DNA from: Microcaldota archaeon
GTDB taxonomy: Archaea > B1Sed10-29 > B47-G15
Assembly: GCA_003660975.1 (NCBI GenBank)
Contig: QMVG01000003.1
Coordinates: 1 to 64,000 of the forward strand
Length of the DNA: 64,000 nucleotides
Reading direction: 5' to 3'
Both the position numbers and the translations under genes were made by a program. This document shows positions 1-64,000 of the stretch, in pieces. The first letter of the stretch is position 1; each line of letters opens with the position of its first letter. The notes below the pieces were generated by a model. That model was not told the origin of the DNA. It ran no database searches and saw only the letters and a list, made by a program, of their open reading frames with translations.

Positions 1-2
1 CT

Positions 3-791
3 GCTAAAGCAGCAGTAGTGCAAAGTTTATTTTGCCCAATAGAATATGCTGAAGTGGATTATATAGGTTCATTAAACCTTATAGTATCTGCTGTAAACCA
101 CAAAGTAAAGCGCTTTGTTTTTACCAGCTCAATGGATAGATACGGAAAGCAGGACAAGTTGCCTATGACAGAGGATATGCTCCCCAAGCCTGAAGACCCT
201 TATGGTGTTTCCAAGCTGATGGTTGAGCGGATATTGGAGATTTATTATGACCTATTTGGAATGGAATATGTTGTCCTTGTTCCACATAATATTTATGGCC
301 CAAAACAAAATCTAGCAGACCCTTACAGGAATGTAATTGCTATTTTCATGAACAGGATTTTGCAAGGCAAACCTCCCATAATATATGGAGATGGTTTGCA
401 AACCAGAGAGTTCAGTTATGTGGATGACGTAACGCCATATATTGCAAAGGCGGGTTTTGCCAGCAATGTTGTGGGTGAAACCATAAATATAGGGCCAGAT
501 GAGAACCCAGTTACCATAAAAGAGCTAGCTGATTTAGTTATCGATGCGATGGGATTTGATGGCAAGCCGATACATGCTGAAGCAAGACCTAAAGAAGTTA
601 AGCATGCTTACTGTTCTTCAGCAAAAGCAAGAAAACTGCTTGGTTATAAAACAGCAACACCATTGAGTCTTGGTCTAAAAAAGATGGCAGGTTGGGTTAA
701 AAAGATGGGACCAAGACCATTCAAGTATAGGGACAGCTTTGAGATTGAGTCAGATAAAATTCCATCTACATGGCGTAAGAAATTATTATAA
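3..791 (+). CDS. NAD-dependent epimerase/dehydratase (SDR family), 5'-truncated by window edge
   Basis: YGVSKLMVE (YxxxK) and VPHNIYGPKQ, REFSYVDDV motifs of extended SDR sugar epimerases; frame open to the window start. Confidence 0.85.
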   Translation, partial: AKAAVVQSLFCPIEYAEVDYIGSLNLIVSAVNHKVKRFVFTSSMDRYGKQDKLPMTEDMLPKPEDPYGVSKLMVERILEIYYDLFGMEYVVLVPHNIYGPKQNLADPYRNVIAIFMNRILQGKPPIIYGDGLQTREFSYVDDVTPYIAKAGFASNVVGETINIGPDENPVTIKELADLVIDAMGFDGKPIHAEARPKEVKHAYCSSAKARKLLGYKTATPLSLGLKKMAGWVKKMGPRPFKYRDSFEIESDKIPSTWRKKLL

Positions 792-838
792 AAATACCAA
801 TATGAAAGCTTTTTAATTCTCCTTTTTTTAATATTTGC

Positions 839-2341
839 ATGCAATCTGAAAGCAAAGTTTTATTGAAACAAAATGTGTGGGGTCAGTCCTCTGAACTACT
901 TGGATTTACTACTAATGTTATCTCTAACATAATCTTTCCTATAATATTAGGTTCATTTGCCTTTGGTTTACTATCGATAGTTCTTGGCTTTGCATACTTG
1001 GTGGCAGGTCTTATAAGCGTGGGAATAACGAATGTGGCCATGCTTTTTGTATCAAAATTTACTGTGAGAAGTCAAAAAAAGAGCGCTGCGTTTATTTCTT
1101 ATCTTTTTAGGATAATCTTGGTGCTTTCGTTTTTAGTAGCTATCATGTTTATTGTTTTTTCCGACCAGCTTGCTTTGATCTACATGCAGCCATCCATATC
1201 TACTTTGTTTAAACTGGCTGCCCTAATTATACTAGCAAGAGCTTCATTTTCTTTGCTCGCCACTATTTTTATTGCAATAGGTGATGCAAAATATCATTTT
1301 TACTCAACCCTTGTGAATTCAGCATTGCTCATTGTGCTGCCATTGTTTCTTTTTATATCTTTTGGTATGGAAGGTTTTATTACAGGCATAGGTCTTGCTT
1401 ATCTATCTGCATTAATTTTTGCAGTTATTGTTCTGAAAAATAAGAAGCTCTTAAGCTCTGAACAGCCACCAATGCCAAAAGGACCTGTACTAAAACATGC
1501 AGCAGTTATGACAGCACTCTCTTTAAAGAACTATTTCAGCAGGTTAGTCTTACTGTTGATGCTTGGTCTCTTTGCCACTTCTGCCTCAGCTGTGGCATAT
1601 TTCAAAGTATCTATGGCATGGGTTTCTATAGTGGCTACATTAATACCTGTGTCTGGTTCAGTTATTTTTGCCTCTTTTGTTAGAATGAAAGAAGATAGTT
1701 CCAAGAAATTAAAATATTATTTGTCAAGGGTGCTTCAGTATTCCCTCATTCTACTTCTACCTTCAATGTTAATTTTAACCCTTCTTGGCGGAAGACTGAT
1801 AAAATTAATATATGTCATCCTGGGTGGCTTCTTCTCTGTTTCAAGACCTGATTACTTGGGTGCAGTTATGCCTATGTCAATTATGAGTTTTTTCATATAC
1901 TTTTCCTTCATTGACAGTATATTATATCCTGTTATAGCTTCTTATAAAAAATTGTATGAATTAGCTAAGTTGAATTTGTTTGCGCTATTGTTATCATTTA
2001 TTTTTTCTCTATATCTTATTCAGAATTTTGGGCTCCTTGGTGCAGCAGTGTCGTATGTCCTCTGCGCTTTTCTTTACTTTGTTACCGCCATTTACGTTAC
2101 ATATAAGTTTGCTCTAAAAGACATAGTTAAGATTTTAGGCAGATACACAAAAAAACCCCTACTCGCCTCTATCTTTATGGTTTTAATTGTCGAGTTGTTT
2201 AGAGCAACTCTATTTGGCTTTTTGGGAACTCTGTTGCTTTTGTTTATGTCTGTATTTTCATATCTGTTGTGCCTTTATTTTTTAAGAGGCATAAAGTACT
2301 CGGATATCAAAGGATTATTAAACGGCCTGTTGGGTCGATAG
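839..2341 (+). CDS. polysaccharide flippase / Wzx-like MATE-superfamily membrane protein
   Basis: 500 aa, about 12-14 hydrophobic segments, located in a glycan cluster; TAG stop. Confidence 0.75.
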   Translation: MQSESKVLLKQNVWGQSSELLGFTTNVISNIIFPIILGSFAFGLLSIVLGFAYLVAGLISVGITNVAMLFVSKFTVRSQKKSAAFISYLFRIILVLSFLVAIMFIVFSDQLALIYMQPSISTLFKLAALIILARASFSLLATIFIAIGDAKYHFYSTLVNSALLIVLPLFLFISFGMEGFITGIGLAYLSALIFAVIVLKNKKLLSSEQPPMPKGPVLKHAAVMTALSLKNYFSRLVLLLMLGLFATSASAVAYFKVSMAWVSIVATLIPVSGSVIFASFVRMKEDSSKKLKYYLSRVLQYSLILLLPSMLILTLLGGRLIKLIYVILGGFFSVSRPDYLGAVMPMSIMSFFIYFSFIDSILYPVIASYKKLYELAKLNLFALLLSFIFSLYLIQNFGLLGAAVSYVLCAFLYFVTAIYVTYKFALKDIVKILGRYTKKPLLASIFMVLIVELFRATLFGFLGTLLLLFMSVFSYLLCLYFLRGIKYSDIKGLLNGLLGR

Positions 2342-2343
2342 TT

Positions 2344-3261
2344 ATGAAATTGTCAATAGGTGTCGCATGTTTGAATGAGAGAAAGAGAATAGGAGAGTTC
2401 TTGGAAAGCATTGCAAGGCAAACAGTTAAGCCAGAGCTTATAATAGTGGATGGAGGTAGCAGTGATGGGACAATAAAAATAATAAAATCATTTCAGAGTA
2501 AATACAGAAATATAAAGCTATTTAAGGAAAAAGGAAAATATAAATCACCAGCAAATGCAAGAAACCAAGCTCTTAAATATAGCACAGGAGAACTGTTCAC
2601 ATTTATGGATATTGATGAGACTATAAGTCCGAATTATACAGAAGCAGTTATAAATGCATTTAAAAAGCATCCAGATGCTGAACAGATAATATTAAATGGT
2701 GCTCTTATAAAACCCAAAAAGGACTGGGGACTGATACGCTATGTCAGCTTTTATAGAGACAATAGAAAAAAGATAGACGCAATAATCAATAAAAAGAAAA
2801 TGGCGGGCGATGGGGCCTACAAAAAGGATTTTCTAATGAAACATTTTCCGATATTTGACGCATCATTGGGTTTTGGGGAAGACCGACTGCTTTCACACAT
2901 AAAACCCAAGACGATAAAAGAAAAAACTAAAATTTGGCGTTTTAGGACATCAAGTTTGATGGACCTTGAAGATGTAAAGCGTAGGTATCTATGGTACGGG
3001 CGTACAATACCCTTATATATCAAGAAAAGCAGAAATTTAAAGATAGGGGCGCTCTATATATTAGCTGTGTTAAGCCCTTTTTTGTTGTTTCCCTTAATCT
3101 TTCCAATATTTAGGGGCATATATTTTATGGCAAAATGGTATAAAATAAACAAGGATTGGAAATTATTGTTTACACCTTTATTGGAGGTCGTATCTTGGGT
3201 CTTTATCTCATTTGGTTTTTTTCAATATTTGGCAGGAGTCAAAAGTAAAAGGGGAAAATAG
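2344..3261 (+). CDS. GT2 family glycosyltransferase with C-terminal membrane segments
   Basis: IGVACLNERKRIGEFLESIARQTVKPELIIVDGGSSDGT is a GT2 N-terminus; start chosen at ATG 2344 (track ORF begins at 2269). Confidence 0.85.
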   Translation: MKLSIGVACLNERKRIGEFLESIARQTVKPELIIVDGGSSDGTIKIIKSFQSKYRNIKLFKEKGKYKSPANARNQALKYSTGELFTFMDIDETISPNYTEAVINAFKKHPDAEQIILNGALIKPKKDWGLIRYVSFYRDNRKKIDAIINKKKMAGDGAYKKDFLMKHFPIFDASLGFGEDRLLSHIKPKTIKEKTKIWRFRTSSLMDLEDVKRRYLWYGRTIPLYIKKSRNLKIGALYILAVLSPFLLFPLIFPIFRGIYFMAKWYKINKDWKLLFTPLLEVVSWVFISFGFFQYLAGVKSKRGK

Positions 3262-3270
3262 GGGAGGAAC

Positions 3271-4533
3271 ATGAAAATTGCTATTATAGGAGCAGGTTAT
3301 GTAGGGCTTGTTACAGCGCTTTGCTTTTCTGATATGGGTCATAATGTTGTCTGTGTGGATACAGATATAAAGAAAGTTAAATCATTAAAAGAGGGGAAGA
3401 CCCCCATTTATGAGAAACGCCTTGACGAATTATTGGAAAAGCACTTAAATAAAAACTTCAAAGTTACATCAGATCTGTCTGATGCTATGGCAGAGGAACC
3501 TGAAGCTATTTTCATTGCGGTTGGTACTCCATCTGATAGTGAAGGACGGTTGGACCTGTCCTATGTTAAAAAAGCAGCAATAGATATAGCGAAATATCTG
3601 GATTTTTACAGTGTTATTGTTATGAAGAGCACTGTGTTGCCTGGCAGCACTGAGTCTCTTGTTCCTATCATAGAAAAAGAAAGCAAGAGAAAGCTGGGGA
3701 GCGGTTTTGGTTTGGCCATGAATCCAGAGTTTTTAAAAGAAGGCACTGCTGTCGAAGACTTTATGAAGCCAGATAGGATTGTGATTGGATATTATGATGA
3801 AAAAAGCAGAAAGGTGCTTGAAGAGATATATACCTCCATAACTGCTCCAAAGATATTTACAGACATAAAGACTGCAGAGATGATAAAATATGCATCAAAT
3901 GTATTTCTAGCTGCTCGCGTTTCTCTAATTAATGAAATAGGCAATATATGTAAGCAGCTAGGCATTGACGTATATGAGGTTGCAGAGGCAGTTGGTTTAG
4001 ATAAGAGAATAGGACCTTATTTTCTCAGAGCAGGTGTTGGTTTTGGTGGGAGCTGCTTCCCAAAGGACATTATGGCACTTATCAATAAGAGCAAAGAGAT
4101 AGGCGAAAATGCAGATATCATGGAAGCTATTGTGAAAGTTAACGATAGGCAACCACTAAAAATCTTACAATTGGCCTTGCAGAAGTTTCCCAACCTTCAT
4201 AAGAAAAGAATTACTGTACTGGGACTTGCTTTTAAAGCAGACACAGATGACATAAGGGAAAGCAGAGCTGTGCCTTTGATAGAAGCCCTGCTCTCTATGG
4301 GGGCAGATGTCACAGTTTACGACCCATTGGCCATGCAAAATTTTAAGAAGCAATACAACTACAAGATTAAGTACGCAGAAGATTTGCACGATGCCCTGAA
4401 AAGTGCAGACATTTGTTTTATAATGACTGACTGGGCTGAGTTCAAAAAAGCAAAAGATTATGAAAATGTTTACATCTTTGACGGTAGGAATCTATTCAGA
4501 CGCCTGCATAATTATGAAGGCATCTGTTGGTGA
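3271..4533 (+). CDS. ugd: UDP-glucose/UDP-sugar 6-dehydrogenase
   Basis: MKIAIIGAGYVGLVTALCFSDMGH, MNPEFLKEGTAVEDF, GVGFGGSCFPKD catalytic Cys motif. Confidence 0.93.
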   Translation: MKIAIIGAGYVGLVTALCFSDMGHNVVCVDTDIKKVKSLKEGKTPIYEKRLDELLEKHLNKNFKVTSDLSDAMAEEPEAIFIAVGTPSDSEGRLDLSYVKKAAIDIAKYLDFYSVIVMKSTVLPGSTESLVPIIEKESKRKLGSGFGLAMNPEFLKEGTAVEDFMKPDRIVIGYYDEKSRKVLEEIYTSITAPKIFTDIKTAEMIKYASNVFLAARVSLINEIGNICKQLGIDVYEVAEAVGLDKRIGPYFLRAGVGFGGSCFPKDIMALINKSKEIGENADIMEAIVKVNDRQPLKILQLALQKFPNLHKKRITVLGLAFKADTDDIRESRAVPLIEALLSMGADVTVYDPLAMQNFKKQYNYKIKYAEDLHDALKSADICFIMTDWAEFKKAKDYENVYIFDGRNLFRRLHNYEGICW

Positions 4534-4538
4534 GTTAA

Positions 4539-5441
4539 ATGAAATCTGAAATCCATAAAGCAGTAATAACAGCAGGGGGCTTAGGCACACGTTTTCTACC
4601 TGCTACAAAAGCGATTCCTAAAGAGATGCTTATTTTAGTTGATAAGCCAGTCATCCAGTTTGTGGTAGAGGAGGCAGCCGCAGTTGGTATAGAGGATATA
4701 GTCATAGTTACCAGTAAGCTAAAACACGCAATAGAGGACCATTTTGACTCAAATACTGAGATTGAGATGGCCTTGCAGGCTGCCAACAACGAGATATTAC
4801 TTGAGAAGCTAGAAACAGTGCCAGAAGGTGTAGATATACATTTCGTGAGACAGAGAAAGCCCAGAGGTCTAGGAGATGCCGTCTTGACAGCCAAACGTCA
4901 CATAGAAAGCGACCCATTTTTGGTATTGTTAGGAGATACAGTATCTGCGTCATCGATTTTTGAAGATGATAACTCGTACAATTGCTCGAAACCTTTGGTT
5001 GACTGGTATAATAAAAGAGGCAAACAGATAGTGGCTGTTGAAAGGGTTCCTATAGAGATGTCAATAAGGTATGGTATGATAAAAGGGAAAAAAGTAAGGT
5101 ATTCTGAAGGAGAGGTATATAAATTAGAGGATATGATAGAAAAACCAAAACCTTCTGAGAGCCCCTCTGATTTGGCACTTTGGGGCAGGTATCTGTTTGA
5201 ACCATCTATCTTTGATTACCTGGAGAATACAGAACCTGGTTATAATAATGAGATCCAACTTACAGATGCTATGAGGATGTCAGTTTATGACGGAAATGAG
5301 ATGTATGCATATGTATTAAAGAACAAGAGGTATGATATAGGGGATAAGTTGTCATACTTAAAAGCATTTGTTGACTTTGGCTTACACAACCCAGAGACTA
5401 AAAAGGGATTTAGAGCTTACCTCAAATCTTTGAAGTTGTGA
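4539..5441 (+). CDS. galU: UTP--glucose-1-phosphate uridylyltransferase
   Basis: KAVITAGGLGTRFLPATKAIPKEMLILVDKPVIQFVVEEA motif. Confidence 0.93.
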   Translation: MKSEIHKAVITAGGLGTRFLPATKAIPKEMLILVDKPVIQFVVEEAAAVGIEDIVIVTSKLKHAIEDHFDSNTEIEMALQAANNEILLEKLETVPEGVDIHFVRQRKPRGLGDAVLTAKRHIESDPFLVLLGDTVSASSIFEDDNSYNCSKPLVDWYNKRGKQIVAVERVPIEMSIRYGMIKGKKVRYSEGEVYKLEDMIEKPKPSESPSDLALWGRYLFEPSIFDYLENTEPGYNNEIQLTDAMRMSVYDGNEMYAYVLKNKRYDIGDKLSYLKAFVDFGLHNPETKKGFRAYLKSLKL

Positions 5442-5445
5442 TTAT

Positions 5446-6216
5446 ATGACCTCAATAAGACGCTCTGGTTTTGCGATTTTAAAAGTATTCAAAGGCAGTC
5501 CTTTTTTATATAAACTTGGAAAGAAAGTTTATCCCTTTGTTAGTAGTAATTATCCAAGGAAAAATCAAATGACCATTAAAGGTCCATTTGCAGTTTTGAG
5601 AGTAAACGCCGACTACAGTGAGGAGGGTTACTATAACATCAGAGAATTAATCAAAGATTTCAAAGTGCCTTTCATAGTTGCTTTGAAAATGGAAGATTTA
5701 GAAAAGGAGAAGAAATTTATCACATATTCAAAAAACTTGGAACGTTTAAATTGCAGCTTAGCATTGCACGGTTACCACCATTCCACAATCCTTCCCCTGT
5801 TAAACTCAAAGCAAAAACAATATGAAATAAAAAAAGCTGTGACTACCTTTAAAGCAATATTTAAGAAGACTGCGAAAGGTTTTTTTTCATCTAGAAATGC
5901 TTATGATAACGAAAGCTTGAGGATACTATCATCTTATGGTATAAAGTACTATGCAGAGAAGAATATACTATATCCTGAAAAACATTTTAATATGTGGGAT
6001 ATAGGCTTAAATAAGAAACTTTTTGATCCTATTAGCAAATCCTGGAAACTTGTCGTTGATTACATAATAAAAAACAAGGGCATTATATCAGTATGCTGGC
6101 ATATTGATAGCATGGGAGATGAGAAGATGGGTTATTACAGGGAATTTCTCAGTTACATTAAGGAAAAGAACGTGGAAATACTTTCTGAATCGAAACTTTT
6201 GAGGAGATTGAGGTGA
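5446..6216 (+). CDS. polysaccharide deacetylase-like protein
   Basis: NodB-like layout (RVNADYSEEG, LALHGYHHST, ISVCWHIDSMGD); cluster context. Confidence 0.6.
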   Translation: MTSIRRSGFAILKVFKGSPFLYKLGKKVYPFVSSNYPRKNQMTIKGPFAVLRVNADYSEEGYYNIRELIKDFKVPFIVALKMEDLEKEKKFITYSKNLERLNCSLALHGYHHSTILPLLNSKQKQYEIKKAVTTFKAIFKKTAKGFFSSRNAYDNESLRILSSYGIKYYAEKNILYPEKHFNMWDIGLNKKLFDPISKSWKLVVDYIIKNKGIISVCWHIDSMGDEKMGYYREFLSYIKEKNVEILSESKLLRRLR

Positions 6217-7262
6217 AAGTAAACTTTGTGATTCCTGGTTACCCTGCAAGAGTGGGCCACACAATCTCAGCAATTAGCTTGAAAGAAGCCTTAGAAAATG
6301 AAGGAATTGAAGTAAGAATATCATCAAAGATCAAAGAAGGTTTTATAAATCACGCTCACGTAAACGACCTTATAAGTAGGAGCACATTTAATTCCATTTT
6401 AGGCCCAATAAATCGATTTTCAAAGCCCAATTTTGACGTAATAACAGCTTATGGGCCAGCTGCCCCAAACCTCAGGGATATAATGATGCACATCAAATAC
6501 TACAACTCGATGAGAGCTCTATTGCAATTGTTTTACTTATTTTCAGTTCAACATTTGCCAAATATTTTGAAACCTGATTTTAGAAAGATTCCGATAATAG
6601 CAAGCTCTCACTATCTAAAAGACAAAATGATACAAGGTAGCAATGTGCTGGAAGTATCTGTTATACCTCCACCTATGAAAGCCCAAGTTAGCAAAGTTAA
6701 ACTTTCCTCTGAAAAACTGATTTTATTTATAGGCAAAGGCTACGGAGTCAGGGGAGACATGGATTTAATTAAAGCCGCATCACAAGTTATACAGGAAGAC
6801 AATGATATTAGTTTTATTATAGCAAATAAAAGTCTGGGGGAGAGGAAGAATGTTTACTTACGATTAATTAAAAAGCTTGGTATTGAGTCTTATATACATC
6901 TTTACGGAAAATTAGACCAATCAGCTATCGATAATCTGATAGCTAAGGCAGCCATCGTTGCATTTCCATATGCCTGCGCTTATGGACCAACTTCCATGCC
7001 TTTAAGTTTACTAGAGGCTATGGCAAGGGGGAAGGCAGTTATAAGTACAGATATAGGTGCTATAGGTGAAATAATACAACATGAAAAAAACGGTCTTATT
7101 GTGCCACCAGGCGATGAAAAGGCCCTTGCAGATGCTATTTTAAAAGCATTTAAAAATAAGCAGATATTGAGGCTAGGTAAAGCCGCTTTGGAAACAGTAA
7201 CCAAAAAATTTAACCCCAAATCAATTGCGAAGGCATATATAGAAATATATAACAGTATCTAA
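6213..7262 (+). CDS. GT4 family glycosyltransferase
   Basis: C-terminal SLLEAMARGKAVISTDIGAIGEIIQHEKNGLIVPPGDEKALADAI. Confidence 0.88.
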   Translation: MKVNFVIPGYPARVGHTISAISLKEALENEGIEVRISSKIKEGFINHAHVNDLISRSTFNSILGPINRFSKPNFDVITAYGPAAPNLRDIMMHIKYYNSMRALLQLFYLFSVQHLPNILKPDFRKIPIIASSHYLKDKMIQGSNVLEVSVIPPPMKAQVSKVKLSSEKLILFIGKGYGVRGDMDLIKAASQVIQEDNDISFIIANKSLGERKNVYLRLIKKLGIESYIHLYGKLDQSAIDNLIAKAAIVAFPYACAYGPTSMPLSLLEAMARGKAVISTDIGAIGEIIQHEKNGLIVPPGDEKALADAILKAFKNKQILRLGKAALETVTKKFNPKSIAKAYIEIYNSI

Positions 7263-8029
7263 TATACTTTTCTACCTATTCCATAAATACTAACACCAAA
7301 CCTTTCTCTTAGAGCTTTATTACTTGGTATAATTTTATCAAGGCCAGCGCCTAATTTTTTTAAGATGAACCAGTCTGGCCACTGTCCAATGCTCCTTCCA
7401 ATAGATATCCCATCTGTTTCTATATCTACTAATCCTGCCATCTCCATTTCTTTCCTTAGTTTTTTGCTTGTGTAAAAAGTCATTGGAGGTGCATTTGTGT
7501 ATGATTTTGCTCTCTTGTACCATAAACGCATTAAAGGGTGGCCACCGTTTGGCACTGTTATACTAACCACACCTTTTCTTTTCGTTATCCGCACCATTTC
7601 CTTTATAACATTAATTCTGTCTTCTTTTTTTAACCAATGCTCCACAACCCCTTCATTAAAAACAATATCATACGTACCACTTCTTATTTTTAACCTTTCT
7701 AAATCATCTTTTAATGTTGTAAATCTCAATTTTTTATTGAATAGTTTTTCTGCCATATCTTTTAAATGCTCTGCATTTCTTAACATTTGTTCATTGTAAT
7801 CCATAGCAGTCACATCATAGCCTAATAAGGCAAAAGCAACAGATAGCTTACCAGGTCCACACCCTGCTTCTATCACTTTCCCTTTCTTTCGTCCATAGTA
7901 CTTTATTATATGTTGGATATATGGAGACTTTATAAGCCTTTCAAAAAAGCTTTTTGATACATTATCCATCATATAACTATACTTTTCTTCTATAAAGTGT
8001 TTTTTCCATAATTCACCAACTTTGCTCAT
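7259..8029 (-). CDS. class I SAM-dependent methyltransferase
   Basis: VIEAGCGPGKLSVAFALLGYDVTAMDYNEQML motif I; 4-nt convergent overlap with previous gene. Confidence 0.85.
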   Translation of the reverse strand: MSKVGELWKKHFIEEKYSYMMDNVSKSFFERLIKSPYIQHIIKYYGRKKGKVIEAGCGPGKLSVAFALLGYDVTAMDYNEQMLRNAEHLKDMAEKLFNKKLRFTTLKDDLERLKIRSGTYDIVFNEGVVEHWLKKEDRINVIKEMVRITKRKGVVSITVPNGGHPLMRLWYKRAKSYTNAPPMTFYTSKKLRKEMEMAGLVDIETDGISIGRSIGQWPDWFILKKLGAGLDKIIPSNKALRERFGVSIYGIGRKVY

Positions 8030-9129
8030 TCTACTACCTCTTCAAACACTTTTATTAGTCTCTCACCATACTTCTCCCAGGTAAATTTTTCAGCCCTTTT
8101 TCTTGCATTCCTTCCCATCTTTGCCCTTTCTTTTGGATTGTCGTATAAGTATTGAATCTTCGCTGCTATGCTTCTTGGATCCCTTATAGGAATTATAAAG
8201 CCATCTATGCTGTCTCTTGCAACAGAGCCACTGTTGAATGTGGTTATTATTGGAAGGGAAGAAGCCATAGCTTCGTAAGTAACTAAGGCACTCCCCTCTT
8301 GGATTGAAGGAAAAACGAATATATCTGCCTTTTGGTACTCTTTTTCTATAGGTGAGACATGCCCCATGAACTTTATATCTTTTCTGTTGCTATATTTTTT
8401 ATAAATCCTGTTAAAATCGTGCCTTACCTTTCCATATAGTCGCAATTCAGCATGTTTTAAATTTAACATATCCCATGCTTCCAACAAATACTGAACGCCT
8501 TTTAATACTGACACAAAACCAACATACATCGCTATAAACTTATTATGCTCCTTTTTATGTGCTGGTTTAAATCTGTTGATGTCTACACCAAAAGGAAGAA
8601 GCTTTAACTTATTTTGAGAGACACCATTTTTTATCATAGATTGATATACAAACTCTGAGGCAGGCACGATTACGTCACTTAACTCGTATTCTTTTAGAGT
8701 CCTTTTGACTGTAATGGGGTCAATGCCCCTTTTTTTAATGCCAAATCTTCTAAATTCTTCCTGGTTTAGTCTGTTATGTGTCAATACATGTGCTGAAGAA
8801 GCATTACATATCAATTTTGCCCCTTTTCTCTTTGCTTTTTTCATAGAGTAAAGTTGCATCCCATTCCAACCATAAAAAGCATCTGCTTCGTCAATATAAA
8901 GTGAAGCCATAAGGTCAAAATAGATATTTACTAGGAAATAGACAGGGGACTTATTAATTAATACAGGAATCCTTTTTACTTTTTCTTTTGGTATCTCCTC
9001 TCCTTTTACATCTCTGCAAATTACTTTTTCTAAATAGCCGTATTTTTCAAGGGCTTTAACGCCGTAGTAAGCTGTATTGCCTATGCCACCTCCTCCAACA
9101 TTGGCGTTTATAGTATATATGACCTTCAT
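8026..9129 (-). CDS. GT4 family glycosyltransferase
   Basis: VYVGFVSVLKGVQYLLEAW, FPSIQEGSALVTYEAMASSLPIITTFNSG; start set at MKVIYTINANVGGGG. Confidence 0.87.
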   Translation of the reverse strand: MKVIYTINANVGGGGIGNTAYYGVKALEKYGYLEKVICRDVKGEEIPKEKVKRIPVLINKSPVYFLVNIYFDLMASLYIDEADAFYGWNGMQLYSMKKAKRKGAKLICNASSAHVLTHNRLNQEEFRRFGIKKRGIDPITVKRTLKEYELSDVIVPASEFVYQSMIKNGVSQNKLKLLPFGVDINRFKPAHKKEHNKFIAMYVGFVSVLKGVQYLLEAWDMLNLKHAELRLYGKVRHDFNRIYKKYSNRKDIKFMGHVSPIEKEYQKADIFVFPSIQEGSALVTYEAMASSLPIITTFNSGSVARDSIDGFIIPIRDPRSIAAKIQYLYDNPKERAKMGRNARKRAEKFTWEKYGERLIKVFEEVVE

Positions 9130-9130
9130 A

Positions 9131-10030
9131 TTAAACACCGAAGTAGTTCTTGAAGTGGGCTTCAACATATTTGGCTTTGTAGTTAAAATACTTCATAGGC
9201 CAAAATGATGCCCTTCTGTACTCCCTCTCCACTTTTTTTTCATTTATACTTATTTTTCTTATAGCTTTTTTACATTCGCCTGAATGTTTTAGGAGGCCCA
9301 CATCTAACATGAATCTAATCTTTCGGATGAAACCTATAAAAGTGTTTTTGTTTCTGTTTATACTCTGAACATCTAACAGGTTGGCTTTTTTGATGCTTTG
9401 TGGGTTTCCAAATCTGAAGATTGAGTCCCAGCCTTTTTTCACAAAAGATTCAGGATGCCAATCTACCACAACTGGATCGCTCATAAATGCCTGAATATAA
9501 AATAAGGCATTCTTTTTAACAGGGAATGGAAAATGTGTCATCTTTTTGAAAGAGAATGCTTTATTTTGCATTTTAGTTGAGAAGTCAAATTCTATTCCAA
9601 GCTCCTTCAGAGCTTCAAGGTGGGGAGGAGACCATGAGTAACCAGGGGCCCTAAAAGATTTCACATCCTCCTTTATTTTCATTACTTCAAATATGCCTCC
9701 TTTATTCTTACTTAACTTCCATGTTTTTATATTTACGTTATGTGTTTCCCTTTTCAAGGATTCTTCAACAGCGGTTTCATAGTCTTCTACATCAGTAAAT
9801 TCAAATATTATAGGTCTTACAGAATGAGAAGATGAATGGTATCCTATTTCATGTTCTTTAAGTAACATGGCTGTTTTTTTATCTATGTTTTTAGCTCTCA
9901 TAGCTGTTATGAAAAAAATTCCTTTTAATTCAAGCTTATTGAGTTCTTCCACTACGAATTGAAGGGTCTTATTGTTTACCTTTGGGTCAGTAAAGTCTTC
10001 AACATCAAATGTCAAGTATATCTCTTTCAT
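9131..10030 (-). CDS. polysaccharide deacetylase (NodB/PgdA-like)
   Basis: YLTFDVEDFTD, EIGYHSSSHSVRP, SFRAPGYSWSP motifs. Confidence 0.85.
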   Translation of the reverse strand: MKEIYLTFDVEDFTDPKVNNKTLQFVVEELNKLELKGIFFITAMRAKNIDKKTAMLLKEHEIGYHSSSHSVRPIIFEFTDVEDYETAVEESLKRETHNVNIKTWKLSKNKGGIFEVMKIKEDVKSFRAPGYSWSPPHLEALKELGIEFDFSTKMQNKAFSFKKMTHFPFPVKKNALFYIQAFMSDPVVVDWHPESFVKKGWDSIFRFGNPQSIKKANLLDVQSINRNKNTFIGFIRKIRFMLDVGLLKHSGECKKAIRKISINEKKVEREYRRASFWPMKYFNYKAKYVEAHFKNYFGV

Positions 10031-10893
10031 ACATGAAGCTCCTTTAACTCTTCTATACCCTTCTTAAGAGGTATCTTTGGCCGCCAACCTGTCCTCTTAA
10101 TTTTTTTTATATCTGCCCATGAGTATTTTATCTCTCCGCTTATTTCTGGGACAAACTTTATTTTATCACTTATCATTCTTGCCAAGTCAATTATTCTTGT
10201 CTTTTTGCCAGAAGCCACATTAAAAACATCTTTTTTTCCCATAACTTTTATCATAGCTTCACATACATCTTTTACATGAACGAAGTCCCTCACCTGATTG
10301 CCGTCTCCCCTCACCGTAAGTGCTTTACCCTTTTTCCATTGCTCAAGAAATATTGATACGACTCCCGCATACTGGTTATTTTTTTGACCAGGCCCATACA
10401 CATTGAAAGGTCTGACTATGGTTATATTGCTACCATAAAGACGTATATATTCTTTGGCAGATTCTTCTGCTAACATCTTTGATAAGCCATAAGGGGACAG
10501 TGGAGATAACTCATATGTTTCCTTTATTGGCAATTTTTTGCAATGTCCATATACTGCTGCAGAGCTTACGTAAAGAATCTTTGAATCTTTAAATGTTTCA
10601 AATATATTAGAACTTCCAACTGTGTTAATGTTAAAGTACTCTACTGGTTTTTCAAATGATTCTGGGACAGAGACTTTAGCAGCTAGATGGTAAACTTCCT
10701 CAACATCCTTTTTTTCTATCTCTTCTAATTTATCCCTATTTCTTATATCTATGTTTAATATTTTTATTCTGCTGTTATTTACACTCTTCCCTATTTTCCT
10801 ATCTATAATAAGAACATCCTTCCCTTTGGAAGATAACACCTCTACAAGGTGCTTACCAATAAAACCTAAGCCCCCTGTAACCACAACAGTCAT
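10027..10893 (-). CDS. NAD-dependent nucleotide-sugar epimerase (UDP-glucose 4-epimerase-like)
   Basis: VVVTGGLGFIGKHLVEVL, YGLSKMLAE, VRPFNVYGPGQ, VRDFVHVKDV. Confidence 0.9.
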   Translation of the reverse strand: MTVVVTGGLGFIGKHLVEVLSSKGKDVLIIDRKIGKSVNNSRIKILNIDIRNRDKLEEIEKKDVEEVYHLAAKVSVPESFEKPVEYFNINTVGSSNIFETFKDSKILYVSSAAVYGHCKKLPIKETYELSPLSPYGLSKMLAEESAKEYIRLYGSNITIVRPFNVYGPGQKNNQYAGVVSIFLEQWKKGKALTVRGDGNQVRDFVHVKDVCEAMIKVMGKKDVFNVASGKKTRIIDLARMISDKIKFVPEISGEIKYSWADIKKIKRTGWRPKIPLKKGIEELKELHV

Positions 10894-11837
10894 TTTGCTT
10901 TCATCCTCTCTCTCAGCAACTTCATTTTAGGGTGCTTAATTTTGCCGTAGTTTATAAACAGGGTTTCCAAGCTCTTATAGACAACTGCTATTAAGTACCT
11001 ATAAAAGCCCAATTTTTTGATCCCTTTCCTATATCTAACTAAATACCAGAGAAATATCACCGGCGTTAAAAATATTATCATTATTGGCCTTATTTTGTTA
11101 GGTTTTTTACCTTTCAAATAATCATAATATATGCCACCTAATCCTCTATCTTTACTTTGTTTTATAAATCTCTTGAAGCCGTATTCTTGCAGATGAGTTA
11201 CTTTCATAGGAATAAAATGCATTTTATATCCTGCTTCTGCTGCCCTCAATTTTAAGTCAGCATCCTCCCCAGCAGCAACAGGGAAGTTTTCATTGAAACC
11301 ACCTAATTTAATGAAAACATCTTTCTTGTACACGACATTATTTGTGACACAGCCGGGTGTTTCAAAACCACCTATGTATTCCTTTTCACCTTGGCCATAT
11401 ATAACCCTGTTTTTAAAGTACTCAAATAACGCATGGTTGTTTTCTTTTATTTTTTCTTCAGATGCTTCTAAGAAACCACCCACGATAGGGATCTCTGGAT
11501 GTCTCTTAATTTCCTTTTCATATGTTGAGAGCCAATTTTTAGGAACAAGGCAATCAGCATCTGTAAATACAATATACTCATATTTGGCAGCTCTAACACC
11601 TCTATTCCTTGCTTTTGCAGGTCCGCTATTTTTTTGCGTGAAGAAGCGTATGTTTTTATATTTCCTTGATATCTCTTTTAAATACTCTGCTGTGCCATCA
11701 TTTGAACCATCATCCACAATGATGATTTCATATAAATTTTTAGGATAGTCCTGTTTTACTATAGAATCTACAGTGCGCCTTAAAGTTTTGAGACTGTTAT
11801 ATGTTGGAATAACAATTGAGAACTTTATTCTATTCAT
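10890..11837 (-). CDS. GT2 family glycosyltransferase
   Basis: FSIVIPTYNSLKTLRRTVDSIVKQDYPKNLYEIIIVDDGSNDGT. Confidence 0.92.
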   Translation of the reverse strand: MNRIKFSIVIPTYNSLKTLRRTVDSIVKQDYPKNLYEIIIVDDGSNDGTAEYLKEISRKYKNIRFFTQKNSGPAKARNRGVRAAKYEYIVFTDADCLVPKNWLSTYEKEIKRHPEIPIVGGFLEASEEKIKENNHALFEYFKNRVIYGQGEKEYIGGFETPGCVTNNVVYKKDVFIKLGGFNENFPVAAGEDADLKLRAAEAGYKMHFIPMKVTHLQEYGFKRFIKQSKDRGLGGIYYDYLKGKKPNKIRPIMIIFLTPVIFLWYLVRYRKGIKKLGFYRYLIAVVYKSLETLFINYGKIKHPKMKLLRERMKAK

Positions 11838-11838
11838 T

Positions 11839-12951
11839 TTACTCCTTCCTGCACTTTTTTGCTACATCTTCAAAAAATTTGAAATATCTTTTCCTAACCT
11901 CCTCAACACTAAAATACTTGGCCCTTTTCTTGCCTTTCTCAATGAGCCTTCTTCTTAATTTGTCATCTGTTAATACTTTCACGATAGCTTTTCCTAGTTC
12001 ATCAGAATTTTTTGGTTTTACAACAATTGCTGCATCACCTACAACCCACGGGATTGAGCCGGAGCTTGCTGTTATGACTGGTGTCTCGCATGCCATTGCC
12101 TCTATTAAAGCAAATCCAAATTGTTCTGCCCATTTTTTGGTTCTATAACTAGGATAAAGAAAAACATCCGCTGTATTATATAACATAGGCATCTTCTCTC
12201 TTGGAACCCAATTTATTATAGTTACTCTATCTTCCACCCCTTTTTTTCTTATTTCCTCTTTTAACCTCTCTTCCAGCTCACCCTTACCAACAAAGAGATA
12301 ATGTGCATTATCCACATTTTTTAGGACTTCTCCCATGCTATTTATAATATACAAAAGACCTTTTTGAGGCACGAAACGACCAGCATAAAGGATAACTTTT
12401 TTTCCTTTAAGTTTTAGCTCCTTTCTTAGATCTCCCTTTTTTTTACTAAATTCCTTTATATCCACAGCCCCCAGAGGGTCTATATGGTGAAGACATTTTG
12501 CACCTTTCCTTTTATAAATCTCCCAGCCCTCTGGATTGCCATTTATCAGTCCCTCTATGCCTTTAATGTTCCTTTTTTCGAACCTGCTGAAAGGAAATGG
12601 CAGGTCCTTATCAAGGTTTTCCCACATAGCGATTACATGCGGAATTTTAAATTTGTTTGCTATCATCTCATTATTTGTTACAAGTAATGACCATGGCTCT
12701 GCCATAGTAAAAATAAGGTCTGGCTTTAATTCCTTAACATATTTCGATACGCAAGGTATAAAATACAGGCTCGCGTTCCCATGGAATTTATCATCACAAA
12801 AATGAAAATGAATACTATCATAATCTTTAGGTAATCTAAAGACGTTTTGCCATTTCTTTGGTGTGATGATGTGTACTTCGTGTTTTTTACTTTCAAGTAT
12901 TCTATATTGCCTACTATGCATTAATGGATAGCCAACTGCGACAATCTTCAT
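11839..12951 (-). CDS. GT4 family glycosyltransferase
   Basis: ILYAGRFVPQKGLLYIINSM, FGFALIEAMACETPVITASSGSIPWVVGD. Confidence 0.9.
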   Translation of the reverse strand: MKIVAVGYPLMHSRQYRILESKKHEVHIITPKKWQNVFRLPKDYDSIHFHFCDDKFHGNASLYFIPCVSKYVKELKPDLIFTMAEPWSLLVTNNEMIANKFKIPHVIAMWENLDKDLPFPFSRFEKRNIKGIEGLINGNPEGWEIYKRKGAKCLHHIDPLGAVDIKEFSKKKGDLRKELKLKGKKVILYAGRFVPQKGLLYIINSMGEVLKNVDNAHYLFVGKGELEERLKEEIRKKGVEDRVTIINWVPREKMPMLYNTADVFLYPSYRTKKWAEQFGFALIEAMACETPVITASSGSIPWVVGDAAIVVKPKNSDELGKAIVKVLTDDKLRRRLIEKGKKRAKYFSVEEVRKRYFKFFEDVAKKCRKE

Positions 12952-13058
12952 AAAAACCCCTCCTACCTAACGATTTAAATAACGAGAATATTACTATGTT
13001 TTACTTTTATAAGTATTTGCTTTTTATAATAATTAACCTATATCTATTGGGGATTGTT

Positions 13059-14168
13059 ATGCATATTGTTATGGCAACTCATGATTTTCCACCAAAGACG
13101 GGGGGTATATCCTCCCATGTATATGATTTATCCAGAACAATGGTTAGCATGGGCCATGAGGTTACAGTTATAACCCCTGATATCTGGGCAAATAAAGGAA
13201 AGGGGAAGATAGAAGGGCTTAATACTATCAGGTTGCATAGAGCCACAGCACACTGGCCAAGCGCAATGTTGTACATAATCAGGGCAAGTAGATTAATAAA
13301 CGCCTTGAAAGTAGACATTGTTCATTATCACAACTTGCTGCCAGAGGCTTTGATAAGTAAACTGACAAAGCATAGGCCACGCATCTTCACAGCCCATGAG
13401 TCACGTTTTTTGAAGATGGCCGAAAAAAGGTATAATCACTTGCTTTTGCGATGGCTTTTACACCATTACGATTTTATTATAGCTCCAAGCCAGGAATTAA
13501 TTAACACAGCAAGTAGTTTAGGCTTTCCAAGTAAAAGAACAATGTTTATCCCGAACGGTGTTGATGATAAGAAGTTTAATCCAGAGATAGACGGCACTCG
13601 AATTAGAAGAAAGTATAAGATAGGCAATAAAAAACTTATATTAGTGCCTCGCCGATTGGTGGAAAAAAACGGTGTTGTATATCTTGTAAGAGCCATACCT
13701 GAAATAAGAAAACATTACAAAAATTTCAAAGTATTAATTGCAGGCGATGGACCAGAAAGAAGTCGAATCCAAAAAGAGGCGCTAAGGCTTAATATATTAC
13801 AACATATTATCTTTGCAGGAAATATAGATTATGAAGAAATGCCATTTTACTATGCAGCTGCAAATATTGTTGTGTTGCCTTCCCTAAAAGAAGCAACTAG
13901 TATTGCTGGTTTGGAGGCGATGGCTTGTGGCAAGCCGTTGGTGGGAACTAATGTGGGTGGTATTCCTGCCATCATTGATAACAACGAGACAGGTCTTTTA
14001 GTTCCTCCAAGAGATCCACATTCACTTGCAGAAGCAGTCATTAAGTTGCTGATTGACAATAAATTAAGTTTGTTTTTTGGCAGGAAAGGGAGACAAAAGG
14101 CAATTAAAGAATTCAGTTGGAAAGTTATAGCAAAAAGAACTCTAGAAGTCTATAAGAGGTGCATATAA
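13059..14168 (+). CDS. GT4 family glycosyltransferase
   Basis: MHIVMATHDFPPKTGGISSHVYDLSRTM and LEAMACGKPLVGTNVGGIPAIIDNNETGLLVPPRDP; start set at internal ATG 13059. Confidence 0.92.
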   Translation: MHIVMATHDFPPKTGGISSHVYDLSRTMVSMGHEVTVITPDIWANKGKGKIEGLNTIRLHRATAHWPSAMLYIIRASRLINALKVDIVHYHNLLPEALISKLTKHRPRIFTAHESRFLKMAEKRYNHLLLRWLLHHYDFIIAPSQELINTASSLGFPSKRTMFIPNGVDDKKFNPEIDGTRIRRKYKIGNKKLILVPRRLVEKNGVVYLVRAIPEIRKHYKNFKVLIAGDGPERSRIQKEALRLNILQHIIFAGNIDYEEMPFYYAAANIVVLPSLKEATSIAGLEAMACGKPLVGTNVGGIPAIIDNNETGLLVPPRDPHSLAEAVIKLLIDNKLSLFFGRKGRQKAIKEFSWKVIAKRTLEVYKRCI

Positions 14169-14169
14169 T

Positions 14170-15255
14170 ATGATATATATTGTAATCGGCACTAGACCAG
14201 AGATAATTAAAATGAGTCCAATAATACAGCTCTGCGATCGAAAACACATAGCTTATAAAGTGGTGCATACAAATCAACATTATTCGTATGAGCTGGATGA
14301 AATTTTTTTTAAGGACCTTGATTTGCCTACCCCAGATTACAATCTAAAAGTTGGTTCAGGTAGCCATGGAAAACAAATGGCTAAGATTATAGAAAAAACA
14401 GAAAAAATATTTCTAAGTGGAAAACCCGACATTGTGTTAGTGGAAGGAGATACAAATACAGTGTTTGGGGCAGCTTTTTCAGCTTCGCGTTTGCAAATCC
14501 CAGTAGGTCATGTTGAAGCAGGTTTGCGTAGTGGGGATATGACTATGCCAGAAGAGGTAAATAGAATACTAACTGATCACATCTCGTCACTGCTTTTCGC
14601 TCCAACAGAGATTTCTAAGAACAACCTGCTGCGTGAAGGCATCAGCAAAAACATCTATGTGGTAGGGAATTCAATAGTAGATGCTACGTATCGGAATATT
14701 TTGATAGCAGAAAAAAAATCTAAAATATTGGAAGAATTTGACTTTGATAAGCACAATTATATACTTTTAACAGCACATAGGGCTGAAAACGTGGATAATC
14801 CACAGAGATTATTAAACATTGTTAAATCCATTGAGCTGATATCTCAAAAGCTTGATACTCCTATGCTTTATCCAATACATCCACGAACAGTAAAACGCTT
14901 AAAAGAATTTGGTTATTACAGCAGACTTATGTCTATATCAAAACTTGTTATAACCAAGCCATTGGGATACCTAGATTTCCTGGTATTGGAAAAAAATGCG
15001 TTAGTGGTGATTACAGACTCTGGAGGTGTACAAGAAGAAAGTTGCATTCTCCAAGTGCCTTGTGTGACTATAAGAGACAACACAGAGAGACCAGAAACCC
15101 TTAATGTTGGGGCAAATATGCTTGCTGGAACAGAGCCAAAGAAAGTTTTGGAAGCAGTTCAAACTTCTGTAAATAAAAAAAGAGACTGGACAAATCCATT
15201 TGGGGATGGAAAAACCTCCAAGAGAATACTTGATATTATTATCTCTAGAGATTAA
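14170..15255 (+). CDS. wecB: UDP-N-acetylglucosamine 2-epimerase
   Basis: IYIVIGTRPEIIKMSPII, VEGDTNTVFGAAFSA, GHVEAGLRSGDMTMPEEVNR, TDSGGVQEE. Confidence 0.93.
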   Translation: MIYIVIGTRPEIIKMSPIIQLCDRKHIAYKVVHTNQHYSYELDEIFFKDLDLPTPDYNLKVGSGSHGKQMAKIIEKTEKIFLSGKPDIVLVEGDTNTVFGAAFSASRLQIPVGHVEAGLRSGDMTMPEEVNRILTDHISSLLFAPTEISKNNLLREGISKNIYVVGNSIVDATYRNILIAEKKSKILEEFDFDKHNYILLTAHRAENVDNPQRLLNIVKSIELISQKLDTPMLYPIHPRTVKRLKEFGYYSRLMSISKLVITKPLGYLDFLVLEKNALVVITDSGGVQEESCILQVPCVTIRDNTERPETLNVGANMLAGTEPKKVLEAVQTSVNKKRDWTNPFGDGKTSKRILDIIISRD

Positions 15256-15258
15256 AAT

Positions 15259-15882
15259 TTACCTACTCTTACAGATATATACTTTAACTTTTCCAAATCC
15301 TTTTTGGGATAATTGCCAGAAAATACCATATGGAATTCGTAGAGGTAAGTACTCCGAGTGCAACACTTTAAAATATTTGTTTATTATTCTATCCCATTCT
15401 TCTATTGGATAGACATGACAGTGATTAAATGGGCTATGTTCAACCAGGCCCTTTCCCACCAAGAATCTTATTCTTGCAACCCAATTAAATTCATTGGGAA
15501 CTGTACATAAAAAATATTTTGATTTTTTACGAATATCCTCTAAAAGTTTGTCTAATTTATATATATGCTCTATCACATCTGTCGCAACTATAATATCTGC
15601 TTTTTCAGGAATTCCCTTGTTCAAATCATACTGATATGCCTTTAGTTTCTTTTTTCTTATTGCGTCTATTGCTTTTTTATTTACATCAATCCCAATAACA
15701 TTGTATCCTTCTTTATCAAGAAGTTCTAAAAGAGTGCCTCTTCCACAACCAATTTCCAGAATTTTGTTACCATTAAAATACTTTTTAATAAGATTAAGGT
15801 ATCTCTTTTCAAAGCCGACATATTGTCTTAATTGACCTCCATCTTCCTTTCCAATGAACTTTACTTCAAATATCCCTCTCAT
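15259..15882 (-). CDS. class I SAM-dependent methyltransferase
   Basis: ILEIGCGRGTLLELLDKEGYNVIGIDVN. Confidence 0.85.
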   Translation of the reverse strand: MRGIFEVKFIGKEDGGQLRQYVGFEKRYLNLIKKYFNGNKILEIGCGRGTLLELLDKEGYNVIGIDVNKKAIDAIRKKKLKAYQYDLNKGIPEKADIIVATDVIEHIYKLDKLLEDIRKKSKYFLCTVPNEFNWVARIRFLVGKGLVEHSPFNHCHVYPIEEWDRIINKYFKVLHSEYLPLRIPYGIFWQLSQKGFGKVKVYICKSR

Positions 15883-17020
15883 TATATATCTCCTTCATTA
15901 TGTTTTTTATCTTTGTCATTTGGGTATTATAATCAAAGTGTCTTGCCCTTTCTTTTGCTCTTTTTGACAATCTTTTGTACTCTTTTTTATCTGTAATTAG
16001 TCTTTCTATACTTTTTACCCATGCATTGATATCGTTCACATTATCTACAATTATGCCAGCTCCATTAACGATGTGTGGAGTTCCTCCTTTGTTGGATACT
16101 ATACACGGAATACCATTTATCATAGCTTCAACAGCCATCCTCCCAAAAGGTTCATGCCACAGAGAGGGTATTAATAATATCTTCGTTTTCGAGTAAACAT
16201 CTTCTTTCATGTTATCAGTCCAGGGCATATAGGTCACATTCTTACGTCTTTTTAATTCCCCCACAATATGCTTTTCTGCATTTCCAACAGCCAGGAATCT
16301 CACATCTGGAAGCGCATCGGCGATTTTAATAAAGAGTTCACCGCCTTTTGGGATAGTTGGCCTTATTATTGTAACATAATCAGCCTTTCTTTTTTTGGCT
16401 AAGTACTTATCTACTCTTATAGGAGGATAAATAACCTCTGCTTTGACACCATACAACATTTCACATACCTCAGCCGTAAATTCCGAATTAGCAATTACTT
16501 TTGTTGCCGTTTTTATAGATCTTTCATTCCATTTTTTCATCAATAAATAAAATGGAAAGAACTGCACCTTGTATTTCAAGGGAGCAGATAAAAACTCTTC
16601 AATTAAACCCATTTTTTTTGGAGCTTGACTGAAGCGTAGGTTTAGATAAAAATGTTCATAACTTCTTATGAAGACTATACTGGGTATCCTATATTTATTC
16701 GCAATCTCAACAGTTGACGGTGTCAGGTCTAACTGTGTTATAATTAAGTCAAAGTCATTCTTTTTGAGATAGTTATCTAGTATTTTCCGCCAGTATAGGT
16801 TCAGAAAATAGCGTTTTGCCCAGCTGATAGATATAGATGAGATAAAATTTTCCCTAACTTTTTTTATTTTTATGTTGTCCTTTTTGTATTCTTTGTTATT
16901 TCCTGTTGTTAATGCAGTGACATCATTGTTTTTAGCTAATTCCCGAAGAATTTCCATAGCGCTGATCTCTGCTCCTCCTGACGGAGGGTCTAGCTTTCTT
17001 GCAGAAAAAAGTATTTTCAT
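15866..17020 (-). CDS. GT4 family glycosyltransferase
   Basis: MKILFSARKLDPPSGGAEISAMEILRELA, PSLWHEPFGRMAVEAMINGIPCIVSNKGGTPHIV. Confidence 0.9.
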   Translation of the reverse strand: MKILFSARKLDPPSGGAEISAMEILRELAKNNDVTALTTGNNKEYKKDNIKIKKVRENFISSISISWAKRYFLNLYWRKILDNYLKKNDFDLIITQLDLTPSTVEIANKYRIPSIVFIRSYEHFYLNLRFSQAPKKMGLIEEFLSAPLKYKVQFFPFYLLMKKWNERSIKTATKVIANSEFTAEVCEMLYGVKAEVIYPPIRVDKYLAKKRKADYVTIIRPTIPKGGELFIKIADALPDVRFLAVGNAEKHIVGELKRRKNVTYMPWTDNMKEDVYSKTKILLIPSLWHEPFGRMAVEAMINGIPCIVSNKGGTPHIVNGAGIIVDNVNDINAWVKSIERLITDKKEYKRLSKRAKERARHFDYNTQMTKIKNIMKEIYNERDI

Positions 17021-17033
17021 GGCTTTCAACCTT

Positions 17034-18023
17034 TTATGACCCAATACTTATAACCGCCAACACAGCAAACAAAGCTTGGAATGCTATTAATATCAAGCTT
17101 AATTGCCATTCCTTTGGTCTAAATAATTTCATTACTATGTGCGTTAAAGAGTATACTTTTCCATCATAGTGAAGTCTACCTTTTTTATCAGGTTTTCCGA
17201 AGTTCTGTGCTTTAAATTTAGACCTTGCCTTCAGGAAGAATTCTATTATCTGTGGCATTACAGCTATCACCGCGACCTTTTCAAGGCTTGAAGTTATAGC
17301 AGCAGCTGCGTAGACTGCTGCCATTGAGTAAGTTCCAACATCTCCAGGGAAAACCTTTGCAGGGTACCAGTTATAATATAAAAAGCCAATGGCTGCCCCA
17401 ATAAGAGACACAAGCAGAATAATTGGTGTCAGGTTATTTGGTGAAGTAATAACTGTCGCTGTTAATAAAGCCGTAGAGGCAATTATAACAGTGCCTGCTT
17501 CCAAACCATTGTGACCTGCCAGCATGTTGAACAGATTACTGCACGCCATGATTCCTATTGGAACTAAAACAAGGGAATACCATATTCCAAATTGAACCTC
17601 TCCCAAGAGTGGAACACCGACCTTACTTATTCCTGCACTTATTGCCACAAGAGGCAGGGACGCAAGGCCGGGAAGTAAAACCCTTGTTATTTTTCTTATT
17701 TTGAAGATGTCCGTGAAAAACGCCATAATGGAAATCATAAGAACTACCAATAAAGAAGCAAACAGTGTCTTTAAGTGTATTTCTGGGATGAACTTTATAG
17801 CAAATAATACACCTGCAGTGAAACCCCCTACTATGCCCAAACCACCAATCCTTGGAACAAGAACTTTTTTTGGATTTGCAAAATCCGGAACAAGAAAGCC
17901 CCTATCCCAATCTTTGTAAGGAAACTGCCTTACTTTTCTTATTACATACTTTGTTCCGATAACAGCTGAAATTAAGCTTACGAAAAACACCGCCACATAC
18001 AACAGCCAGGACATCTCACTCAC
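17034..18023 (-). CDS. UDP-GlcNAc:polyprenyl-phosphate GlcNAc-1-P transferase (MraY/WecA/AglH family)
   Basis: polytopic; PRIGGLGIVGGF, NLFNMLAGHNGLEAG, NWYPAKVFPGDVGTYSMA motifs. Confidence 0.88.
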   Translation of the reverse strand: MSEMSWLLYVAVFFVSLISAVIGTKYVIRKVRQFPYKDWDRGFLVPDFANPKKVLVPRIGGLGIVGGFTAGVLFAIKFIPEIHLKTLFASLLVVLMISIMAFFTDIFKIRKITRVLLPGLASLPLVAISAGISKVGVPLLGEVQFGIWYSLVLVPIGIMACSNLFNMLAGHNGLEAGTVIIASTALLTATVITSPNNLTPIILLVSLIGAAIGFLYYNWYPAKVFPGDVGTYSMAAVYAAAAITSSLEKVAVIAVMPQIIEFFLKARSKFKAQNFGKPDKKGRLHYDGKVYSLTHIVMKLFRPKEWQLSLILIAFQALFAVLAVISIGS

Positions 18024-20355
18024 CTAAGACATAATGTCCCTTTGTCCATTCACTATAGTTTTGGGGGTCTGGAATTCCTGTCCAGTTTACCTGGTATATT
18101 ACATTCCAGCCGTTATCAAATACTAATTTCACATGCTTAAGGTTAGGGTCCTTGAAGAATAGACGCTCTAAGAACGCATACAGAACAGGGGAATTAGGGT
18201 CAAACTGTGGATTTCTCCCACATTGCAATGCTGTTAAGAATATAGATTTTCTTCCTGCTGACGTCTCCAATGCGAAGAGTCTAGCAGGTAAGCCTTGATT
18301 GTTTAGGTTTGTCCCTGGCCACCTGACTGATTTTAACTCTTGCCACTGCTCTTTTGTGAACGTGAAGCCAACAGGCTTGCCTTTGGAATCATAACCTATA
18401 AGGCACTTTACTTTATTATCTTCTTCCTTGCATCCTATTTCTTGCATACAACCAATGTAATTTGCAGCAATGTGTTCAAGAGCCCCAAGTTTGCCTCCAG
18501 TGCTGCCACCTATTATTTCCTTATCTATTAAGATATGTGTTGTTTTCAATGGTTTCAGTAATGACAATGATTCTATCTCAGCTTTTTCAAGGGCTTCAGG
18601 ACTGCTATCGCAATATATTTGCCGTGTGTTCATATCTGCACTACATGGTGTGGTGTGTGTAAACGATGAAGCAACAGTGTAAATAACATCCTTGCGTGAT
18701 TGAATGTTATCCATGGATACATGGATTTTGTCTCCGTTGTAATAATCCATCCAATGGCCATAGTCCCACCAAGAGGTTATGACACTACCTACTGGTACTG
18801 CGGATGAATTTAAAAATCTGAATGTCTCAAACCATTCAGGAGGAACATCATAACCCATTGTTTTGGCTTGGGGTATTATAAAGACAATATAAGAAAAGGC
18901 AATGGCAATTGCAATGATAAAGTAAGACAGTTTTACAAATCTTTTTATTTCCTCTTTATTCACTTTTGTAAGTACCCTATCAATTATTTTATAACCTTCT
19001 CCTATGAAAATCGCAGCCCCAAGTGTAACAGGCGCTGAAAGGAAGAATAAAGTTATTGATTTTTCAGTTAGGAAATACATGGAAAAGAGTATAAAAGCAA
19101 CTGAAAATATGTCCCATTCATACTTAAAGTCTTTCCTTATGAAAGGCATAATAAGTATTTTAGCAATTAGGCCCACAACAGCCATAAAAGCAAACCAGAT
19201 AAGATAACCAAAACTGTTTTGCAAGTATGATAATCTACCAAGGAAGTTTCCACCAGGAATGGGGTTCTGCTCTGCAATTGTTTGAACCATTCTTATTTCA
19301 AAATCCCTTTGGGGAGGTGATGGTGTTATTCTTATCCCGATAAATGAGAAGGGATATTCTAAGGCCTGTATGCCATAGAATATGAAGCTTGACAGGATAA
19401 GTAATGCAGATATTATTGATGCAATTCTTATTATGTCTCTTTTCAGTAATTTAATCTCTATAAAGAAAGCTTTGCCTTTTAACTCTATCAGTGAAGCAAG
19501 CAGTACTGCAAAGCCCAATATTATTATTGAAACGTTTAGGTTATCAGGCCGGCCATTGAACAGATATTGTAAAGGTCCTGAAAACATTGTTATGAAAGAG
19601 GCAATTATTAACCATTTTCTATAAGCCTTTTTTTCAGAGCTCTCTTTATAATAACCAAATTCCTTTAGTATATATTGGATCACGAAATATGCCACCACAG
19701 TTCCTGATAGAAGTAGGATGCCCACCTTATAGGATTGCCATGTCATTGCTAACCAGGTCCATGACACTAGATTGAGGACAACATATCTCCAATTTCTCTT
19801 TTTTATCGTCATTATAAATAACCATAATGAGGCAAAAAGTAAGCATAGTCCTAAGGCATCGTTTTCAGCGTGGCCGTAAATTGAGTAAAATAGATTGTTG
19901 CTTGAAGCAGCTAAGAACAAAGCAGCCATCAGTCCAGTAAATCTGCCATATATCTCCTTCGTGAACAAAAAGATAAATACAATTACAAGAGAGCCTGCAA
20001 TAACGACAAGCCATGACGTTGTCTTTGCAAATAAATTATAATTGAAACCTTCAACACCATTGAAAAGTGCGACTGTTTTGTAAACTAGAGCATTTAACCC
20101 CCACCAGCCAAGCTCATTTGCTCCCTGGAGCCTACCATATGGATACCATGTGCTGTTGTCTTTATATGGAAACCAACCGCCGTTAATGATATGTTTAGTC
20201 TGCCTTGCTGCGTAAAAAGAGTCAAAGCCATATATGTCTGGGAATTTATCAGCAGTAAATGTTCTTATGCCAAAAGAAAGCAGAAATATTGATAAGACTA
20301 TTAGTATGTCTATTTTATTTCTTCTGAAGTAAGCTTTAAATGACATACTCAACAC
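18016..20355 (-). CDS. aglB: oligosaccharyltransferase STT3/AglB
   Basis: 779 aa polytopic; N-terminal DS(F)YAARQTKHI; catalytic SWWDYGHWMDYYNGDK motif. Confidence 0.93.
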   Translation of the reverse strand: MLSMSFKAYFRRNKIDILIVLSIFLLSFGIRTFTADKFPDIYGFDSFYAARQTKHIINGGWFPYKDNSTWYPYGRLQGANELGWWGLNALVYKTVALFNGVEGFNYNLFAKTTSWLVVIAGSLVIVFIFLFTKEIYGRFTGLMAALFLAASSNNLFYSIYGHAENDALGLCLLFASLWLFIMTIKKRNWRYVVLNLVSWTWLAMTWQSYKVGILLLSGTVVAYFVIQYILKEFGYYKESSEKKAYRKWLIIASFITMFSGPLQYLFNGRPDNLNVSIIILGFAVLLASLIELKGKAFFIEIKLLKRDIIRIASIISALLILSSFIFYGIQALEYPFSFIGIRITPSPPQRDFEIRMVQTIAEQNPIPGGNFLGRLSYLQNSFGYLIWFAFMAVVGLIAKILIMPFIRKDFKYEWDIFSVAFILFSMYFLTEKSITLFFLSAPVTLGAAIFIGEGYKIIDRVLTKVNKEEIKRFVKLSYFIIAIAIAFSYIVFIIPQAKTMGYDVPPEWFETFRFLNSSAVPVGSVITSWWDYGHWMDYYNGDKIHVSMDNIQSRKDVIYTVASSFTHTTPCSADMNTRQIYCDSSPEALEKAEIESLSLLKPLKTTHILIDKEIIGGSTGGKLGALEHIAANYIGCMQEIGCKEEDNKVKCLIGYDSKGKPVGFTFTKEQWQELKSVRWPGTNLNNQGLPARLFALETSAGRKSIFLTALQCGRNPQFDPNSPVLYAFLERLFFKDPNLKHVKLVFDNGWNVIYQVNWTGIPDPQNYSEWTKGHYVLGE

Positions 20356-20573
20356 AGGACTTTACAAATTATCTCTATCAAAACGTGGCTTTCTATTGGT
20401 TGAATAATATGTAAGGTAAATTATTTAAAACTAAGGTATACTATTACTTATATATAACTGTAGCTGTTGCATAAATACAAGGAAAGATATAAAAAACACT
20501 GTTGAGAAAGTATTATTCTATTAAGCAAAGCGTAAATATTTATTATCATTTGCTGTTATATATTCTCTGTCTT

Positions 20574-20683
20574 GGGCCCGTAGCTCAGCCAGGTCAGAGC
20601 GACGGTCTTATATGGCACGTTCTGACTCAGTCGGTTCTGTCTGAGAGAACCGTAGGTCGCTGGTTCGAATCCGGCCGGGCCCA
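20574..20683 (+). tRNA. tRNA-Ile(UAU) with 35-nt intron (20613-20647) at canonical 37/38 position; 20683 is the discriminator A
   Basis: Acceptor GGGCCCG/CGGGCCC, D-stem GCTC/GAGC, anticodon stem ACGGT/ACCGT, loop CT-TAT-A-A after intron removal, T-arm GCTGG-TTCGAAT-CCGGC; pre-tRNA forms a BHB: CTTA/TGAG 4-bp central helix, TA^T and AG^A bulges, GGCA/TGTC outer helix. Confidence 0.92.
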
Positions 20684-20701
20684 TTAAACCCCGTGTTGCG
20701 T

Positions 20702-21361
20702 ATGAAAAGAAAAAAGCAGAAGAGAAACAGTAAAATAAAGACGCTGAAAACATGGAACAGAGATGTTGCTATTGTTACATTTGTTGCTGTTTTTATGCTT
20801 CTTTCATTAACAGCTTTCGTAGGTATTCTGGTGTCTGGCATTTCAGATAATATAAGCAGGCTCAACAACAGAATCGCTGAGCTTGAAGAAGCATCTCATG
20901 CAGTGCAAATACCTGAGGACCAGAGCTGCTCTCTCGTTTGCTCTATAAACAGGAACATCACAGTGGACGTTCAGGCAAGCACTCAACCGCTTTGTATAGG
21001 TGATAAAGTGAAAATACTTGCCTTTTACAGCCCCACCTGCCCTTTCTCAGAATCACAAAGGCCTGTGCTGGAATCTCTGAAAGAAGAGTATGGAGATTCA
21101 CTTAATATCACATATATCTGCAAGTACATCCACCAGGGGGATGACCAAGAGTGCAGTAAGCAGGCTGATAAGTTCGATTATGGTTACTCAGATGGGATTG
21201 CTTTGCAGAAGAAATACGGGGTTGAAAGGGACGGAACTCCAGTATTAATTTTTGACTGTGGCATAAAAAGGTTAGGCAGTTTGGCCCAGAGGTATGGGGC
21301 AGAGATGGAAAAAGAAGACCTTAAAAAGATAATTGATGAACTTCTCAAACTAAACTCATAA
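20702..21361 (+). CDS. membrane-anchored thioredoxin-fold protein
   Basis: N-terminal TM, then KVKILAFYSPTCPFSESQRPVLESL and DGTPVLIFDCG; start set at ATG 20702. Confidence 0.7.
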   Translation: MKRKKQKRNSKIKTLKTWNRDVAIVTFVAVFMLLSLTAFVGILVSGISDNISRLNNRIAELEEASHAVQIPEDQSCSLVCSINRNITVDVQASTQPLCIGDKVKILAFYSPTCPFSESQRPVLESLKEEYGDSLNITYICKYIHQGDDQECSKQADKFDYGYSDGIALQKKYGVERDGTPVLIFDCGIKRLGSLAQRYGAEMEKEDLKKIIDELLKLNS

Positions 21362-21997
21362 GAGCCGGATTAATACTGCTATGTGGTCCTTATCAAAAGG
21401 CCTTAGATCTACTTTCTCCAATATTTCCACACCTGATGCCCTTATTTTTTCCAACTCTCTTTTAAATATTATCTTACTGTCTTCAGCCACATCTATGCTT
21501 CTTGCTTTTATCATTATCAGGCCATAGCCCCCTCTTTTTAAAAACTGTTTTACATTTTTGATAAATATCTCCGCTTGGTTTTTTTGAGACACATCTTGAT
21601 ACAAAAAATCAACACTATCAACTATATTTGCATATCTTTCAGGGTAATTGGCGTCCTCTAATATAGGAATGAGGTTTTTTCTCTCTTCACATAAAAAAAG
21701 CAGTTTTTCAAATGGTTTGCTGGCTATCTCAACACAATAAATAACACCGTTGACAGCAATATCGCTTATATGCGAAACAGTGGTTCCTTGCGCAGCTCCT
21801 AAGTAAAGTATGCTTGAGTTTTCGTTTATTGGAATTGTTTTTAGGCCTTTTAATATGGCAGCGGCCAGTTTTGACCTGAATGGGTCCCATTCCCTGAATT
21901 CTTCACTATCTATTTTTACTAATTTCTCGCCGTAGACGCTCTTTCCAGGTATTAAATTTTTAGTGTACAGTTTTTTTCCTTTTCTTATAATTCTCAT
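21356..21997 (-). CDS. flpA: fibrillarin-like rRNA/tRNA 2'-O-methyltransferase
   Basis: LYTKNLIPGKSVYGEKLV, FREWDPFRSKLAAAILKG, ILYLGAAQGTTVSHISDI, VDFLYQDVSQKNQAEIFIKN. Confidence 0.95.
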   Translation of the reverse strand: MRIIRKGKKLYTKNLIPGKSVYGEKLVKIDSEEFREWDPFRSKLAAAILKGLKTIPINENSSILYLGAAQGTTVSHISDIAVNGVIYCVEIASKPFEKLLFLCEERKNLIPILEDANYPERYANIVDSVDFLYQDVSQKNQAEIFIKNVKQFLKRGGYGLIMIKARSIDVAEDSKIIFKRELEKIRASGVEILEKVDLRPFDKDHIAVLIRLL

Positions 21998-22676
21998 AGG
22001 CGAGCACCGCCAAAATTAACACAGCTAAACTCCATATAAACAGCAAAGCTGCATCATCTTTTTTATTTTTTAGGACAAATTTTTGGCTTATTATTTTTTC
22101 AACAATTTGCCTGCTTTTGCAATAGTCCATTACATTTGAATCTGATACATTTATATCAAAAAACCAATGCGTAGTCCTGTTCTCTACCCAGGCCCCGTAG
22201 CTATAATATATTGGTCTTACGTAAGCTGAATGGTTTAGAGGGATTTTTATGGCATAATATCCTTTCGGCATTTCGGCTGTGAACTCAAAGCGCTGTCTCA
22301 CCTTTCTTATGCTTTCAGGCTGCAATCTTTGGCATATGCTGTCAACAAAGCCAACGCTTCCCACAAGTAATGAGTTAGCCTCAAGCTTTGATATCCCTTT
22401 GATCCTGCCGTTAAAGCTGATAAGGAGGGCACTGCTGTTTTCATATATGCTGTAATTATCTATTACCAACATACCTGCTCTTCTGCTGACTACATCAAAG
22501 CTGTCGTTTACAGAGTTTAGCCAGTTGTCCATAATGTCTTGCCAGTCGTGCTGGTAAACTTCAGTATAATGAGCATAATCTTCTCCATTTGGCTTTATCT
22601 CGTATATGGCAGTGGTCCTTATGTCGTAAGCCATGGTCACGGATAAAAGCAAAACAACTAAAATAAATCTTTTCAT
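21960..22676 (-). CDS. hypothetical secreted protein with signal peptide and C-terminal TM
   Basis: MKRFILVVLLLSVTMAYDI... and LLFIWSLAVLILAVLAYENYKKRKK; overlaps flpA start by 38 nt. Confidence 0.65.
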   Translation of the reverse strand: MKRFILVVLLLSVTMAYDIRTTAIYEIKPNGEDYAHYTEVYQHDWQDIMDNWLNSVNDSFDVVSRRAGMLVIDNYSIYENSSALLISFNGRIKGISKLEANSLLVGSVGFVDSICQRLQPESIRKVRQRFEFTAEMPKGYYAIKIPLNHSAYVRPIYYSYGAWVENRTTHWFFDINVSDSNVMDYCKSRQIVEKIISQKFVLKNKKDDAALLFIWSLAVLILAVLAYENYKKRKKTVH

Positions 22677-23287
22677 AGTTTTCTCACCACATCGCATATC
22701 TCCTTGAAATCCCAAACAACCGCATCTGCTTTTTTGTCTTCTCTTCTGAAGGATATGCTTTTTATACCTGCCCTGACAGCTGCTTCTATGTCATATGCTT
22801 GATCTCCCACATAGACGCAGTTTTCTTTTTTAACGCTCAATTGCCTGCATAACAGAAGAAGTCCGTCTGGCTCTGGCTTTTGTTTTTTTACCATGTCCCC
22901 TCCAATTATAAGAGAAAAAAAGCAATCAATTCCCTTTAATTGTGCAATCTTTTTAGCAGTATGGCTTGACGTGTTAGTTACAATCCCCAATTTGTAATCA
23001 TTGGACAATCTCCCCAAGATTTCCACTTCGTTTGTAAAAAGCCCTATTTTGTCCAAATGCCTTTCAAAAGCCGAGTGGCATTCTTTTATAAAATCACCCA
23101 TATGCTCCTGCTCAACAAATCTCAAAGACCATTCAAACATGCTCTTTCCCCAGCAGATATCTTGGAATTCAGAGTAGCTTAATGCCTTACCTGTAAACCT
23201 TTCAACTGTTTCCCTTATTGTGAGATACCAGGCATCTTTGCTGTCTATAAGGGTGCCATCCATGTCAAATGCAATCGCTCTTATCAT
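22673..23287 (-). CDS. HAD-superfamily hydrolase (phosphoglycolate-phosphatase-like)
   Basis: AIAFDMDGTLIDSKDAW, LGIVTNTSSHTAKK, CVYVGDQAYDIEAAVRAG. Confidence 0.92.
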   Translation of the reverse strand: MIRAIAFDMDGTLIDSKDAWYLTIRETVERFTGKALSYSEFQDICWGKSMFEWSLRFVEQEHMGDFIKECHSAFERHLDKIGLFTNEVEILGRLSNDYKLGIVTNTSSHTAKKIAQLKGIDCFFSLIIGGDMVKKQKPEPDGLLLLCRQLSVKKENCVYVGDQAYDIEAAVRAGIKSISFRREDKKADAVVWDFKEICDVVRKL

Positions 23288-23309
23288 ATAAGCACCGTCA
23301 GAAAAAGGT

Positions 23310-24038
23310 TTATGTGCCCTTTATTTTCGCTATTTCCTCTTCCAGCTCTTTCCTTAGCTTATCACCAATAAACTCTCCTTTGAAGTAGTCTATTCTGGCA
23401 ACCATACTTATCTTACTGGCAATTTTTCTGGCAATTTTTCCCCTGAGCTTTTTAGGTGCAGTTCTCAGTTCAGGAAAGGCAAATATATATCCATGCTTGG
23501 GCGATTTTGTTTTTTTCCTTATATGAGCAAAAAGGGCCTTTTCAGCTCCAAGAACCTGTATTGTTGAAGAAGGATACTCAGCTAATTTTTTCAGAGAACC
23601 AGCAGCGCTTATTAATCTAGCACCTAACATTGCGCCTGCCACTGCTGTTATATTGGGGGCCTCTTCTTCCATGACTTTTTCGAGGTATTGCTCCAGTACC
23701 CTCCTTTCGTCTCTTAGCTCTTTTACTATACTTGCAAAGCGCTTAATCCTGTTGAGATCCTCTTCTGTAAGCTTAGCCCCAAGAGATGTAGTGGGTCTGT
23801 CTTTTTCCAAGACGGTTTCTATATATGCATCTAAATCCTTTGCCTTCTGAGACAATTCTGGGTAATATATAGCATACCAGTGTCTTAGTTTTTCAAAGAG
23901 AAGGTTGCTGCTCTTATCAAGCTCGTCTATAGCCTTTACCACATAAACAATCAGCTTGTCTCTCTTTATTAATTCTTTTTTTATCTTTTCTCTAACAGCC
24001 TGCAATGCTTTTTTTCTTTTTTCTTCCAAGTTGTTCAT
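23310..24038 (-). CDS. Nop5/Nop56-58 family C/D RNP protein, short form
   Basis: coiled-coil RDKLIVYVVKAIDELDKSSNLLFEKLRHWYAIYYPEL and Nop domain NITAVAGAMLGARLISAAGSLKKLAEYPSSTIQVLGAEKALFAHI. Confidence 0.9.
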   Translation of the reverse strand: MNNLEEKRKKALQAVREKIKKELIKRDKLIVYVVKAIDELDKSSNLLFEKLRHWYAIYYPELSQKAKDLDAYIETVLEKDRPTTSLGAKLTEEDLNRIKRFASIVKELRDERRVLEQYLEKVMEEEAPNITAVAGAMLGARLISAAGSLKKLAEYPSSTIQVLGAEKALFAHIRKKTKSPKHGYIFAFPELRTAPKKLRGKIARKIASKISMVARIDYFKGEFIGDKLRKELEEEIAKIKGT

Positions 24039-24128
24039 GATTATGTTTTATGCATACTCTAATTAAAAAGGATACCATAAGTTTTTTAATTTCATTTCTC
24101 TTAAATTCAATGTCTCAAATTCTGCAAG

Positions 24129-26963
24129 GTGTTGGTTATTGCTGAGCAGTATGATTATATCTCAGTTGAGAAGAAGTGGCAAGAGGAATGGGCAGCTGCT
24201 GGCATAGGTGAAGCAGAGCCAGACCTAAAAAAGGATAAATTCTTTTTGATATTTGCATACCCAAATCCTACTGGCTACTTGCATACTGGCCACATGAGGG
24301 GTTTTTCTTACGCGGATATAATAGCAAGATATAACAGAATGAAGGGCTATAATGTCTTATTTCCATTCGGAGTCCATGCAACTGGAAATGGTGCAATGGG
24401 CGTTTCTATAAAAATAAAAAGAGATCCTGACTGGATTGAGTATCTCAAAAAGGGCGGAGCTTCTAGTGATGATATAAAAAGAATGGCTGATGACCCCATT
24501 TATGTGGTTGAGTATTTTAAGAAAAATTTCACCCAACAGTTCAAAGCTTTTGGTTTTTTGATGGATTGGCGCAGAACGCTCACCACAATTGATGATGGCT
24601 ACAAAAGGTTCATACAGTGGCAGTTTATGAAATTGAACGAAAAGAAACTGCTTGTTCAAAAGCCATACTACACCACATTCTGTGTGAGGTGTGGGCCCGT
24701 TGCTGTTGACCCTGCTGAGATGGAAATTTCAAAAGGAGGCAATGCCGAAAAGCTGGAGTTTACACTTTTAAAGTTTAAGTTTGGTGATGCTTACCTAATC
24801 GCTGCAACACTGAGGCCAGAGACAGTATATGGTCAAACCAATCTCTGGGTAGACCCAGATGAAACTTACGTTAAGGCAAAGGTGGATAGCGAAATCTGGA
24901 TAGTTAGTAGACAATGTGCAGAGAAACTGAAATATCAAAAGGACAAGGTAGAAATTATTGCTGAAGTGAAAGGAAATGAGCTTGTAGGTAAAAAGTGCGT
25001 AGCTCCTATGATTCACAGGGAAATTCCTATTTTGCCTTCTCACTTTTGCGATCCCAATATAGGAACAGGCATAGTAACCTCTGTGCCTTCTGATGCTCCT
25101 TACGACTATATTGCATTAGAGGATTTGAAGAGGAATAAGGAAGAGCAGAAGAGGTATAATTTAAAGCCAGAAGACGTTAACTTGGAGGTTATAAAGATAA
25201 TAAGTTCTCCAAGATTTGGTGATTTCGCTGCCAAAAAAGCCTGCGAAGAGTTTAATATAAAATCACAATTTGATAAGGAAAAATTAGAAGAGGCAACTCA
25301 AGAGGTTTACAAGGATGGATTTCATTCTGGCAGGTTAAACGAGAACTGCGGGAAGTATGCAGGCATGCCTGTTTCTGTTGCAAAGGACAAAGTTAAGGAA
25401 GAGTTAATTGAAATGGGAGAAGCAGACATCATGTATGACCTTTCTGAGGAGGTGATATGCAGGTGTGGTGCTCCAGTAATTATAAAGAGAGTCGATGACC
25501 AGTGGTTCATAAGGTATTCTGACGCTGAGCTTACAGAAAGAAGCAAGGAACATGTTGAGAACATGAACATCTATCCAGAGGATTACAAAAAGAACCTACC
25601 AGCTGTTCTGGATTGGTTCCAGGACAGGGCCTGCACAAGAATGGGAAATCTCTTGGGCACTCCTTTCCCATTTGATGAGAGGTGGATAATAGAGCCAATA
25701 GCAGACTCAACATTGTATCCGATGTATTACACCATCTCGAAATATGTTAATCAAGGCCTTGTAAAAGCAGAAGAAATGGATGAGGGGTGGTTTGATTACG
25801 TATTTTTGGGAAGAGGCAGGCCGAGGAATGAAATCCATAAAAGGATAAGGGAAGAGTATGAATATTGGTATCCACTAGATATAAATGTCGGGGGCAAGGA
25901 ACACCAAACAGTTCATTTTCCTGTTTTTGTAATGAACCACGTAGCTATCTTAAAAGAACAACACTGGCCTAGAGGGATTTTCGTTAACTGGTGGGTAACT
26001 GGAAAAGGAGGGAAGCTAAGCAAATCAAAGGGAGGCGTTGAAGCAATCCCTGATGCTGCTGAAAGGTATTCAGTTGACGCTATGAGGTTATATTACAGCC
26101 ATGTTGCTTCTCCTTTTGTTGATATGGCATGGGACCCAGAAGCAATAATCCCATATAGAAACCAGATAAAAAGATTCTACAGCCTTGTTAAAAATTTCAT
26201 TGAAAGAGCTAAGGACAGTGAGAAGAGAAAAGACATAGATAGGTGGTTGCTGTCTCGCCTAAACAGACGGCTTTTAGAGGCCAATGAAGCTATGAGCGTT
26301 TATGACCTTAAGAGGGCCGTAGATAATCTTTTCTTTGCACTAATTTCAGATGTTAACTGGTATATGAGGAGAGGAGGGAAAAACAAGGATGTTGCAATGT
26401 CCTTCACAGAATCGTGGTTAAAGGCTTTGACACCTTTTATTCCTCATGTTTGCGAGGAGTTGTGGCAGGAGCTTGGAAATAAATCTTTCATCTCTATGGA
26501 AAAGTGGCCAGAAGCAAACAAAGAACTGGTAGATGAGGAGGCAGAACTTTTAGAAGACATCTTACAGTCATTGATAGATGACATTAGCAATATTGAGAAG
26601 CTTACGAATAGGAAGGCCTCTAAGGTTCATATTTTCGTAGCCCCAGACTGGAAGAGAGAAGCATATAAGAAGGCCTCAGCTGTGAAAAACCCGAAACAGC
26701 TGATATCTGAACTTATGAAAGATGAGGAGATAAAAAAACACGGTAAGGAGGCAGTTCAGTTTGCAAACTGGTTGGCAAGACACGCCAATAATTTGAGTAC
26801 TATGGTGCTTTCCCAGGATAGAGAGATCCAATTTTTGCAAGAAGCAAAAGAGTACCTCTCATCTCTGTTTAACGCCGAGTTTTTCATACGCCCTGCAGAA
26901 GGCTCTGGAAATCAGAAAGCAAAGTCAGCAGTGCCTATGAAGCCTGCTGTGTATATTGAATAA
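24129..26963 (+). CDS. leuS: leucyl-tRNA synthetase (archaeal type), GTG start
   Basis: YPNPTGYLHTGHMRGFSYADIIARYNRMKGYNVLFPFG, GGKEHQTVHFPVFVMNHVAI, GKLSKSKGG. Confidence 0.95.
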   Translation: MLVIAEQYDYISVEKKWQEEWAAAGIGEAEPDLKKDKFFLIFAYPNPTGYLHTGHMRGFSYADIIARYNRMKGYNVLFPFGVHATGNGAMGVSIKIKRDPDWIEYLKKGGASSDDIKRMADDPIYVVEYFKKNFTQQFKAFGFLMDWRRTLTTIDDGYKRFIQWQFMKLNEKKLLVQKPYYTTFCVRCGPVAVDPAEMEISKGGNAEKLEFTLLKFKFGDAYLIAATLRPETVYGQTNLWVDPDETYVKAKVDSEIWIVSRQCAEKLKYQKDKVEIIAEVKGNELVGKKCVAPMIHREIPILPSHFCDPNIGTGIVTSVPSDAPYDYIALEDLKRNKEEQKRYNLKPEDVNLEVIKIISSPRFGDFAAKKACEEFNIKSQFDKEKLEEATQEVYKDGFHSGRLNENCGKYAGMPVSVAKDKVKEELIEMGEADIMYDLSEEVICRCGAPVIIKRVDDQWFIRYSDAELTERSKEHVENMNIYPEDYKKNLPAVLDWFQDRACTRMGNLLGTPFPFDERWIIEPIADSTLYPMYYTISKYVNQGLVKAEEMDEGWFDYVFLGRGRPRNEIHKRIREEYEYWYPLDINVGGKEHQTVHFPVFVMNHVAILKEQHWPRGIFVNWWVTGKGGKLSKSKGGVEAIPDAAERYSVDAMRLYYSHVASPFVDMAWDPEAIIPYRNQIKRFYSLVKNFIERAKDSEKRKDIDRWLLSRLNRRLLEANEAMSVYDLKRAVDNLFFALISDVNWYMRRGGKNKDVAMSFTESWLKALTPFIPHVCEELWQELGNKSFISMEKWPEANKELVDEEAELLEDILQSLIDDISNIEKLTNRKASKVHIFVAPDWKREAYKKASAVKNPKQLISELMKDEEIKKHGKEAVQFANWLARHANNLSTMVLSQDREIQFLQEAKEYLSSLFNAEFFIRPAEGSGNQKAKSAVPMKPAVYIE

Positions 26964-26996
26964 TAAATAAGAGAAAAAGAAGAAAGTTGTTTTTTC

Positions 26997-27935
26997 TTAT
27001 CCTGCTACGCCTGTTATAGTGAGCGTTCCGCTGTATGAACCGGTTGCTGTTCCAGTTGGCACTCTTACCTTCCATGCTATTGTTTTCGTAGGTCCTGTGT
27101 AGAAATTGCTGTCAGTGTCTGCTCTGTCTCTTAAGTTGAAGTCAGCCCAAGACCAAGCACTGCTTTCTAGCTGTCTTGGGCTTGAATCTGGGTCTGCAGA
27201 TTTGCTGCCTACTTTGGTGGGACCTCCGTAAACGCTTTTGTTGAATGTTATGTTCGTGCTGTCTATTGTGCCTGAGCCGGTAAGGTCTGTTCCAGAAATC
27301 TGGACATCTACTTGCCTATTTCCAACATTTATTATCTTAGTGAAGTTGGCAACGCTTGAGTTCTGCCCAGCTGCTATAGAGCCAAAGTCAAGGTCATTTC
27401 CTGGGTTGTTGCCTCCTCCAGGATATGTGCCGTTTATCTCTATGGTGACCAATGAAGGACTTGTTGCTGACTGGGTTGGACTATCATCGTGAGCTCCTGA
27501 GCTGTCACTTGTATAAGGATAACAATACCACGTTCCATAATCCGCATAGTAATCTACAAGGAATCGGCATCTTACATTAGCTGTGTTTGAACCTCCCTGT
27601 GTTTTTGTGCACGCAGGGGATGGAGTGTAATGGGTATCCTCATCAGCACCAGCAGTTCTTCCAGATAAGCTGAAGTTGGCTGAAGCAGTTGATATGTCGC
27701 TATAACCATTTGCATCGTAAACATCAAATGTACATACAACGAGATGGTTGTATTCGTGAGCAGAAAGTGATGAGAAGTTGCTTATTTGCACATTTGAAAT
27801 GGATGGAGCCACATTACCAACATTTAGGCTCATAGATGCAGTGTCAGCATAGTATGTGTTCACAAAAGCCAGGAACATTACAAATAAACTTAGTATAATG
27901 ACCTGTAGCACACCTATAAACGCCCCCGATCTCAT
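26997..27935 (-). CDS. secreted/surface protein (single N-terminal TM) sharing a C-terminal module with the 29241-33047 gene
   Basis: N-terminal hydrophobic helix; SAHEYNH ... SVYGGPTKVGSKSADPDSSPRQL ... GTLTITGVAG. Confidence 0.7.
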   Translation of the reverse strand: MRSGAFIGVLQVIILSLFVMFLAFVNTYYADTASMSLNVGNVAPSISNVQISNFSSLSAHEYNHLVVCTFDVYDANGYSDISTASANFSLSGRTAGADEDTHYTPSPACTKTQGGSNTANVRCRFLVDYYADYGTWYCYPYTSDSSGAHDDSPTQSATSPSLVTIEINGTYPGGGNNPGNDLDFGSIAAGQNSSVANFTKIINVGNRQVDVQISGTDLTGSGTIDSTNITFNKSVYGGPTKVGSKSADPDSSPRQLESSAWSWADFNLRDRADTDSNFYTGPTKTIAWKVRVPTGTATGSYSGTLTITGVAG

Positions 27936-27947
27936 TAATCTACCCCC

Positions 27948-29198
27948 TCATTTCCTCAGTTTAGACAATATTATTATCAGTCCTATGATTATCACTACAA
28001 TAAAGCCCATCATATATAAATTACTTTCTATTTCCTTTCTTTTTATCTTACTACCTGGGAGTAGTATTTCTTTGGTTAGCCACCCTGTGTCTTTTACATT
28101 TTCATTTACATAGGAATCTGAAGCCGAATAGCTTATCTTTGCTTTTATTACATATGGACCATCATATTCAGGAGTGTAGTAAATGGTGAAATTCTTTGTG
28201 TAACCTACATCCACTTCTATATATTCTGTTTCCCCATGATAAACCAGTTTATTTCCAATATCTTTCTCATATATGTCTGTGCTCATTTTGGCTTTTAGCG
28301 CCTTCTTTCCCGTATTTCTAAAAGAAGCAGTGATTTTGATTGGATATCCTGCTTTCGAGTAATCAACATCAAATTTATCGACCTGGCCAAGCAGCGTCCA
28401 GAAGCCAGGACTCAAAACCTCTACTACAACACTTACGTTATACACAGGTTCATTTGCTTCAGTCAAGTCTTTTCTCTCCTTAAATACCTCTATATCTAAA
28501 CTGTAATTGTCTGGCTTTATGTCGGTCCCAAGATTGACCTTTTTTATGCCTTCTGCTATCTCGTTAGGTTCAAGCTCACCAACATCTATGTTATAAGAGC
28601 GGAACACTCTGGATGAGGGAATACCCGTAAGTTTGCTTATCTTTCTTAAGTTAAGAACTATCACAGGATTCAACTTGACATTTCCACTATTGTATATCTT
28701 ATAGTTTACAGCCATAGGCAAGCCGTATTCTGTGCTTCTGGCACCTACTGCATAGACTTTTATAGACTTTGACTCATTGCCAACTACTGTTATATTCATC
28801 TTTACACTTGCTCCCACAAAAATTTTCATTCCAAGACCTTCATACTTTTTCGTTTCACTTGTGGCAATAATCAGGGCAGTAACGAGACCGTCATACGAAT
28901 GAGAAGGAGTGCTTTTTGGCGGCTGTATCCAGATTTTCACGATTTTCCTGCTGTATGAAGGTATGTCAAAAAGCGTTTCATTTGCAGTACAAAAATCCCT
29001 TATGTCCCCAGTTATGCTAACATTCACTGTGACTGTGAAATTATTGTTGTTGAGCACAGTGATCTCTCTGAAGGTTCTCCCACCTTTGAGAGCGTTATCA
29101 ATCGCGATTTCTCCAGGAGAAACCCCTATTGTGATGGCTTTTCCCGTGCTTACAACAAACAATAACATCAGTACCAAGATTGTAATATTTTTATTCAT
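27948..29198 (-). CDS. membrane-anchored secreted protein with Ig-like/NEW3-type domains
   Basis: signal peptide, TFREITVLNNNNFTVTVNVSITGDI, repeated beta-rich sequence, C-terminal TM plus KLRK. Confidence 0.65.
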   Translation of the reverse strand: MNKNITILVLMLLFVVSTGKAITIGVSPGEIAIDNALKGGRTFREITVLNNNNFTVTVNVSITGDIRDFCTANETLFDIPSYSRKIVKIWIQPPKSTPSHSYDGLVTALIIATSETKKYEGLGMKIFVGASVKMNITVVGNESKSIKVYAVGARSTEYGLPMAVNYKIYNSGNVKLNPVIVLNLRKISKLTGIPSSRVFRSYNIDVGELEPNEIAEGIKKVNLGTDIKPDNYSLDIEVFKERKDLTEANEPVYNVSVVVEVLSPGFWTLLGQVDKFDVDYSKAGYPIKITASFRNTGKKALKAKMSTDIYEKDIGNKLVYHGETEYIEVDVGYTKNFTIYYTPEYDGPYVIKAKISYSASDSYVNENVKDTGWLTKEILLPGSKIKRKEIESNLYMMGFIVVIIIGLIIILSKLRK

Positions 29199-29240
29199 AC
29201 ACTCCCTCCTTTAAATTTTCTGCAGCGATGTTTTTAATCA

Positions 29241-32200
29241 TTACCCAGCCAACCCCTTTATTTCAAGCGTGCCAGCGTATCTTCTTGGGCTTTGTCCATA
29301 TGGCACGACCATTTTGAAAGCAATCGTGGCATTTGCTTCAAAGAATTTGTTCATAGTACTGGCATTTCTGAAGTATAGGTTCAAAGAAGACCATGTGTAC
29401 TCTGCTCTCGTCAACTGCCTGGGTGAATTACTTGGGTCAGCAGTTGTGCTGCCTTTTTTAGTCACTCCCCCATAATAACTTTTGTTGTATGTGATATTTT
29501 GTACACCTATAATGAACGTGCCTCCAGTCAGGTTCTTCAAGTGTGTGCCGTTTATTTTTACATCAATTTTGGTGTTTCCTATATTGATTATGTGAATATA
29601 TTCAGGACTGCTGGTGTTACTGCCAGCAGCTGTTGTTGGGAATGACAGAGCGCTCTCGTTTATCTGCACAGCAGTTATGGATGGAATTGTTACAGTGTCA
29701 CCTTCTGTATTGTTTATTTTATTATACTGGTTAGCTATGGAGACATTGCACTTCCACGTGCCTGCCTTTGCATAGTATTGGATTCTAAACAAGCAGGCAA
29801 AGTCATAAGTGCCATCACCATTGCTTATATTCCATGTGCATGAGTCATTGGAGTAATGAAGGTTGTCATCATCTGCTATCTTTGAGCTCTTGTAGGAAAT
29901 TGTGAAGTTTGCTTTTGCTTTTTTCAAAGAATATCCTTGAGGGTCAACAGTGAAGTTGCAGGTAATCCTGTGATTGTATTCGTGGGCAGTTATGTCAATG
30001 TCTCCATCATCCGATTGTCCCCAGTCAACTACTTTTACATTGCTGACTAAGGGCGCAGGTGTTGGAGGGTTTCTGACAGTTATCGTGTCTGTAACAGAGA
30101 GCAGTTGTGATGTGCCATTGCTGCAGCTAACATTGTAAGCATATGTGCCTGGTTGGTTGAATTCCTTGAAGAAAGTATAGTTGCCGTAGAAAGGACCTCC
30201 AGCACAAAAGGGTTCTTTGTTAACAGTGTCCATCTGTGCAGAGCCGTTAAACCACATAGGATACCAGTCAACAAACTGCTTTAAAACACCCTGAGAAGGA
30301 CCTCCAGTGGCAGTGTCATTGAAGGATATGTTGCACACAAAGCCATCGTATCTGAACACATTCACTAAGCCATGAGTAGGACCAAGAGGCATCCCCATAT
30401 CATCCATTAGTTGTTCCCAGCCAACACTCACTATCTCAGTGACCTTTGATTTCTCAGCAGAGCGGTTGTCTATGTTATCAGAATATATTTGTTCCACAAA
30501 GCTCTGCACCTCAACTACTGGGTCAGTAGGATCGAAAGGCCACATATACCATAAATACTCCTGCTCTTTTGTTGGAGTGCTTGCCCTGAAAGGACCTCCT
30601 GTTCCAGAGCTTCCCAGCTTGCTTATGTTGAATGTTTTCACAGAGGACTGATACCATGGTCCCCATTGCTGTGCATGTGCTCCTTCGTCATAGCCGCCAA
30701 CAGATATCTCCCTGTGGAACAGTGGTGAGTGCCATGACAGTTCGTCATAGGAGTGGTCAAATTGCGGAGAGTACTTTGCATTCATCTCGCTTACGTAAAC
30801 TGATTTTGCCATTGCCTCAAAACCATTTGGATCAGAGCTTGACCAGGATGTTGAGTTTTCAAGCACAGGGTTTCCAGAGATCGGGAAGAAATTATACACA
30901 ACTATAAACGCATCTTGGTAGCCTATCTGGCCAACAGCGACCACCTGGCCGTTATATCCTGGTGTTGGAGATGTGAAGTTCTCATAAAAGTCAATGTCGT
31001 AAAGCTCTGTAGGTCCTGTGCACCCAGAGACTCCGTAAAAGCTCACATTCAAATCCCTGTGGAGAGCAGAGGGTCCATTGTTGGAAATAAAAGCAAATCT
31101 TGTAATGTATCCATTATACGCAGACGGTTGATTTTCATGGAAGCCACCAACAAAAAAGTGACTATTGTTGTCTGTGTCAATAGCTCTTGCGTGCGTTTCA
31201 TTCCATCTAATGCCTATGCTCTTAGTATTATAGACAAAGGTCACATTTGAAACCAAATTCAATATGCTACCACTGCTGCTTATGTTGTATAGCAAGACGA
31301 AGCCCTTCTGAGAACATGTTGGGTCATCTGTGCTTAGGTCACAGCCACAGTCACCTGTTAAAGCTATTGAGGGCAGTGCTGTTGAGGATATGCGCGTTAC
31401 CTTGACATCCCATGGATGCGCAAAGTTCGTGACGCCTGATCCCCCATAACTCCAGTTTGCCTTATACTCCACTGTCAATGTTCCGCTGCCCAGCTTATTG
31501 GAGCCAGTTGTGTAATTAAATACTCTCACGAAAGCCTTGCTTCTTCCTGCAGTGCTGTAGTTCCCTACTACAACTATTTCCATCCTTCCGTCGCCGTCTA
31601 TGTCTCCTGCCCACACCATTTGCGCAGCTGTGCTGTTACTGCCATATCTCCATCTGGCATAGCTTTCCTTTTGAAGGTAATCTCCAGGAGGAGAGTTCGT
31701 TGGCGTGAAGTTCCATATGCTCAGATATGCCTCATTGTTGCTCGTATTCTCACCTACCACCATTATCTCTGTTACTGTGTCATTGTCAAGGTCAGTTGCA
31801 TAAACACCATAGAATTTCATGTCCTGCCTGCTATCATTGTCAACCATGCTCAATGAGAGCTTTGGTTTTATTGAATCACCCGCGCACATAAATACGTTAT
31901 CATGCTTATGATACGATGCCTGTATTTTCACGTAAAAAGGAGCAGCAGCAGTGCTGGCAGGAACTGTTCCCGTGTCATTGATATCAGAAACAACAAGCCC
32001 TGCTGTGTCTGTTGCCCCTCCGCCTGCCCACGCTGAAAAGGTAGCAGTGGAGAACCAGATATGGCTCCTGTTTTGGCCGAAGCTTAGGGAATCTGTTGAT
32101 ATCTCCTGCCAATCTCCATTGCATTTGAAGTTTTCACTGTCAAAGTCAGGACATCTAAAAAGTTGACTAACATAACTGCTTTTCCTCATTGTTATGTTAG

Positions 32201-33047
32201 CATAGCCAAAATTATTCAGGTTTTCGACAAGTATAACTGGCGTGACAATCCTTAGACCATTCACTCTTTCGTTATAATCTCCAATAATAACTGATGCTTG
32301 CTCTCCTTTTCTTATGTTTTTTATCATGATGTTTACGTCTTTGTCATCCAACATAGCGTCAAAAGTATCAGGACTGCTGTTTGTGGTTATAACAGTTCCA
32401 ATATCTCTATTATATTTGTCCTTAAAAGCAATGTTATAAGCAAAAGGCCCCTCGCGTTTTATTATAAGCCAACTTTCATTTTCCCTCTCCTTAACAATAA
32501 AGCTGGTCTCTGCAATTGCTTTTCTCGTGTAGAAAAAGACCTGATAAAAACCTGGCTCATCTGTGGAGTATGCAAGGGAGAAGTCCCTAATTACGAACTC
32601 CTCAGTACTCTTGTCTGGCTTCACTATTTGAATAAGACCCTCTCTTTCGTTTGACTTTAATGTTATCTGTTCTCCGAGCTCATACACCTCTTTGTCAGCA
32701 GAGATGCAAAGCTTTTGCTCTGTTTCAGTGCCTGTATTGTTTTCATATCCTTCACTTGTATTGAAATCATTGCTTGCATTATTTTGGACAAGTTCTTGGC
32801 TCGAAGATACATTAGCATCCAAGGTATTGTTTACAGTCTGGTTAAAAGAAAGGGCAGGGAGGAACAGCATGGCAAGCAGAAGCAGAGAGAGGAATATGCC
32901 TGCTTTTCCTCCCTTCTTTGATGCTGAGACAGGGCCAGCGGATTGGATGACAGAAAGTGAAGGCCCTATCTCCTTTCTGAGCATAAGGGAAAAGGTATGA
33001 AAATCGAAAATACTCTCAACTAAGCCTGTGAAAATTGAAACTTTCAT
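29241..33047 (-). CDS. giant surface protein (about 1268 aa) with FG-GAP/VCBS-like repeats
   Basis: GDIDGDGRMEIVVVGN, DLDNDTVTEIMVVGEN repeats; signal-like segment after about 50 aa; many N-x-S/T sequons. Confidence 0.75.
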   Translation of the reverse strand: MKVSIFTGLVESIFDFHTFSLMLRKEIGPSLSVIQSAGPVSASKKGGKAGIFLSLLLLAMLFLPALSFNQTVNNTLDANVSSSQELVQNNASNDFNTSEGYENNTGTETEQKLCISADKEVYELGEQITLKSNEREGLIQIVKPDKSTEEFVIRDFSLAYSTDEPGFYQVFFYTRKAIAETSFIVKERENESWLIIKREGPFAYNIAFKDKYNRDIGTVITTNSSPDTFDAMLDDKDVNIMIKNIRKGEQASVIIGDYNERVNGLRIVTPVILVENLNNFGYANITMRKSSYVSQLFRCPDFDSENFKCNGDWQEISTDSLSFGQNRSHIWFSTATFSAWAGGGATDTAGLVVSDINDTGTVPASTAAAPFYVKIQASYHKHDNVFMCAGDSIKPKLSLSMVDNDSRQDMKFYGVYATDLDNDTVTEIMVVGENTSNNEAYLSIWNFTPTNSPPGDYLQKESYARWRYGSNSTAAQMVWAGDIDGDGRMEIVVVGNYSTAGRSKAFVRVFNYTTGSNKLGSGTLTVEYKANWSYGGSGVTNFAHPWDVKVTRISSTALPSIALTGDCGCDLSTDDPTCSQKGFVLLYNISSSGSILNLVSNVTFVYNTKSIGIRWNETHARAIDTDNNSHFFVGGFHENQPSAYNGYITRFAFISNNGPSALHRDLNVSFYGVSGCTGPTELYDIDFYENFTSPTPGYNGQVVAVGQIGYQDAFIVVYNFFPISGNPVLENSTSWSSSDPNGFEAMAKSVYVSEMNAKYSPQFDHSYDELSWHSPLFHREISVGGYDEGAHAQQWGPWYQSSVKTFNISKLGSSGTGGPFRASTPTKEQEYLWYMWPFDPTDPVVEVQSFVEQIYSDNIDNRSAEKSKVTEIVSVGWEQLMDDMGMPLGPTHGLVNVFRYDGFVCNISFNDTATGGPSQGVLKQFVDWYPMWFNGSAQMDTVNKEPFCAGGPFYGNYTFFKEFNQPGTYAYNVSCSNGTSQLLSVTDTITVRNPPTPAPLVSNVKVVDWGQSDDGDIDITAHEYNHRITCNFTVDPQGYSLKKAKANFTISYKSSKIADDDNLHYSNDSCTWNISNGDGTYDFACLFRIQYYAKAGTWKCNVSIANQYNKINNTEGDTVTIPSITAVQINESALSFPTTAAGSNTSSPEYIHIINIGNTKIDVKINGTHLKNLTGGTFIIGVQNITYNKSYYGGVTKKGSTTADPSNSPRQLTRAEYTWSSLNLYFRNASTMNKFFEANATIAFKMVVPYGQSPRRYAGTLEIKGLAG

Positions 33048-33147
33048 CCAATCCGCTTCTAATAAGTGCTTTAGAAATAAATAGCTATCGCCTATTGCGT
33101 TGTTTTTGCAATATCTCGTTTATTATCATTAAGTAGCATAAAAAAAC

Positions 33148-33221
33148 GGGCCCGGTGGGATTCGAACCCACGATCTGCGGCTTAGAAGGCCGCCGCATTA
33201 TCCAGGCTATGCTACGGACCC
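33148..33221 (-). tRNA. tRNA-Arg(UCU)
   Basis: 74-nt cloverleaf on minus strand: GGGTCCG/CGGGCCC, GCAT/ATGC, GCGGC-CTTCTAA-GCCGC, GTGGG-TTCGAAT-CCCAC. Confidence 0.95.
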
Positions 33222-34943
33222 TTACATTCTATCTGGAGCTTCAATCCCAAGCAAACTAAGCGCATTTTTTACAACATTTATGAATGCTTTTACAAGAGCA
33301 ACCCTGCTTGCTTTCAGCTTTTCATCAGCTGCTTTAAGCACAGGACAGCTCTCATAAAACATTGAATATGTGTGAACCAAGTCAAGCAGGTACTGGGCTA
33401 TCAGCTGTGGCTTGTATTCTGCAGCTTTCTTGACTACATTAGGATATTCTGCTATTTTCATTATTAACTCTTTCTCTTCCCTGCTTGACAGTAATGCAGG
33501 ATTTCCAGCAGTTTTGCTTTCACCTAATTTTTTTAAGATGCTATTGGCCCTTGCATATGCATACTGGACATAAGGTCCTGTGTCTCCTTCAAACCTGATT
33601 GCATCTTCCTTGTTGAAGTATATGTCTCTTCTCATGTCTGTTTTTAGCATAGCAAATTTAATGGCCCCAAGAGCAATTTTCCTTGCAGTTTCTTCTATAA
33701 ACCTTTCATCCGCATCTGGATTTCTCTTTGCAGTTTCATAGCGAGCCAGCTCTACCACTTCATTTACTAAGTCATCAAGCCACACAACAATGCCTTTTCT
33801 CGAACTCATCTTGCCTTCTGGCAAATAAACCATTCCATACCAGAGATGAATGCATTTATCCACGATAGGATAATCAAGAAGCTCCAGTATTTTGAACAAC
33901 TGCTGAAAATACAGTTTGTGGTCTGCTGCGACCACGTAAAGAGAGATGTCTGGATTGAACTTTTCTAGTTTCTCATAGGCAAGGGCTATATCATTTGTTA
34001 TGTATATGCTTGTGCCGTCTGCCCTCAAGACCACCTTATCTGGAAGACCATATCTCTCTAATGGTGCTATTACGGCTCCGCTTTCGTCCTTTTTGAATAC
34101 TCCCTTTCTGAGAGCTTCCATGACTATCTCTTTTCCCCTTTCGTACATCTCTTCCTCATAAAAATAAACGTCAAACTCCGTGCCCAGCATTTTATATGTT
34201 TCCTCTCTTCCCTTTTCTGCCCATGATATTATCTTTTTCCATAGCTCCATTACATCGGGGTCTCCTGCCTCCCATTTCTGCAGCATTTTTTGTGCTTCTT
34301 CATTTAGTGATGGGTCCTCTTCTGCCTTCTTCGTGAACATTATGTAATATTTTCCAACAAAGTGGTCTGCTTTCATGCCACTGCTTTCTGGAGTGGCTCC
34401 ATGCCCCCATTTTAAATAACCTAGCATTGCCTTGCATATTGCTATTCCTCTGTTGTTTATGAGATTTGCTTTTACAACCTTATAGCCATTTGCCTCCAAG
34501 ATTCTGGCTATTGCCATGCCAAGAACATTGTTCCTTAGGTGGCCAACGTGCTGAGGTTTATTTGGGTTCGGCTGTGAGTATTCAAGCAAGACCTTTAATC
34601 CATTGCCACTGTCATTCTGCCCATAGCTTTCATCTTTAGCCTCTTTTAACACCTGTTCAGCAAAGTCCTCCCAATCCAGGTAAAAGTTTATGTAAGGGCC
34701 TGCTGTTTTGACTTCTTTGATAAGGCCAGATTTTTTTATTTTCCCTGCAATTTCCTCAGCTACTTCTTTTGGATTCCTCTTTTTTTGTTTTGCTATTTCA
34801 AAAGCTATGGTGCAAGACAAATCTCCCAGAGACGGGTTAGGAGGAGTGGATATATGTTCCTCTTCAATCCTCATACCACTTGCTGCTTCAACAGCTTTCT
34901 TAACATCATCAACGAATCTGTCAAAGGCGTACATTACCATCAC
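33222..34943 (-). CDS. argS: arginyl-tRNA synthetase
   Basis: EYSQPNPNKPQHVGHLRNNVLG (HIGH), GKMSSRKG, C-terminal DALR-like anticodon-binding region. Confidence 0.95.
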   Translation of the reverse strand: MMVMYAFDRFVDDVKKAVEAASGMRIEEEHISTPPNPSLGDLSCTIAFEIAKQKKRNPKEVAEEIAGKIKKSGLIKEVKTAGPYINFYLDWEDFAEQVLKEAKDESYGQNDSGNGLKVLLEYSQPNPNKPQHVGHLRNNVLGMAIARILEANGYKVVKANLINNRGIAICKAMLGYLKWGHGATPESSGMKADHFVGKYYIMFTKKAEEDPSLNEEAQKMLQKWEAGDPDVMELWKKIISWAEKGREETYKMLGTEFDVYFYEEEMYERGKEIVMEALRKGVFKKDESGAVIAPLERYGLPDKVVLRADGTSIYITNDIALAYEKLEKFNPDISLYVVAADHKLYFQQLFKILELLDYPIVDKCIHLWYGMVYLPEGKMSSRKGIVVWLDDLVNEVVELARYETAKRNPDADERFIEETARKIALGAIKFAMLKTDMRRDIYFNKEDAIRFEGDTGPYVQYAYARANSILKKLGESKTAGNPALLSSREEKELIMKIAEYPNVVKKAAEYKPQLIAQYLLDLVHTYSMFYESCPVLKAADEKLKASRVALVKAFINVVKNALSLLGIEAPDRM

Positions 34944-34979
34944 TTAAATTGTAAACCAAGAAAAATAAAAAGAGTGAGG

Positions 34980-35324
34980 CTATTCTACTTTTATGCGCCT
35001 GCCTCTCTTTCCCCTACGCTTCAATGCTCTGCTGTGTTCCTCATTTATCTTTAATATAGGCCCAAAAAACCTATTTATCTTCCTGTTTATAATCCAGGAC
35101 ATTACGATAGACAGGATCAGATAGGACGTAAAGATGAAGATTAAGATGCCTCCCAATATTGAGGCAAACAAGAGTATAATCTTGTAAATTAAGTCTCCTG
35201 GGGATATGACAACCCATATGAAGTTTATTACTCCCAGTGTGAGTATTAGCGCAAAGAAAACAACAACAGCACCTTCTTTCCCAAGCAGTTTTATAATCAA
35301 CTTAATTTTGTTAATTACTTCCAT
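34980..35324 (-). CDS. small membrane protein of unknown function
   Basis: two hydrophobic segments plus a basic C-terminus. Confidence 0.5.
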   Translation of the reverse strand: MEVINKIKLIIKLLGKEGAVVVFFALILTLGVINFIWVVISPGDLIYKIILLFASILGGILIFIFTSYLILSIVMSWIINRKINRFFGPILKINEEHSRALKRRGKRGRRIKVE

Positions 35325-35336
35325 ATTCTAAGCAAC

Positions 35337-36659
35337 TCAATTCTCTTTTATTAACTTTTCTACAACAGCTTTTAGCTCACTTAACATTTTTTCAGCACTT
35401 TCCTTACTGTCAAATTCCCCCTTTATCCTTATTGTGTCCTCTGTATTGCTTGGCCTAATGGCAAACCACCCTCCTTTTCCGCTGACCCTAACACCATCTA
35501 TTGTTATTGGATTCCAATCGTTATAGATTTGCTTGAGCTTCACTACAACCATCTCTTTCTTTTCCTCAGGGCAGTGTATATTTGCTTTTATTGGATACCA
35601 ACTGGGCAGTTCGCTTACTAGCTTACTCAAACTGCCTTTCATAGCCACTATTTCAGCCATTCTCAAAGCAGCATATATGCCGTCGTCATAGCCAAAATAG
35701 TCATCGTGAAAGAAGTAATGACCAGAAGCCTCGGCAGCAAAAACAGCGTTGTAATCAAAAAGTATTCTCCTTATGTTTGTGTGTCCTGTTGGACTTATCA
35801 TAGCCACTCCTCCACTACTCTCAATGGTTTTTCTTATAAGTTCAGATGCCATTATGTCAAATACTACCTTTCCTTTCTGCTTCGCAAGCACATCTTTTAT
35901 GAAGAGCATGCTGCTTTGAGTGCCTGACAAAATCCTTCCTTTATCATCCACAAAGACCACTCTATCTGCATCTCCATCAGTAGCTACGCCGATGTCTGCA
36001 TTTTCTCTTATTACTGTTTCTTTGAGCTCGCTTAGCCTTTCTTCTATGTCTGGATTTGGGTCTCCCTTTGGAAAGTTTCCGTCTGGCTCTCCGTTTAGCA
36101 CTATGACATCATTTCCCAATCTCTTTAGTATTGGCTCAAGAGCAAGAGCTCCAACACCATTCATTGCATCAATCACAATTTTCAAGCCTTCAAATTCAAA
36201 TTTACTGCTTAGATAATCTATGTAATCAGGGAGCACCTCTTTTTTCTCTATTTTCCCAGCTCCAATCCTAAAAGCATTTTCCTTAATTATTCTTTCTATC
36301 TTTTTTAGCTCTTCTCCACCCAGTGTCCTCAAGCCCCTACACAGCTTCACCCCATTATATTCCTTTGGGTTGTGGGAGGCTGTTATCATAGCAGCAGCTA
36401 TCTTATTGTAGAAAGCTGCTGAGAAGTATAATACAGGAGTGGGGACAAGACCTATGTCTATGGCATCACAACCAGTGTCGTTTAGGCCTTTTATGAAAGC
36501 GTTTTTTAATAATGGTGATGAGAGGCGCCCGTCCATGCCCACAAAGGCAGTATCTGCGTTTAGATATGTTGCATATGCTCTGCCAATGTCCTCCACAAGC
36601 TTCTCTGTAAGCTCTTTTCCGTACACGCCCCGTACGTCATATGCTCTGAATACTGACAT
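35337..36659 (-). CDS. phosphomannomutase/phosphoglucomutase
   Basis: MSVFRAYDVRGVYGKELTE, MITASHNPKEYNGVKL, VATDGDADRVVFVD, RPSNTEDTIRIK; start set at MSVFRAYDVRG. Confidence 0.93.
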   Translation of the reverse strand: MSVFRAYDVRGVYGKELTEKLVEDIGRAYATYLNADTAFVGMDGRLSSPLLKNAFIKGLNDTGCDAIDIGLVPTPVLYFSAAFYNKIAAAMITASHNPKEYNGVKLCRGLRTLGGEELKKIERIIKENAFRIGAGKIEKKEVLPDYIDYLSSKFEFEGLKIVIDAMNGVGALALEPILKRLGNDVIVLNGEPDGNFPKGDPNPDIEERLSELKETVIRENADIGVATDGDADRVVFVDDKGRILSGTQSSMLFIKDVLAKQKGKVVFDIMASELIRKTIESSGGVAMISPTGHTNIRRILFDYNAVFAAEASGHYFFHDDYFGYDDGIYAALRMAEIVAMKGSLSKLVSELPSWYPIKANIHCPEEKKEMVVVKLKQIYNDWNPITIDGVRVSGKGGWFAIRPSNTEDTIRIKGEFDSKESAEKMLSELKAVVEKLIKEN

Positions 36660-36712
36660 GGTGAAATTTAGAGATAGAAGAATATTTAAAACACAGCGTT
36701 GTAATAATATCA

Positions 36713-38992
36713 ATGAATTTCGTAGGCAATTCTGACATGAAATTGAAGGTTTTAGAAGATGATACGCACATCTTTGTAGGCAGAAAGAAAAGCATACATG
36801 AAAAATATGGTATTGAAGGCAGCTTGCTGTTTGGCAAATCCTTAGAGAAAGAGAAGTTTGGAAAGCTGGTTCATTTGGATGCAATATCTCCTCACGTTAT
36901 ATTTATTTGTGGTGCGAGAGGTTCAGGCAAATCATATGATTTAGGAGTTATTGCAGAAGAGATAATTACAAAGAACCCGAACCTTGCAGCTGTTGTGATA
37001 GACCCTGTGGGTATCTTCTGGTCTATGAAGCACCCTAACAAAGAGGAAAGAGAGGTCAAAGACCTCTTGGAATGGGGACTTGAGCCAAAAGGTCTGGAAA
37101 GCACAAAGGTTTTTATCCCCTATGGTTTGAAGGAAAGCATCCCGAAGGACACATACGATGCTTTGTTTTCTATAAAACCATCTGAACTGACTGTTGACGA
37201 CTGGTGTCTGACCTTTGGCCTTGAAAGGTTCTCGCCAACCAGTCTGCTCCTTGAGAAGGCAATTGAGAAAGCCAAGGCAAAGAAAAGAAATTTTTCCATA
37301 GATGACTTGATAAGAGTTATTGAGAAGGACAAGGAGCTTATCAGCAGAGAGAAGGGATATAGTATAAGCACAAGAAGGGCTTTGCTATCAAGGCTGGAGG
37401 CTGCAAAATCCTGGGGCATTCTCTCAGAAGAAGGCACGAGCTTGTCCGAGATATGTATGGAGGGTATTGTTAGCGTTATAGATATCTCATTTTTGGAAGA
37501 GAATGTATCTTCTTTGGTCATAGGCATGCTCGCCAGGAAAATATTAAATGCAAGGAAAAAGGTTACGAGGCAGGCTTCTATGAAGAAATACGCTATGTCT
37601 GATATAGATGAGCTTTTGGATGTTGAGATTCCGCCAACATGGCTGTTCATAGATGAAGCCCATACACTCATTCCTTCAGGAGGCCTGAAGACAGCAGCCA
37701 CTGACTCTTTAATAGAATATGTTAAGCAGGGAAGAAGACCTGGCTGCTCGCTGGTCTTTGCAACGCAGCAGCCCTCAGCGATAGATACAAAAGTGCTCTC
37801 CCAACTGGATATTCTTATAACTCACAAGCTTGTTTTTGAAGAAGACATAAAAGCAGTTATGAAAAGAGTGCCAACAGTGGTCCCAGATGAGTACAGGAAG
37901 GCATCATTCATAAGGAGCTTGCCAATAGGCGTTGCTCTGCTTGCTGACAGGAGCGAGCAGAGTTCGAGGGCGTTTACAGTTAAGGTGAGACCTAGGTTTT
38001 CTCAGCATGAAGGCAGGGAAACTACAAGCATAGAGTTGGACGAGAACTTTGATGAGGAAACAATAAGGAAGATGATAGTTGAGCTAATATACAAAAAACT
38101 ACAATCAGAAGGTCGCATGCCTCTGCGGAAGCTAGAAACACTGGCCGACACTTTGAAGAGGAGATATAAAGTTAAGATAGAAACAGACGAGATAATACAT
38201 TATTTGGTGGAGAATAAAAACTGCGAGGTTAGAGAGGGAGCGCTGTGGCTAGGAGGTAAAATGCCTTCTTACGAAGAAGAGGCTTTAGAGGAAAAAAGCT
38301 CAACCGAGCTCAGCCAGAAAGCGCTACCTGTTTTGATAAGTGAAGAAAAAGCAAAGCAAATTGCAGAAAAGCGCAAAAAAGAGAAATTGCTTGGATTGTT
38401 TGGAAAAGAGGAAAAGGTCAAGAGCATTGAACTTGTTTACTCCCCTGTCTATATGCTTTCGTATTCAAGAAAATCAGAGCGCGGTTCTATTCCATCGCGC
38501 TGCTTTGTTAGTCCTGATTATGAACTTCTCTTCTTTGGCAAGAAAGGCCTTCAAAAGACAAAGTCAATAAACATGCTTTTGGACCTTTCTGATAAGAAAT
38601 TTAGGGTCTTTAAGGAACTTAGGGCTGCTTGGTTGACCAGAAAGCAGGTTCAAGAAAAGACACTACTCACTGCGCAGGCTGCTGCCAAATACCTCAGAGA
38701 ACTTGTTGGTGCTGGCCTTGTGGAGAGAAAGGGAGAAAAGTACAGGGCAAAGAATCTGGACGTGCCCAATGATATACTGTCTGCAAGTTTCAGCCTTGAA
38801 AATGTGGACCTGGTCAAGCCAAGAAACGCCAAAGTAGAGGAAATCAAATGCAATGAGAAGAGAATCCAGTCTATACCTAAACTTTTTGGCCCTGCTATAA
38901 TTGATAGTGTTGATATCGTACTTCTTCCAAAGTGGCGGGTTACATACGAATCTGCAGGGAAATCCAGGATAGAGGAGTTCTTTGCTTTATAA
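36713..38992 (+). CDS. HerA/DUF87-type ATPase with C-terminal winged-helix-like region
   Basis: Walker A ICGARGSGKSYDLGVIAEEI, Walker B TWLFIDEAHTLIP, KQGRRPGCSLVFATQQPSAID; C-terminal LTRKQVQEKTLLTAQAAAKYLRELVGAGLVERKGEKY. Confidence 0.85.
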   Translation: MNFVGNSDMKLKVLEDDTHIFVGRKKSIHEKYGIEGSLLFGKSLEKEKFGKLVHLDAISPHVIFICGARGSGKSYDLGVIAEEIITKNPNLAAVVIDPVGIFWSMKHPNKEEREVKDLLEWGLEPKGLESTKVFIPYGLKESIPKDTYDALFSIKPSELTVDDWCLTFGLERFSPTSLLLEKAIEKAKAKKRNFSIDDLIRVIEKDKELISREKGYSISTRRALLSRLEAAKSWGILSEEGTSLSEICMEGIVSVIDISFLEENVSSLVIGMLARKILNARKKVTRQASMKKYAMSDIDELLDVEIPPTWLFIDEAHTLIPSGGLKTAATDSLIEYVKQGRRPGCSLVFATQQPSAIDTKVLSQLDILITHKLVFEEDIKAVMKRVPTVVPDEYRKASFIRSLPIGVALLADRSEQSSRAFTVKVRPRFSQHEGRETTSIELDENFDEETIRKMIVELIYKKLQSEGRMPLRKLETLADTLKRRYKVKIETDEIIHYLVENKNCEVREGALWLGGKMPSYEEEALEEKSSTELSQKALPVLISEEKAKQIAEKRKKEKLLGLFGKEEKVKSIELVYSPVYMLSYSRKSERGSIPSRCFVSPDYELLFFGKKGLQKTKSINMLLDLSDKKFRVFKELRAAWLTRKQVQEKTLLTAQAAAKYLRELVGAGLVERKGEKYRAKNLDVPNDILSASFSLENVDLVKPRNAKVEEIKCNEKRIQSIPKLFGPAIIDSVDIVLLPKWRVTYESAGKSRIEEFFAL

Positions 38993-39053
38993 CCTTTTTT
39001 TAGTGGTAACAAAAAATGTTTTAATATGTTAAACAGAAAAAGATACGGATACT

Positions 39054-42000
39054 ATGAAACGCTATGCTCCATTTTTGATTTTCCTATTCTTCTTTATCTC
39101 AATTGCTCACTCATATATTATTGTAGAGGCAAATTCCTCCAATGCGAGTTATAATGGCATTATAGGTCTTAATATTACAGTTTATAACAGCAGTGGTTCG
39201 GCTGTGGCCAACGTCAGTTTAAACCTCAGTGTTATGGGCAGCCCTTCTTGGGCTAGCTGCTCTGTTGACTCAAATACATCTGAAAACGGAAAAGCCAATG
39301 CTTCCTGCTCTTTTAACAACGCAATTAACGGCACATATAATTTCAGTGTTCATTCAGCAAGCTATGGAGACAATAATAGCGTCCAATTCAGAATTCTTCA
39401 GCACGATGAGAAACCTATTTTTAGTGTAAATAGTTCCATAGCTTATTCGGAGAAAAACAGTGTCACTAAATTTGAACTATATGTTATAAATAAAAATAAC
39501 TACCAAACTGAGTTTAATTTTTCCCATAGCAATATATCTGATTTTAATTGTTCTTTCAATAACAGTTTAATGTCCCTACCCCCTATATCTACTCTTTATA
39601 CCAATATCTTCTCCTGCTCTGTAAACAATAGCGTGGCCGCAGGCAGTTATAACATCACTATATGGGTGAATGCAAGCAATAACAAAAGCATCTCGTCTGA
39701 ATTAAATCTTACATTGCACGTGAGACCAAGGCATAACTTCACACTGTCAAATCTAAGTAATACAAGAGGCAGCATTGAAGCTGGTAAGAGTTTCAGCTTT
39801 ACCTTCCTGCTAAATAACACAGGAGAAACTGCAGTTAACTATTCTATAAACCCAACTGCAAATAATTCGTGGGCGTGTGGTGTGAATGCCTCTAACGTTG
39901 TAGACCTCCAAGTAAACAAAACTGTGAATATAAGCGTTAGTTTCAGGACAAGTGTCACAGCACCATACAACGAAACTGGTGTTTGCACTGTAACTGTCAC
40001 AGATAGTTATGGGCTGGAAAAAAACATAAGCTTCAATTTAAGCGCTGATAAGCATTACAATTTATCTCTTCACCTACCAAGGTCACCAGTAGACAACTTC
40101 GATGACGGAAATCTGAGTTTTCTGCTTAATGTTTCAAACGACGGCAACAGTGGTTTGAGCTTCAATATTTCAGTAGATAGCAGCTCAGCAAATTGGAATA
40201 TCTCGTGGAACATAAGCTCTACCAATGATTCCACAAAACAACACATAAAGAACCTGTCATATTTTATACAAAACTTCTCGCTCACAACAATTAACATCTC
40301 CGTGGTGAAGCCACAGGACGCCAAATGCGGGGACAGCACAACGCTTTGGGTGGAGCTTAGCTCTGCCCATACAGATAAAATCGTAAGGAGCATACGCGTT
40401 GAGTATCCATGTCTAAAAGCTGTCCCCGCTATCACATATAATCACAGCTCAAAGTTGCTTTCCATTATAATTCCAAATGTTACAAAAGGAGGTGAAACAC
40501 TCAACAGGACCGAGGCAGTTATAAACTTAACAATAAGTGATTCTGATGGCAACAGCATCTTTAGTGTAAGTAATATGACAGTTGACAAGACATACAACAA
40601 AAGTCTAAGCAATACGGCTGCAAGCAGTTTTAGGTTGCATCTGCACCTAAAGAAGAACGGCAGTTCGGACATTGTAAATGACATATACGCCAACTTTGCA
40701 ATATATGACAGCATTGATTTATACGTAAGGCCAACATATAGTCCAGTGGAACGAGGGGATACTATAAGCTTTACAGTCGAGAGCAAATTGGAAGATAAAT
40801 GGCTAAATCCGTCAATCAGTTGCACACGTGAGGGGTCTAAAAACTGTGGAATATGGCTTGAAAACTGCCGCTGGCTTGAGAATTCAGGCACATCAAGGAC
40901 ATACAGATGTGATATAAAAGACAATGCTCTGCTTGGCAGCTTTGATGTAAGCTTTTCTGTGGAAGCGTCTTCGTGTGCTGATAGCACAAACATAACTTGC
41001 ACATATGATCCAAAGCTCTCAGCATCAGATGACTGCACAGTCAATATTAGGGAATCTGAAGACAATAATCAGAACAGTCAAGACCAACAAGAGAATCAGT
41101 CAGAATCCTCTCAGGAGGAGCAGGCCTCAGCTCCAAAGCTGAGTATAAAAAATTTGAAGCAAGGAGAGGTCTTCAAGAACACCAAAGTGCTTTCAGGAGG
41201 TTTTGTGATATTGGTGGAAAACGATGGAGGAGCTGGGCAGCTATCTGCATCTATTAATGAGCTTGGAGCCGTGAAGCACTTCTATCTTGATATTGACTAC
41301 AACCAAAGCATTGAAGCGAACTCCACAGCGAGATTGGTTATGAAGATAAAACCAATTGAGAATACAAAGCCAGGGGTTTACAATATAATGCTCAAAGTCA
41401 ATGACTTGATGCGAACATTTAAAGTTCCAGTGATGCCACCAGAGGACAATAAAAATTGGCATAGGTTCTTTGAAGTAGCAAAAAATGGCAGCACTATCAT
41501 TACATTGCGCGTGAAAAACACAAGGAATGGGCCAAACAATTTTACTGTTACTGAGAGAATACCAAAAGAGGCAGCTAGGACAGCAGACGGGGTATTTGTA
41601 ATAAGCCCAAGTGATTATGTAGTAATAGAAAAGGATCCAGTTATAAAGTGGATAGTGAAAGATGTAGCTCCTGGCAGGGAATTTGACATAGTATATATGA
41701 TTGGTAGGAATGTGACGAACATTAATTTCCCGAAGCCAGAAATAGGAGAGTCATATATATACAGCGTGGGAAGGCAGGCCCATATCGTAGCAGCTGGAAT
41801 AAGCCGCAACCCACAGGCCCTCTTGGTGCTTTTTGGTGTTTTAATATCTGCTTCAATATGGTTCTTTATGTATAAGAAGGGCCTGCTCGAGCCAAAAGCA
41901 TATTATATACCGCGCGCTCCGAAAAAGCAGAAGAGAAGAGCCGGAGCAGAAGATTTTGTTATGCAATATTCTCTAGATGCCAACAAGGAAAGGCATTCTG

Positions 42001-42242
42001 TATACGGTCCAGTATTGGCTGAATACTCTCTTTTCCCTGAGAGGCAAAGCCCACCAAAAGAGAAAGTAGCCGCAGAAAAAAAGCCTGAAAAGAAGAAGGT
42101 TAAGGAAAAACAGGGGCATTCTCGCAGACCTGCTCTGCTAAAGCTTCCTAAGATAAAAGCCCTTAATGCCTTTCCTATCATAAAAAAGAAAAGAGATAAG
42201 AAGAAAAGCAAGAAAAAAACGAAAAAGAAATCAAGGCGTTAG
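39054..42242 (+). CDS. large secreted surface protein (COG1470/NEW3-like) with C-terminal TM and Lys-rich tail
   Basis: signal peptide, many N-x-S/T sequons, TM ALLVLFGVLISASIWFFMYKK, tail KKKRDKKKSKKKTKKKSRR. Confidence 0.75.
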   Translation: MKRYAPFLIFLFFFISIAHSYIIVEANSSNASYNGIIGLNITVYNSSGSAVANVSLNLSVMGSPSWASCSVDSNTSENGKANASCSFNNAINGTYNFSVHSASYGDNNSVQFRILQHDEKPIFSVNSSIAYSEKNSVTKFELYVINKNNYQTEFNFSHSNISDFNCSFNNSLMSLPPISTLYTNIFSCSVNNSVAAGSYNITIWVNASNNKSISSELNLTLHVRPRHNFTLSNLSNTRGSIEAGKSFSFTFLLNNTGETAVNYSINPTANNSWACGVNASNVVDLQVNKTVNISVSFRTSVTAPYNETGVCTVTVTDSYGLEKNISFNLSADKHYNLSLHLPRSPVDNFDDGNLSFLLNVSNDGNSGLSFNISVDSSSANWNISWNISSTNDSTKQHIKNLSYFIQNFSLTTINISVVKPQDAKCGDSTTLWVELSSAHTDKIVRSIRVEYPCLKAVPAITYNHSSKLLSIIIPNVTKGGETLNRTEAVINLTISDSDGNSIFSVSNMTVDKTYNKSLSNTAASSFRLHLHLKKNGSSDIVNDIYANFAIYDSIDLYVRPTYSPVERGDTISFTVESKLEDKWLNPSISCTREGSKNCGIWLENCRWLENSGTSRTYRCDIKDNALLGSFDVSFSVEASSCADSTNITCTYDPKLSASDDCTVNIRESEDNNQNSQDQQENQSESSQEEQASAPKLSIKNLKQGEVFKNTKVLSGGFVILVENDGGAGQLSASINELGAVKHFYLDIDYNQSIEANSTARLVMKIKPIENTKPGVYNIMLKVNDLMRTFKVPVMPPEDNKNWHRFFEVAKNGSTIITLRVKNTRNGPNNFTVTERIPKEAARTADGVFVISPSDYVVIEKDPVIKWIVKDVAPGREFDIVYMIGRNVTNINFPKPEIGESYIYSVGRQAHIVAAGISRNPQALLVLFGVLISASIWFFMYKKGLLEPKAYYIPRAPKKQKRRAGAEDFVMQYSLDANKERHSVYGPVLAEYSLFPERQSPPKEKVAAEKKPEKKKVKEKQGHSRRPALLKLPKIKALNAFPIIKKKRDKKKSKKKTKKKSRR

Positions 42243-43532
42243 CCTTTCCATGTCTCTTGGCAGTAAAGTGGCCTCTTTCACATTACCCAATTCCAAGAGT
42301 TGCATAATGAACCTGGCCGAGCCCATACCAAAACCAGAATGTGGGGGAGCACCATATTTGAAGAAGCTGAGATAATGTCTAAGGCCTTCTGGGTTTAGAC
42401 CTTTTTCCTTTACCTGCTTTAGTAGTGTATTATACCTGTGTTCCCTTTGGGAACCTGTTGAAATCTCAACACCTTTGTAGATTAGGTCATAGCTTTTTGT
42501 TAACTCTCCTTCTTTTTTCATGTGGTAAAAAGGCCTTACTGCAAATGGAAAATCAGTAAGAAAGACGAAATCGCTGTTGTAACGTTTTTTGATGTAATCT
42601 CCCAAAGCTTTCTCTCCCTCAGGGTCCAACTCATAAAACTCATCTATGTTCTCTATGGACACTCCTTTTACTTTTTCAATTGCTTCTTTCATCGTAATAC
42701 GAGGAAAGGGCATTTTAGGGCTTTTTATTTCTATTCCCATTTTCTCCTTTACTTCATCGCCAAGTTCCTCTATTACGTGCTCAATGGACTGCTTTATGGC
42801 CCTTTCATGGAATTTCATGAGCTCTTCGTAATCAGTCCACGACATCTCAACATCAATGCTTATGAATTCAGTAGTATGCCTCGCTGTTTTTGAAGGATCT
42901 GCTCTAAACATCGGGGCTATTTCAAATACTTTATCAAAACCAGCGCACATTGCCATCTGTTTGTAAAACTGCGGAGATTGGGATAGGTATGCTTTCCTCT
43001 TGAAGTATTTTACCTCAAATAGCTCTGCCCTGCTCTCACTTGGCGAGTCCATAAACCTTGATGAGTGGATTTCTAAGAGGCCTTCTTTGCTGAAATATTC
43101 CCTCAACCCTTTTTCAAAACTGTGCATTACCTTAAATATCAGCATATTTCGTGGATTTCTGAGGTCTATCCACCTGTAATCTAATCTTTTTGCCAGTGAA
43201 GTGTTCACTTTTCCTGAAAAATCAATTGGTAGGGGGACATCTGCTAGTGAAATGATGTCAATTTTTTCAGGGATTATCTCAAAGCCCCTTTCGGCGACAT
43301 TGCTTTTTTTCACGCTTCCTTCTACATATATCACAGACTCAGGGCTTAAGTTCTTTATTTTCTCAAAATTTGGGTTGTCTTTCTTTACTGTTATCTGAAC
43401 TAAACCCTCCCTGTCCCTTAATTTTATGAAAGCCAGCTTTCCTATGATTCTTATATTCTGTGCCCAGCCACCTATAGCTACTTTCCTTCCGTCAAAGTTG
43501 CTGTTTATTTCAGAGCTCATGTACCTTTTCAT
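42231..43532 (-). CDS. aspS: aspartyl-tRNA synthetase
   Basis: KRLDYRWIDLRNPRN, SPQFYKQMAMCAGFDKVFEIAPMFRAD, HTTEFISIDVEMSW, GFGMGSARFIMQLL. Confidence 0.95.
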   Translation of the reverse strand: MKRYMSSEINSNFDGRKVAIGGWAQNIRIIGKLAFIKLRDREGLVQITVKKDNPNFEKIKNLSPESVIYVEGSVKKSNVAERGFEIIPEKIDIISLADVPLPIDFSGKVNTSLAKRLDYRWIDLRNPRNMLIFKVMHSFEKGLREYFSKEGLLEIHSSRFMDSPSESRAELFEVKYFKRKAYLSQSPQFYKQMAMCAGFDKVFEIAPMFRADPSKTARHTTEFISIDVEMSWTDYEELMKFHERAIKQSIEHVIEELGDEVKEKMGIEIKSPKMPFPRITMKEAIEKVKGVSIENIDEFYELDPEGEKALGDYIKKRYNSDFVFLTDFPFAVRPFYHMKKEGELTKSYDLIYKGVEISTGSQREHRYNTLLKQVKEKGLNPEGLRHYLSFFKYGAPPHSGFGMGSARFIMQLLELGNVKEATLLPRDMERLTP

Positions 43533-43536
43533 TGCT

Positions 43537-44034
43537 TCACCCTACGTATTTTATCTCGGCATCTACGCCACATAACTGTTTCAATACCTGCTTTATGCTT
43601 TCCTCCTTTAATAAAATCTTCTTTCTGTCTGCCTCAGGTATTAATATCCTTTGTTTTTCACCTTCTTTGCTGTATATAGTTGTAAACCCCATTATGCGGG
43701 CAGGGGACACCAAATCATTCACGATCTCCTTTATGCTGCCCTTTTTTACGATTCTAACCCTTTTGCCAAGCTTCTCGCTTAGGATTCTAACGACTCGCCC
43801 ACCCTTTCCTATAAGTGTAGAAACATTGGATTTTGTTATTATAACGATAAAATCAGGCAATTCAATACTTCTTTCAAAACTTGGATCTCCCAAAACGTTC
43901 TTTTCATATAATTCGTATAAAAGCCTAGCTATCTTTATATCCAGTTGGCTTATTTCGCCATTGTCCAGTTTTTTCTGGCACGTTTCGCATAGTGCGTCAC
44001 TCTGGGCGCATTTTTCACATATCGGCATCCTCAT
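43537..44034 (-). CDS. KH-domain NusA-like protein with N-terminal zinc-finger-like motif
   Basis: CEKCAQSDALCETC; VSTLIGKGGRVVRILSEKLGKRVRIV KH motif. Confidence 0.8.
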   Translation of the reverse strand: MRMPICEKCAQSDALCETCQKKLDNGEISQLDIKIARLLYELYEKNVLGDPSFERSIELPDFIVIITKSNVSTLIGKGGRVVRILSEKLGKRVRIVKKGSIKEIVNDLVSPARIMGFTTIYSKEGEKQRILIPEADRKKILLKEESIKQVLKQLCGVDAEIKYVG

Positions 44035-44074
44035 CGCTCATCACCCAAATAAAAAGGGGAGGGTGATAAGGGGT

Positions 44075-44389
44075 TTACTTGCTGAGGACGATGTCTATTG
44101 CGCTTACTTTGCTTGTTGTTCCATCAGCGTTTTTGAGTTCCTCTGTTTGTATGCTTATGTTCTTTACCTTCACCTCGTTGATGAATTTGTTTTTTATAAT
44201 CTCTGCTACGTCCACTGCTCTTGATATCGTCTTGCCTCTAGCTTTGATGTTCACCTCTTTTGCTCCTTTGTTGAACTGGGTCACTACTGCGAGGACGTAG
44301 CTCATGACACCCTTCTTTCCCACAAATACAGTGTTTGCTGCGTCTCCACTTTCTTCTTTGGTTTCAACATTTTTCTCTTCTTCTGCCAT
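44075..44389 (-). CDS. albA: Alba chromatin/RNA-binding protein
   Basis: [47 protein letters not shown]. Confidence 0.93.
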
Positions 44390-44428
44390 TCACATCACCT
44401 TTCTGAGTTTATTTCCCCTTATCTTGGG

Positions 44429-44436
44429 TTATATAA
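44429..44436 (-). promoter_or_regulatory. putative TATA/box A of alba
   Basis: TTATATAA about 40 nt upstream of the alba ATG, followed by GGTGATG ribosome-binding-like sequence before the start. Confidence 0.45.
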
Positions 44437-44451
44437 TTTGTGTAATAGCCT

Positions 44452-45327
44452 TTATTTATCTTTTCTTCTTTTTCTGTACTCCTCTACAATTTTTTCGAGC
44501 CAGTTGCTGTCTTTGCTCTCGTACCTCTCAATGGGAATATATAATACAAAAGATTCGTTTTCGTATAGTATGTCTATAAGTTGCACATTTTTATTTTCCT
44601 TTTTCAAACGCTCATAAAAGCTTCTGTCGTTTGTTTTGTCCTTCATTTCCTCCTTTCTGCATATTCTTAAATCTCCTTTGTAGAGGTGTTCAGCAATTAA
44701 ATTTAATTTTTGCAATAATCTTCTATTTTCTGCTACAAGCGGGCTTAGCAAAGGCATGGCTCTCTTTTTTCCTCTCTCTGAAAGCAGGCCTTCTATCTCC
44801 TCATCCTTTTTTCTAAGAAGCTCCCTTAGCCGCCTTATTTCCTGCCTCAATTTCCTGTCATCTCTGCTCTGCTTTTTTATTATCACTGCTTTTCTTTCCC
44901 TCTTTTCAGCGCCTATAAAGCTTTCTAAAACCTTCTTTTCGAAGTTATTGGGATATCTTTTTTTGAGATTCATTAACTTTGCTTTAAAATGCTTGTATGC
45001 TTTCAGCGCAGATGCAAGGGCGTCTCTCTCATGCACATTCGTAACAGGATAGCCTTTCACTAGCTCTATCTTCTCCTGTCTTGACAGTGATTCTGGCGGA
45101 CTGTAAACCTTGCATGAGAACAAGGCCGATAGCTTTTTCAAGGTCGAGGGCAACTGTTTTTTATCTGTCGCTAAGATTAGCATCCTCCCTTTTCTTTCTA
45201 TTCTGGCAGCCATCTCGTTTATAGAAATATTTTTGCCTGATTCTAGAGCTAACAGCTTGCCATCTAAGTCAAGATAGGCAATTGCAACAGTGCTGCCAGG
45301 GTCAACCCCCACTATTAACAGTTTCAT
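44452..45327 (-). CDS. DUF460 / COG2433 RNase H-like nuclease
   Basis: LLIVGVDPGSTVAIAYLDLDGKLLALES, VTNVHERDALASALKAYK, coiled-coil then C-terminal domain. Confidence 0.82.
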   Translation of the reverse strand: MKLLIVGVDPGSTVAIAYLDLDGKLLALESGKNISINEMAARIERKGRMLILATDKKQLPSTLKKLSALFSCKVYSPPESLSRQEKIELVKGYPVTNVHERDALASALKAYKHFKAKLMNLKKRYPNNFEKKVLESFIGAEKRERKAVIIKKQSRDDRKLRQEIRRLRELLRKKDEEIEGLLSERGKKRAMPLLSPLVAENRRLLQKLNLIAEHLYKGDLRICRKEEMKDKTNDRSFYERLKKENKNVQLIDILYENESFVLYIPIERYESKDSNWLEKIVEEYRKRRKDK

Positions 45328-45356
45328 GCAGCCTCCAAAATATTTTATATGCAGAG

Positions 45357-47111
45357 ATGGTTAAATTAGTGATGGACTTTAAGACCTTGGCTTTTGCTTT
45401 CAGTTCTTTGGAAAAAACAACAAAGAGACTGGAAATGACTAAGATACTTGCAGAGCTTTTTGCAAAAGCAAGCGCTGATGAGATAGCCAAGATTCTCTAC
45501 CTGCTTCAGGGCAGGGTTGCTCCTCCTTTTGAGGAAAAAGAGCTGGGGCTCGGAGAGCGCCTTGTTGAGCAAGCCATCTCTCTTGCCACAGGCTATCATG
45601 CGAGTGAAATAAGGGAACTTTACACCGAGCTAGGTGACTTGGGATTAGCAGTGGAGAAGCTTGTTGGGAAAAAAAAGCAGCAGACGCTTTTCGCGAAGAA
45701 GTTGACTGTCTTGGACGTGTTCTCAGCTTTTAAGAAGATAGCTGAAGCTTCTGGACCAAAATCACAGCAATTGAAAATAAAGCTTTTAGCAGAGCTTATA
45801 CATAATTCAGAACCCATTGAAGCAAGATATATTGTGAGAATCCCTCTCAACAAGTTGAGGCTGGGCATAGGAGACCCAACAGTGCTTGATGCTCTGTCTG
45901 TTATGAAAAAAGGAGATAAACAGCTGAGAGAGTCACTTGAAAGAGCCTACAATGTGACTTCTAATATAGGTTTTGTAGCAGAAAAGTTTTTCAGAGAAGG
46001 CATAAAGGGGATTAACACAATCAAGATAGAGATAGGCAGGCCTATAAGGCCAGCCCTTGCCGAGAGATTGCCCAACGCAGAGGAGATTATAAAGAAAATA
46101 GGCAGGTGCGCTGTGGAGGCCAAGTATGATGGCTTTAGGATGCAGATCCATAAAAAAGGCAAAGAGGTTAAGCTATTTTCCAGGGCAGCAACGGACATGA
46201 CGTATATGTTTCCAGAAATTGTAGATGCTATCAGGTTGCAGAAATGCGAGAGCTTTATAATAGATTCAGAATGTTTGGGTTATGACCCTAAAAATAGGAG
46301 ATATCACTCCTTCCAAGAGACTATGCAGAGAAGAAGAAAGTACGGGATCTCTGATAAGGCCAAGGAAATCCCTTTACACCTTTTTGTTTTTGACATACTG
46401 TATCTAAACGGAGATGAAATGATAAACAAAGCTTATGAGCAAAGGAGAAAAGCATTGGAAAAGAATATAGATGAAAACGAGACAGTACATCTAAGTGATA
46501 TGATAATAGCTGAAACCCCAGAAGAACTGTTGGATTATTTCAATGCTTGTGTTAATGCTGGCTTAGAAGGCGTGATAGCCAAGGACCTAAAGGCACCGTA
46601 CACCGTGGGAGCAAGAAAATTTGCCTGGATAAAATTAAAGAAGAGTTATGAAACCGCACTCAGTGATACCATAGATGCCGTTATTGTTGGTTATGACATC
46701 GGAAAAGGCAAGAGAAAAGAGCTTGGTTTAGGCACTATTTTAGTAGCTGTCTACGATGAGCAGGAGGATGTATTCAAGACCTTAGCAAAAGTAGGGACTG
46801 GATTTAGCGAAGAGGACATAAAACGCTTCAAACAGAAACTAGATGAGATAAAAATCCCCCACAAAAGCCCCAGATTAATTTCAAAGGTTGAGGCAGATGT
46901 CTGGGTTGAGCCAAAATATGTCGTGGAAATAAGCGGTGATGAAATAACAAAGTCGTCTATGCATACCTGTGGCATAAGTGGGGGGGAAACATATGCTTTG
47001 AGGTTCCCTCGCATCGTTCGTTCTGAATTTAGAGACAAAAGGCCAGAAGAAGCCACTACAGTAACTGAAATAATAAAAATGGCAAAAATGCAAAAAAGAA
47101 AGTCAGGTTAA
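45357..47111 (+). CDS. lig: ATP-dependent DNA ligase
   Basis: AVEAKYDGFRMQIHKKG (KxDG), GVIAKDLKAPYTVGARKFAWIKLKKSY; start set at ATG 45357. Confidence 0.95.
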   Translation: MVKLVMDFKTLAFAFSSLEKTTKRLEMTKILAELFAKASADEIAKILYLLQGRVAPPFEEKELGLGERLVEQAISLATGYHASEIRELYTELGDLGLAVEKLVGKKKQQTLFAKKLTVLDVFSAFKKIAEASGPKSQQLKIKLLAELIHNSEPIEARYIVRIPLNKLRLGIGDPTVLDALSVMKKGDKQLRESLERAYNVTSNIGFVAEKFFREGIKGINTIKIEIGRPIRPALAERLPNAEEIIKKIGRCAVEAKYDGFRMQIHKKGKEVKLFSRAATDMTYMFPEIVDAIRLQKCESFIIDSECLGYDPKNRRYHSFQETMQRRRKYGISDKAKEIPLHLFVFDILYLNGDEMINKAYEQRRKALEKNIDENETVHLSDMIIAETPEELLDYFNACVNAGLEGVIAKDLKAPYTVGARKFAWIKLKKSYETALSDTIDAVIVGYDIGKGKRKELGLGTILVAVYDEQEDVFKTLAKVGTGFSEEDIKRFKQKLDEIKIPHKSPRLISKVEADVWVEPKYVVEISGDEITKSSMHTCGISGGETYALRFPRIVRSEFRDKRPEEATTVTEIIKMAKMQKRKSG

Positions 47112-47983
47112 GCTCCTGAGACATATCTTAGCGTTGCAAAGGCAATGCTCCTGGTGCAGCCTGGGTCATAGTCAAAGTATATTACCTTTCCACCAAAAGC
47201 TGTCGCCTTTTCAACTATTCCAGGCACATACTGCTCGTCACCGTTTTCATCAACACCTGAGAGCATCGCTATTGTTTCAGCCCCTATGTCTGTCCTTGGG
47301 ACAACATCAATTGCTTCAATCTCGGTGCAGTCTGTCTTGCTCAGGTTGAGATTGTATTGTTCAGCAACATCATGCAGTACTGGATGCACTGACCAGAAGC
47401 TAAGCTCTGGGCTTTCTATTGTCAGCGTCTTTACACACTGCGTTGTCATGCCAACTGGGTTCATTCTCACTGGAGCGTGGTCTCCAAGTGCTGCTGAGCT
47501 CCAGCCACATATAAGTGGGTCTTTGGAGTCCTTAGTAGCAGCGTCTCCTATGATAATTACATTGCCTCCCCCGCTTATGTAATTTCCTATGGCATCTCTC
47601 ACAGCGTATGACAGGTTTTGCTGCCCAACAACTATTACTGCGTCAAACTCTGACAAAAGCTTCTCCCTGGGGTATTCAAGTATCTTTTCGTTTATTGGTC
47701 GCTAGTAAATATTATACTTAGGGCCATCTGAATTTAATATTGTTTTTAAGCGCGCCCCATTTATCTTAGTGTTAATGCCGTCCAGTGAACCAATGACTCC
47801 TATAACAACACTGCCTCCTCTGCTGCATAGTATCTCATCAAGCACAGGCACATTGCAGAAAACAGTGGTTGTTTTGCCTATTAACACTATGCCTATCAGG
47901 ACAAGGATTACAAGAGGTATTATGCCCTCCATATACCTTTTCCATCCAGACTCATCTGGAAGATAATATGGTAATTCTGCCAT
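47108..47983 (-). pseudogene. membrane-anchored GATase-like-fold protein interrupted by in-frame TAG at 47702-47704 (nonsense allele or readthrough)
   Basis: ORFs 47702-47983 and 47108-47656 are in the same frame; translation ...GPKYNIY*RPINEKILEYPREKLLSEFDAVIVVG... is continuous; combined length about 290 aa against 278 aa for the neighbouring paralog. Confidence 0.7.
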
Positions 47984-48003
47984 CTAACTCCTCCCCTCCA
48001 TGC

Positions 48004-48840
48004 TTAAACATTAGCCAAATATCTTATTGCTTCTACAAGCAATGTTTTGTAATGCCTTGGGTGAAATGCAAAGTATATATACTTTGTCAGTGTTCCAGAG
48101 CCCTCAACAACTACAGGCACTGTTGCCTTTTGTGTTGGGTCACTTGCTAACGGCCTTTCCAGTTGCACAAGCGTTGTTCCAGTCGGTATGATATCAACAT
48201 ATTCAATTGAGCCACTCTGAGAACTGAACTCAAGAGGCCAGTTCAGCTTGTTTAACATCGGATGGCTCTGGGCATATGGTGTTTGCAGGCTTGCCTCGTC
48301 CCAATTAACTACGCTTACATCACAGCTTCCAGCAGCGCTTGCACAACTGACTGGCACGAATGTTAATATCTTCCACCCATTTGCATACGGGTCATTTTCC
48401 ACCTTCGTAGCCGCCTGTTTTATTATTATCACAGGTTTGCTTGATGCGAACTCATTTATTTGGTCATAATTCCACCTGTTGAGTGTTTTGGTAGCTCCAT
48501 TGTTCCCTTCTGTAATAATCATCAAGCTGTATTTTGCAAATGGGTTGTCTTCTCCCATTCCCCTGGCATTAAATAAATCTTCAGCTGTGAAAGTCATGTA
48601 GTTTACATTTGCCACTTTTCTTACATCACTGTCTATAATCTCCATCAGGTCAACATCATTGCCTATAACAGCTACGTTAACTGTTTTTCCTCCAAGCAAT
48701 TCCCCTATGATTGGCACGCTGCCTAACCAACCGAACTTCCACGCCAGCACGAACAATATCAATATCAGCAAGAGAAGTGGAATGGTTACTTCAAATCTCT
48801 TCTTCCAACTTTCCTCCTCAGGATAATAATATTCTGTCAT
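48004..48840 (-). CDS. membrane-anchored protein with class-I-glutamine-amidotransferase-like fold, paralog
   Basis: N-terminal YYYPEEESWKKRFEVTIPLLLLILILFVL, then VAVIGNDVDL...YSLMIITEGN. Confidence 0.6.
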   Translation of the reverse strand: MTEYYYPEEESWKKRFEVTIPLLLLILILFVLAWKFGWLGSVPIIGELLGGKTVNVAVIGNDVDLMEIIDSDVRKVANVNYMTFTAEDLFNARGMGEDNPFAKYSLMIITEGNNGATKTLNRWNYDQINEFASSKPVIIIKQAATKVENDPYANGWKILTFVPVSCASAAGSCDVSVVNWDEASLQTPYAQSHPMLNKLNWPLEFSSQSGSIEYVDIIPTGTTLVQLERPLASDPTQKATVPVVVEGSGTLTKYIYFAFHPRHYKTLLVEAIRYLANV

Positions 48841-48918
48841 ATCACCACCATATTCTTCAATTCAACATATCTTTATAAACTTTCTTATATTTAAATTACT
48901 ACTGTGCAGTTACAACAT

Positions 48919-50409
48919 TTATTCCAGCATAAACTTTATCAGGTTGTTTATCAACCTTAGCCCATATCCTCGCTTTATGATTTCTTCAGGAGCAAATGCG
49001 TAATAGACTATAAGACCTCTTTTGTTTATGCTGATGCTTGGGTTGGAAACAATTATCGCCGGCCATATCTGCTTGCCATTTTCATCAGGAATTTTTCTGG
49101 ATGCTTTCAGATACATAATTGTGTTGCTCCTTGGGATGCTTGCAAATCTCGCTGTCGTAACCAAGCTCACATTCGCATGACCAAAGTACTTACTGTAATC
49201 AACAGCACTTTCATAGCCTTTTGTCAGCGGGTGGTTTGCGTCTACTGCTTGAAGCTGCAGTGCCAGGCCCTCATTTGGATTATACGTTGAGATATAATCA
49301 AAGCCCAGAACGAGCTGTGAAAAATCTATGCCAGGAACAATGTCTCCAAGTTCTGTTTTTGAAGGCCCTCTTCTCCAGTAATTAAACTGATACGTGCAAT
49401 ATCTCCCTGCATTGTCCTTAAACCACGCAGGTCCTAATCTGTATCCTGAAGCGTTGTGTATTAAATCAGTTTTTCCCTCTTTGCCAACTAATTTGTTTTC
49501 CAGCTCCTCTATGCAGGCAATTATACGTGAATCACCACTAACATGGAAGTTGTTCTCATCTTCTTCTCCACCGCAGAGTGTAAAGCCCTTTTCTTCTAGC
49601 TCATCTATCAGCTTCTGCCTTTCCTTTATGTACATCCATACTACTTCTCCAAAACTGTGGTTGCATAAGCCTGATCCCAATTCCTCTGGTTTATTTGGAG
49701 AATAGCTCTGCCATGAGGAGCATACAGGCTCTGATGAAAAGCCCTTGGCATCCTCGCACGTTTTCTTCCATTCGCTTTTAGTAGCATTATCGATGTTTTC
49801 AATGTCTAAGATATCATCACATTTGCCCTGCATGCACAAAATCTTTGCCATGGTTGCCTCTTTTTCTTCTGATGCCTTGCTTGGCCTAATAGAAGCGCAT
49901 ATCATTGCTGCCTCTGAGCTTCTAGTGCTAGCAGGCAAGTAATCAAAGCGTACCTTTTCACAAATGTAATCTTCATCCCCAAGCTCAGTGCCTGCATCTC
50001 CTATCCACACAAGCCTGCCGCCCTTTTGGACATATTGGTGGAGAGCATTTAAGGTTATTGTTGGGATTTTCTTTGCTTTCTCAACAATTACGACTTCATA
50101 TTGCTCCAATACAGAAGGATCTCTTACCAAGCTTATATCCATTTTAACAGGGAAAATATGGCTTTCTTCGGCAATATACTTACTTAACAATGCTGGATCT
50201 CCCATTCCGTGGTCGCCGTATAGTATGGCTATGCTGGGAGGCCCTGTTATCGCGTAATAAACCGAACAAAAGTTTGGAATATCACTACACGACATAAAGC
50301 CAAACCTGACCAATACGAAAAGCAGTATGAAGATAAGCACTATCAAGGCAAGAACCTGGGGCAGATTTTTGAAATAGGGGGAATCAAGCATAGCATCACA
50401 TTTCAACAT
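48919..50409 (-). CDS. larger membrane-anchored GATase-like-fold protein (third family member)
   Basis: N-terminal TM; SIAILYGDHGMGDPALLSKY...YEVVIVEKAKKIPTITLNALHQYVQKGGRLVWIGDAGTE. Confidence 0.6.
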   Translation of the reverse strand: MLKCDAMLDSPYFKNLPQVLALIVLIFILLFVLVRFGFMSCSDIPNFCSVYYAITGPPSIAILYGDHGMGDPALLSKYIAEESHIFPVKMDISLVRDPSVLEQYEVVIVEKAKKIPTITLNALHQYVQKGGRLVWIGDAGTELGDEDYICEKVRFDYLPASTRSSEAAMICASIRPSKASEEKEATMAKILCMQGKCDDILDIENIDNATKSEWKKTCEDAKGFSSEPVCSSWQSYSPNKPEELGSGLCNHSFGEVVWMYIKERQKLIDELEEKGFTLCGGEEDENNFHVSGDSRIIACIEELENKLVGKEGKTDLIHNASGYRLGPAWFKDNAGRYCTYQFNYWRRGPSKTELGDIVPGIDFSQLVLGFDYISTYNPNEGLALQLQAVDANHPLTKGYESAVDYSKYFGHANVSLVTTARFASIPRSNTIMYLKASRKIPDENGKQIWPAIIVSNPSISINKRGLIVYYAFAPEEIIKRGYGLRLINNLIKFMLE

Positions 50410-50482
50410 TAATTTTATTATTGCATAAATATAACAGTTATTGATTTATATCTCTTACTCTTAAATAAAAAGCGGTGGTAAA

Positions 50483-50650
50483 ATGAAAGGCATAAAGACA
50501 ACACCTGTCTCAGGGCCTATGTCCAGTGCAGGCATTATGAGGTTTTTTGATGTTAGTGGAGGAGGTCCAAAGATTTCCCCGACAGTTGTTTTCGGTGCAT
50601 CTCTTGCTTTCGTAATTATCGTGGGAGTGCTGAGCTTGTTGGTAAGGTGA
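50483..50650 (+). CDS. preprotein translocase Sec61-beta subunit (55 aa, below the ORF-track cutoff)
   Basis: MKGIKTTPVSGPMSSAGIMRFFDVSGGGPKISPTVVFGASLAFVIIVGVLSLLVR: cytosolic AG(I/L)xRFF...GPKISP plus single C-terminal TM. Confidence 0.85.
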   Translation: MKGIKTTPVSGPMSSAGIMRFFDVSGGGPKISPTVVFGASLAFVIIVGVLSLLVR

Positions 50651-50654
50651 TTTA

Positions 50655-50966
50655 ATGATAATGCCTTTGAGAAAGGAAATTGAGGAGAGACTTAGCAATT
50701 ATGTGATAGAGCAGATAAGAAAAGAAGCAAAGCCCACAAAAGTTGCAGAAGCACTGGCTGTTGTTAAGTATTTTAAGAACATGAGCCTGAGCACAGAGGA
50801 GATTGCACAGATAATCAACATAGTTGAACCATATAGGGAAGTCAAGGCAAAGGCAAGCGATTATGATTATGACGAGATGAAAAAGCACCCAGACCTACTT
50901 ATAACCAGGACACCAACACAGGTATTCGTGAGATATGTGGGAGGCAGGACATTAAAGAGGGAATAG
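50655..50966 (+). CDS. conserved-looking hypothetical protein
   Basis: 103-aa ORF tightly between Sec61beta and the Mth938-like gene. Confidence 0.6.
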   Translation: MIMPLRKEIEERLSNYVIEQIRKEAKPTKVAEALAVVKYFKNMSLSTEEIAQIINIVEPYREVKAKASDYDYDEMKKHPDLLITRTPTQVFVRYVGGRTLKRE

Positions 50967-50970
50967 TGTT

Positions 50971-51333
50971 TTGATGTTTGGCTGGACCACTTTCGGCAAG
51001 GTGAAGTTTGGAGACGAGGTTTACAGTGAAGACATAATCGTGCATACTGATCTATCTGTTTCTCCACGAGATAAGAGCATTGCTAAAAGCAAATACGGGG
51101 ATTCCCACATAGTTGGCAGAGAGGAATTAGAAAAAATTCTTGACGATGACACAGAAGCTATAGTGATTGGTTCAGGGCAATTTGGAGTCCTGAAGCTAAA
51201 TGAAGAGGCAGTCAATTTTTTGAGAAGCAAAAATATTGACTTCTATGTAATGGAAACACCAGAAGCCATAAAAAAATACAACCACATTTTCAAAGAAAAG
51301 AAAACAATGGCCTTAATTCATGTTACTTGCTGA
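50971..51333 (+). CDS. Mth938/AAMDC-domain protein
   Basis: IVIGSGQFGVLKLNEEAVNFLRSKNIDFYVMETPEAIKKYN. Confidence 0.8.
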   Translation: MMFGWTTFGKVKFGDEVYSEDIIVHTDLSVSPRDKSIAKSKYGDSHIVGREELEKILDDDTEAIVIGSGQFGVLKLNEEAVNFLRSKNIDFYVMETPEAIKKYNHIFKEKKTMALIHVTC

Positions 51334-51390
51334 TTAATAAAATGCTATTTCTAGACTCTTAAGACGAGACCTATAATCCTCAACTATGGG

Positions 51391-51407
51391 TGGGCCCGGA
51401 GGGATTT
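51391..51407 (-). repeat. 17-bp copy of tRNA-Val 3' end (tRNA relic / direct repeat)
   Basis: tgggcccggagggattt identical to 51572-51588; similarity decays beyond. Confidence 0.8.
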
Positions 51408-51566
51408 AAGCCTTTTCTATTATCGCTACGCTAAAGGCTTAAGCGAAATAAAGCCCCAAGGTTATGGTCTTCGTCCTAAGCTTTTTTCTGTGATAATTGT
51501 GGAAAAAGCTTAAGCAAAAAAGCAAAAATAAGCTTTTTTCTGTGAAAACTATGGAAAAGCTTAAGC
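51408..51566. repeat. three related hairpin units (51408-51444, 51478-51515, 51530-51566)
   Basis: each is AAGCYTTTT...AAARGCTTAAGC with an 8-10 bp stem; units 2 and 3 are near-identical, unit 1 carries a compensatory C/G pair. Confidence 0.75.
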
Positions 51567-51572
51567 AAAAAT

Positions 51573-51644
51573 GGGCCCGGAGGGATTTGAACCCTCGATC
51601 TTCGCCACGTCAAGGCGATGTCATAGCCACTAGACCACGGGCCC
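51573..51644 (-). tRNA. tRNA-Val(GAC)
   Basis: 72-nt cloverleaf: GGGCCCG/CGGGCCC, TCGCC-TTGACGT-GGCGA, GAGGG-TTCAAAT-CCCTC. Confidence 0.95.
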
Positions 51645-51695
51645 TTTAGTGATACTGTTTTTAACATTGACGTTTATAATCTTAATGGTGTTCTT

Positions 51696-52955
51696 ATGAA
51701 GATTGCGATTATCTCAGACCAGCATTTGGGATATGCTTGGGGGACTGAAAGAGAAAACGACAGCTTTGACCAGTTTGATGAGGCCCTGTCAGAGGCTCTT
51801 TCTTTTTCTGACCTTATCATAATGCCAGGAGATATTTTTGACTCGCGTATACCAAAGCAGGAAGTGCTTGATAAGGCTTTTGCCATCTTTCAAAAAGCGA
51901 GAGAATCAAAGCCCTCTGAAGCAAAACTTGTTTCCACAGTTAACAAGGAGGTAGTCAATGATGACGCCTTGAAAGGCATTCCAATTATTGCCATCCACGG
52001 CACTCATGAAAAAAGAAGCCAAGGCACTGTGAACCCAGTTCAATTATTGGAGAGAGCAGGCTATCTCATACACTTAGATGGTCAGGCAGTTGTTTTTCAG
52101 AAAGAAGGTAAAAAAGTGGCGATTCACGGCATGAGCGGAGTGCCCGAGCAATACGCCAAGAAAACGATTGAAGAGCACAACTACAGGCCAATAAATGGAG
52201 CTGTAAACATATTCGTATTTCATCAGTCGCTAAAAGAATTTATCCCTTCTGGAGATATTGAGGTTTTGTCAGTAGAGGACCTTCCAAAGGGATTTGACTT
52301 ATATATTGACGGCCATATTCATGCGCCTTATTATGATGAAAGCAGGAGATTGCTGATAGCTGGTAGCACTATTGTTACCCAGCAGAAAGGCGAGGAAGTG
52401 AAAGCAAAAGGATATTATGTTCTTGACAGTGCTGATATGAGCTTGACTTTTAGAAAGATAAAACACCAGAGACCCTTTATATACAAGGAACTTTTCTTTG
52501 AGGATGCAGCGCCATCAGAAGTAGTATCAAAAGCTGAAAAAGAGATTGAGTCAATACTTAAATCTGAATTTGAAAAGAAGCCTTTGATTAGGATAAAGCT
52601 TTCAGGCACATTGCAGAGAGCTTCGTCAAGCAATCGCCTGGATTTGAGATGCCTTATAGAGAAATTCAGGGATTTAGCTCTACTTAGTTTCATTAACGAT
52701 ATGGAAAGCGAGGATTTGGCGAGCATAGTCAAAGACCTCCATAAGAAGCATATGGGAAAGCGCAGTGTTGAGGAGATGGGACTTGAAATAATAAACGAGC
52801 AGTTGGCTTCAACAAAATACAAGGGACCAGCTGTCTCAAAGATACTGGATTTGCTTGCTGAGGGAAGAACTGACGAGATAATGGCTTTATTAGACAGGGA
52901 ATTTGAGAGGAGATACGCAAAAAAGAAAGAGCTTTTAGGTTATGATAATAAATGA
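51696..52955 (+). CDS. mre11: Mre11-like DNA repair exonuclease
   Basis: MKIAIISDQHLGYAWG, IMPGDIFDSR, IAIHGTHEKR, YIDGHIHAPYYDESRRLLIAGSTI. Confidence 0.9.
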   Translation: MKIAIISDQHLGYAWGTERENDSFDQFDEALSEALSFSDLIIMPGDIFDSRIPKQEVLDKAFAIFQKARESKPSEAKLVSTVNKEVVNDDALKGIPIIAIHGTHEKRSQGTVNPVQLLERAGYLIHLDGQAVVFQKEGKKVAIHGMSGVPEQYAKKTIEEHNYRPINGAVNIFVFHQSLKEFIPSGDIEVLSVEDLPKGFDLYIDGHIHAPYYDESRRLLIAGSTIVTQQKGEEVKAKGYYVLDSADMSLTFRKIKHQRPFIYKELFFEDAAPSEVVSKAEKEIESILKSEFEKKPLIRIKLSGTLQRASSSNRLDLRCLIEKFRDLALLSFINDMESEDLASIVKDLHKKHMGKRSVEEMGLEIINEQLASTKYKGPAVSKILDLLAEGRTDEIMALLDREFERRYAKKKELLGYDNK

Positions 52956-53432
52956 TTCAGACCTCACAGTGCTCGTGTTTTTGCAGTGGGAATATGAGAT
53001 TGACTTACCACTGTCACAACCTTCATAGTAATCAACACTAACCCTTAATTCGCCCTCAAAATTGAAGGCAGGCATAGTAAAATCAATGGATGTATAAGGT
53101 TTTACCTTATACGCTATTTTTTCTATCTTGCAGTTCTGTGCCCAGACTACTGCCCAGTCGCTTATTATCCTACCGTCCTTTACAGGTCTCCCTTCTATCA
53201 CATACGGTCTGCAACCATCAAGAAAAACAGCATTACTTAGGTTGTTTGTAAATGTAATTGTTATGCTTTCATTTGTTTCATACCAATTTTTGTCAACAGA
53301 TACAAAGACACCCTCACCAACCATTTTTGCCCTGTAAGGCTTTATCTTAAAGAAGCCACCGACTATCAACAAAGCATAAAAGAAAGAGACAAGTATCAAT
53401 CCTAATACTATTATCACCCATCCCTTCATCAT
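52935..53432 (-). CDS. hypothetical secreted/membrane protein
   Basis: N-terminal TM, beta-rich exported domain. Confidence 0.55.
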   Translation of the reverse strand: MMKGWVIIVLGLILVSFFYALLIVGGFFKIKPYRAKMVGEGVFVSVDKNWYETNESITITFTNNLSNAVFLDGCRPYVIEGRPVKDGRIISDWAVVWAQNCKIEKIAYKVKPYTSIDFTMPAFNFEGELRVSVDYYEGCDSGKSISYSHCKNTSTVRSESFIIIT

Positions 53433-53465
53433 TATCTTCTATTCATGTGAAATATAAAAAACTAA

Positions 53466-54842
53466 TTAATGTTTTCTCAAAAACTCTGCGTATTGGTTCA
53501 TCACGCTTATTGTTTTAACGACCTCTGTTGGGGTTTTATAACATGGTATTCCCATCTTTTGCAAGGTTCTAGTTGTTACCTTTGTGTATTCACCACCCAG
53601 AGTGCACACTAATAGCGGCTTTTTCTTTTTCTTGTTAAACTCGCCAAGCACCCCAATTATGTCTGCATCTAAGCTTACAGCTTGCATGAGTGCTATGCAG
53701 AGGACAACATCTACATCATCAGATTTCTCTGCATACTCTAGTGCATACGAATATCTTTTGCTATCTGCATCTCCAACAATGTCAAGAGGATTGTTTATGG
53801 CAGCATAATGAGGCAGCTTTGAGGCCAGAGCAACAGCGTTCTTCTTCTCTATCTTGCTGAGTTCCAGGCCATTTCTTATCACAGCATCTGTAGCCATTAC
53901 TCCGAGACCTCCACCATTCGTAATTATCAAAACCCTATTGCCCTTTGGCAGAGGTTGTTCAACAAATGCCTTTGCAAAATTTATTGCTTCTGTTATCGTA
54001 TTTGCTCTTATGATTCCAGATTGCTTGAAGGCAGCTTCGTAAACTCTGTCTTCTCCCCCAAGCGAAGCGGTGTGAGACACAACCGCTTTGAGACCCTCCT
54101 TTGTTCTGCCTGCTTTTATGGCTATTATCACCTTTTTCTTTGAGACACGCTTTGCTATCTCCATTAACCTTCTGCCGTTTTTTGTGCCTTCTATATACAT
54201 GACAATTACCTTCGTATCTGGGTCGTTCTCTAGGTATTCAAGGATATCTGCTTCATTTACATCTACCGCATTGCCATAAGAAACAAATTTAGAGAAGCCC
54301 AGCCCCTCATAAGCCATCCAATCAAGGACAGCCCCACCTATCGCTCCTGATTGGGTTATAAATGCTATGTTGCCTTTCTCTGGTCTTCTTAGTTTGTATC
54401 TCGGAAGAAACAGGGTATCAATGCCAGAGGAACTGTCATAAATGCCAATACAGTTGGGGCCCATGATATAAATTTTATACTTCTTTGCTATGCTTAACAA
54501 TCTGTTTTCAAGCCTTTTCTCTCCTATCTCCCCAAAACCAGATGATATCACCACCACTGCTTTAACGCCTTTTCTACCACAGTCCTTCAGCACCTCTGGT
54601 ACGAGGTTGGCAGGCACTGTTATTATAGCAAGGTCTATGCGGTATGGTATCTCCTGCACATTTCTGTAAACCTTATGGCCTAAGATTTCATCTGCATTTG
54701 GATTTACAGGAAAAACATCCCCTTTGAAGGACTCAATCATATTCCTAAAAACAGTATGTCCTATCTTATTGCTCTCCCTATTTACGCCGATCACAGCAAC
54801 TCTCTTAGGTTTAAAGAAAAACCTCATTTTTTCGCTTTTCAT
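53466..54842 (-). CDS. acdA: ADP-forming acetyl-CoA synthetase, alpha subunit
   Basis: KRVAVIGVNRESNKIGHTVFRNMIE, MGPNCIGIYD, FITQSGAIGGAVLDWMAYEGLGFSKFVSYGNAVDVNEADILEYL. Confidence 0.93.
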   Translation of the reverse strand: MKSEKMRFFFKPKRVAVIGVNRESNKIGHTVFRNMIESFKGDVFPVNPNADEILGHKVYRNVQEIPYRIDLAIITVPANLVPEVLKDCGRKGVKAVVVISSGFGEIGEKRLENRLLSIAKKYKIYIMGPNCIGIYDSSSGIDTLFLPRYKLRRPEKGNIAFITQSGAIGGAVLDWMAYEGLGFSKFVSYGNAVDVNEADILEYLENDPDTKVIVMYIEGTKNGRRLMEIAKRVSKKKVIIAIKAGRTKEGLKAVVSHTASLGGEDRVYEAAFKQSGIIRANTITEAINFAKAFVEQPLPKGNRVLIITNGGGLGVMATDAVIRNGLELSKIEKKNAVALASKLPHYAAINNPLDIVGDADSKRYSYALEYAEKSDDVDVVLCIALMQAVSLDADIIGVLGEFNKKKKKPLLVCTLGGEYTKVTTRTLQKMGIPCYKTPTEVVKTISVMNQYAEFLRKH

Positions 54843-54883
54843 CTACTCACTAGATGAGTTAAAACAGCTTTGCATAATAAAGA

Positions 54884-55057
54884 TTACGGTTCAATTGTCC
54901 CAGTCCAGGGGGACCTGAATTTGCTTTTTTCCTTAACAATCTTGTACATCATGACTTGGTCTATGTTGTCATTACCTTCGTTTTCATAATTCTCTATGTC
55001 TACCCTAATTAATGCTTTTAGAAAGTCAAGTAGTCTGCTGCCCTCTTTGCTGCCCAT
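54884..55057 (-). CDS. possible small protein (57 aa) between acdA and acdB
   Basis: uninterrupted ATG-TAA frame MGSKEGSRLLDFLKALI...SPWTGTIEP filling an otherwise unusually long gap; no homology recognised. Confidence 0.35.
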   Translation of the reverse strand: MGSKEGSRLLDFLKALIRVDIENYENEGNDNIDQVMMYKIVKEKSKFRSPWTGTIEP

Positions 55058-55101
55058 CTAATAATATTTTTCTCTGCCAAATTATTTAAAACTGCGCCTG
55101 C

Positions 55102-55740
55102 TCATTCCCTTACAATCCTAACATCAGCACAATAGCAAGCATTTTCATTACATATAACTGGATTCAGGTCCATCTCTGCAATTTTCTCTTTTTCCATCAT
55201 TTTTGATACTTTGATTATGGTTTCAACAAGCTGCCTCTTATTCACTGGAGGAAGCCCTCTTATTCCATCCATCACCTTTTTCCCTCTGATTTCATTGACC
55301 ATTTCCTCTGCATCCATTCGGCTCACAGGGCAGATTCTTATTGAAATGTCCTCAATTATTTCTGTAAATATTCCTCCCAAACCAAAGAGCACAAAAGGCC
55401 CAAATTGCGGGTCCTTTTTTCCTCCTACAATGAATTCAATGCCCTTTAATTTTTCCTGAACCAGCACTGCCTCAAATTTTATCCTGTGTTTCTTGGCTAC
55501 TTTTTGGAGAGCATAAAAAGCTTGCTCTAAATCATCATCATCTTTTATATCCGTGATTACAGCACCTACATCTGTCTTGTGAACTAGCTTATCACTTAAG
55601 AGCTTCATCACCAGAGGATACCTTATCTGCTTAGCAGCATTTAGCGCTTGCTTTAGGTTTTTGACCACTATCTGTTTGGGGGTGTTTAGCCTGTATTTTT
55701 TTACGAGCCTCTCTGAACTGCCAAAATCAAGAATCTTCAT
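55102..55740 (-). CDS. acdB: ADP-forming acetyl-CoA synthetase, beta subunit (ATP-grasp)
   Basis: YPLVMKLLSDKLVHKTDVGAVITDI, FGPFVLFGLGGIFTEIIEDISIRICPV, MDLNPVIC. Confidence 0.92.
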   Translation of the reverse strand: MKILDFGSSERLVKKYRLNTPKQIVVKNLKQALNAAKQIRYPLVMKLLSDKLVHKTDVGAVITDIKDDDDLEQAFYALQKVAKKHRIKFEAVLVQEKLKGIEFIVGGKKDPQFGPFVLFGLGGIFTEIIEDISIRICPVSRMDAEEMVNEIRGKKVMDGIRGLPPVNKRQLVETIIKVSKMMEKEKIAEMDLNPVICNENACYCADVRIVRE

Positions 55741-55855
55741 TACTTCCTTTTAAAGCAGCAAATCTATATAAAGCTAATCTGAGCATATATTTGAGTCCTT
55801 TTCTTATGGAAAGCCATAAAAAGTTACAGGGCTTTATCCAAGCAAAGGTGATACT

Positions 55856-57133
55856 TTGGAGATTCAGTTTTTAGGGGCCTGCCGTGAAGTGGGCAGATCG
55901 GCCTTTTTGGTCCAAGGCAAGAAGAAAAACATTGTTTTGGATTATGGAAATAAGATAAACCCTGAAGAAAACCTTTTCCCTCTGCCAGTTAGAAAGCACA
56001 TAGATTTGGCTATTCTTTCTCATGCTCACTTGGACCATTCAGGCGCTTTCCCTCTTTTATTCAAGCGCTCAGAATTTGATGTCTATATGACACCTCCAAC
56101 GCTTCCTGTTTCAGAGTTGCTAATACGCGATTCAATCAAAGTGAGCAAGTTAAGAGGTTTTGAAGAGCTTTTCAATGAAGTGCATTTAAAACGCTTTTTA
56201 AACAATGTTAAGACCTTGCCATACGACAGAGAAAAAAGCTTGGGGGCAGGCATTTCACTTGAGTTTGGCGATGCTGGGCACATAATAGGAGCTGCCATAT
56301 CAAGCATACATTTTGATGATGTCCACCTCCTTTACACAGGGGACTTTAAGCTGAAGGAAACGCATATGCACAAGGTTGCTAGGTCTAATTTCAAGAACAT
56401 TGATGTATTGATAATTGAAAGCACATACGCTGGTGAAAAGCACCCCGATAGACACAAGCTTGAAGAGGAATTTGTGGCAGATTGTCAACGCATATGTGAT
56501 GAAGGGGGAAATGTTTTGCTTCCAGCCTTTGCTGTTGGCAGGAGTCAGGAATTGGCAGCTGTGTTAAGTGACCATAACTTTGATTATCCTGTGTATATGG
56601 ATGGGATGAGCAATAGCGTTTCAGAAATTATGTTGGAATTTCCAGACTATGTGAGAGATTATGATGATTTATACAGGGCCTTAAAAACCGTTGAATGGAT
56701 TACTACTGAGAGGCAGAGAAGATTGGCATTGAAAGAGCCAAGTGTTATAATCTCTCCTGCAGGCATGCTCCAGGGCGGTCATGTTCTTTGGTATCTTTTA
56801 AAGCTGAGAGACAGACCTGGTTCAGCAGTTTTCATAACTGGCTATCAAGTAGAGGGAACACCAGGAAGAATGCTTTTGGACACTAAGAGAATAAATATTG
56901 ATGGTTATGAAATAGACATGTCTCATCTGGAAATAAAGAAGTTTGACTTTTCCGCTCATGCAGATGATGATGACCTGCGCAGCTTCATAAAAAAGGTTGA
57001 CCCCAAGCTTATTTTCGCTGTTCACGGTGATGAGGAGAAAACAGAGAAGCTACAGCAGTGGGCAAGGGATGAAGGTTACTATGCTTTTGCTCCGAGAATA
57101 GGGGATGACTTCGTAATAAATAAATACTTATAA
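55856..57133 (+). CDS. metallo-beta-lactamase/beta-CASP ribonuclease, likely TTG start
   Basis: LSHAHLDHSGAFP, LYTGDFKLKETHMH, IIESTYAGEKHPDR, ISPAGMLQGGHVLWYL, FSAHADDDDL. Confidence 0.92.
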   Translation: MEIQFLGACREVGRSAFLVQGKKKNIVLDYGNKINPEENLFPLPVRKHIDLAILSHAHLDHSGAFPLLFKRSEFDVYMTPPTLPVSELLIRDSIKVSKLRGFEELFNEVHLKRFLNNVKTLPYDREKSLGAGISLEFGDAGHIIGAAISSIHFDDVHLLYTGDFKLKETHMHKVARSNFKNIDVLIIESTYAGEKHPDRHKLEEEFVADCQRICDEGGNVLLPAFAVGRSQELAAVLSDHNFDYPVYMDGMSNSVSEIMLEFPDYVRDYDDLYRALKTVEWITTERQRRLALKEPSVIISPAGMLQGGHVLWYLLKLRDRPGSAVFITGYQVEGTPGRMLLDTKRINIDGYEIDMSHLEIKKFDFSAHADDDDLRSFIKKVDPKLIFAVHGDEEKTEKLQQWARDEGYYAFAPRIGDDFVINKYL

Positions 57134-57148
57134 ACTTCTTCTAAAAAT

Positions 57149-57853
57149 GTGATTGCGATGGCAGATAAAGAAAAAAAATTTTGCCCGAGATGTGGGGCAA
57201 CTAATAGGCCTTTTTACAATGGCCTGTGTGTGGATTGCTATAAAGAACTGCATAGCACTGAATTGGTGAGCTTTCCATCTAAAGTAGTGGTCGAGCGTTG
57301 CCCCCACTGTGGTAAGTATTTTTATAAGGGCAAGTGCTTGCCCTCAACATACAACAGTTTGCAGAAGGTTATAGCCTCAAAAGTGAAGAGCAAGCTTTAC
57401 AAGACGAAAATAGACGTTGATGCTGCTTACAATTCTGTTGTCATAACCGTGTCTGGTTTTATTGATGCAGAGGAGCAGATTCCGTTTAAAATAGAGAAAG
57501 AGCTTCCCTTGAAAATAAAAGGCAAGGTCTGTGATACTTGTTCTAAACTTCACGGCAATTACCATGAAGTGAAGATACAAGCGAGAAGAAAGAAAGGCAG
57601 CAACAGAAAGGATTATGAAAAGCTCTTGGCAGACATCAGGCACAGCACGAGAAAACTCCGCGCTTTGGACGACAGAGCAGCTGCTTTTTGGGAAAAGAAA
57701 ACAAGGGAAGGAACCGACTTTTTCTATGTTCACAAGCAGTCAGGAGAGGAAATCGTTAAAGCAATTGAGAAGAAGTATAACTTGAAGGCAAAGCACAGCA
57801 CAAGAATAGGGAGAAAGGGAAGAAGAAAGCACACATATAGCATACGCGTTTAG
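57149..57853 (+). CDS. NMD3-family protein
   Basis: N-terminal CPRCGATNRPFYNGLCVDCYKE and CPHCGKYFYKGKC; CDTCSKLHGNYHEVKIQAR. Confidence 0.88.
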   Translation: MIAMADKEKKFCPRCGATNRPFYNGLCVDCYKELHSTELVSFPSKVVVERCPHCGKYFYKGKCLPSTYNSLQKVIASKVKSKLYKTKIDVDAAYNSVVITVSGFIDAEEQIPFKIEKELPLKIKGKVCDTCSKLHGNYHEVKIQARRKKGSNRKDYEKLLADIRHSTRKLRALDDRAAAFWEKKTREGTDFFYVHKQSGEEIVKAIEKKYNLKAKHSTRIGRKGRRKHTYSIRV

Positions 57854-58143
57854 CTTTTCTTTATCTTTTTTATGTCTTTTCTATAGCTTTTGGAAACCTC
57901 TAAACCCCTTTGCCATTCATCCATTATTGTTCTTGCTTTGTCCGATATATTTTTCCTTTCCTCTGGCAATATCTCCGAAAGCCTTCCTATAATCCTTTCT
58001 ATCTCTGCTTTTGAAAGACCTTCTTTTTCCAATTCTTGCTTAAAGCTTCCAATCTTTTTGTCTCTGAATTCCTCGTAGTATCTCTGAAGCCTTCTCCTTG
58101 CCATGACTTTCTTAAGTTGATTAAGCTTTTTAAGTTTTTGCAA
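57850..58143 (-). CDS. hypothetical helical basic protein
   Basis: 97-aa ORF, 4-nt convergent overlap with the NMD3 gene. Confidence 0.5.
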   Translation of the reverse strand: MQKLKKLNQLKKVMARRRLQRYYEEFRDKKIGSFKQELEKEGLSKAEIERIIGRLSEILPEERKNISDKARTIMDEWQRGLEVSKSYRKDIKKIKKS

Positions 58144-58156
58144 TCATAATATAGGC

Positions 58157-58423
58157 ATGGCAATAGTGGGTCAGATTCCTCATTTTTGGCACGACAAAGA
58201 AGGCAAGGCACATAGGAATATGCTTCAAATAGAGGTAGAGGAACCACAGCTGAAAGGTGGCTTTCCGAGAGATGGCAGTGTTACGATAAGATTGCAAGAC
58301 GAGCAGGCTCAAAAGGCGTTCAAAATGACTGCTCAGGAGGCCTTGCAATTAGGACAGGAATTGCTTGATATAGCCAAGGAACTGCTTTCAAAAAAGAGAG
58401 AGCTGTGGAGAAAGAGGCGATGA
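58157..58423 (+). CDS. hypothetical protein
   Basis: 88-aa ORF directly upstream of the arginase-family gene, 1-nt gap. Confidence 0.6.
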   Translation: MAIVGQIPHFWHDKEGKAHRNMLQIEVEEPQLKGGFPRDGSVTIRLQDEQAQKAFKMTAQEALQLGQELLDIAKELLSKKRELWRKRR

Positions 58424-58424
58424 A

Positions 58425-59216
58425 ATGCTTATTAAAAACACTCTTCTGTCTGAAAACATATACTCAATAGAAGAGGCAGAGGTAATTATTCTAGGTGTGC
58501 CGTTTGACTCCACAGTATCAGAATATCCTGGAACAAGGTTTGCGCCACTTAGGATAAGAGAGGATTTCAATATATCTGTTAACCAATATTTAGCAGAGAT
58601 GGGTAGTATCTCTGACGTAAAATTGTATGACGCAGGAAATCTTTTGGTCAGTCACGGTAATCCAAAGAAGACATTGAATGACTTGCAGTCAGACTTTAGG
58701 TCCATCTATAAACAAAACCCAGAAGCTAAGTATATTGTGATTGGAGGAGAGCATAGCATAAGCTTCCCGGTATTTGAGGTGATTAACAGTTTTGGAGATT
58801 TGGATTACCTTTGTTATGATGCCCACTGGGACCTCCTAGACGAAGCTTACGGGATAAAGGAAAGCCACGAATGCGTTAACAGAAGGATATTCGAGCTTGT
58901 GGGTGGAGACAGAATGAGGATAAAAGGCGTTAGGGAAGAGAGCAGGGAAGAGAAGGACTTTTCATCTCGAATAACAGGTAAGCTTCTTGGCAACAATCCC
59001 ATATATCTCTCAATTGATTTGGATATTTTGGATAATGTGCCCGTAAGCTGCCCAGTACCCGGTGGAATGTCTTTTGAGGAGCTATGGCGCGAAATTTCAA
59101 AAATAGAGAAGATAAAAGCAGTTGACATTGTTGAATACAATCCATTGTTGGGATACTCTCCTATCCCTGCCGAGCTGTTGAAGAGACTTATCTTGCTTCT
59201 TGCAAAATCACATTAG
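58425..59216 (+). CDS. agmatinase/arginase-family ureohydrolase
   Basis: GGEHSISFPVFE, YDAHWDLLDEAYG, SIDLDILDNVPVSCPVPGGMS. Confidence 0.85.
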   Translation: MLIKNTLLSENIYSIEEAEVIILGVPFDSTVSEYPGTRFAPLRIREDFNISVNQYLAEMGSISDVKLYDAGNLLVSHGNPKKTLNDLQSDFRSIYKQNPEAKYIVIGGEHSISFPVFEVINSFGDLDYLCYDAHWDLLDEAYGIKESHECVNRRIFELVGGDRMRIKGVREESREEKDFSSRITGKLLGNNPIYLSIDLDILDNVPVSCPVPGGMSFEELWREISKIEKIKAVDIVEYNPLLGYSPIPAELLKRLILLLAKSH

Positions 59217-60143
59217 AACACGAGTGGTCATAAACATGATGTAAATTAAGATAAGGAGCAATGCAGATTTTTTCCTCAATTTCTCATGCAGGCCAAATAG
59301 GACAGCCACAAGGCCTGTTATCACAAACAAAACAGGAAGGTCAAAGCTTAGCGTTAGGTTTTCCACCTTGAATCCAGCTACGACTGCACCAAGGCCTAAC
59401 ACTAATGTTGGATTTAATATGTTGCTTCCTATTAGTGTGCCAACGCTTAGCCTATTTATCCTTCTCAATATCGCGGTTATGCTGACAGTTAACTCAGGCA
59501 AGGCAGTTCCTAGGCCTATAAGTAGCCCTATTATCACCTCATCCAACTTCAATGCATTTGATATTCTTATGCCGCTTTCAACAACAAGGTTAGCCCCATA
59601 GATAAGGAGAAGCACCCCAATAAAACCAATGATAATGTCCCTTATATCTTCTTTCCTTAACCTTATGAATAGGTCGTGCTTTTCTATGCCTTTTAATATG
59701 TGCTGAGCATATGTAAAGTACATGCCAATTAATACAAAACCTTCTAGAGGGCTTATGAAATTGTCAACAGCAAATACATAGAGCATTGCAATCACAGCCA
59801 GCATTGTCCCACAATCCCTGTACCAATCCCTCTCTTTTAGTGCTAACACACCAAAGAGACCTGCAATGCCAAGTGTCAAGGTCAAGTTTACGATATTACT
59901 TCCAATAGCATTTCCTATGGCAATGCCAGAGGCCTCTATGCCCAGCATGTTGTGGAAACCGGCATTCAAACTTGTTGCTATTTCAGGAAGACTTGTGCCT
60001 ATTGAAACAACAGTAAGACCTATCAGCAATTCGCTCATGCCTGCTCTCTCTGCAAAGCGTTTAACAGCCTTTACTATTGTGTCGCTTCCGAAGATGAGCA
60101 TGCCAAGGCCAACCAAAAACACCACTATATCAATTGGGTTCAT
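59208..60143 (-). CDS. calcium/sodium antiporter (CaCA, YrbG-like)
   Basis: GLTVVSIGTSLPEIATSLNA, IGNAIGSNIVNLTLTLG, GLGTALPELTVSITA, LIGSNILNPTLVLG (two alpha repeats); start set at MNPIDIVV. Confidence 0.92.
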   Translation of the reverse strand: MNPIDIVVFLVGLGMLIFGSDTIVKAVKRFAERAGMSELLIGLTVVSIGTSLPEIATSLNAGFHNMLGIEASGIAIGNAIGSNIVNLTLTLGIAGLFGVLALKERDWYRDCGTMLAVIAMLYVFAVDNFISPLEGFVLIGMYFTYAQHILKGIEKHDLFIRLRKEDIRDIIIGFIGVLLLIYGANLVVESGIRISNALKLDEVIIGLLIGLGTALPELTVSITAILRRINRLSVGTLIGSNILNPTLVLGLGAVVAGFKVENLTLSFDLPVLFVITGLVAVLFGLHEKLRKKSALLLILIYIMFMTTRVLM

Positions 60144-60218
60144 AAAAAAAGCTAAGCAGTTGGTGTTTAAAAAGATGTGCCAGAGAAATTTAAATAAATC
60201 TTTTATTATTATATTATC

Positions 60219-60641
60219 ATGGATTGGAATCAATTTGATAAAGGAGTCTTTTTGGTAAACTTATTGGGCATCATATATGACCCCAAAACTAAAAAGATTT
60301 TAATTGGCAAGAGGGAAAATGACCCCTACATCAAAGAGCTATCTTGGTGTTTTCCAGGAGGCAGGCCTGGCTATGTTGATGACCTGGAATTTTACCTCAA
60401 AGAGCAGATTAAAATCAAAACAGGACTAGAGGTTGAGCCTAAAAAAATTGTCTTTGCTAAAACATATCCGGAAAAAAGAGAATTCCTCTCAATATACTAC
60501 TATTGCGAAGTTTTGGGTGGTGAGGAGAAGGCCGGTGATAAATTTGTTGAAATAAAATGGGTAAGACCTACAGAGGTTGTTAATTATTTTACTACCTCCT
60601 TACACCAAAAGGTTCTAGATTTCTTAAGGACACTAGAGTGA
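60219..60641 (+). CDS. Nudix-fold protein with degenerate Nudix box
   Basis: WCFPGGRPGYVDDLEFYLKEQIKIKTGLEV aligns to a Nudix box but lacks REUxEE. Confidence 0.75.
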   Translation: MDWNQFDKGVFLVNLLGIIYDPKTKKILIGKRENDPYIKELSWCFPGGRPGYVDDLEFYLKEQIKIKTGLEVEPKKIVFAKTYPEKREFLSIYYYCEVLGGEEKAGDKFVEIKWVRPTEVVNYFTTSLHQKVLDFLRTLE

Positions 60642-60726
60642 CGGAGGATTGCGTAAATTAACAGATATTGCTGATTTTTAGCAAAGTTTTTAAACATTTA
60701 CCTGCTTTAATAAGAAGGGGATTTTT

Positions 60727-61494
60727 ATGAAAGGTGATAGAGTTTCATCAGGAATATTCGGCTTGGATGATCTAGTGGCGGGAGGCTTCCCCAAAAATAG
60801 TATAATTCTTTTGGCAGGAGGTCCAGGCACAGGTAAAACCACATTTTCTCTACAATACCTATATAAAGGCATAGTTGACTATGGAGAAAATGCTATCTAT
60901 GTCAGTTCAGAAGAAGATTTTAATGAGATAAACACATCTATGTCTGCTTTTGGGATGGACTTTGAGAAAGTATCCAATGAAAAAAAATTTTCAATGATAA
61001 CATTTGAAGGGAGCACTGAGATTAAAGAACTCATCTCACGGATAAAAAACTCAGCAAAGCAAATAAAGGCCAACAGGTTAGTTATTGACTCTTTTTCATC
61101 TTTGGAGCTATTTGCTTCAACATATAAATCAGTCATAAATGAGTTGCCTCTATCAGCTTTGAGGTTGCCTTCATCTGTTATGGTGCCAACAGAGGCAATA
61201 GTTAGAAAGATGTTGTACAAATTGATATCCAGTTTGAAACAATTAGGATTAACAACAATCTTAACATCTGAGTTTGATGGCAGCACAAAATATTCGAGAT
61301 ATGGGGTTGCAGAATTTTTAGTCGATGGTTTGATAGTCTTACATTACTCATCTATCGGACAAAAAAAGTTTGGCAACATTGAGATTAAGAAGCTTAGGAA
61401 GACCAAACACACGCACGGTATTTTTGATTATGACCTCACCGAAAAAGGCTTTGAGATATTTGTAGAGCATGGACCTTCAATCATAATGAAGTGA
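60727..61494 (+). CDS. KaiC/RAD55-like RecA-superfamily ATPase
   Basis: SSGIFGLDDLVAGGFPKNSIILLAGGPGTGKTTFSLQYLYKG, AIYVSSEED, RLVIDSFSSL. Confidence 0.9.
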   Translation: MKGDRVSSGIFGLDDLVAGGFPKNSIILLAGGPGTGKTTFSLQYLYKGIVDYGENAIYVSSEEDFNEINTSMSAFGMDFEKVSNEKKFSMITFEGSTEIKELISRIKNSAKQIKANRLVIDSFSSLELFASTYKSVINELPLSALRLPSSVMVPTEAIVRKMLYKLISSLKQLGLTTILTSEFDGSTKYSRYGVAEFLVDGLIVLHYSSIGQKKFGNIEIKKLRKTKHTHGIFDYDLTEKGFEIFVEHGPSIIMK

Positions 61495-61498
61495 TAAA

Positions 61499-62143
61499 AT
61501 GCCATTTATGTCCGGCGCATACGGTCTTTTTGGTAAATGGCTAATTTCAGGTCAACTTAAGATCAGCGAAGGCGATATTTCTTTGCTTGGGCAAAGAGTG
61601 GCAATGCTTCCAACTTCTTTTTTTGTTGAGATGGAAAAGACAGTACAGAAATCAAATAGTCCAACTCTCCGAGACGATGTTTATCTTTGGGCATGGAAAA
61701 TTGCTTATTTGTACATTAAAAAATTTGTGGAGGAATATGGTCTGAAGACCTTTGAAGAAAGGTATAAATGGGGAATGGATATTGCTTCTTTAGCTGGCTT
61801 TGGGGATTATAAAACTATTGATTATCATGATAAAGAATATAGTTATTTTTACATTATAAACAATCCAATCGCGGAGGCTTTTTACCCTTCTAAAAAAGCA
61901 GTAGACACTTTCCTTAGGGGCATAAATGCAGGTGGTGGTACTGCCTGTCATATGCAGATAGTCAATTGTTTGGAGACCGACTGCCAAGCAATAAATGGCC
62001 AAAAATGTGTTTTTATAACAGGCACAGAAAGAGCACATGAAAAGTTCGGAGTTTCTGATTTGTACGCTGAACAGTTGGATCTTGATTATGTACTTCCGCA
62101 ACAAAAAGAATTCCTAAGAAAGGTAGGATTACCGAAGGTGTAG
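61499..62143 (+). CDS. V4R (4-vinyl-reductase-like) domain protein
   Basis: C-terminal CHMQIVNCLETDCQAINGQKCVFITG resembles the V4R C-terminal Cys/Glu/Cys motif. Confidence 0.65.
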   Translation: MPFMSGAYGLFGKWLISGQLKISEGDISLLGQRVAMLPTSFFVEMEKTVQKSNSPTLRDDVYLWAWKIAYLYIKKFVEEYGLKTFEERYKWGMDIASLAGFGDYKTIDYHDKEYSYFYIINNPIAEAFYPSKKAVDTFLRGINAGGGTACHMQIVNCLETDCQAINGQKCVFITGTERAHEKFGVSDLYAEQLDLDYVLPQQKEFLRKVGLPKV

Positions 62144-62146
62144 TAA

Positions 62147-62980
62147 ATGAACAAAGCAGATGATAAAGACCTTATACAAAAATCGTTTAAAAAGGTAGAA
62201 GAACTTCAAATAAAAAACCATGACAGCCAAGTGCCTTTGTTTCTAGAGTATTTTAGAAATAGGCGAGTTGATTCCGGTACACTCTCTTTTCTTGAAACTG
62301 TTCTAATGGACCTCGAAAGGATCTTTTGGACCATTGATGATACGCTGGATCTACAGTATGATAATAGTAAAGAATTATATTTATACAATGAAATAGTCAA
62401 ATTTGTTAGCTTTGTTTTGTTAATGGATAAAATTTTAACCAAGCAATTTGCCGATAAGAGAGATTTGTTATCTTCTTTGATAGGAAAAAAGATACTTGCA
62501 GAGCGGATTCTCGATGCCATAAAAATTACATTAAAACCGTTAGTTAATATTCCATATAACGAGGCACTCTTATCAAGGAGGTTTAAAAAATTGAATTCTG
62601 ACCATGAACTGATAAAATTCATAAAAGAAAACCAATTAAACAAAGCGCAAAATTTAAAGGTTTATGCAGCAGTGTCAGAAGCCATATGTAAGAAGAATGT
62701 AAAGTTAGACTTGTTTCTTTATGCTAGAGCCATCCAACTTATACGCAATGACATTGAAGATGTTGGGGAAGATAGAAGGCACGATAACAACAACATTGTT
62801 CTTTTATTAAGGCGAAGGTTTAGAAGTAGAAACAAAATAAACAGCCTTCTAATAACTACTGCTAAAGAGATGTATAGATATATCGAAGGCAATTGCGATG
62901 AAAACACCTCTTTTTTGAAAGAATTCGCCAAGGCTGAGATTCAAAAAATAAGAAACTTACTTAATACTCAGCACAGATAG
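62147..62980 (+). CDS. all-alpha protein, possible divergent class I isoprenoid-synthase fold
   Basis: ERIFWTIDDTLDLQ (DDxxD) and ARAIQLIRNDIEDVGEDRRHDNNNIVLLL (second Asp-rich NDxxD region). Confidence 0.45.
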   Translation: MNKADDKDLIQKSFKKVEELQIKNHDSQVPLFLEYFRNRRVDSGTLSFLETVLMDLERIFWTIDDTLDLQYDNSKELYLYNEIVKFVSFVLLMDKILTKQFADKRDLLSSLIGKKILAERILDAIKITLKPLVNIPYNEALLSRRFKKLNSDHELIKFIKENQLNKAQNLKVYAAVSEAICKKNVKLDLFLYARAIQLIRNDIEDVGEDRRHDNNNIVLLLRRRFRSRNKINSLLITTAKEMYRYIEGNCDENTSFLKEFAKAEIQKIRNLLNTQHR

Positions 62981-63361
62981 TGGGTTCCATCCAAAGAGCA
63001 TGGCAATTATGATAAAAGCGCTTAGCCAGAGTAATGCAAGGCCTACCCTTTCATTTACTATTACCCAGTATTGCCTTGTTTTTGACATGTCATCTATGAG
63101 ATGGCCTAAATAGCCAACGCTAAAAGCAGTGAATATTAAGTGTTTGGGTTTTACTAGGAATAGCAAAAAAGGGATTAAAAATGAGTGGAGCAATGGGTTT
63201 CTGTGCCCAAGTTTCAGGAACTGGTCAATGTCAGGAGTCAATGCCCCTATTAATGAGAAGAGCATAAAAGGTGGAATCTTTTCTAAGGGTATGCTGAAAA
63301 GGATTATGAAAAGAATGGAGAGCAGTACTGATGTCACTATATGCAGGAAATACCTGGACAT
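62957..63361 (-). CDS. DUF457/YdjM-like membrane-bound metal-dependent hydrolase-like protein
   Basis: ALTPDIDQFLKLGHRNPLLHSFLIPFLL, GYLGHLIDDM; start set at MSRYFLH. Confidence 0.7.
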   Translation of the reverse strand: MSRYFLHIVTSVLLSILFIILFSIPLEKIPPFMLFSLIGALTPDIDQFLKLGHRNPLLHSFLIPFLLFLVKPKHLIFTAFSVGYLGHLIDDMSKTRQYWVIVNERVGLALLWLSAFIIIAMLFGWNPLSVLSIK

Positions 63362-63482
63362 CGGAGTCTTCCTGTCTTCTTTCTCGCCCACAGTTAATTT
63401 ACTGCAGTAATGTTTAAAAATGCTTTCTACAAAAAATGAAAGATTTTTATAATGTGGCTTTCTAATAAAAGAGAGGAGGCAT

Positions 63483-64000
63483 ATGGGAAGAAAAGCACAG
63501 TATCTTGTGAGACGGGAAAGAGAGCGAAGGAATATAGGAAATGAAGAAAAAAATTCCACCAGGATAGAAACTGAGATTCTTGTAAAAGGAGGCCCTGAAG
63601 CTCTTTTGAGATATAAGGGTTTGGATCCCAAAGAGATACCCAGAGAGGTTATGAGCTCATTAGAGGAAAGTAGGAAGGAAAGAAGCAGCAGAGGTCTGAG
63701 AACACTTGAGCTATTCATTCAAAGCCTTCCACCAAAAGAGAGGTCGAAGATATTACTAAGAGCGATTGAGGAGAGAAGAAAAAGGATGCCACCGCTTAAA
63801 GAAGGGGATAAAGAAAAAAAGATAAAAATAAGAAAAAAGACAGGAAAGAAATCCTTTATTGGAGGGGGGATCACACATAAAAGAGCTGAACTGGGGGAGC
63901 TTGAAACAGAGCTGAAATTTACCCATGCTTTGCTGGAAAATGTAGCAGAATATCAGGCAGGGGGCAAGCCATTGTCTGTTCTAGTGAGGACTCTAAATAG
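63483..64000 (+). CDS. hypothetical basic protein, 3' end beyond window
   Basis: open frame MGRKAQYLVRRERERRNIGNEEKNSTRIETEILVKGG... with no stop to position 64000. Confidence 0.6.
   Translation, partial: MGRKAQYLVRRERERRNIGNEEKNSTRIETEILVKGGPEALLRYKGLDPKEIPREVMSSLEESRKERSSRGLRTLELFIQSLPPKERSKILLRAIEERRKRMPPLKEGDKEKKIKIRKKTGKKSFIGGGITHKRAELGELETELKFTHALLENVAEYQAGGKPLSVLVRTLN

Follow-up and report, generated by a model that had tools for sequence, protein, structure and literature searches.

In the textbook archaeal route, AUA is read as isoleucine, and AUG is left alone, by tRNA-Ile2(CAU) carrying the agmatidine that TiaS provides. A genomic UAU anticodon fulfils the same task in Candidatus Korarchaeum cryptofilum and Nanoarchaeum equitans, where tRNA-Ile3(UAU) replaces tRNA-Ile2(CAU) (PMC6000648, PMC8450103). 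These are the only archaea with a UAU anticodon in published surveys (PMC6000648, PMC8450103), in which tRNA-UAU is nearly absent from the domain (2 of 167 genomes; PMC6000648), and the K. cryptofilum gene bears an intron (PMC6000648, PMC8450103). Among eukaryotes, the formation of ψ34 and ψ36 by Pus1 on the yeast tRNA-Ile(UAU) requires a duplex between anticodon and intron (PMC4090602, PMC11408192). In the red alga Cyanidioschyzon merolae, pre-tRNA-Ile(UAU) has introns in the D-, anticodon- and T-arm (PMC9602550).

The gene described here lies in a window of 64,000 nucleotides (positions 1 to 64,000 of contig QMVG01000003.1, assembly GCA_003660975.1, from a Microcaldota archaeon) and joins the known tRNA-Ile3(UAU) group. 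It has in common with K. cryptofilum the intron and with both archaea the genomic UAU; the lineage is another one, and the trait extends here to a whole class and to many other families. With the eukaryotic tRNA-Ile(UAU) it shares the anticodon, the 37/38 intron position and the pairing of anticodon and intron in the precursor (PMC4090602, PMC11408192), but the modification is known in eukaryotes, whereas the window gene is known from its sequence and has the archaeal bulge-helix-bulge (BHB) type of splicing. It differs from the C. merolae gene in having the 37/38 intron only.

Structure of the tRNA-Ile(UAU) gene and its intron

The original prediction of a tRNA-Ile(UAU) with a 35-nt canonical BHB intron, leaving the anticodon loop CU-UAU-A-A, is borne out by Rfam, by ARAGORN and by sequence reading (Table 1). 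The boundaries of the Rfam tRNA model coincide exactly with those of the gene (E 2e-10), and ARAGORN, which misses the gene in its default mode without introns, reports tRNA-Ile (tat) when introns are allowed. Base-by-base reading gives an acceptor stem GGGCCCG/CGGGCCC, a D-stem GCTC/GAGC, an anticodon stem ACGGT/ACCGT, a T-arm GCTGG-TTCGAAT-CCGGC and A73, and removal of the intron leaves a 75-nt mature tRNA with a clean cloverleaf.

The BHB has a central helix of 4 bp (C-G, U-A, U.G and A-U) between two 3-nt bulges at 37/38, and an intron helix formed by GGCA (20614-20617) and TGTC (20638-20641; UGUC in the RNA). Each 3-nt bulge of an archaeal BHB is cut after its second nucleotide. Splicing at other positions, which would yield a different anticodon, falls away as an alternative: on sequence reading, none of the other registers fits a BHB. 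U34 and A35 sit inside the central helix CUUA/UGAG, so that anticodon and intron pair with each other, an arrangement that is kept in relatives.

Table 1. Features of the tRNA-Ile(UAU) gene (window positions)
Feature	Position	Strand	Basis
pre-tRNA-Ile(UAU) gene	20574..20683	+	Rfam RF00005, 59.8 bits; ARAGORN with introns allowed: tRNA-Ile(tat), intron of 35
5' exon, tRNA positions 1-37	20574..20612	+	sequence reading, cloverleaf parser
D-loop/D-stem 3' strand GGTCAGAGCG	20592..20601	+	10-bp helix with 20618-20627; covariation
BHB central helix, 5' strand CUUA	20607..20610	+	pairs with 20642-20645 (sequence reading)
Anticodon UAU, tRNA positions 34-36	20609..20611	+	sequence reading; kept in 15/19 class genomes
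5' splice bulge UA/U	20611..20613	+	3-nt bulge; cut after second nucleotide inferred
35-nt intron	20613..20647	+	BHB geometry from sequence, ARAGORN, parser
Intron 5' half CGTTCTGACT, D-arm partner	20618..20627	+	RNAfold; covariation across genomes
BHB central helix, 3' strand UGAG	20642..20645	+	pairs with 20607-20610 (sequence reading)
3' splice bulge AG/A	20646..20648	+	3-nt bulge; cut after second nucleotide inferred
3' exon, tRNA positions 38-73	20648..20683	+	sequence reading, parser

Just upstream of the tRNA gene lies a gene for an STT3-like oligosaccharyltransferase (18016-20355, minus strand), and close to it a fibrillarin (box C/D methyltransferase) gene (21356-21997, minus strand). 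The window also encodes a LeuRS (24129-26963, plus strand) whose sequence suggests acquisition by horizontal transfer, since it is far closer to the LeuRS of Thermoplasmata and Methanomassiliicoccales (45-54%) than to that of Micrarchaeota (32-33%). AspRS identities gave no placement for the class, which is DPANN-like.

AUA decoding in the genome, in the class and across the archaea

The source genome (G000; 1.33 Mb in 130 contigs, 89.7% complete) contains 43 tRNA matches, all of which were fetched and read. They include Ile(GAU) and Ile(UAU), and only two CAU tRNAs, both Met-type: one is initiator-like (L022; AGCGGGG at its start, GGG/CCC in the anticodon stem) and the other elongator-like (L005). 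No tRNA-Ile2(CAU) was found among these matches, and a pattern search of the classmates gave no third intronless CAU tRNA. For three intron-bearing tRNAs of this genome, the ARAGORN labels Ser aga, Leu taa and Stop tta were replaced on sequence reading by Thr(CGU), Leu(UAG) and Glu(UUC). TiaS, searched for through its domain PF08489, was found in none of the 19 class genomes (G000 and 18 others), not even in a classmate that is 98% complete (G008), while 4 of 4 archaeal control genomes are positive. The suggestion that this lineage may lack both TiaS and the CAU-type tRNA-Ile2 has thus withstood the search for the two components, neither of which was found.

Could TiaS or tRNA-Ile2(CAU) be present but missed in an incomplete assembly? 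Absence from G000 alone is weak evidence at this degree of completeness and fragmentation, and four expected anticodons (Arg CCU, Arg CCG, Leu GAG and Pro GGG) were not found among its tRNAs either. The absence of TiaS from the whole class, the nearly complete classmate included, nevertheless makes such an oversight very improbable.

Within the class, BLAST and direct reading recovered tRNA-Ile(UAU) in 15 of the 19 genomes, with the 37/38 intron in every one; the four genomes in which none was recovered are perhaps incomplete or perhaps carry extra introns in this gene. Comparison of these sequences indicates that the window gene is not a chance match, because the anticodon, the intron position and the BHB are all kept in these 15 genomes. 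Some classmates have further introns: a second one, in the T-loop of tRNA-Ile(UAU), is seen in G009 (L184/L271), G014 (L185), G017 (L186) and G011 (L187), which thus have two of the three intron-bearing arms of C. merolae, and G001 (L188) apparently has all three (D-arm, anticodon loop and T-loop). This likeness to the red alga is probably convergent. Elsewhere in the class, an elongator tRNA-Met (CAU) has apparent D-arm and T-loop introns and none in the anticodon loop (L191, G004), and a tRNA-Gly(CCC) has an apparent D-loop intron (L182, G008:C24:30581-30636).

AUA is the preferred isoleucine codon in the 16 ORFs of the window, where it makes up 343 of 643 Ile codons (53%; 44 per thousand codons). 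As AUA is the main Ile codon, tRNA-Ile(UAU) carries a major load and the misreading of AUG would be costly; the earlier argument that the cell has to avoid such misreading holds, and this heavy use sharpens it.

Beyond the class, TiaS is present in 147 and absent in 150 of 297 sampled archaea. An Ile-type UAU tRNA occurs in at least 58 of the 150 TiaS-less genomes and in none of the 147 TiaS-bearing ones (Fisher P = 8e-21, a value in which the kinship of the genomes overstates their independence). The survey used the pattern CTTATA followed by a T-loop, and its matches were checked with a cloverleaf parser; the 58 genomes take in 3 with probable extra D-arm introns, 5 classmates read by hand and 9 Korarchaeum-like genomes for which the matched string was the sole basis. 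The other 92 TiaS-less archaea gave no match with this pattern, whose strictness makes it pass over long introns and variant loops. Matches in G027, G049, G070, G106 and G233 were dropped for want of a tRNA fold, and those in TiaS-bearing genomes proved to lie in coding DNA or in AT stretches that precede other tRNAs; the one exception is an odd intronless UAU tRNA with a D-arm that is not Ile-like (L208, G198). 

The contrast is visible in individual groups: TiaS is present, and no UAU tRNA was found, in two Thermoplasmata, two Methanomassiliicoccales and Archaeoglobaceae, whereas one Micrarchaeota MAG and one Pacearchaeota MAG lack TiaS and have an intron-bearing UAU tRNA. In the pattern survey, no UAU match came from two further Micrarchaeota and one further archaeon, all of them without TiaS; the same survey found no UAU tRNA in the TiaS-less family f19 (G027/G049), of which one genome is a single 1.42-Mb contig. 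Contrary to the expectation that a genomic UAU is rare and found in few lineages, Nanoarchaeum among them, the TiaS-less/UAU state is common in many small-genome archaeal lineages. Its breadth is new here, and our literature search found no paper joining TiaS with DPANN.

Complementarity between the intron and the D-arm

In the window gene, the 5' half of the intron, CGTTCTGACT, can form 10 bp with GGTCAGAGCG, which belongs to the D-loop and to the 3' strand of the D-stem. With such a helix the precursor would not fold as a cloverleaf: in RNAfold predictions, the minimum free energy is -50.4 kcal/mol, against -44.9 kcal/mol with the cloverleaf forced, a preference of 5.5 kcal/mol, and positions 22-26 pair with the intron with a probability of 0.98. 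For roughly half of the tested intron-bearing UAU precursors, the helix is likewise a high-probability prediction. The RNAfold preference alone is weak evidence because this program is known to misfold tRNAs, and the comparative evidence is better.

Over 44 introns, the helix score averages 15.5, whereas shuffled introns reach 11.5 (sd 0.42). The pairs were counted in alignment A2, which has the intron motif as its only anchor and leaves out motif-less introns; a gapless alignment of the intron starts (A1) was dropped for this use, as it misregisters by 1-2 nt. In A2, 87.9% of the cells are paired, versus 83.6% in shuffles (1/500), and 14 cells are changed on both sides, versus 4.3 (0/500), statistics that are inflated by related sequences. 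Covarying examples are the exon TGGAGCG with the intron CGCTCCA in G176, and the exon TTAGAGTGC with the intron GCATTCTAA in G185. These alignments indicate that the pairing covaries across families, a feature which is new here. It is not universal: nanohaloarchaeal-like and some other introns have no D-arm pairing, and in the Korarchaeum-like family (f25) it is weak or absent, unlike in the window gene.

The helix could also be functionless, either left over from an inverted duplication or produced by chance under compositional bias, and this has somewhat less than an even chance of being correct. Only 17 of 46 introns pair significantly when taken individually (P<0.05), and 1 of 15 control introns, that of tRNA-Tyr in G008, pairs with its D-arm in the same way. 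On the other hand, such an origin fits poorly with the excess over shuffles in both paired cells and both-side changes, with the pairing at slid registers, all of which fall below the true one (12-51%), and with the weakening of the helix when introns are swapped between families (from 15.45 to 13.64, sd 0.59). The G008 tRNA-Tyr pairing is TGGTAGAGC/GCTCTGCCG (L167), and the tRNA-Tyr of the source genome also has an intron complementary to its D-arm (GGTAG/CTGCC, L030). tRNA-Tyr is the other eukaryotic tRNA with an intron-dependent anticodon pseudouridine. A role of the intron as a box C/D guide was dropped, its CTGA-like motif not being conserved.

Avoidance of AUG and the possible role of the intron

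The window gene is very probably a tRNA-Ile3(UAU) that decodes AUA independently of TiaS, an assessment that covers its identity and decoding role and leaves modification aside. It would make the only AUA-reading tRNA-Ile of an archaeon without TiaS and without tRNA-Ile2(CAU). The archaeal tRNA-splicing endonuclease would cut the precursor at the BHB, ligation would produce the tRNA-Ile, and the loop of the spliced molecule would pair directly with AUA. Its expression, splicing and isoleucine charging are predicted; splicing, charging and AUA decoding are implied by established archaeal tRNA biology.

How would AUG then be avoided? The way that we favour, tentatively, is an intron-dependent modification, in which U34, and perhaps U36, would be modified before the intron is removed, in the manner of yeast Pus1 on pre-tRNA-Ile(UAU). 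A fold specific to the precursor would come from two helices, the conserved one between intron and anticodon and the covarying one between intron and D-arm. The intron cannot be generally required for modification, since several TiaS-less archaea (G118, G290, G256, G170 and G188, as read by the parser) have intronless UAU tRNAs.

These intronless tRNAs speak for a serious rival, possible though short of probable, in which U34 is unmodified, the tRNA body, IleRS and the ribosome prevent AUG misreading, a proposal made for Mycoplasma mobile, and the intron is no more than an inherited processing feature. The existence of bacterial UAU systems (PMC8450103; reportedly also Taniguchi 2013, cited in PMC11938285) counts for this rival too. 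It is less easily reconciled with the presence of the 37/38 intron in all UAU tRNAs recovered from the class, with the covariation of the intron 5' half and the D-arm, and with AUA as the major Ile codon. U34 might also be modified independently of the intron, by an Elp3-type or another wobble-uridine enzyme: archaeal Elp3 (cm5U34) is known (PMC6313347), and yeast tRNA-Ile(UAU) without its intron becomes partly ncm5U34 (PMC11408192). We consider this route unlikely. An xm5U34 usually strengthens pairing with G instead of preventing it.

The intron-dependent modification that we favour can be taken one step further, to the idea, more doubtful in this wider form, that the intron of tRNA-Ile(UAU) in TiaS-less archaea is a conserved precursor-specific RNA switch directing wobble-uridine modification before splicing. 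The intron 5' half would capture the D-arm and the upper anticodon stem and hold UAU in a hairpin or duplex. This is a concrete hypothesis, which arises from the intron position shared with eukaryotic tRNA-Ile(UAU) and from the covarying intron/D-arm helix.

In conclusion, roughly every second archaeal species in the sample has no TiaS and many of these have a UAU tRNA, so that the agmatidine route of the textbooks holds for a part of the archaea only. This raises a testable question: how do these cells, some of which use AUA as their main isoleucine codon, keep UAU off AUG? If the switch were real, it would be the archaeal counterpart of the eukaryotic intron-dependent formation of ψ34 and ψ36, and a general archaeal alternative to agmatidine.
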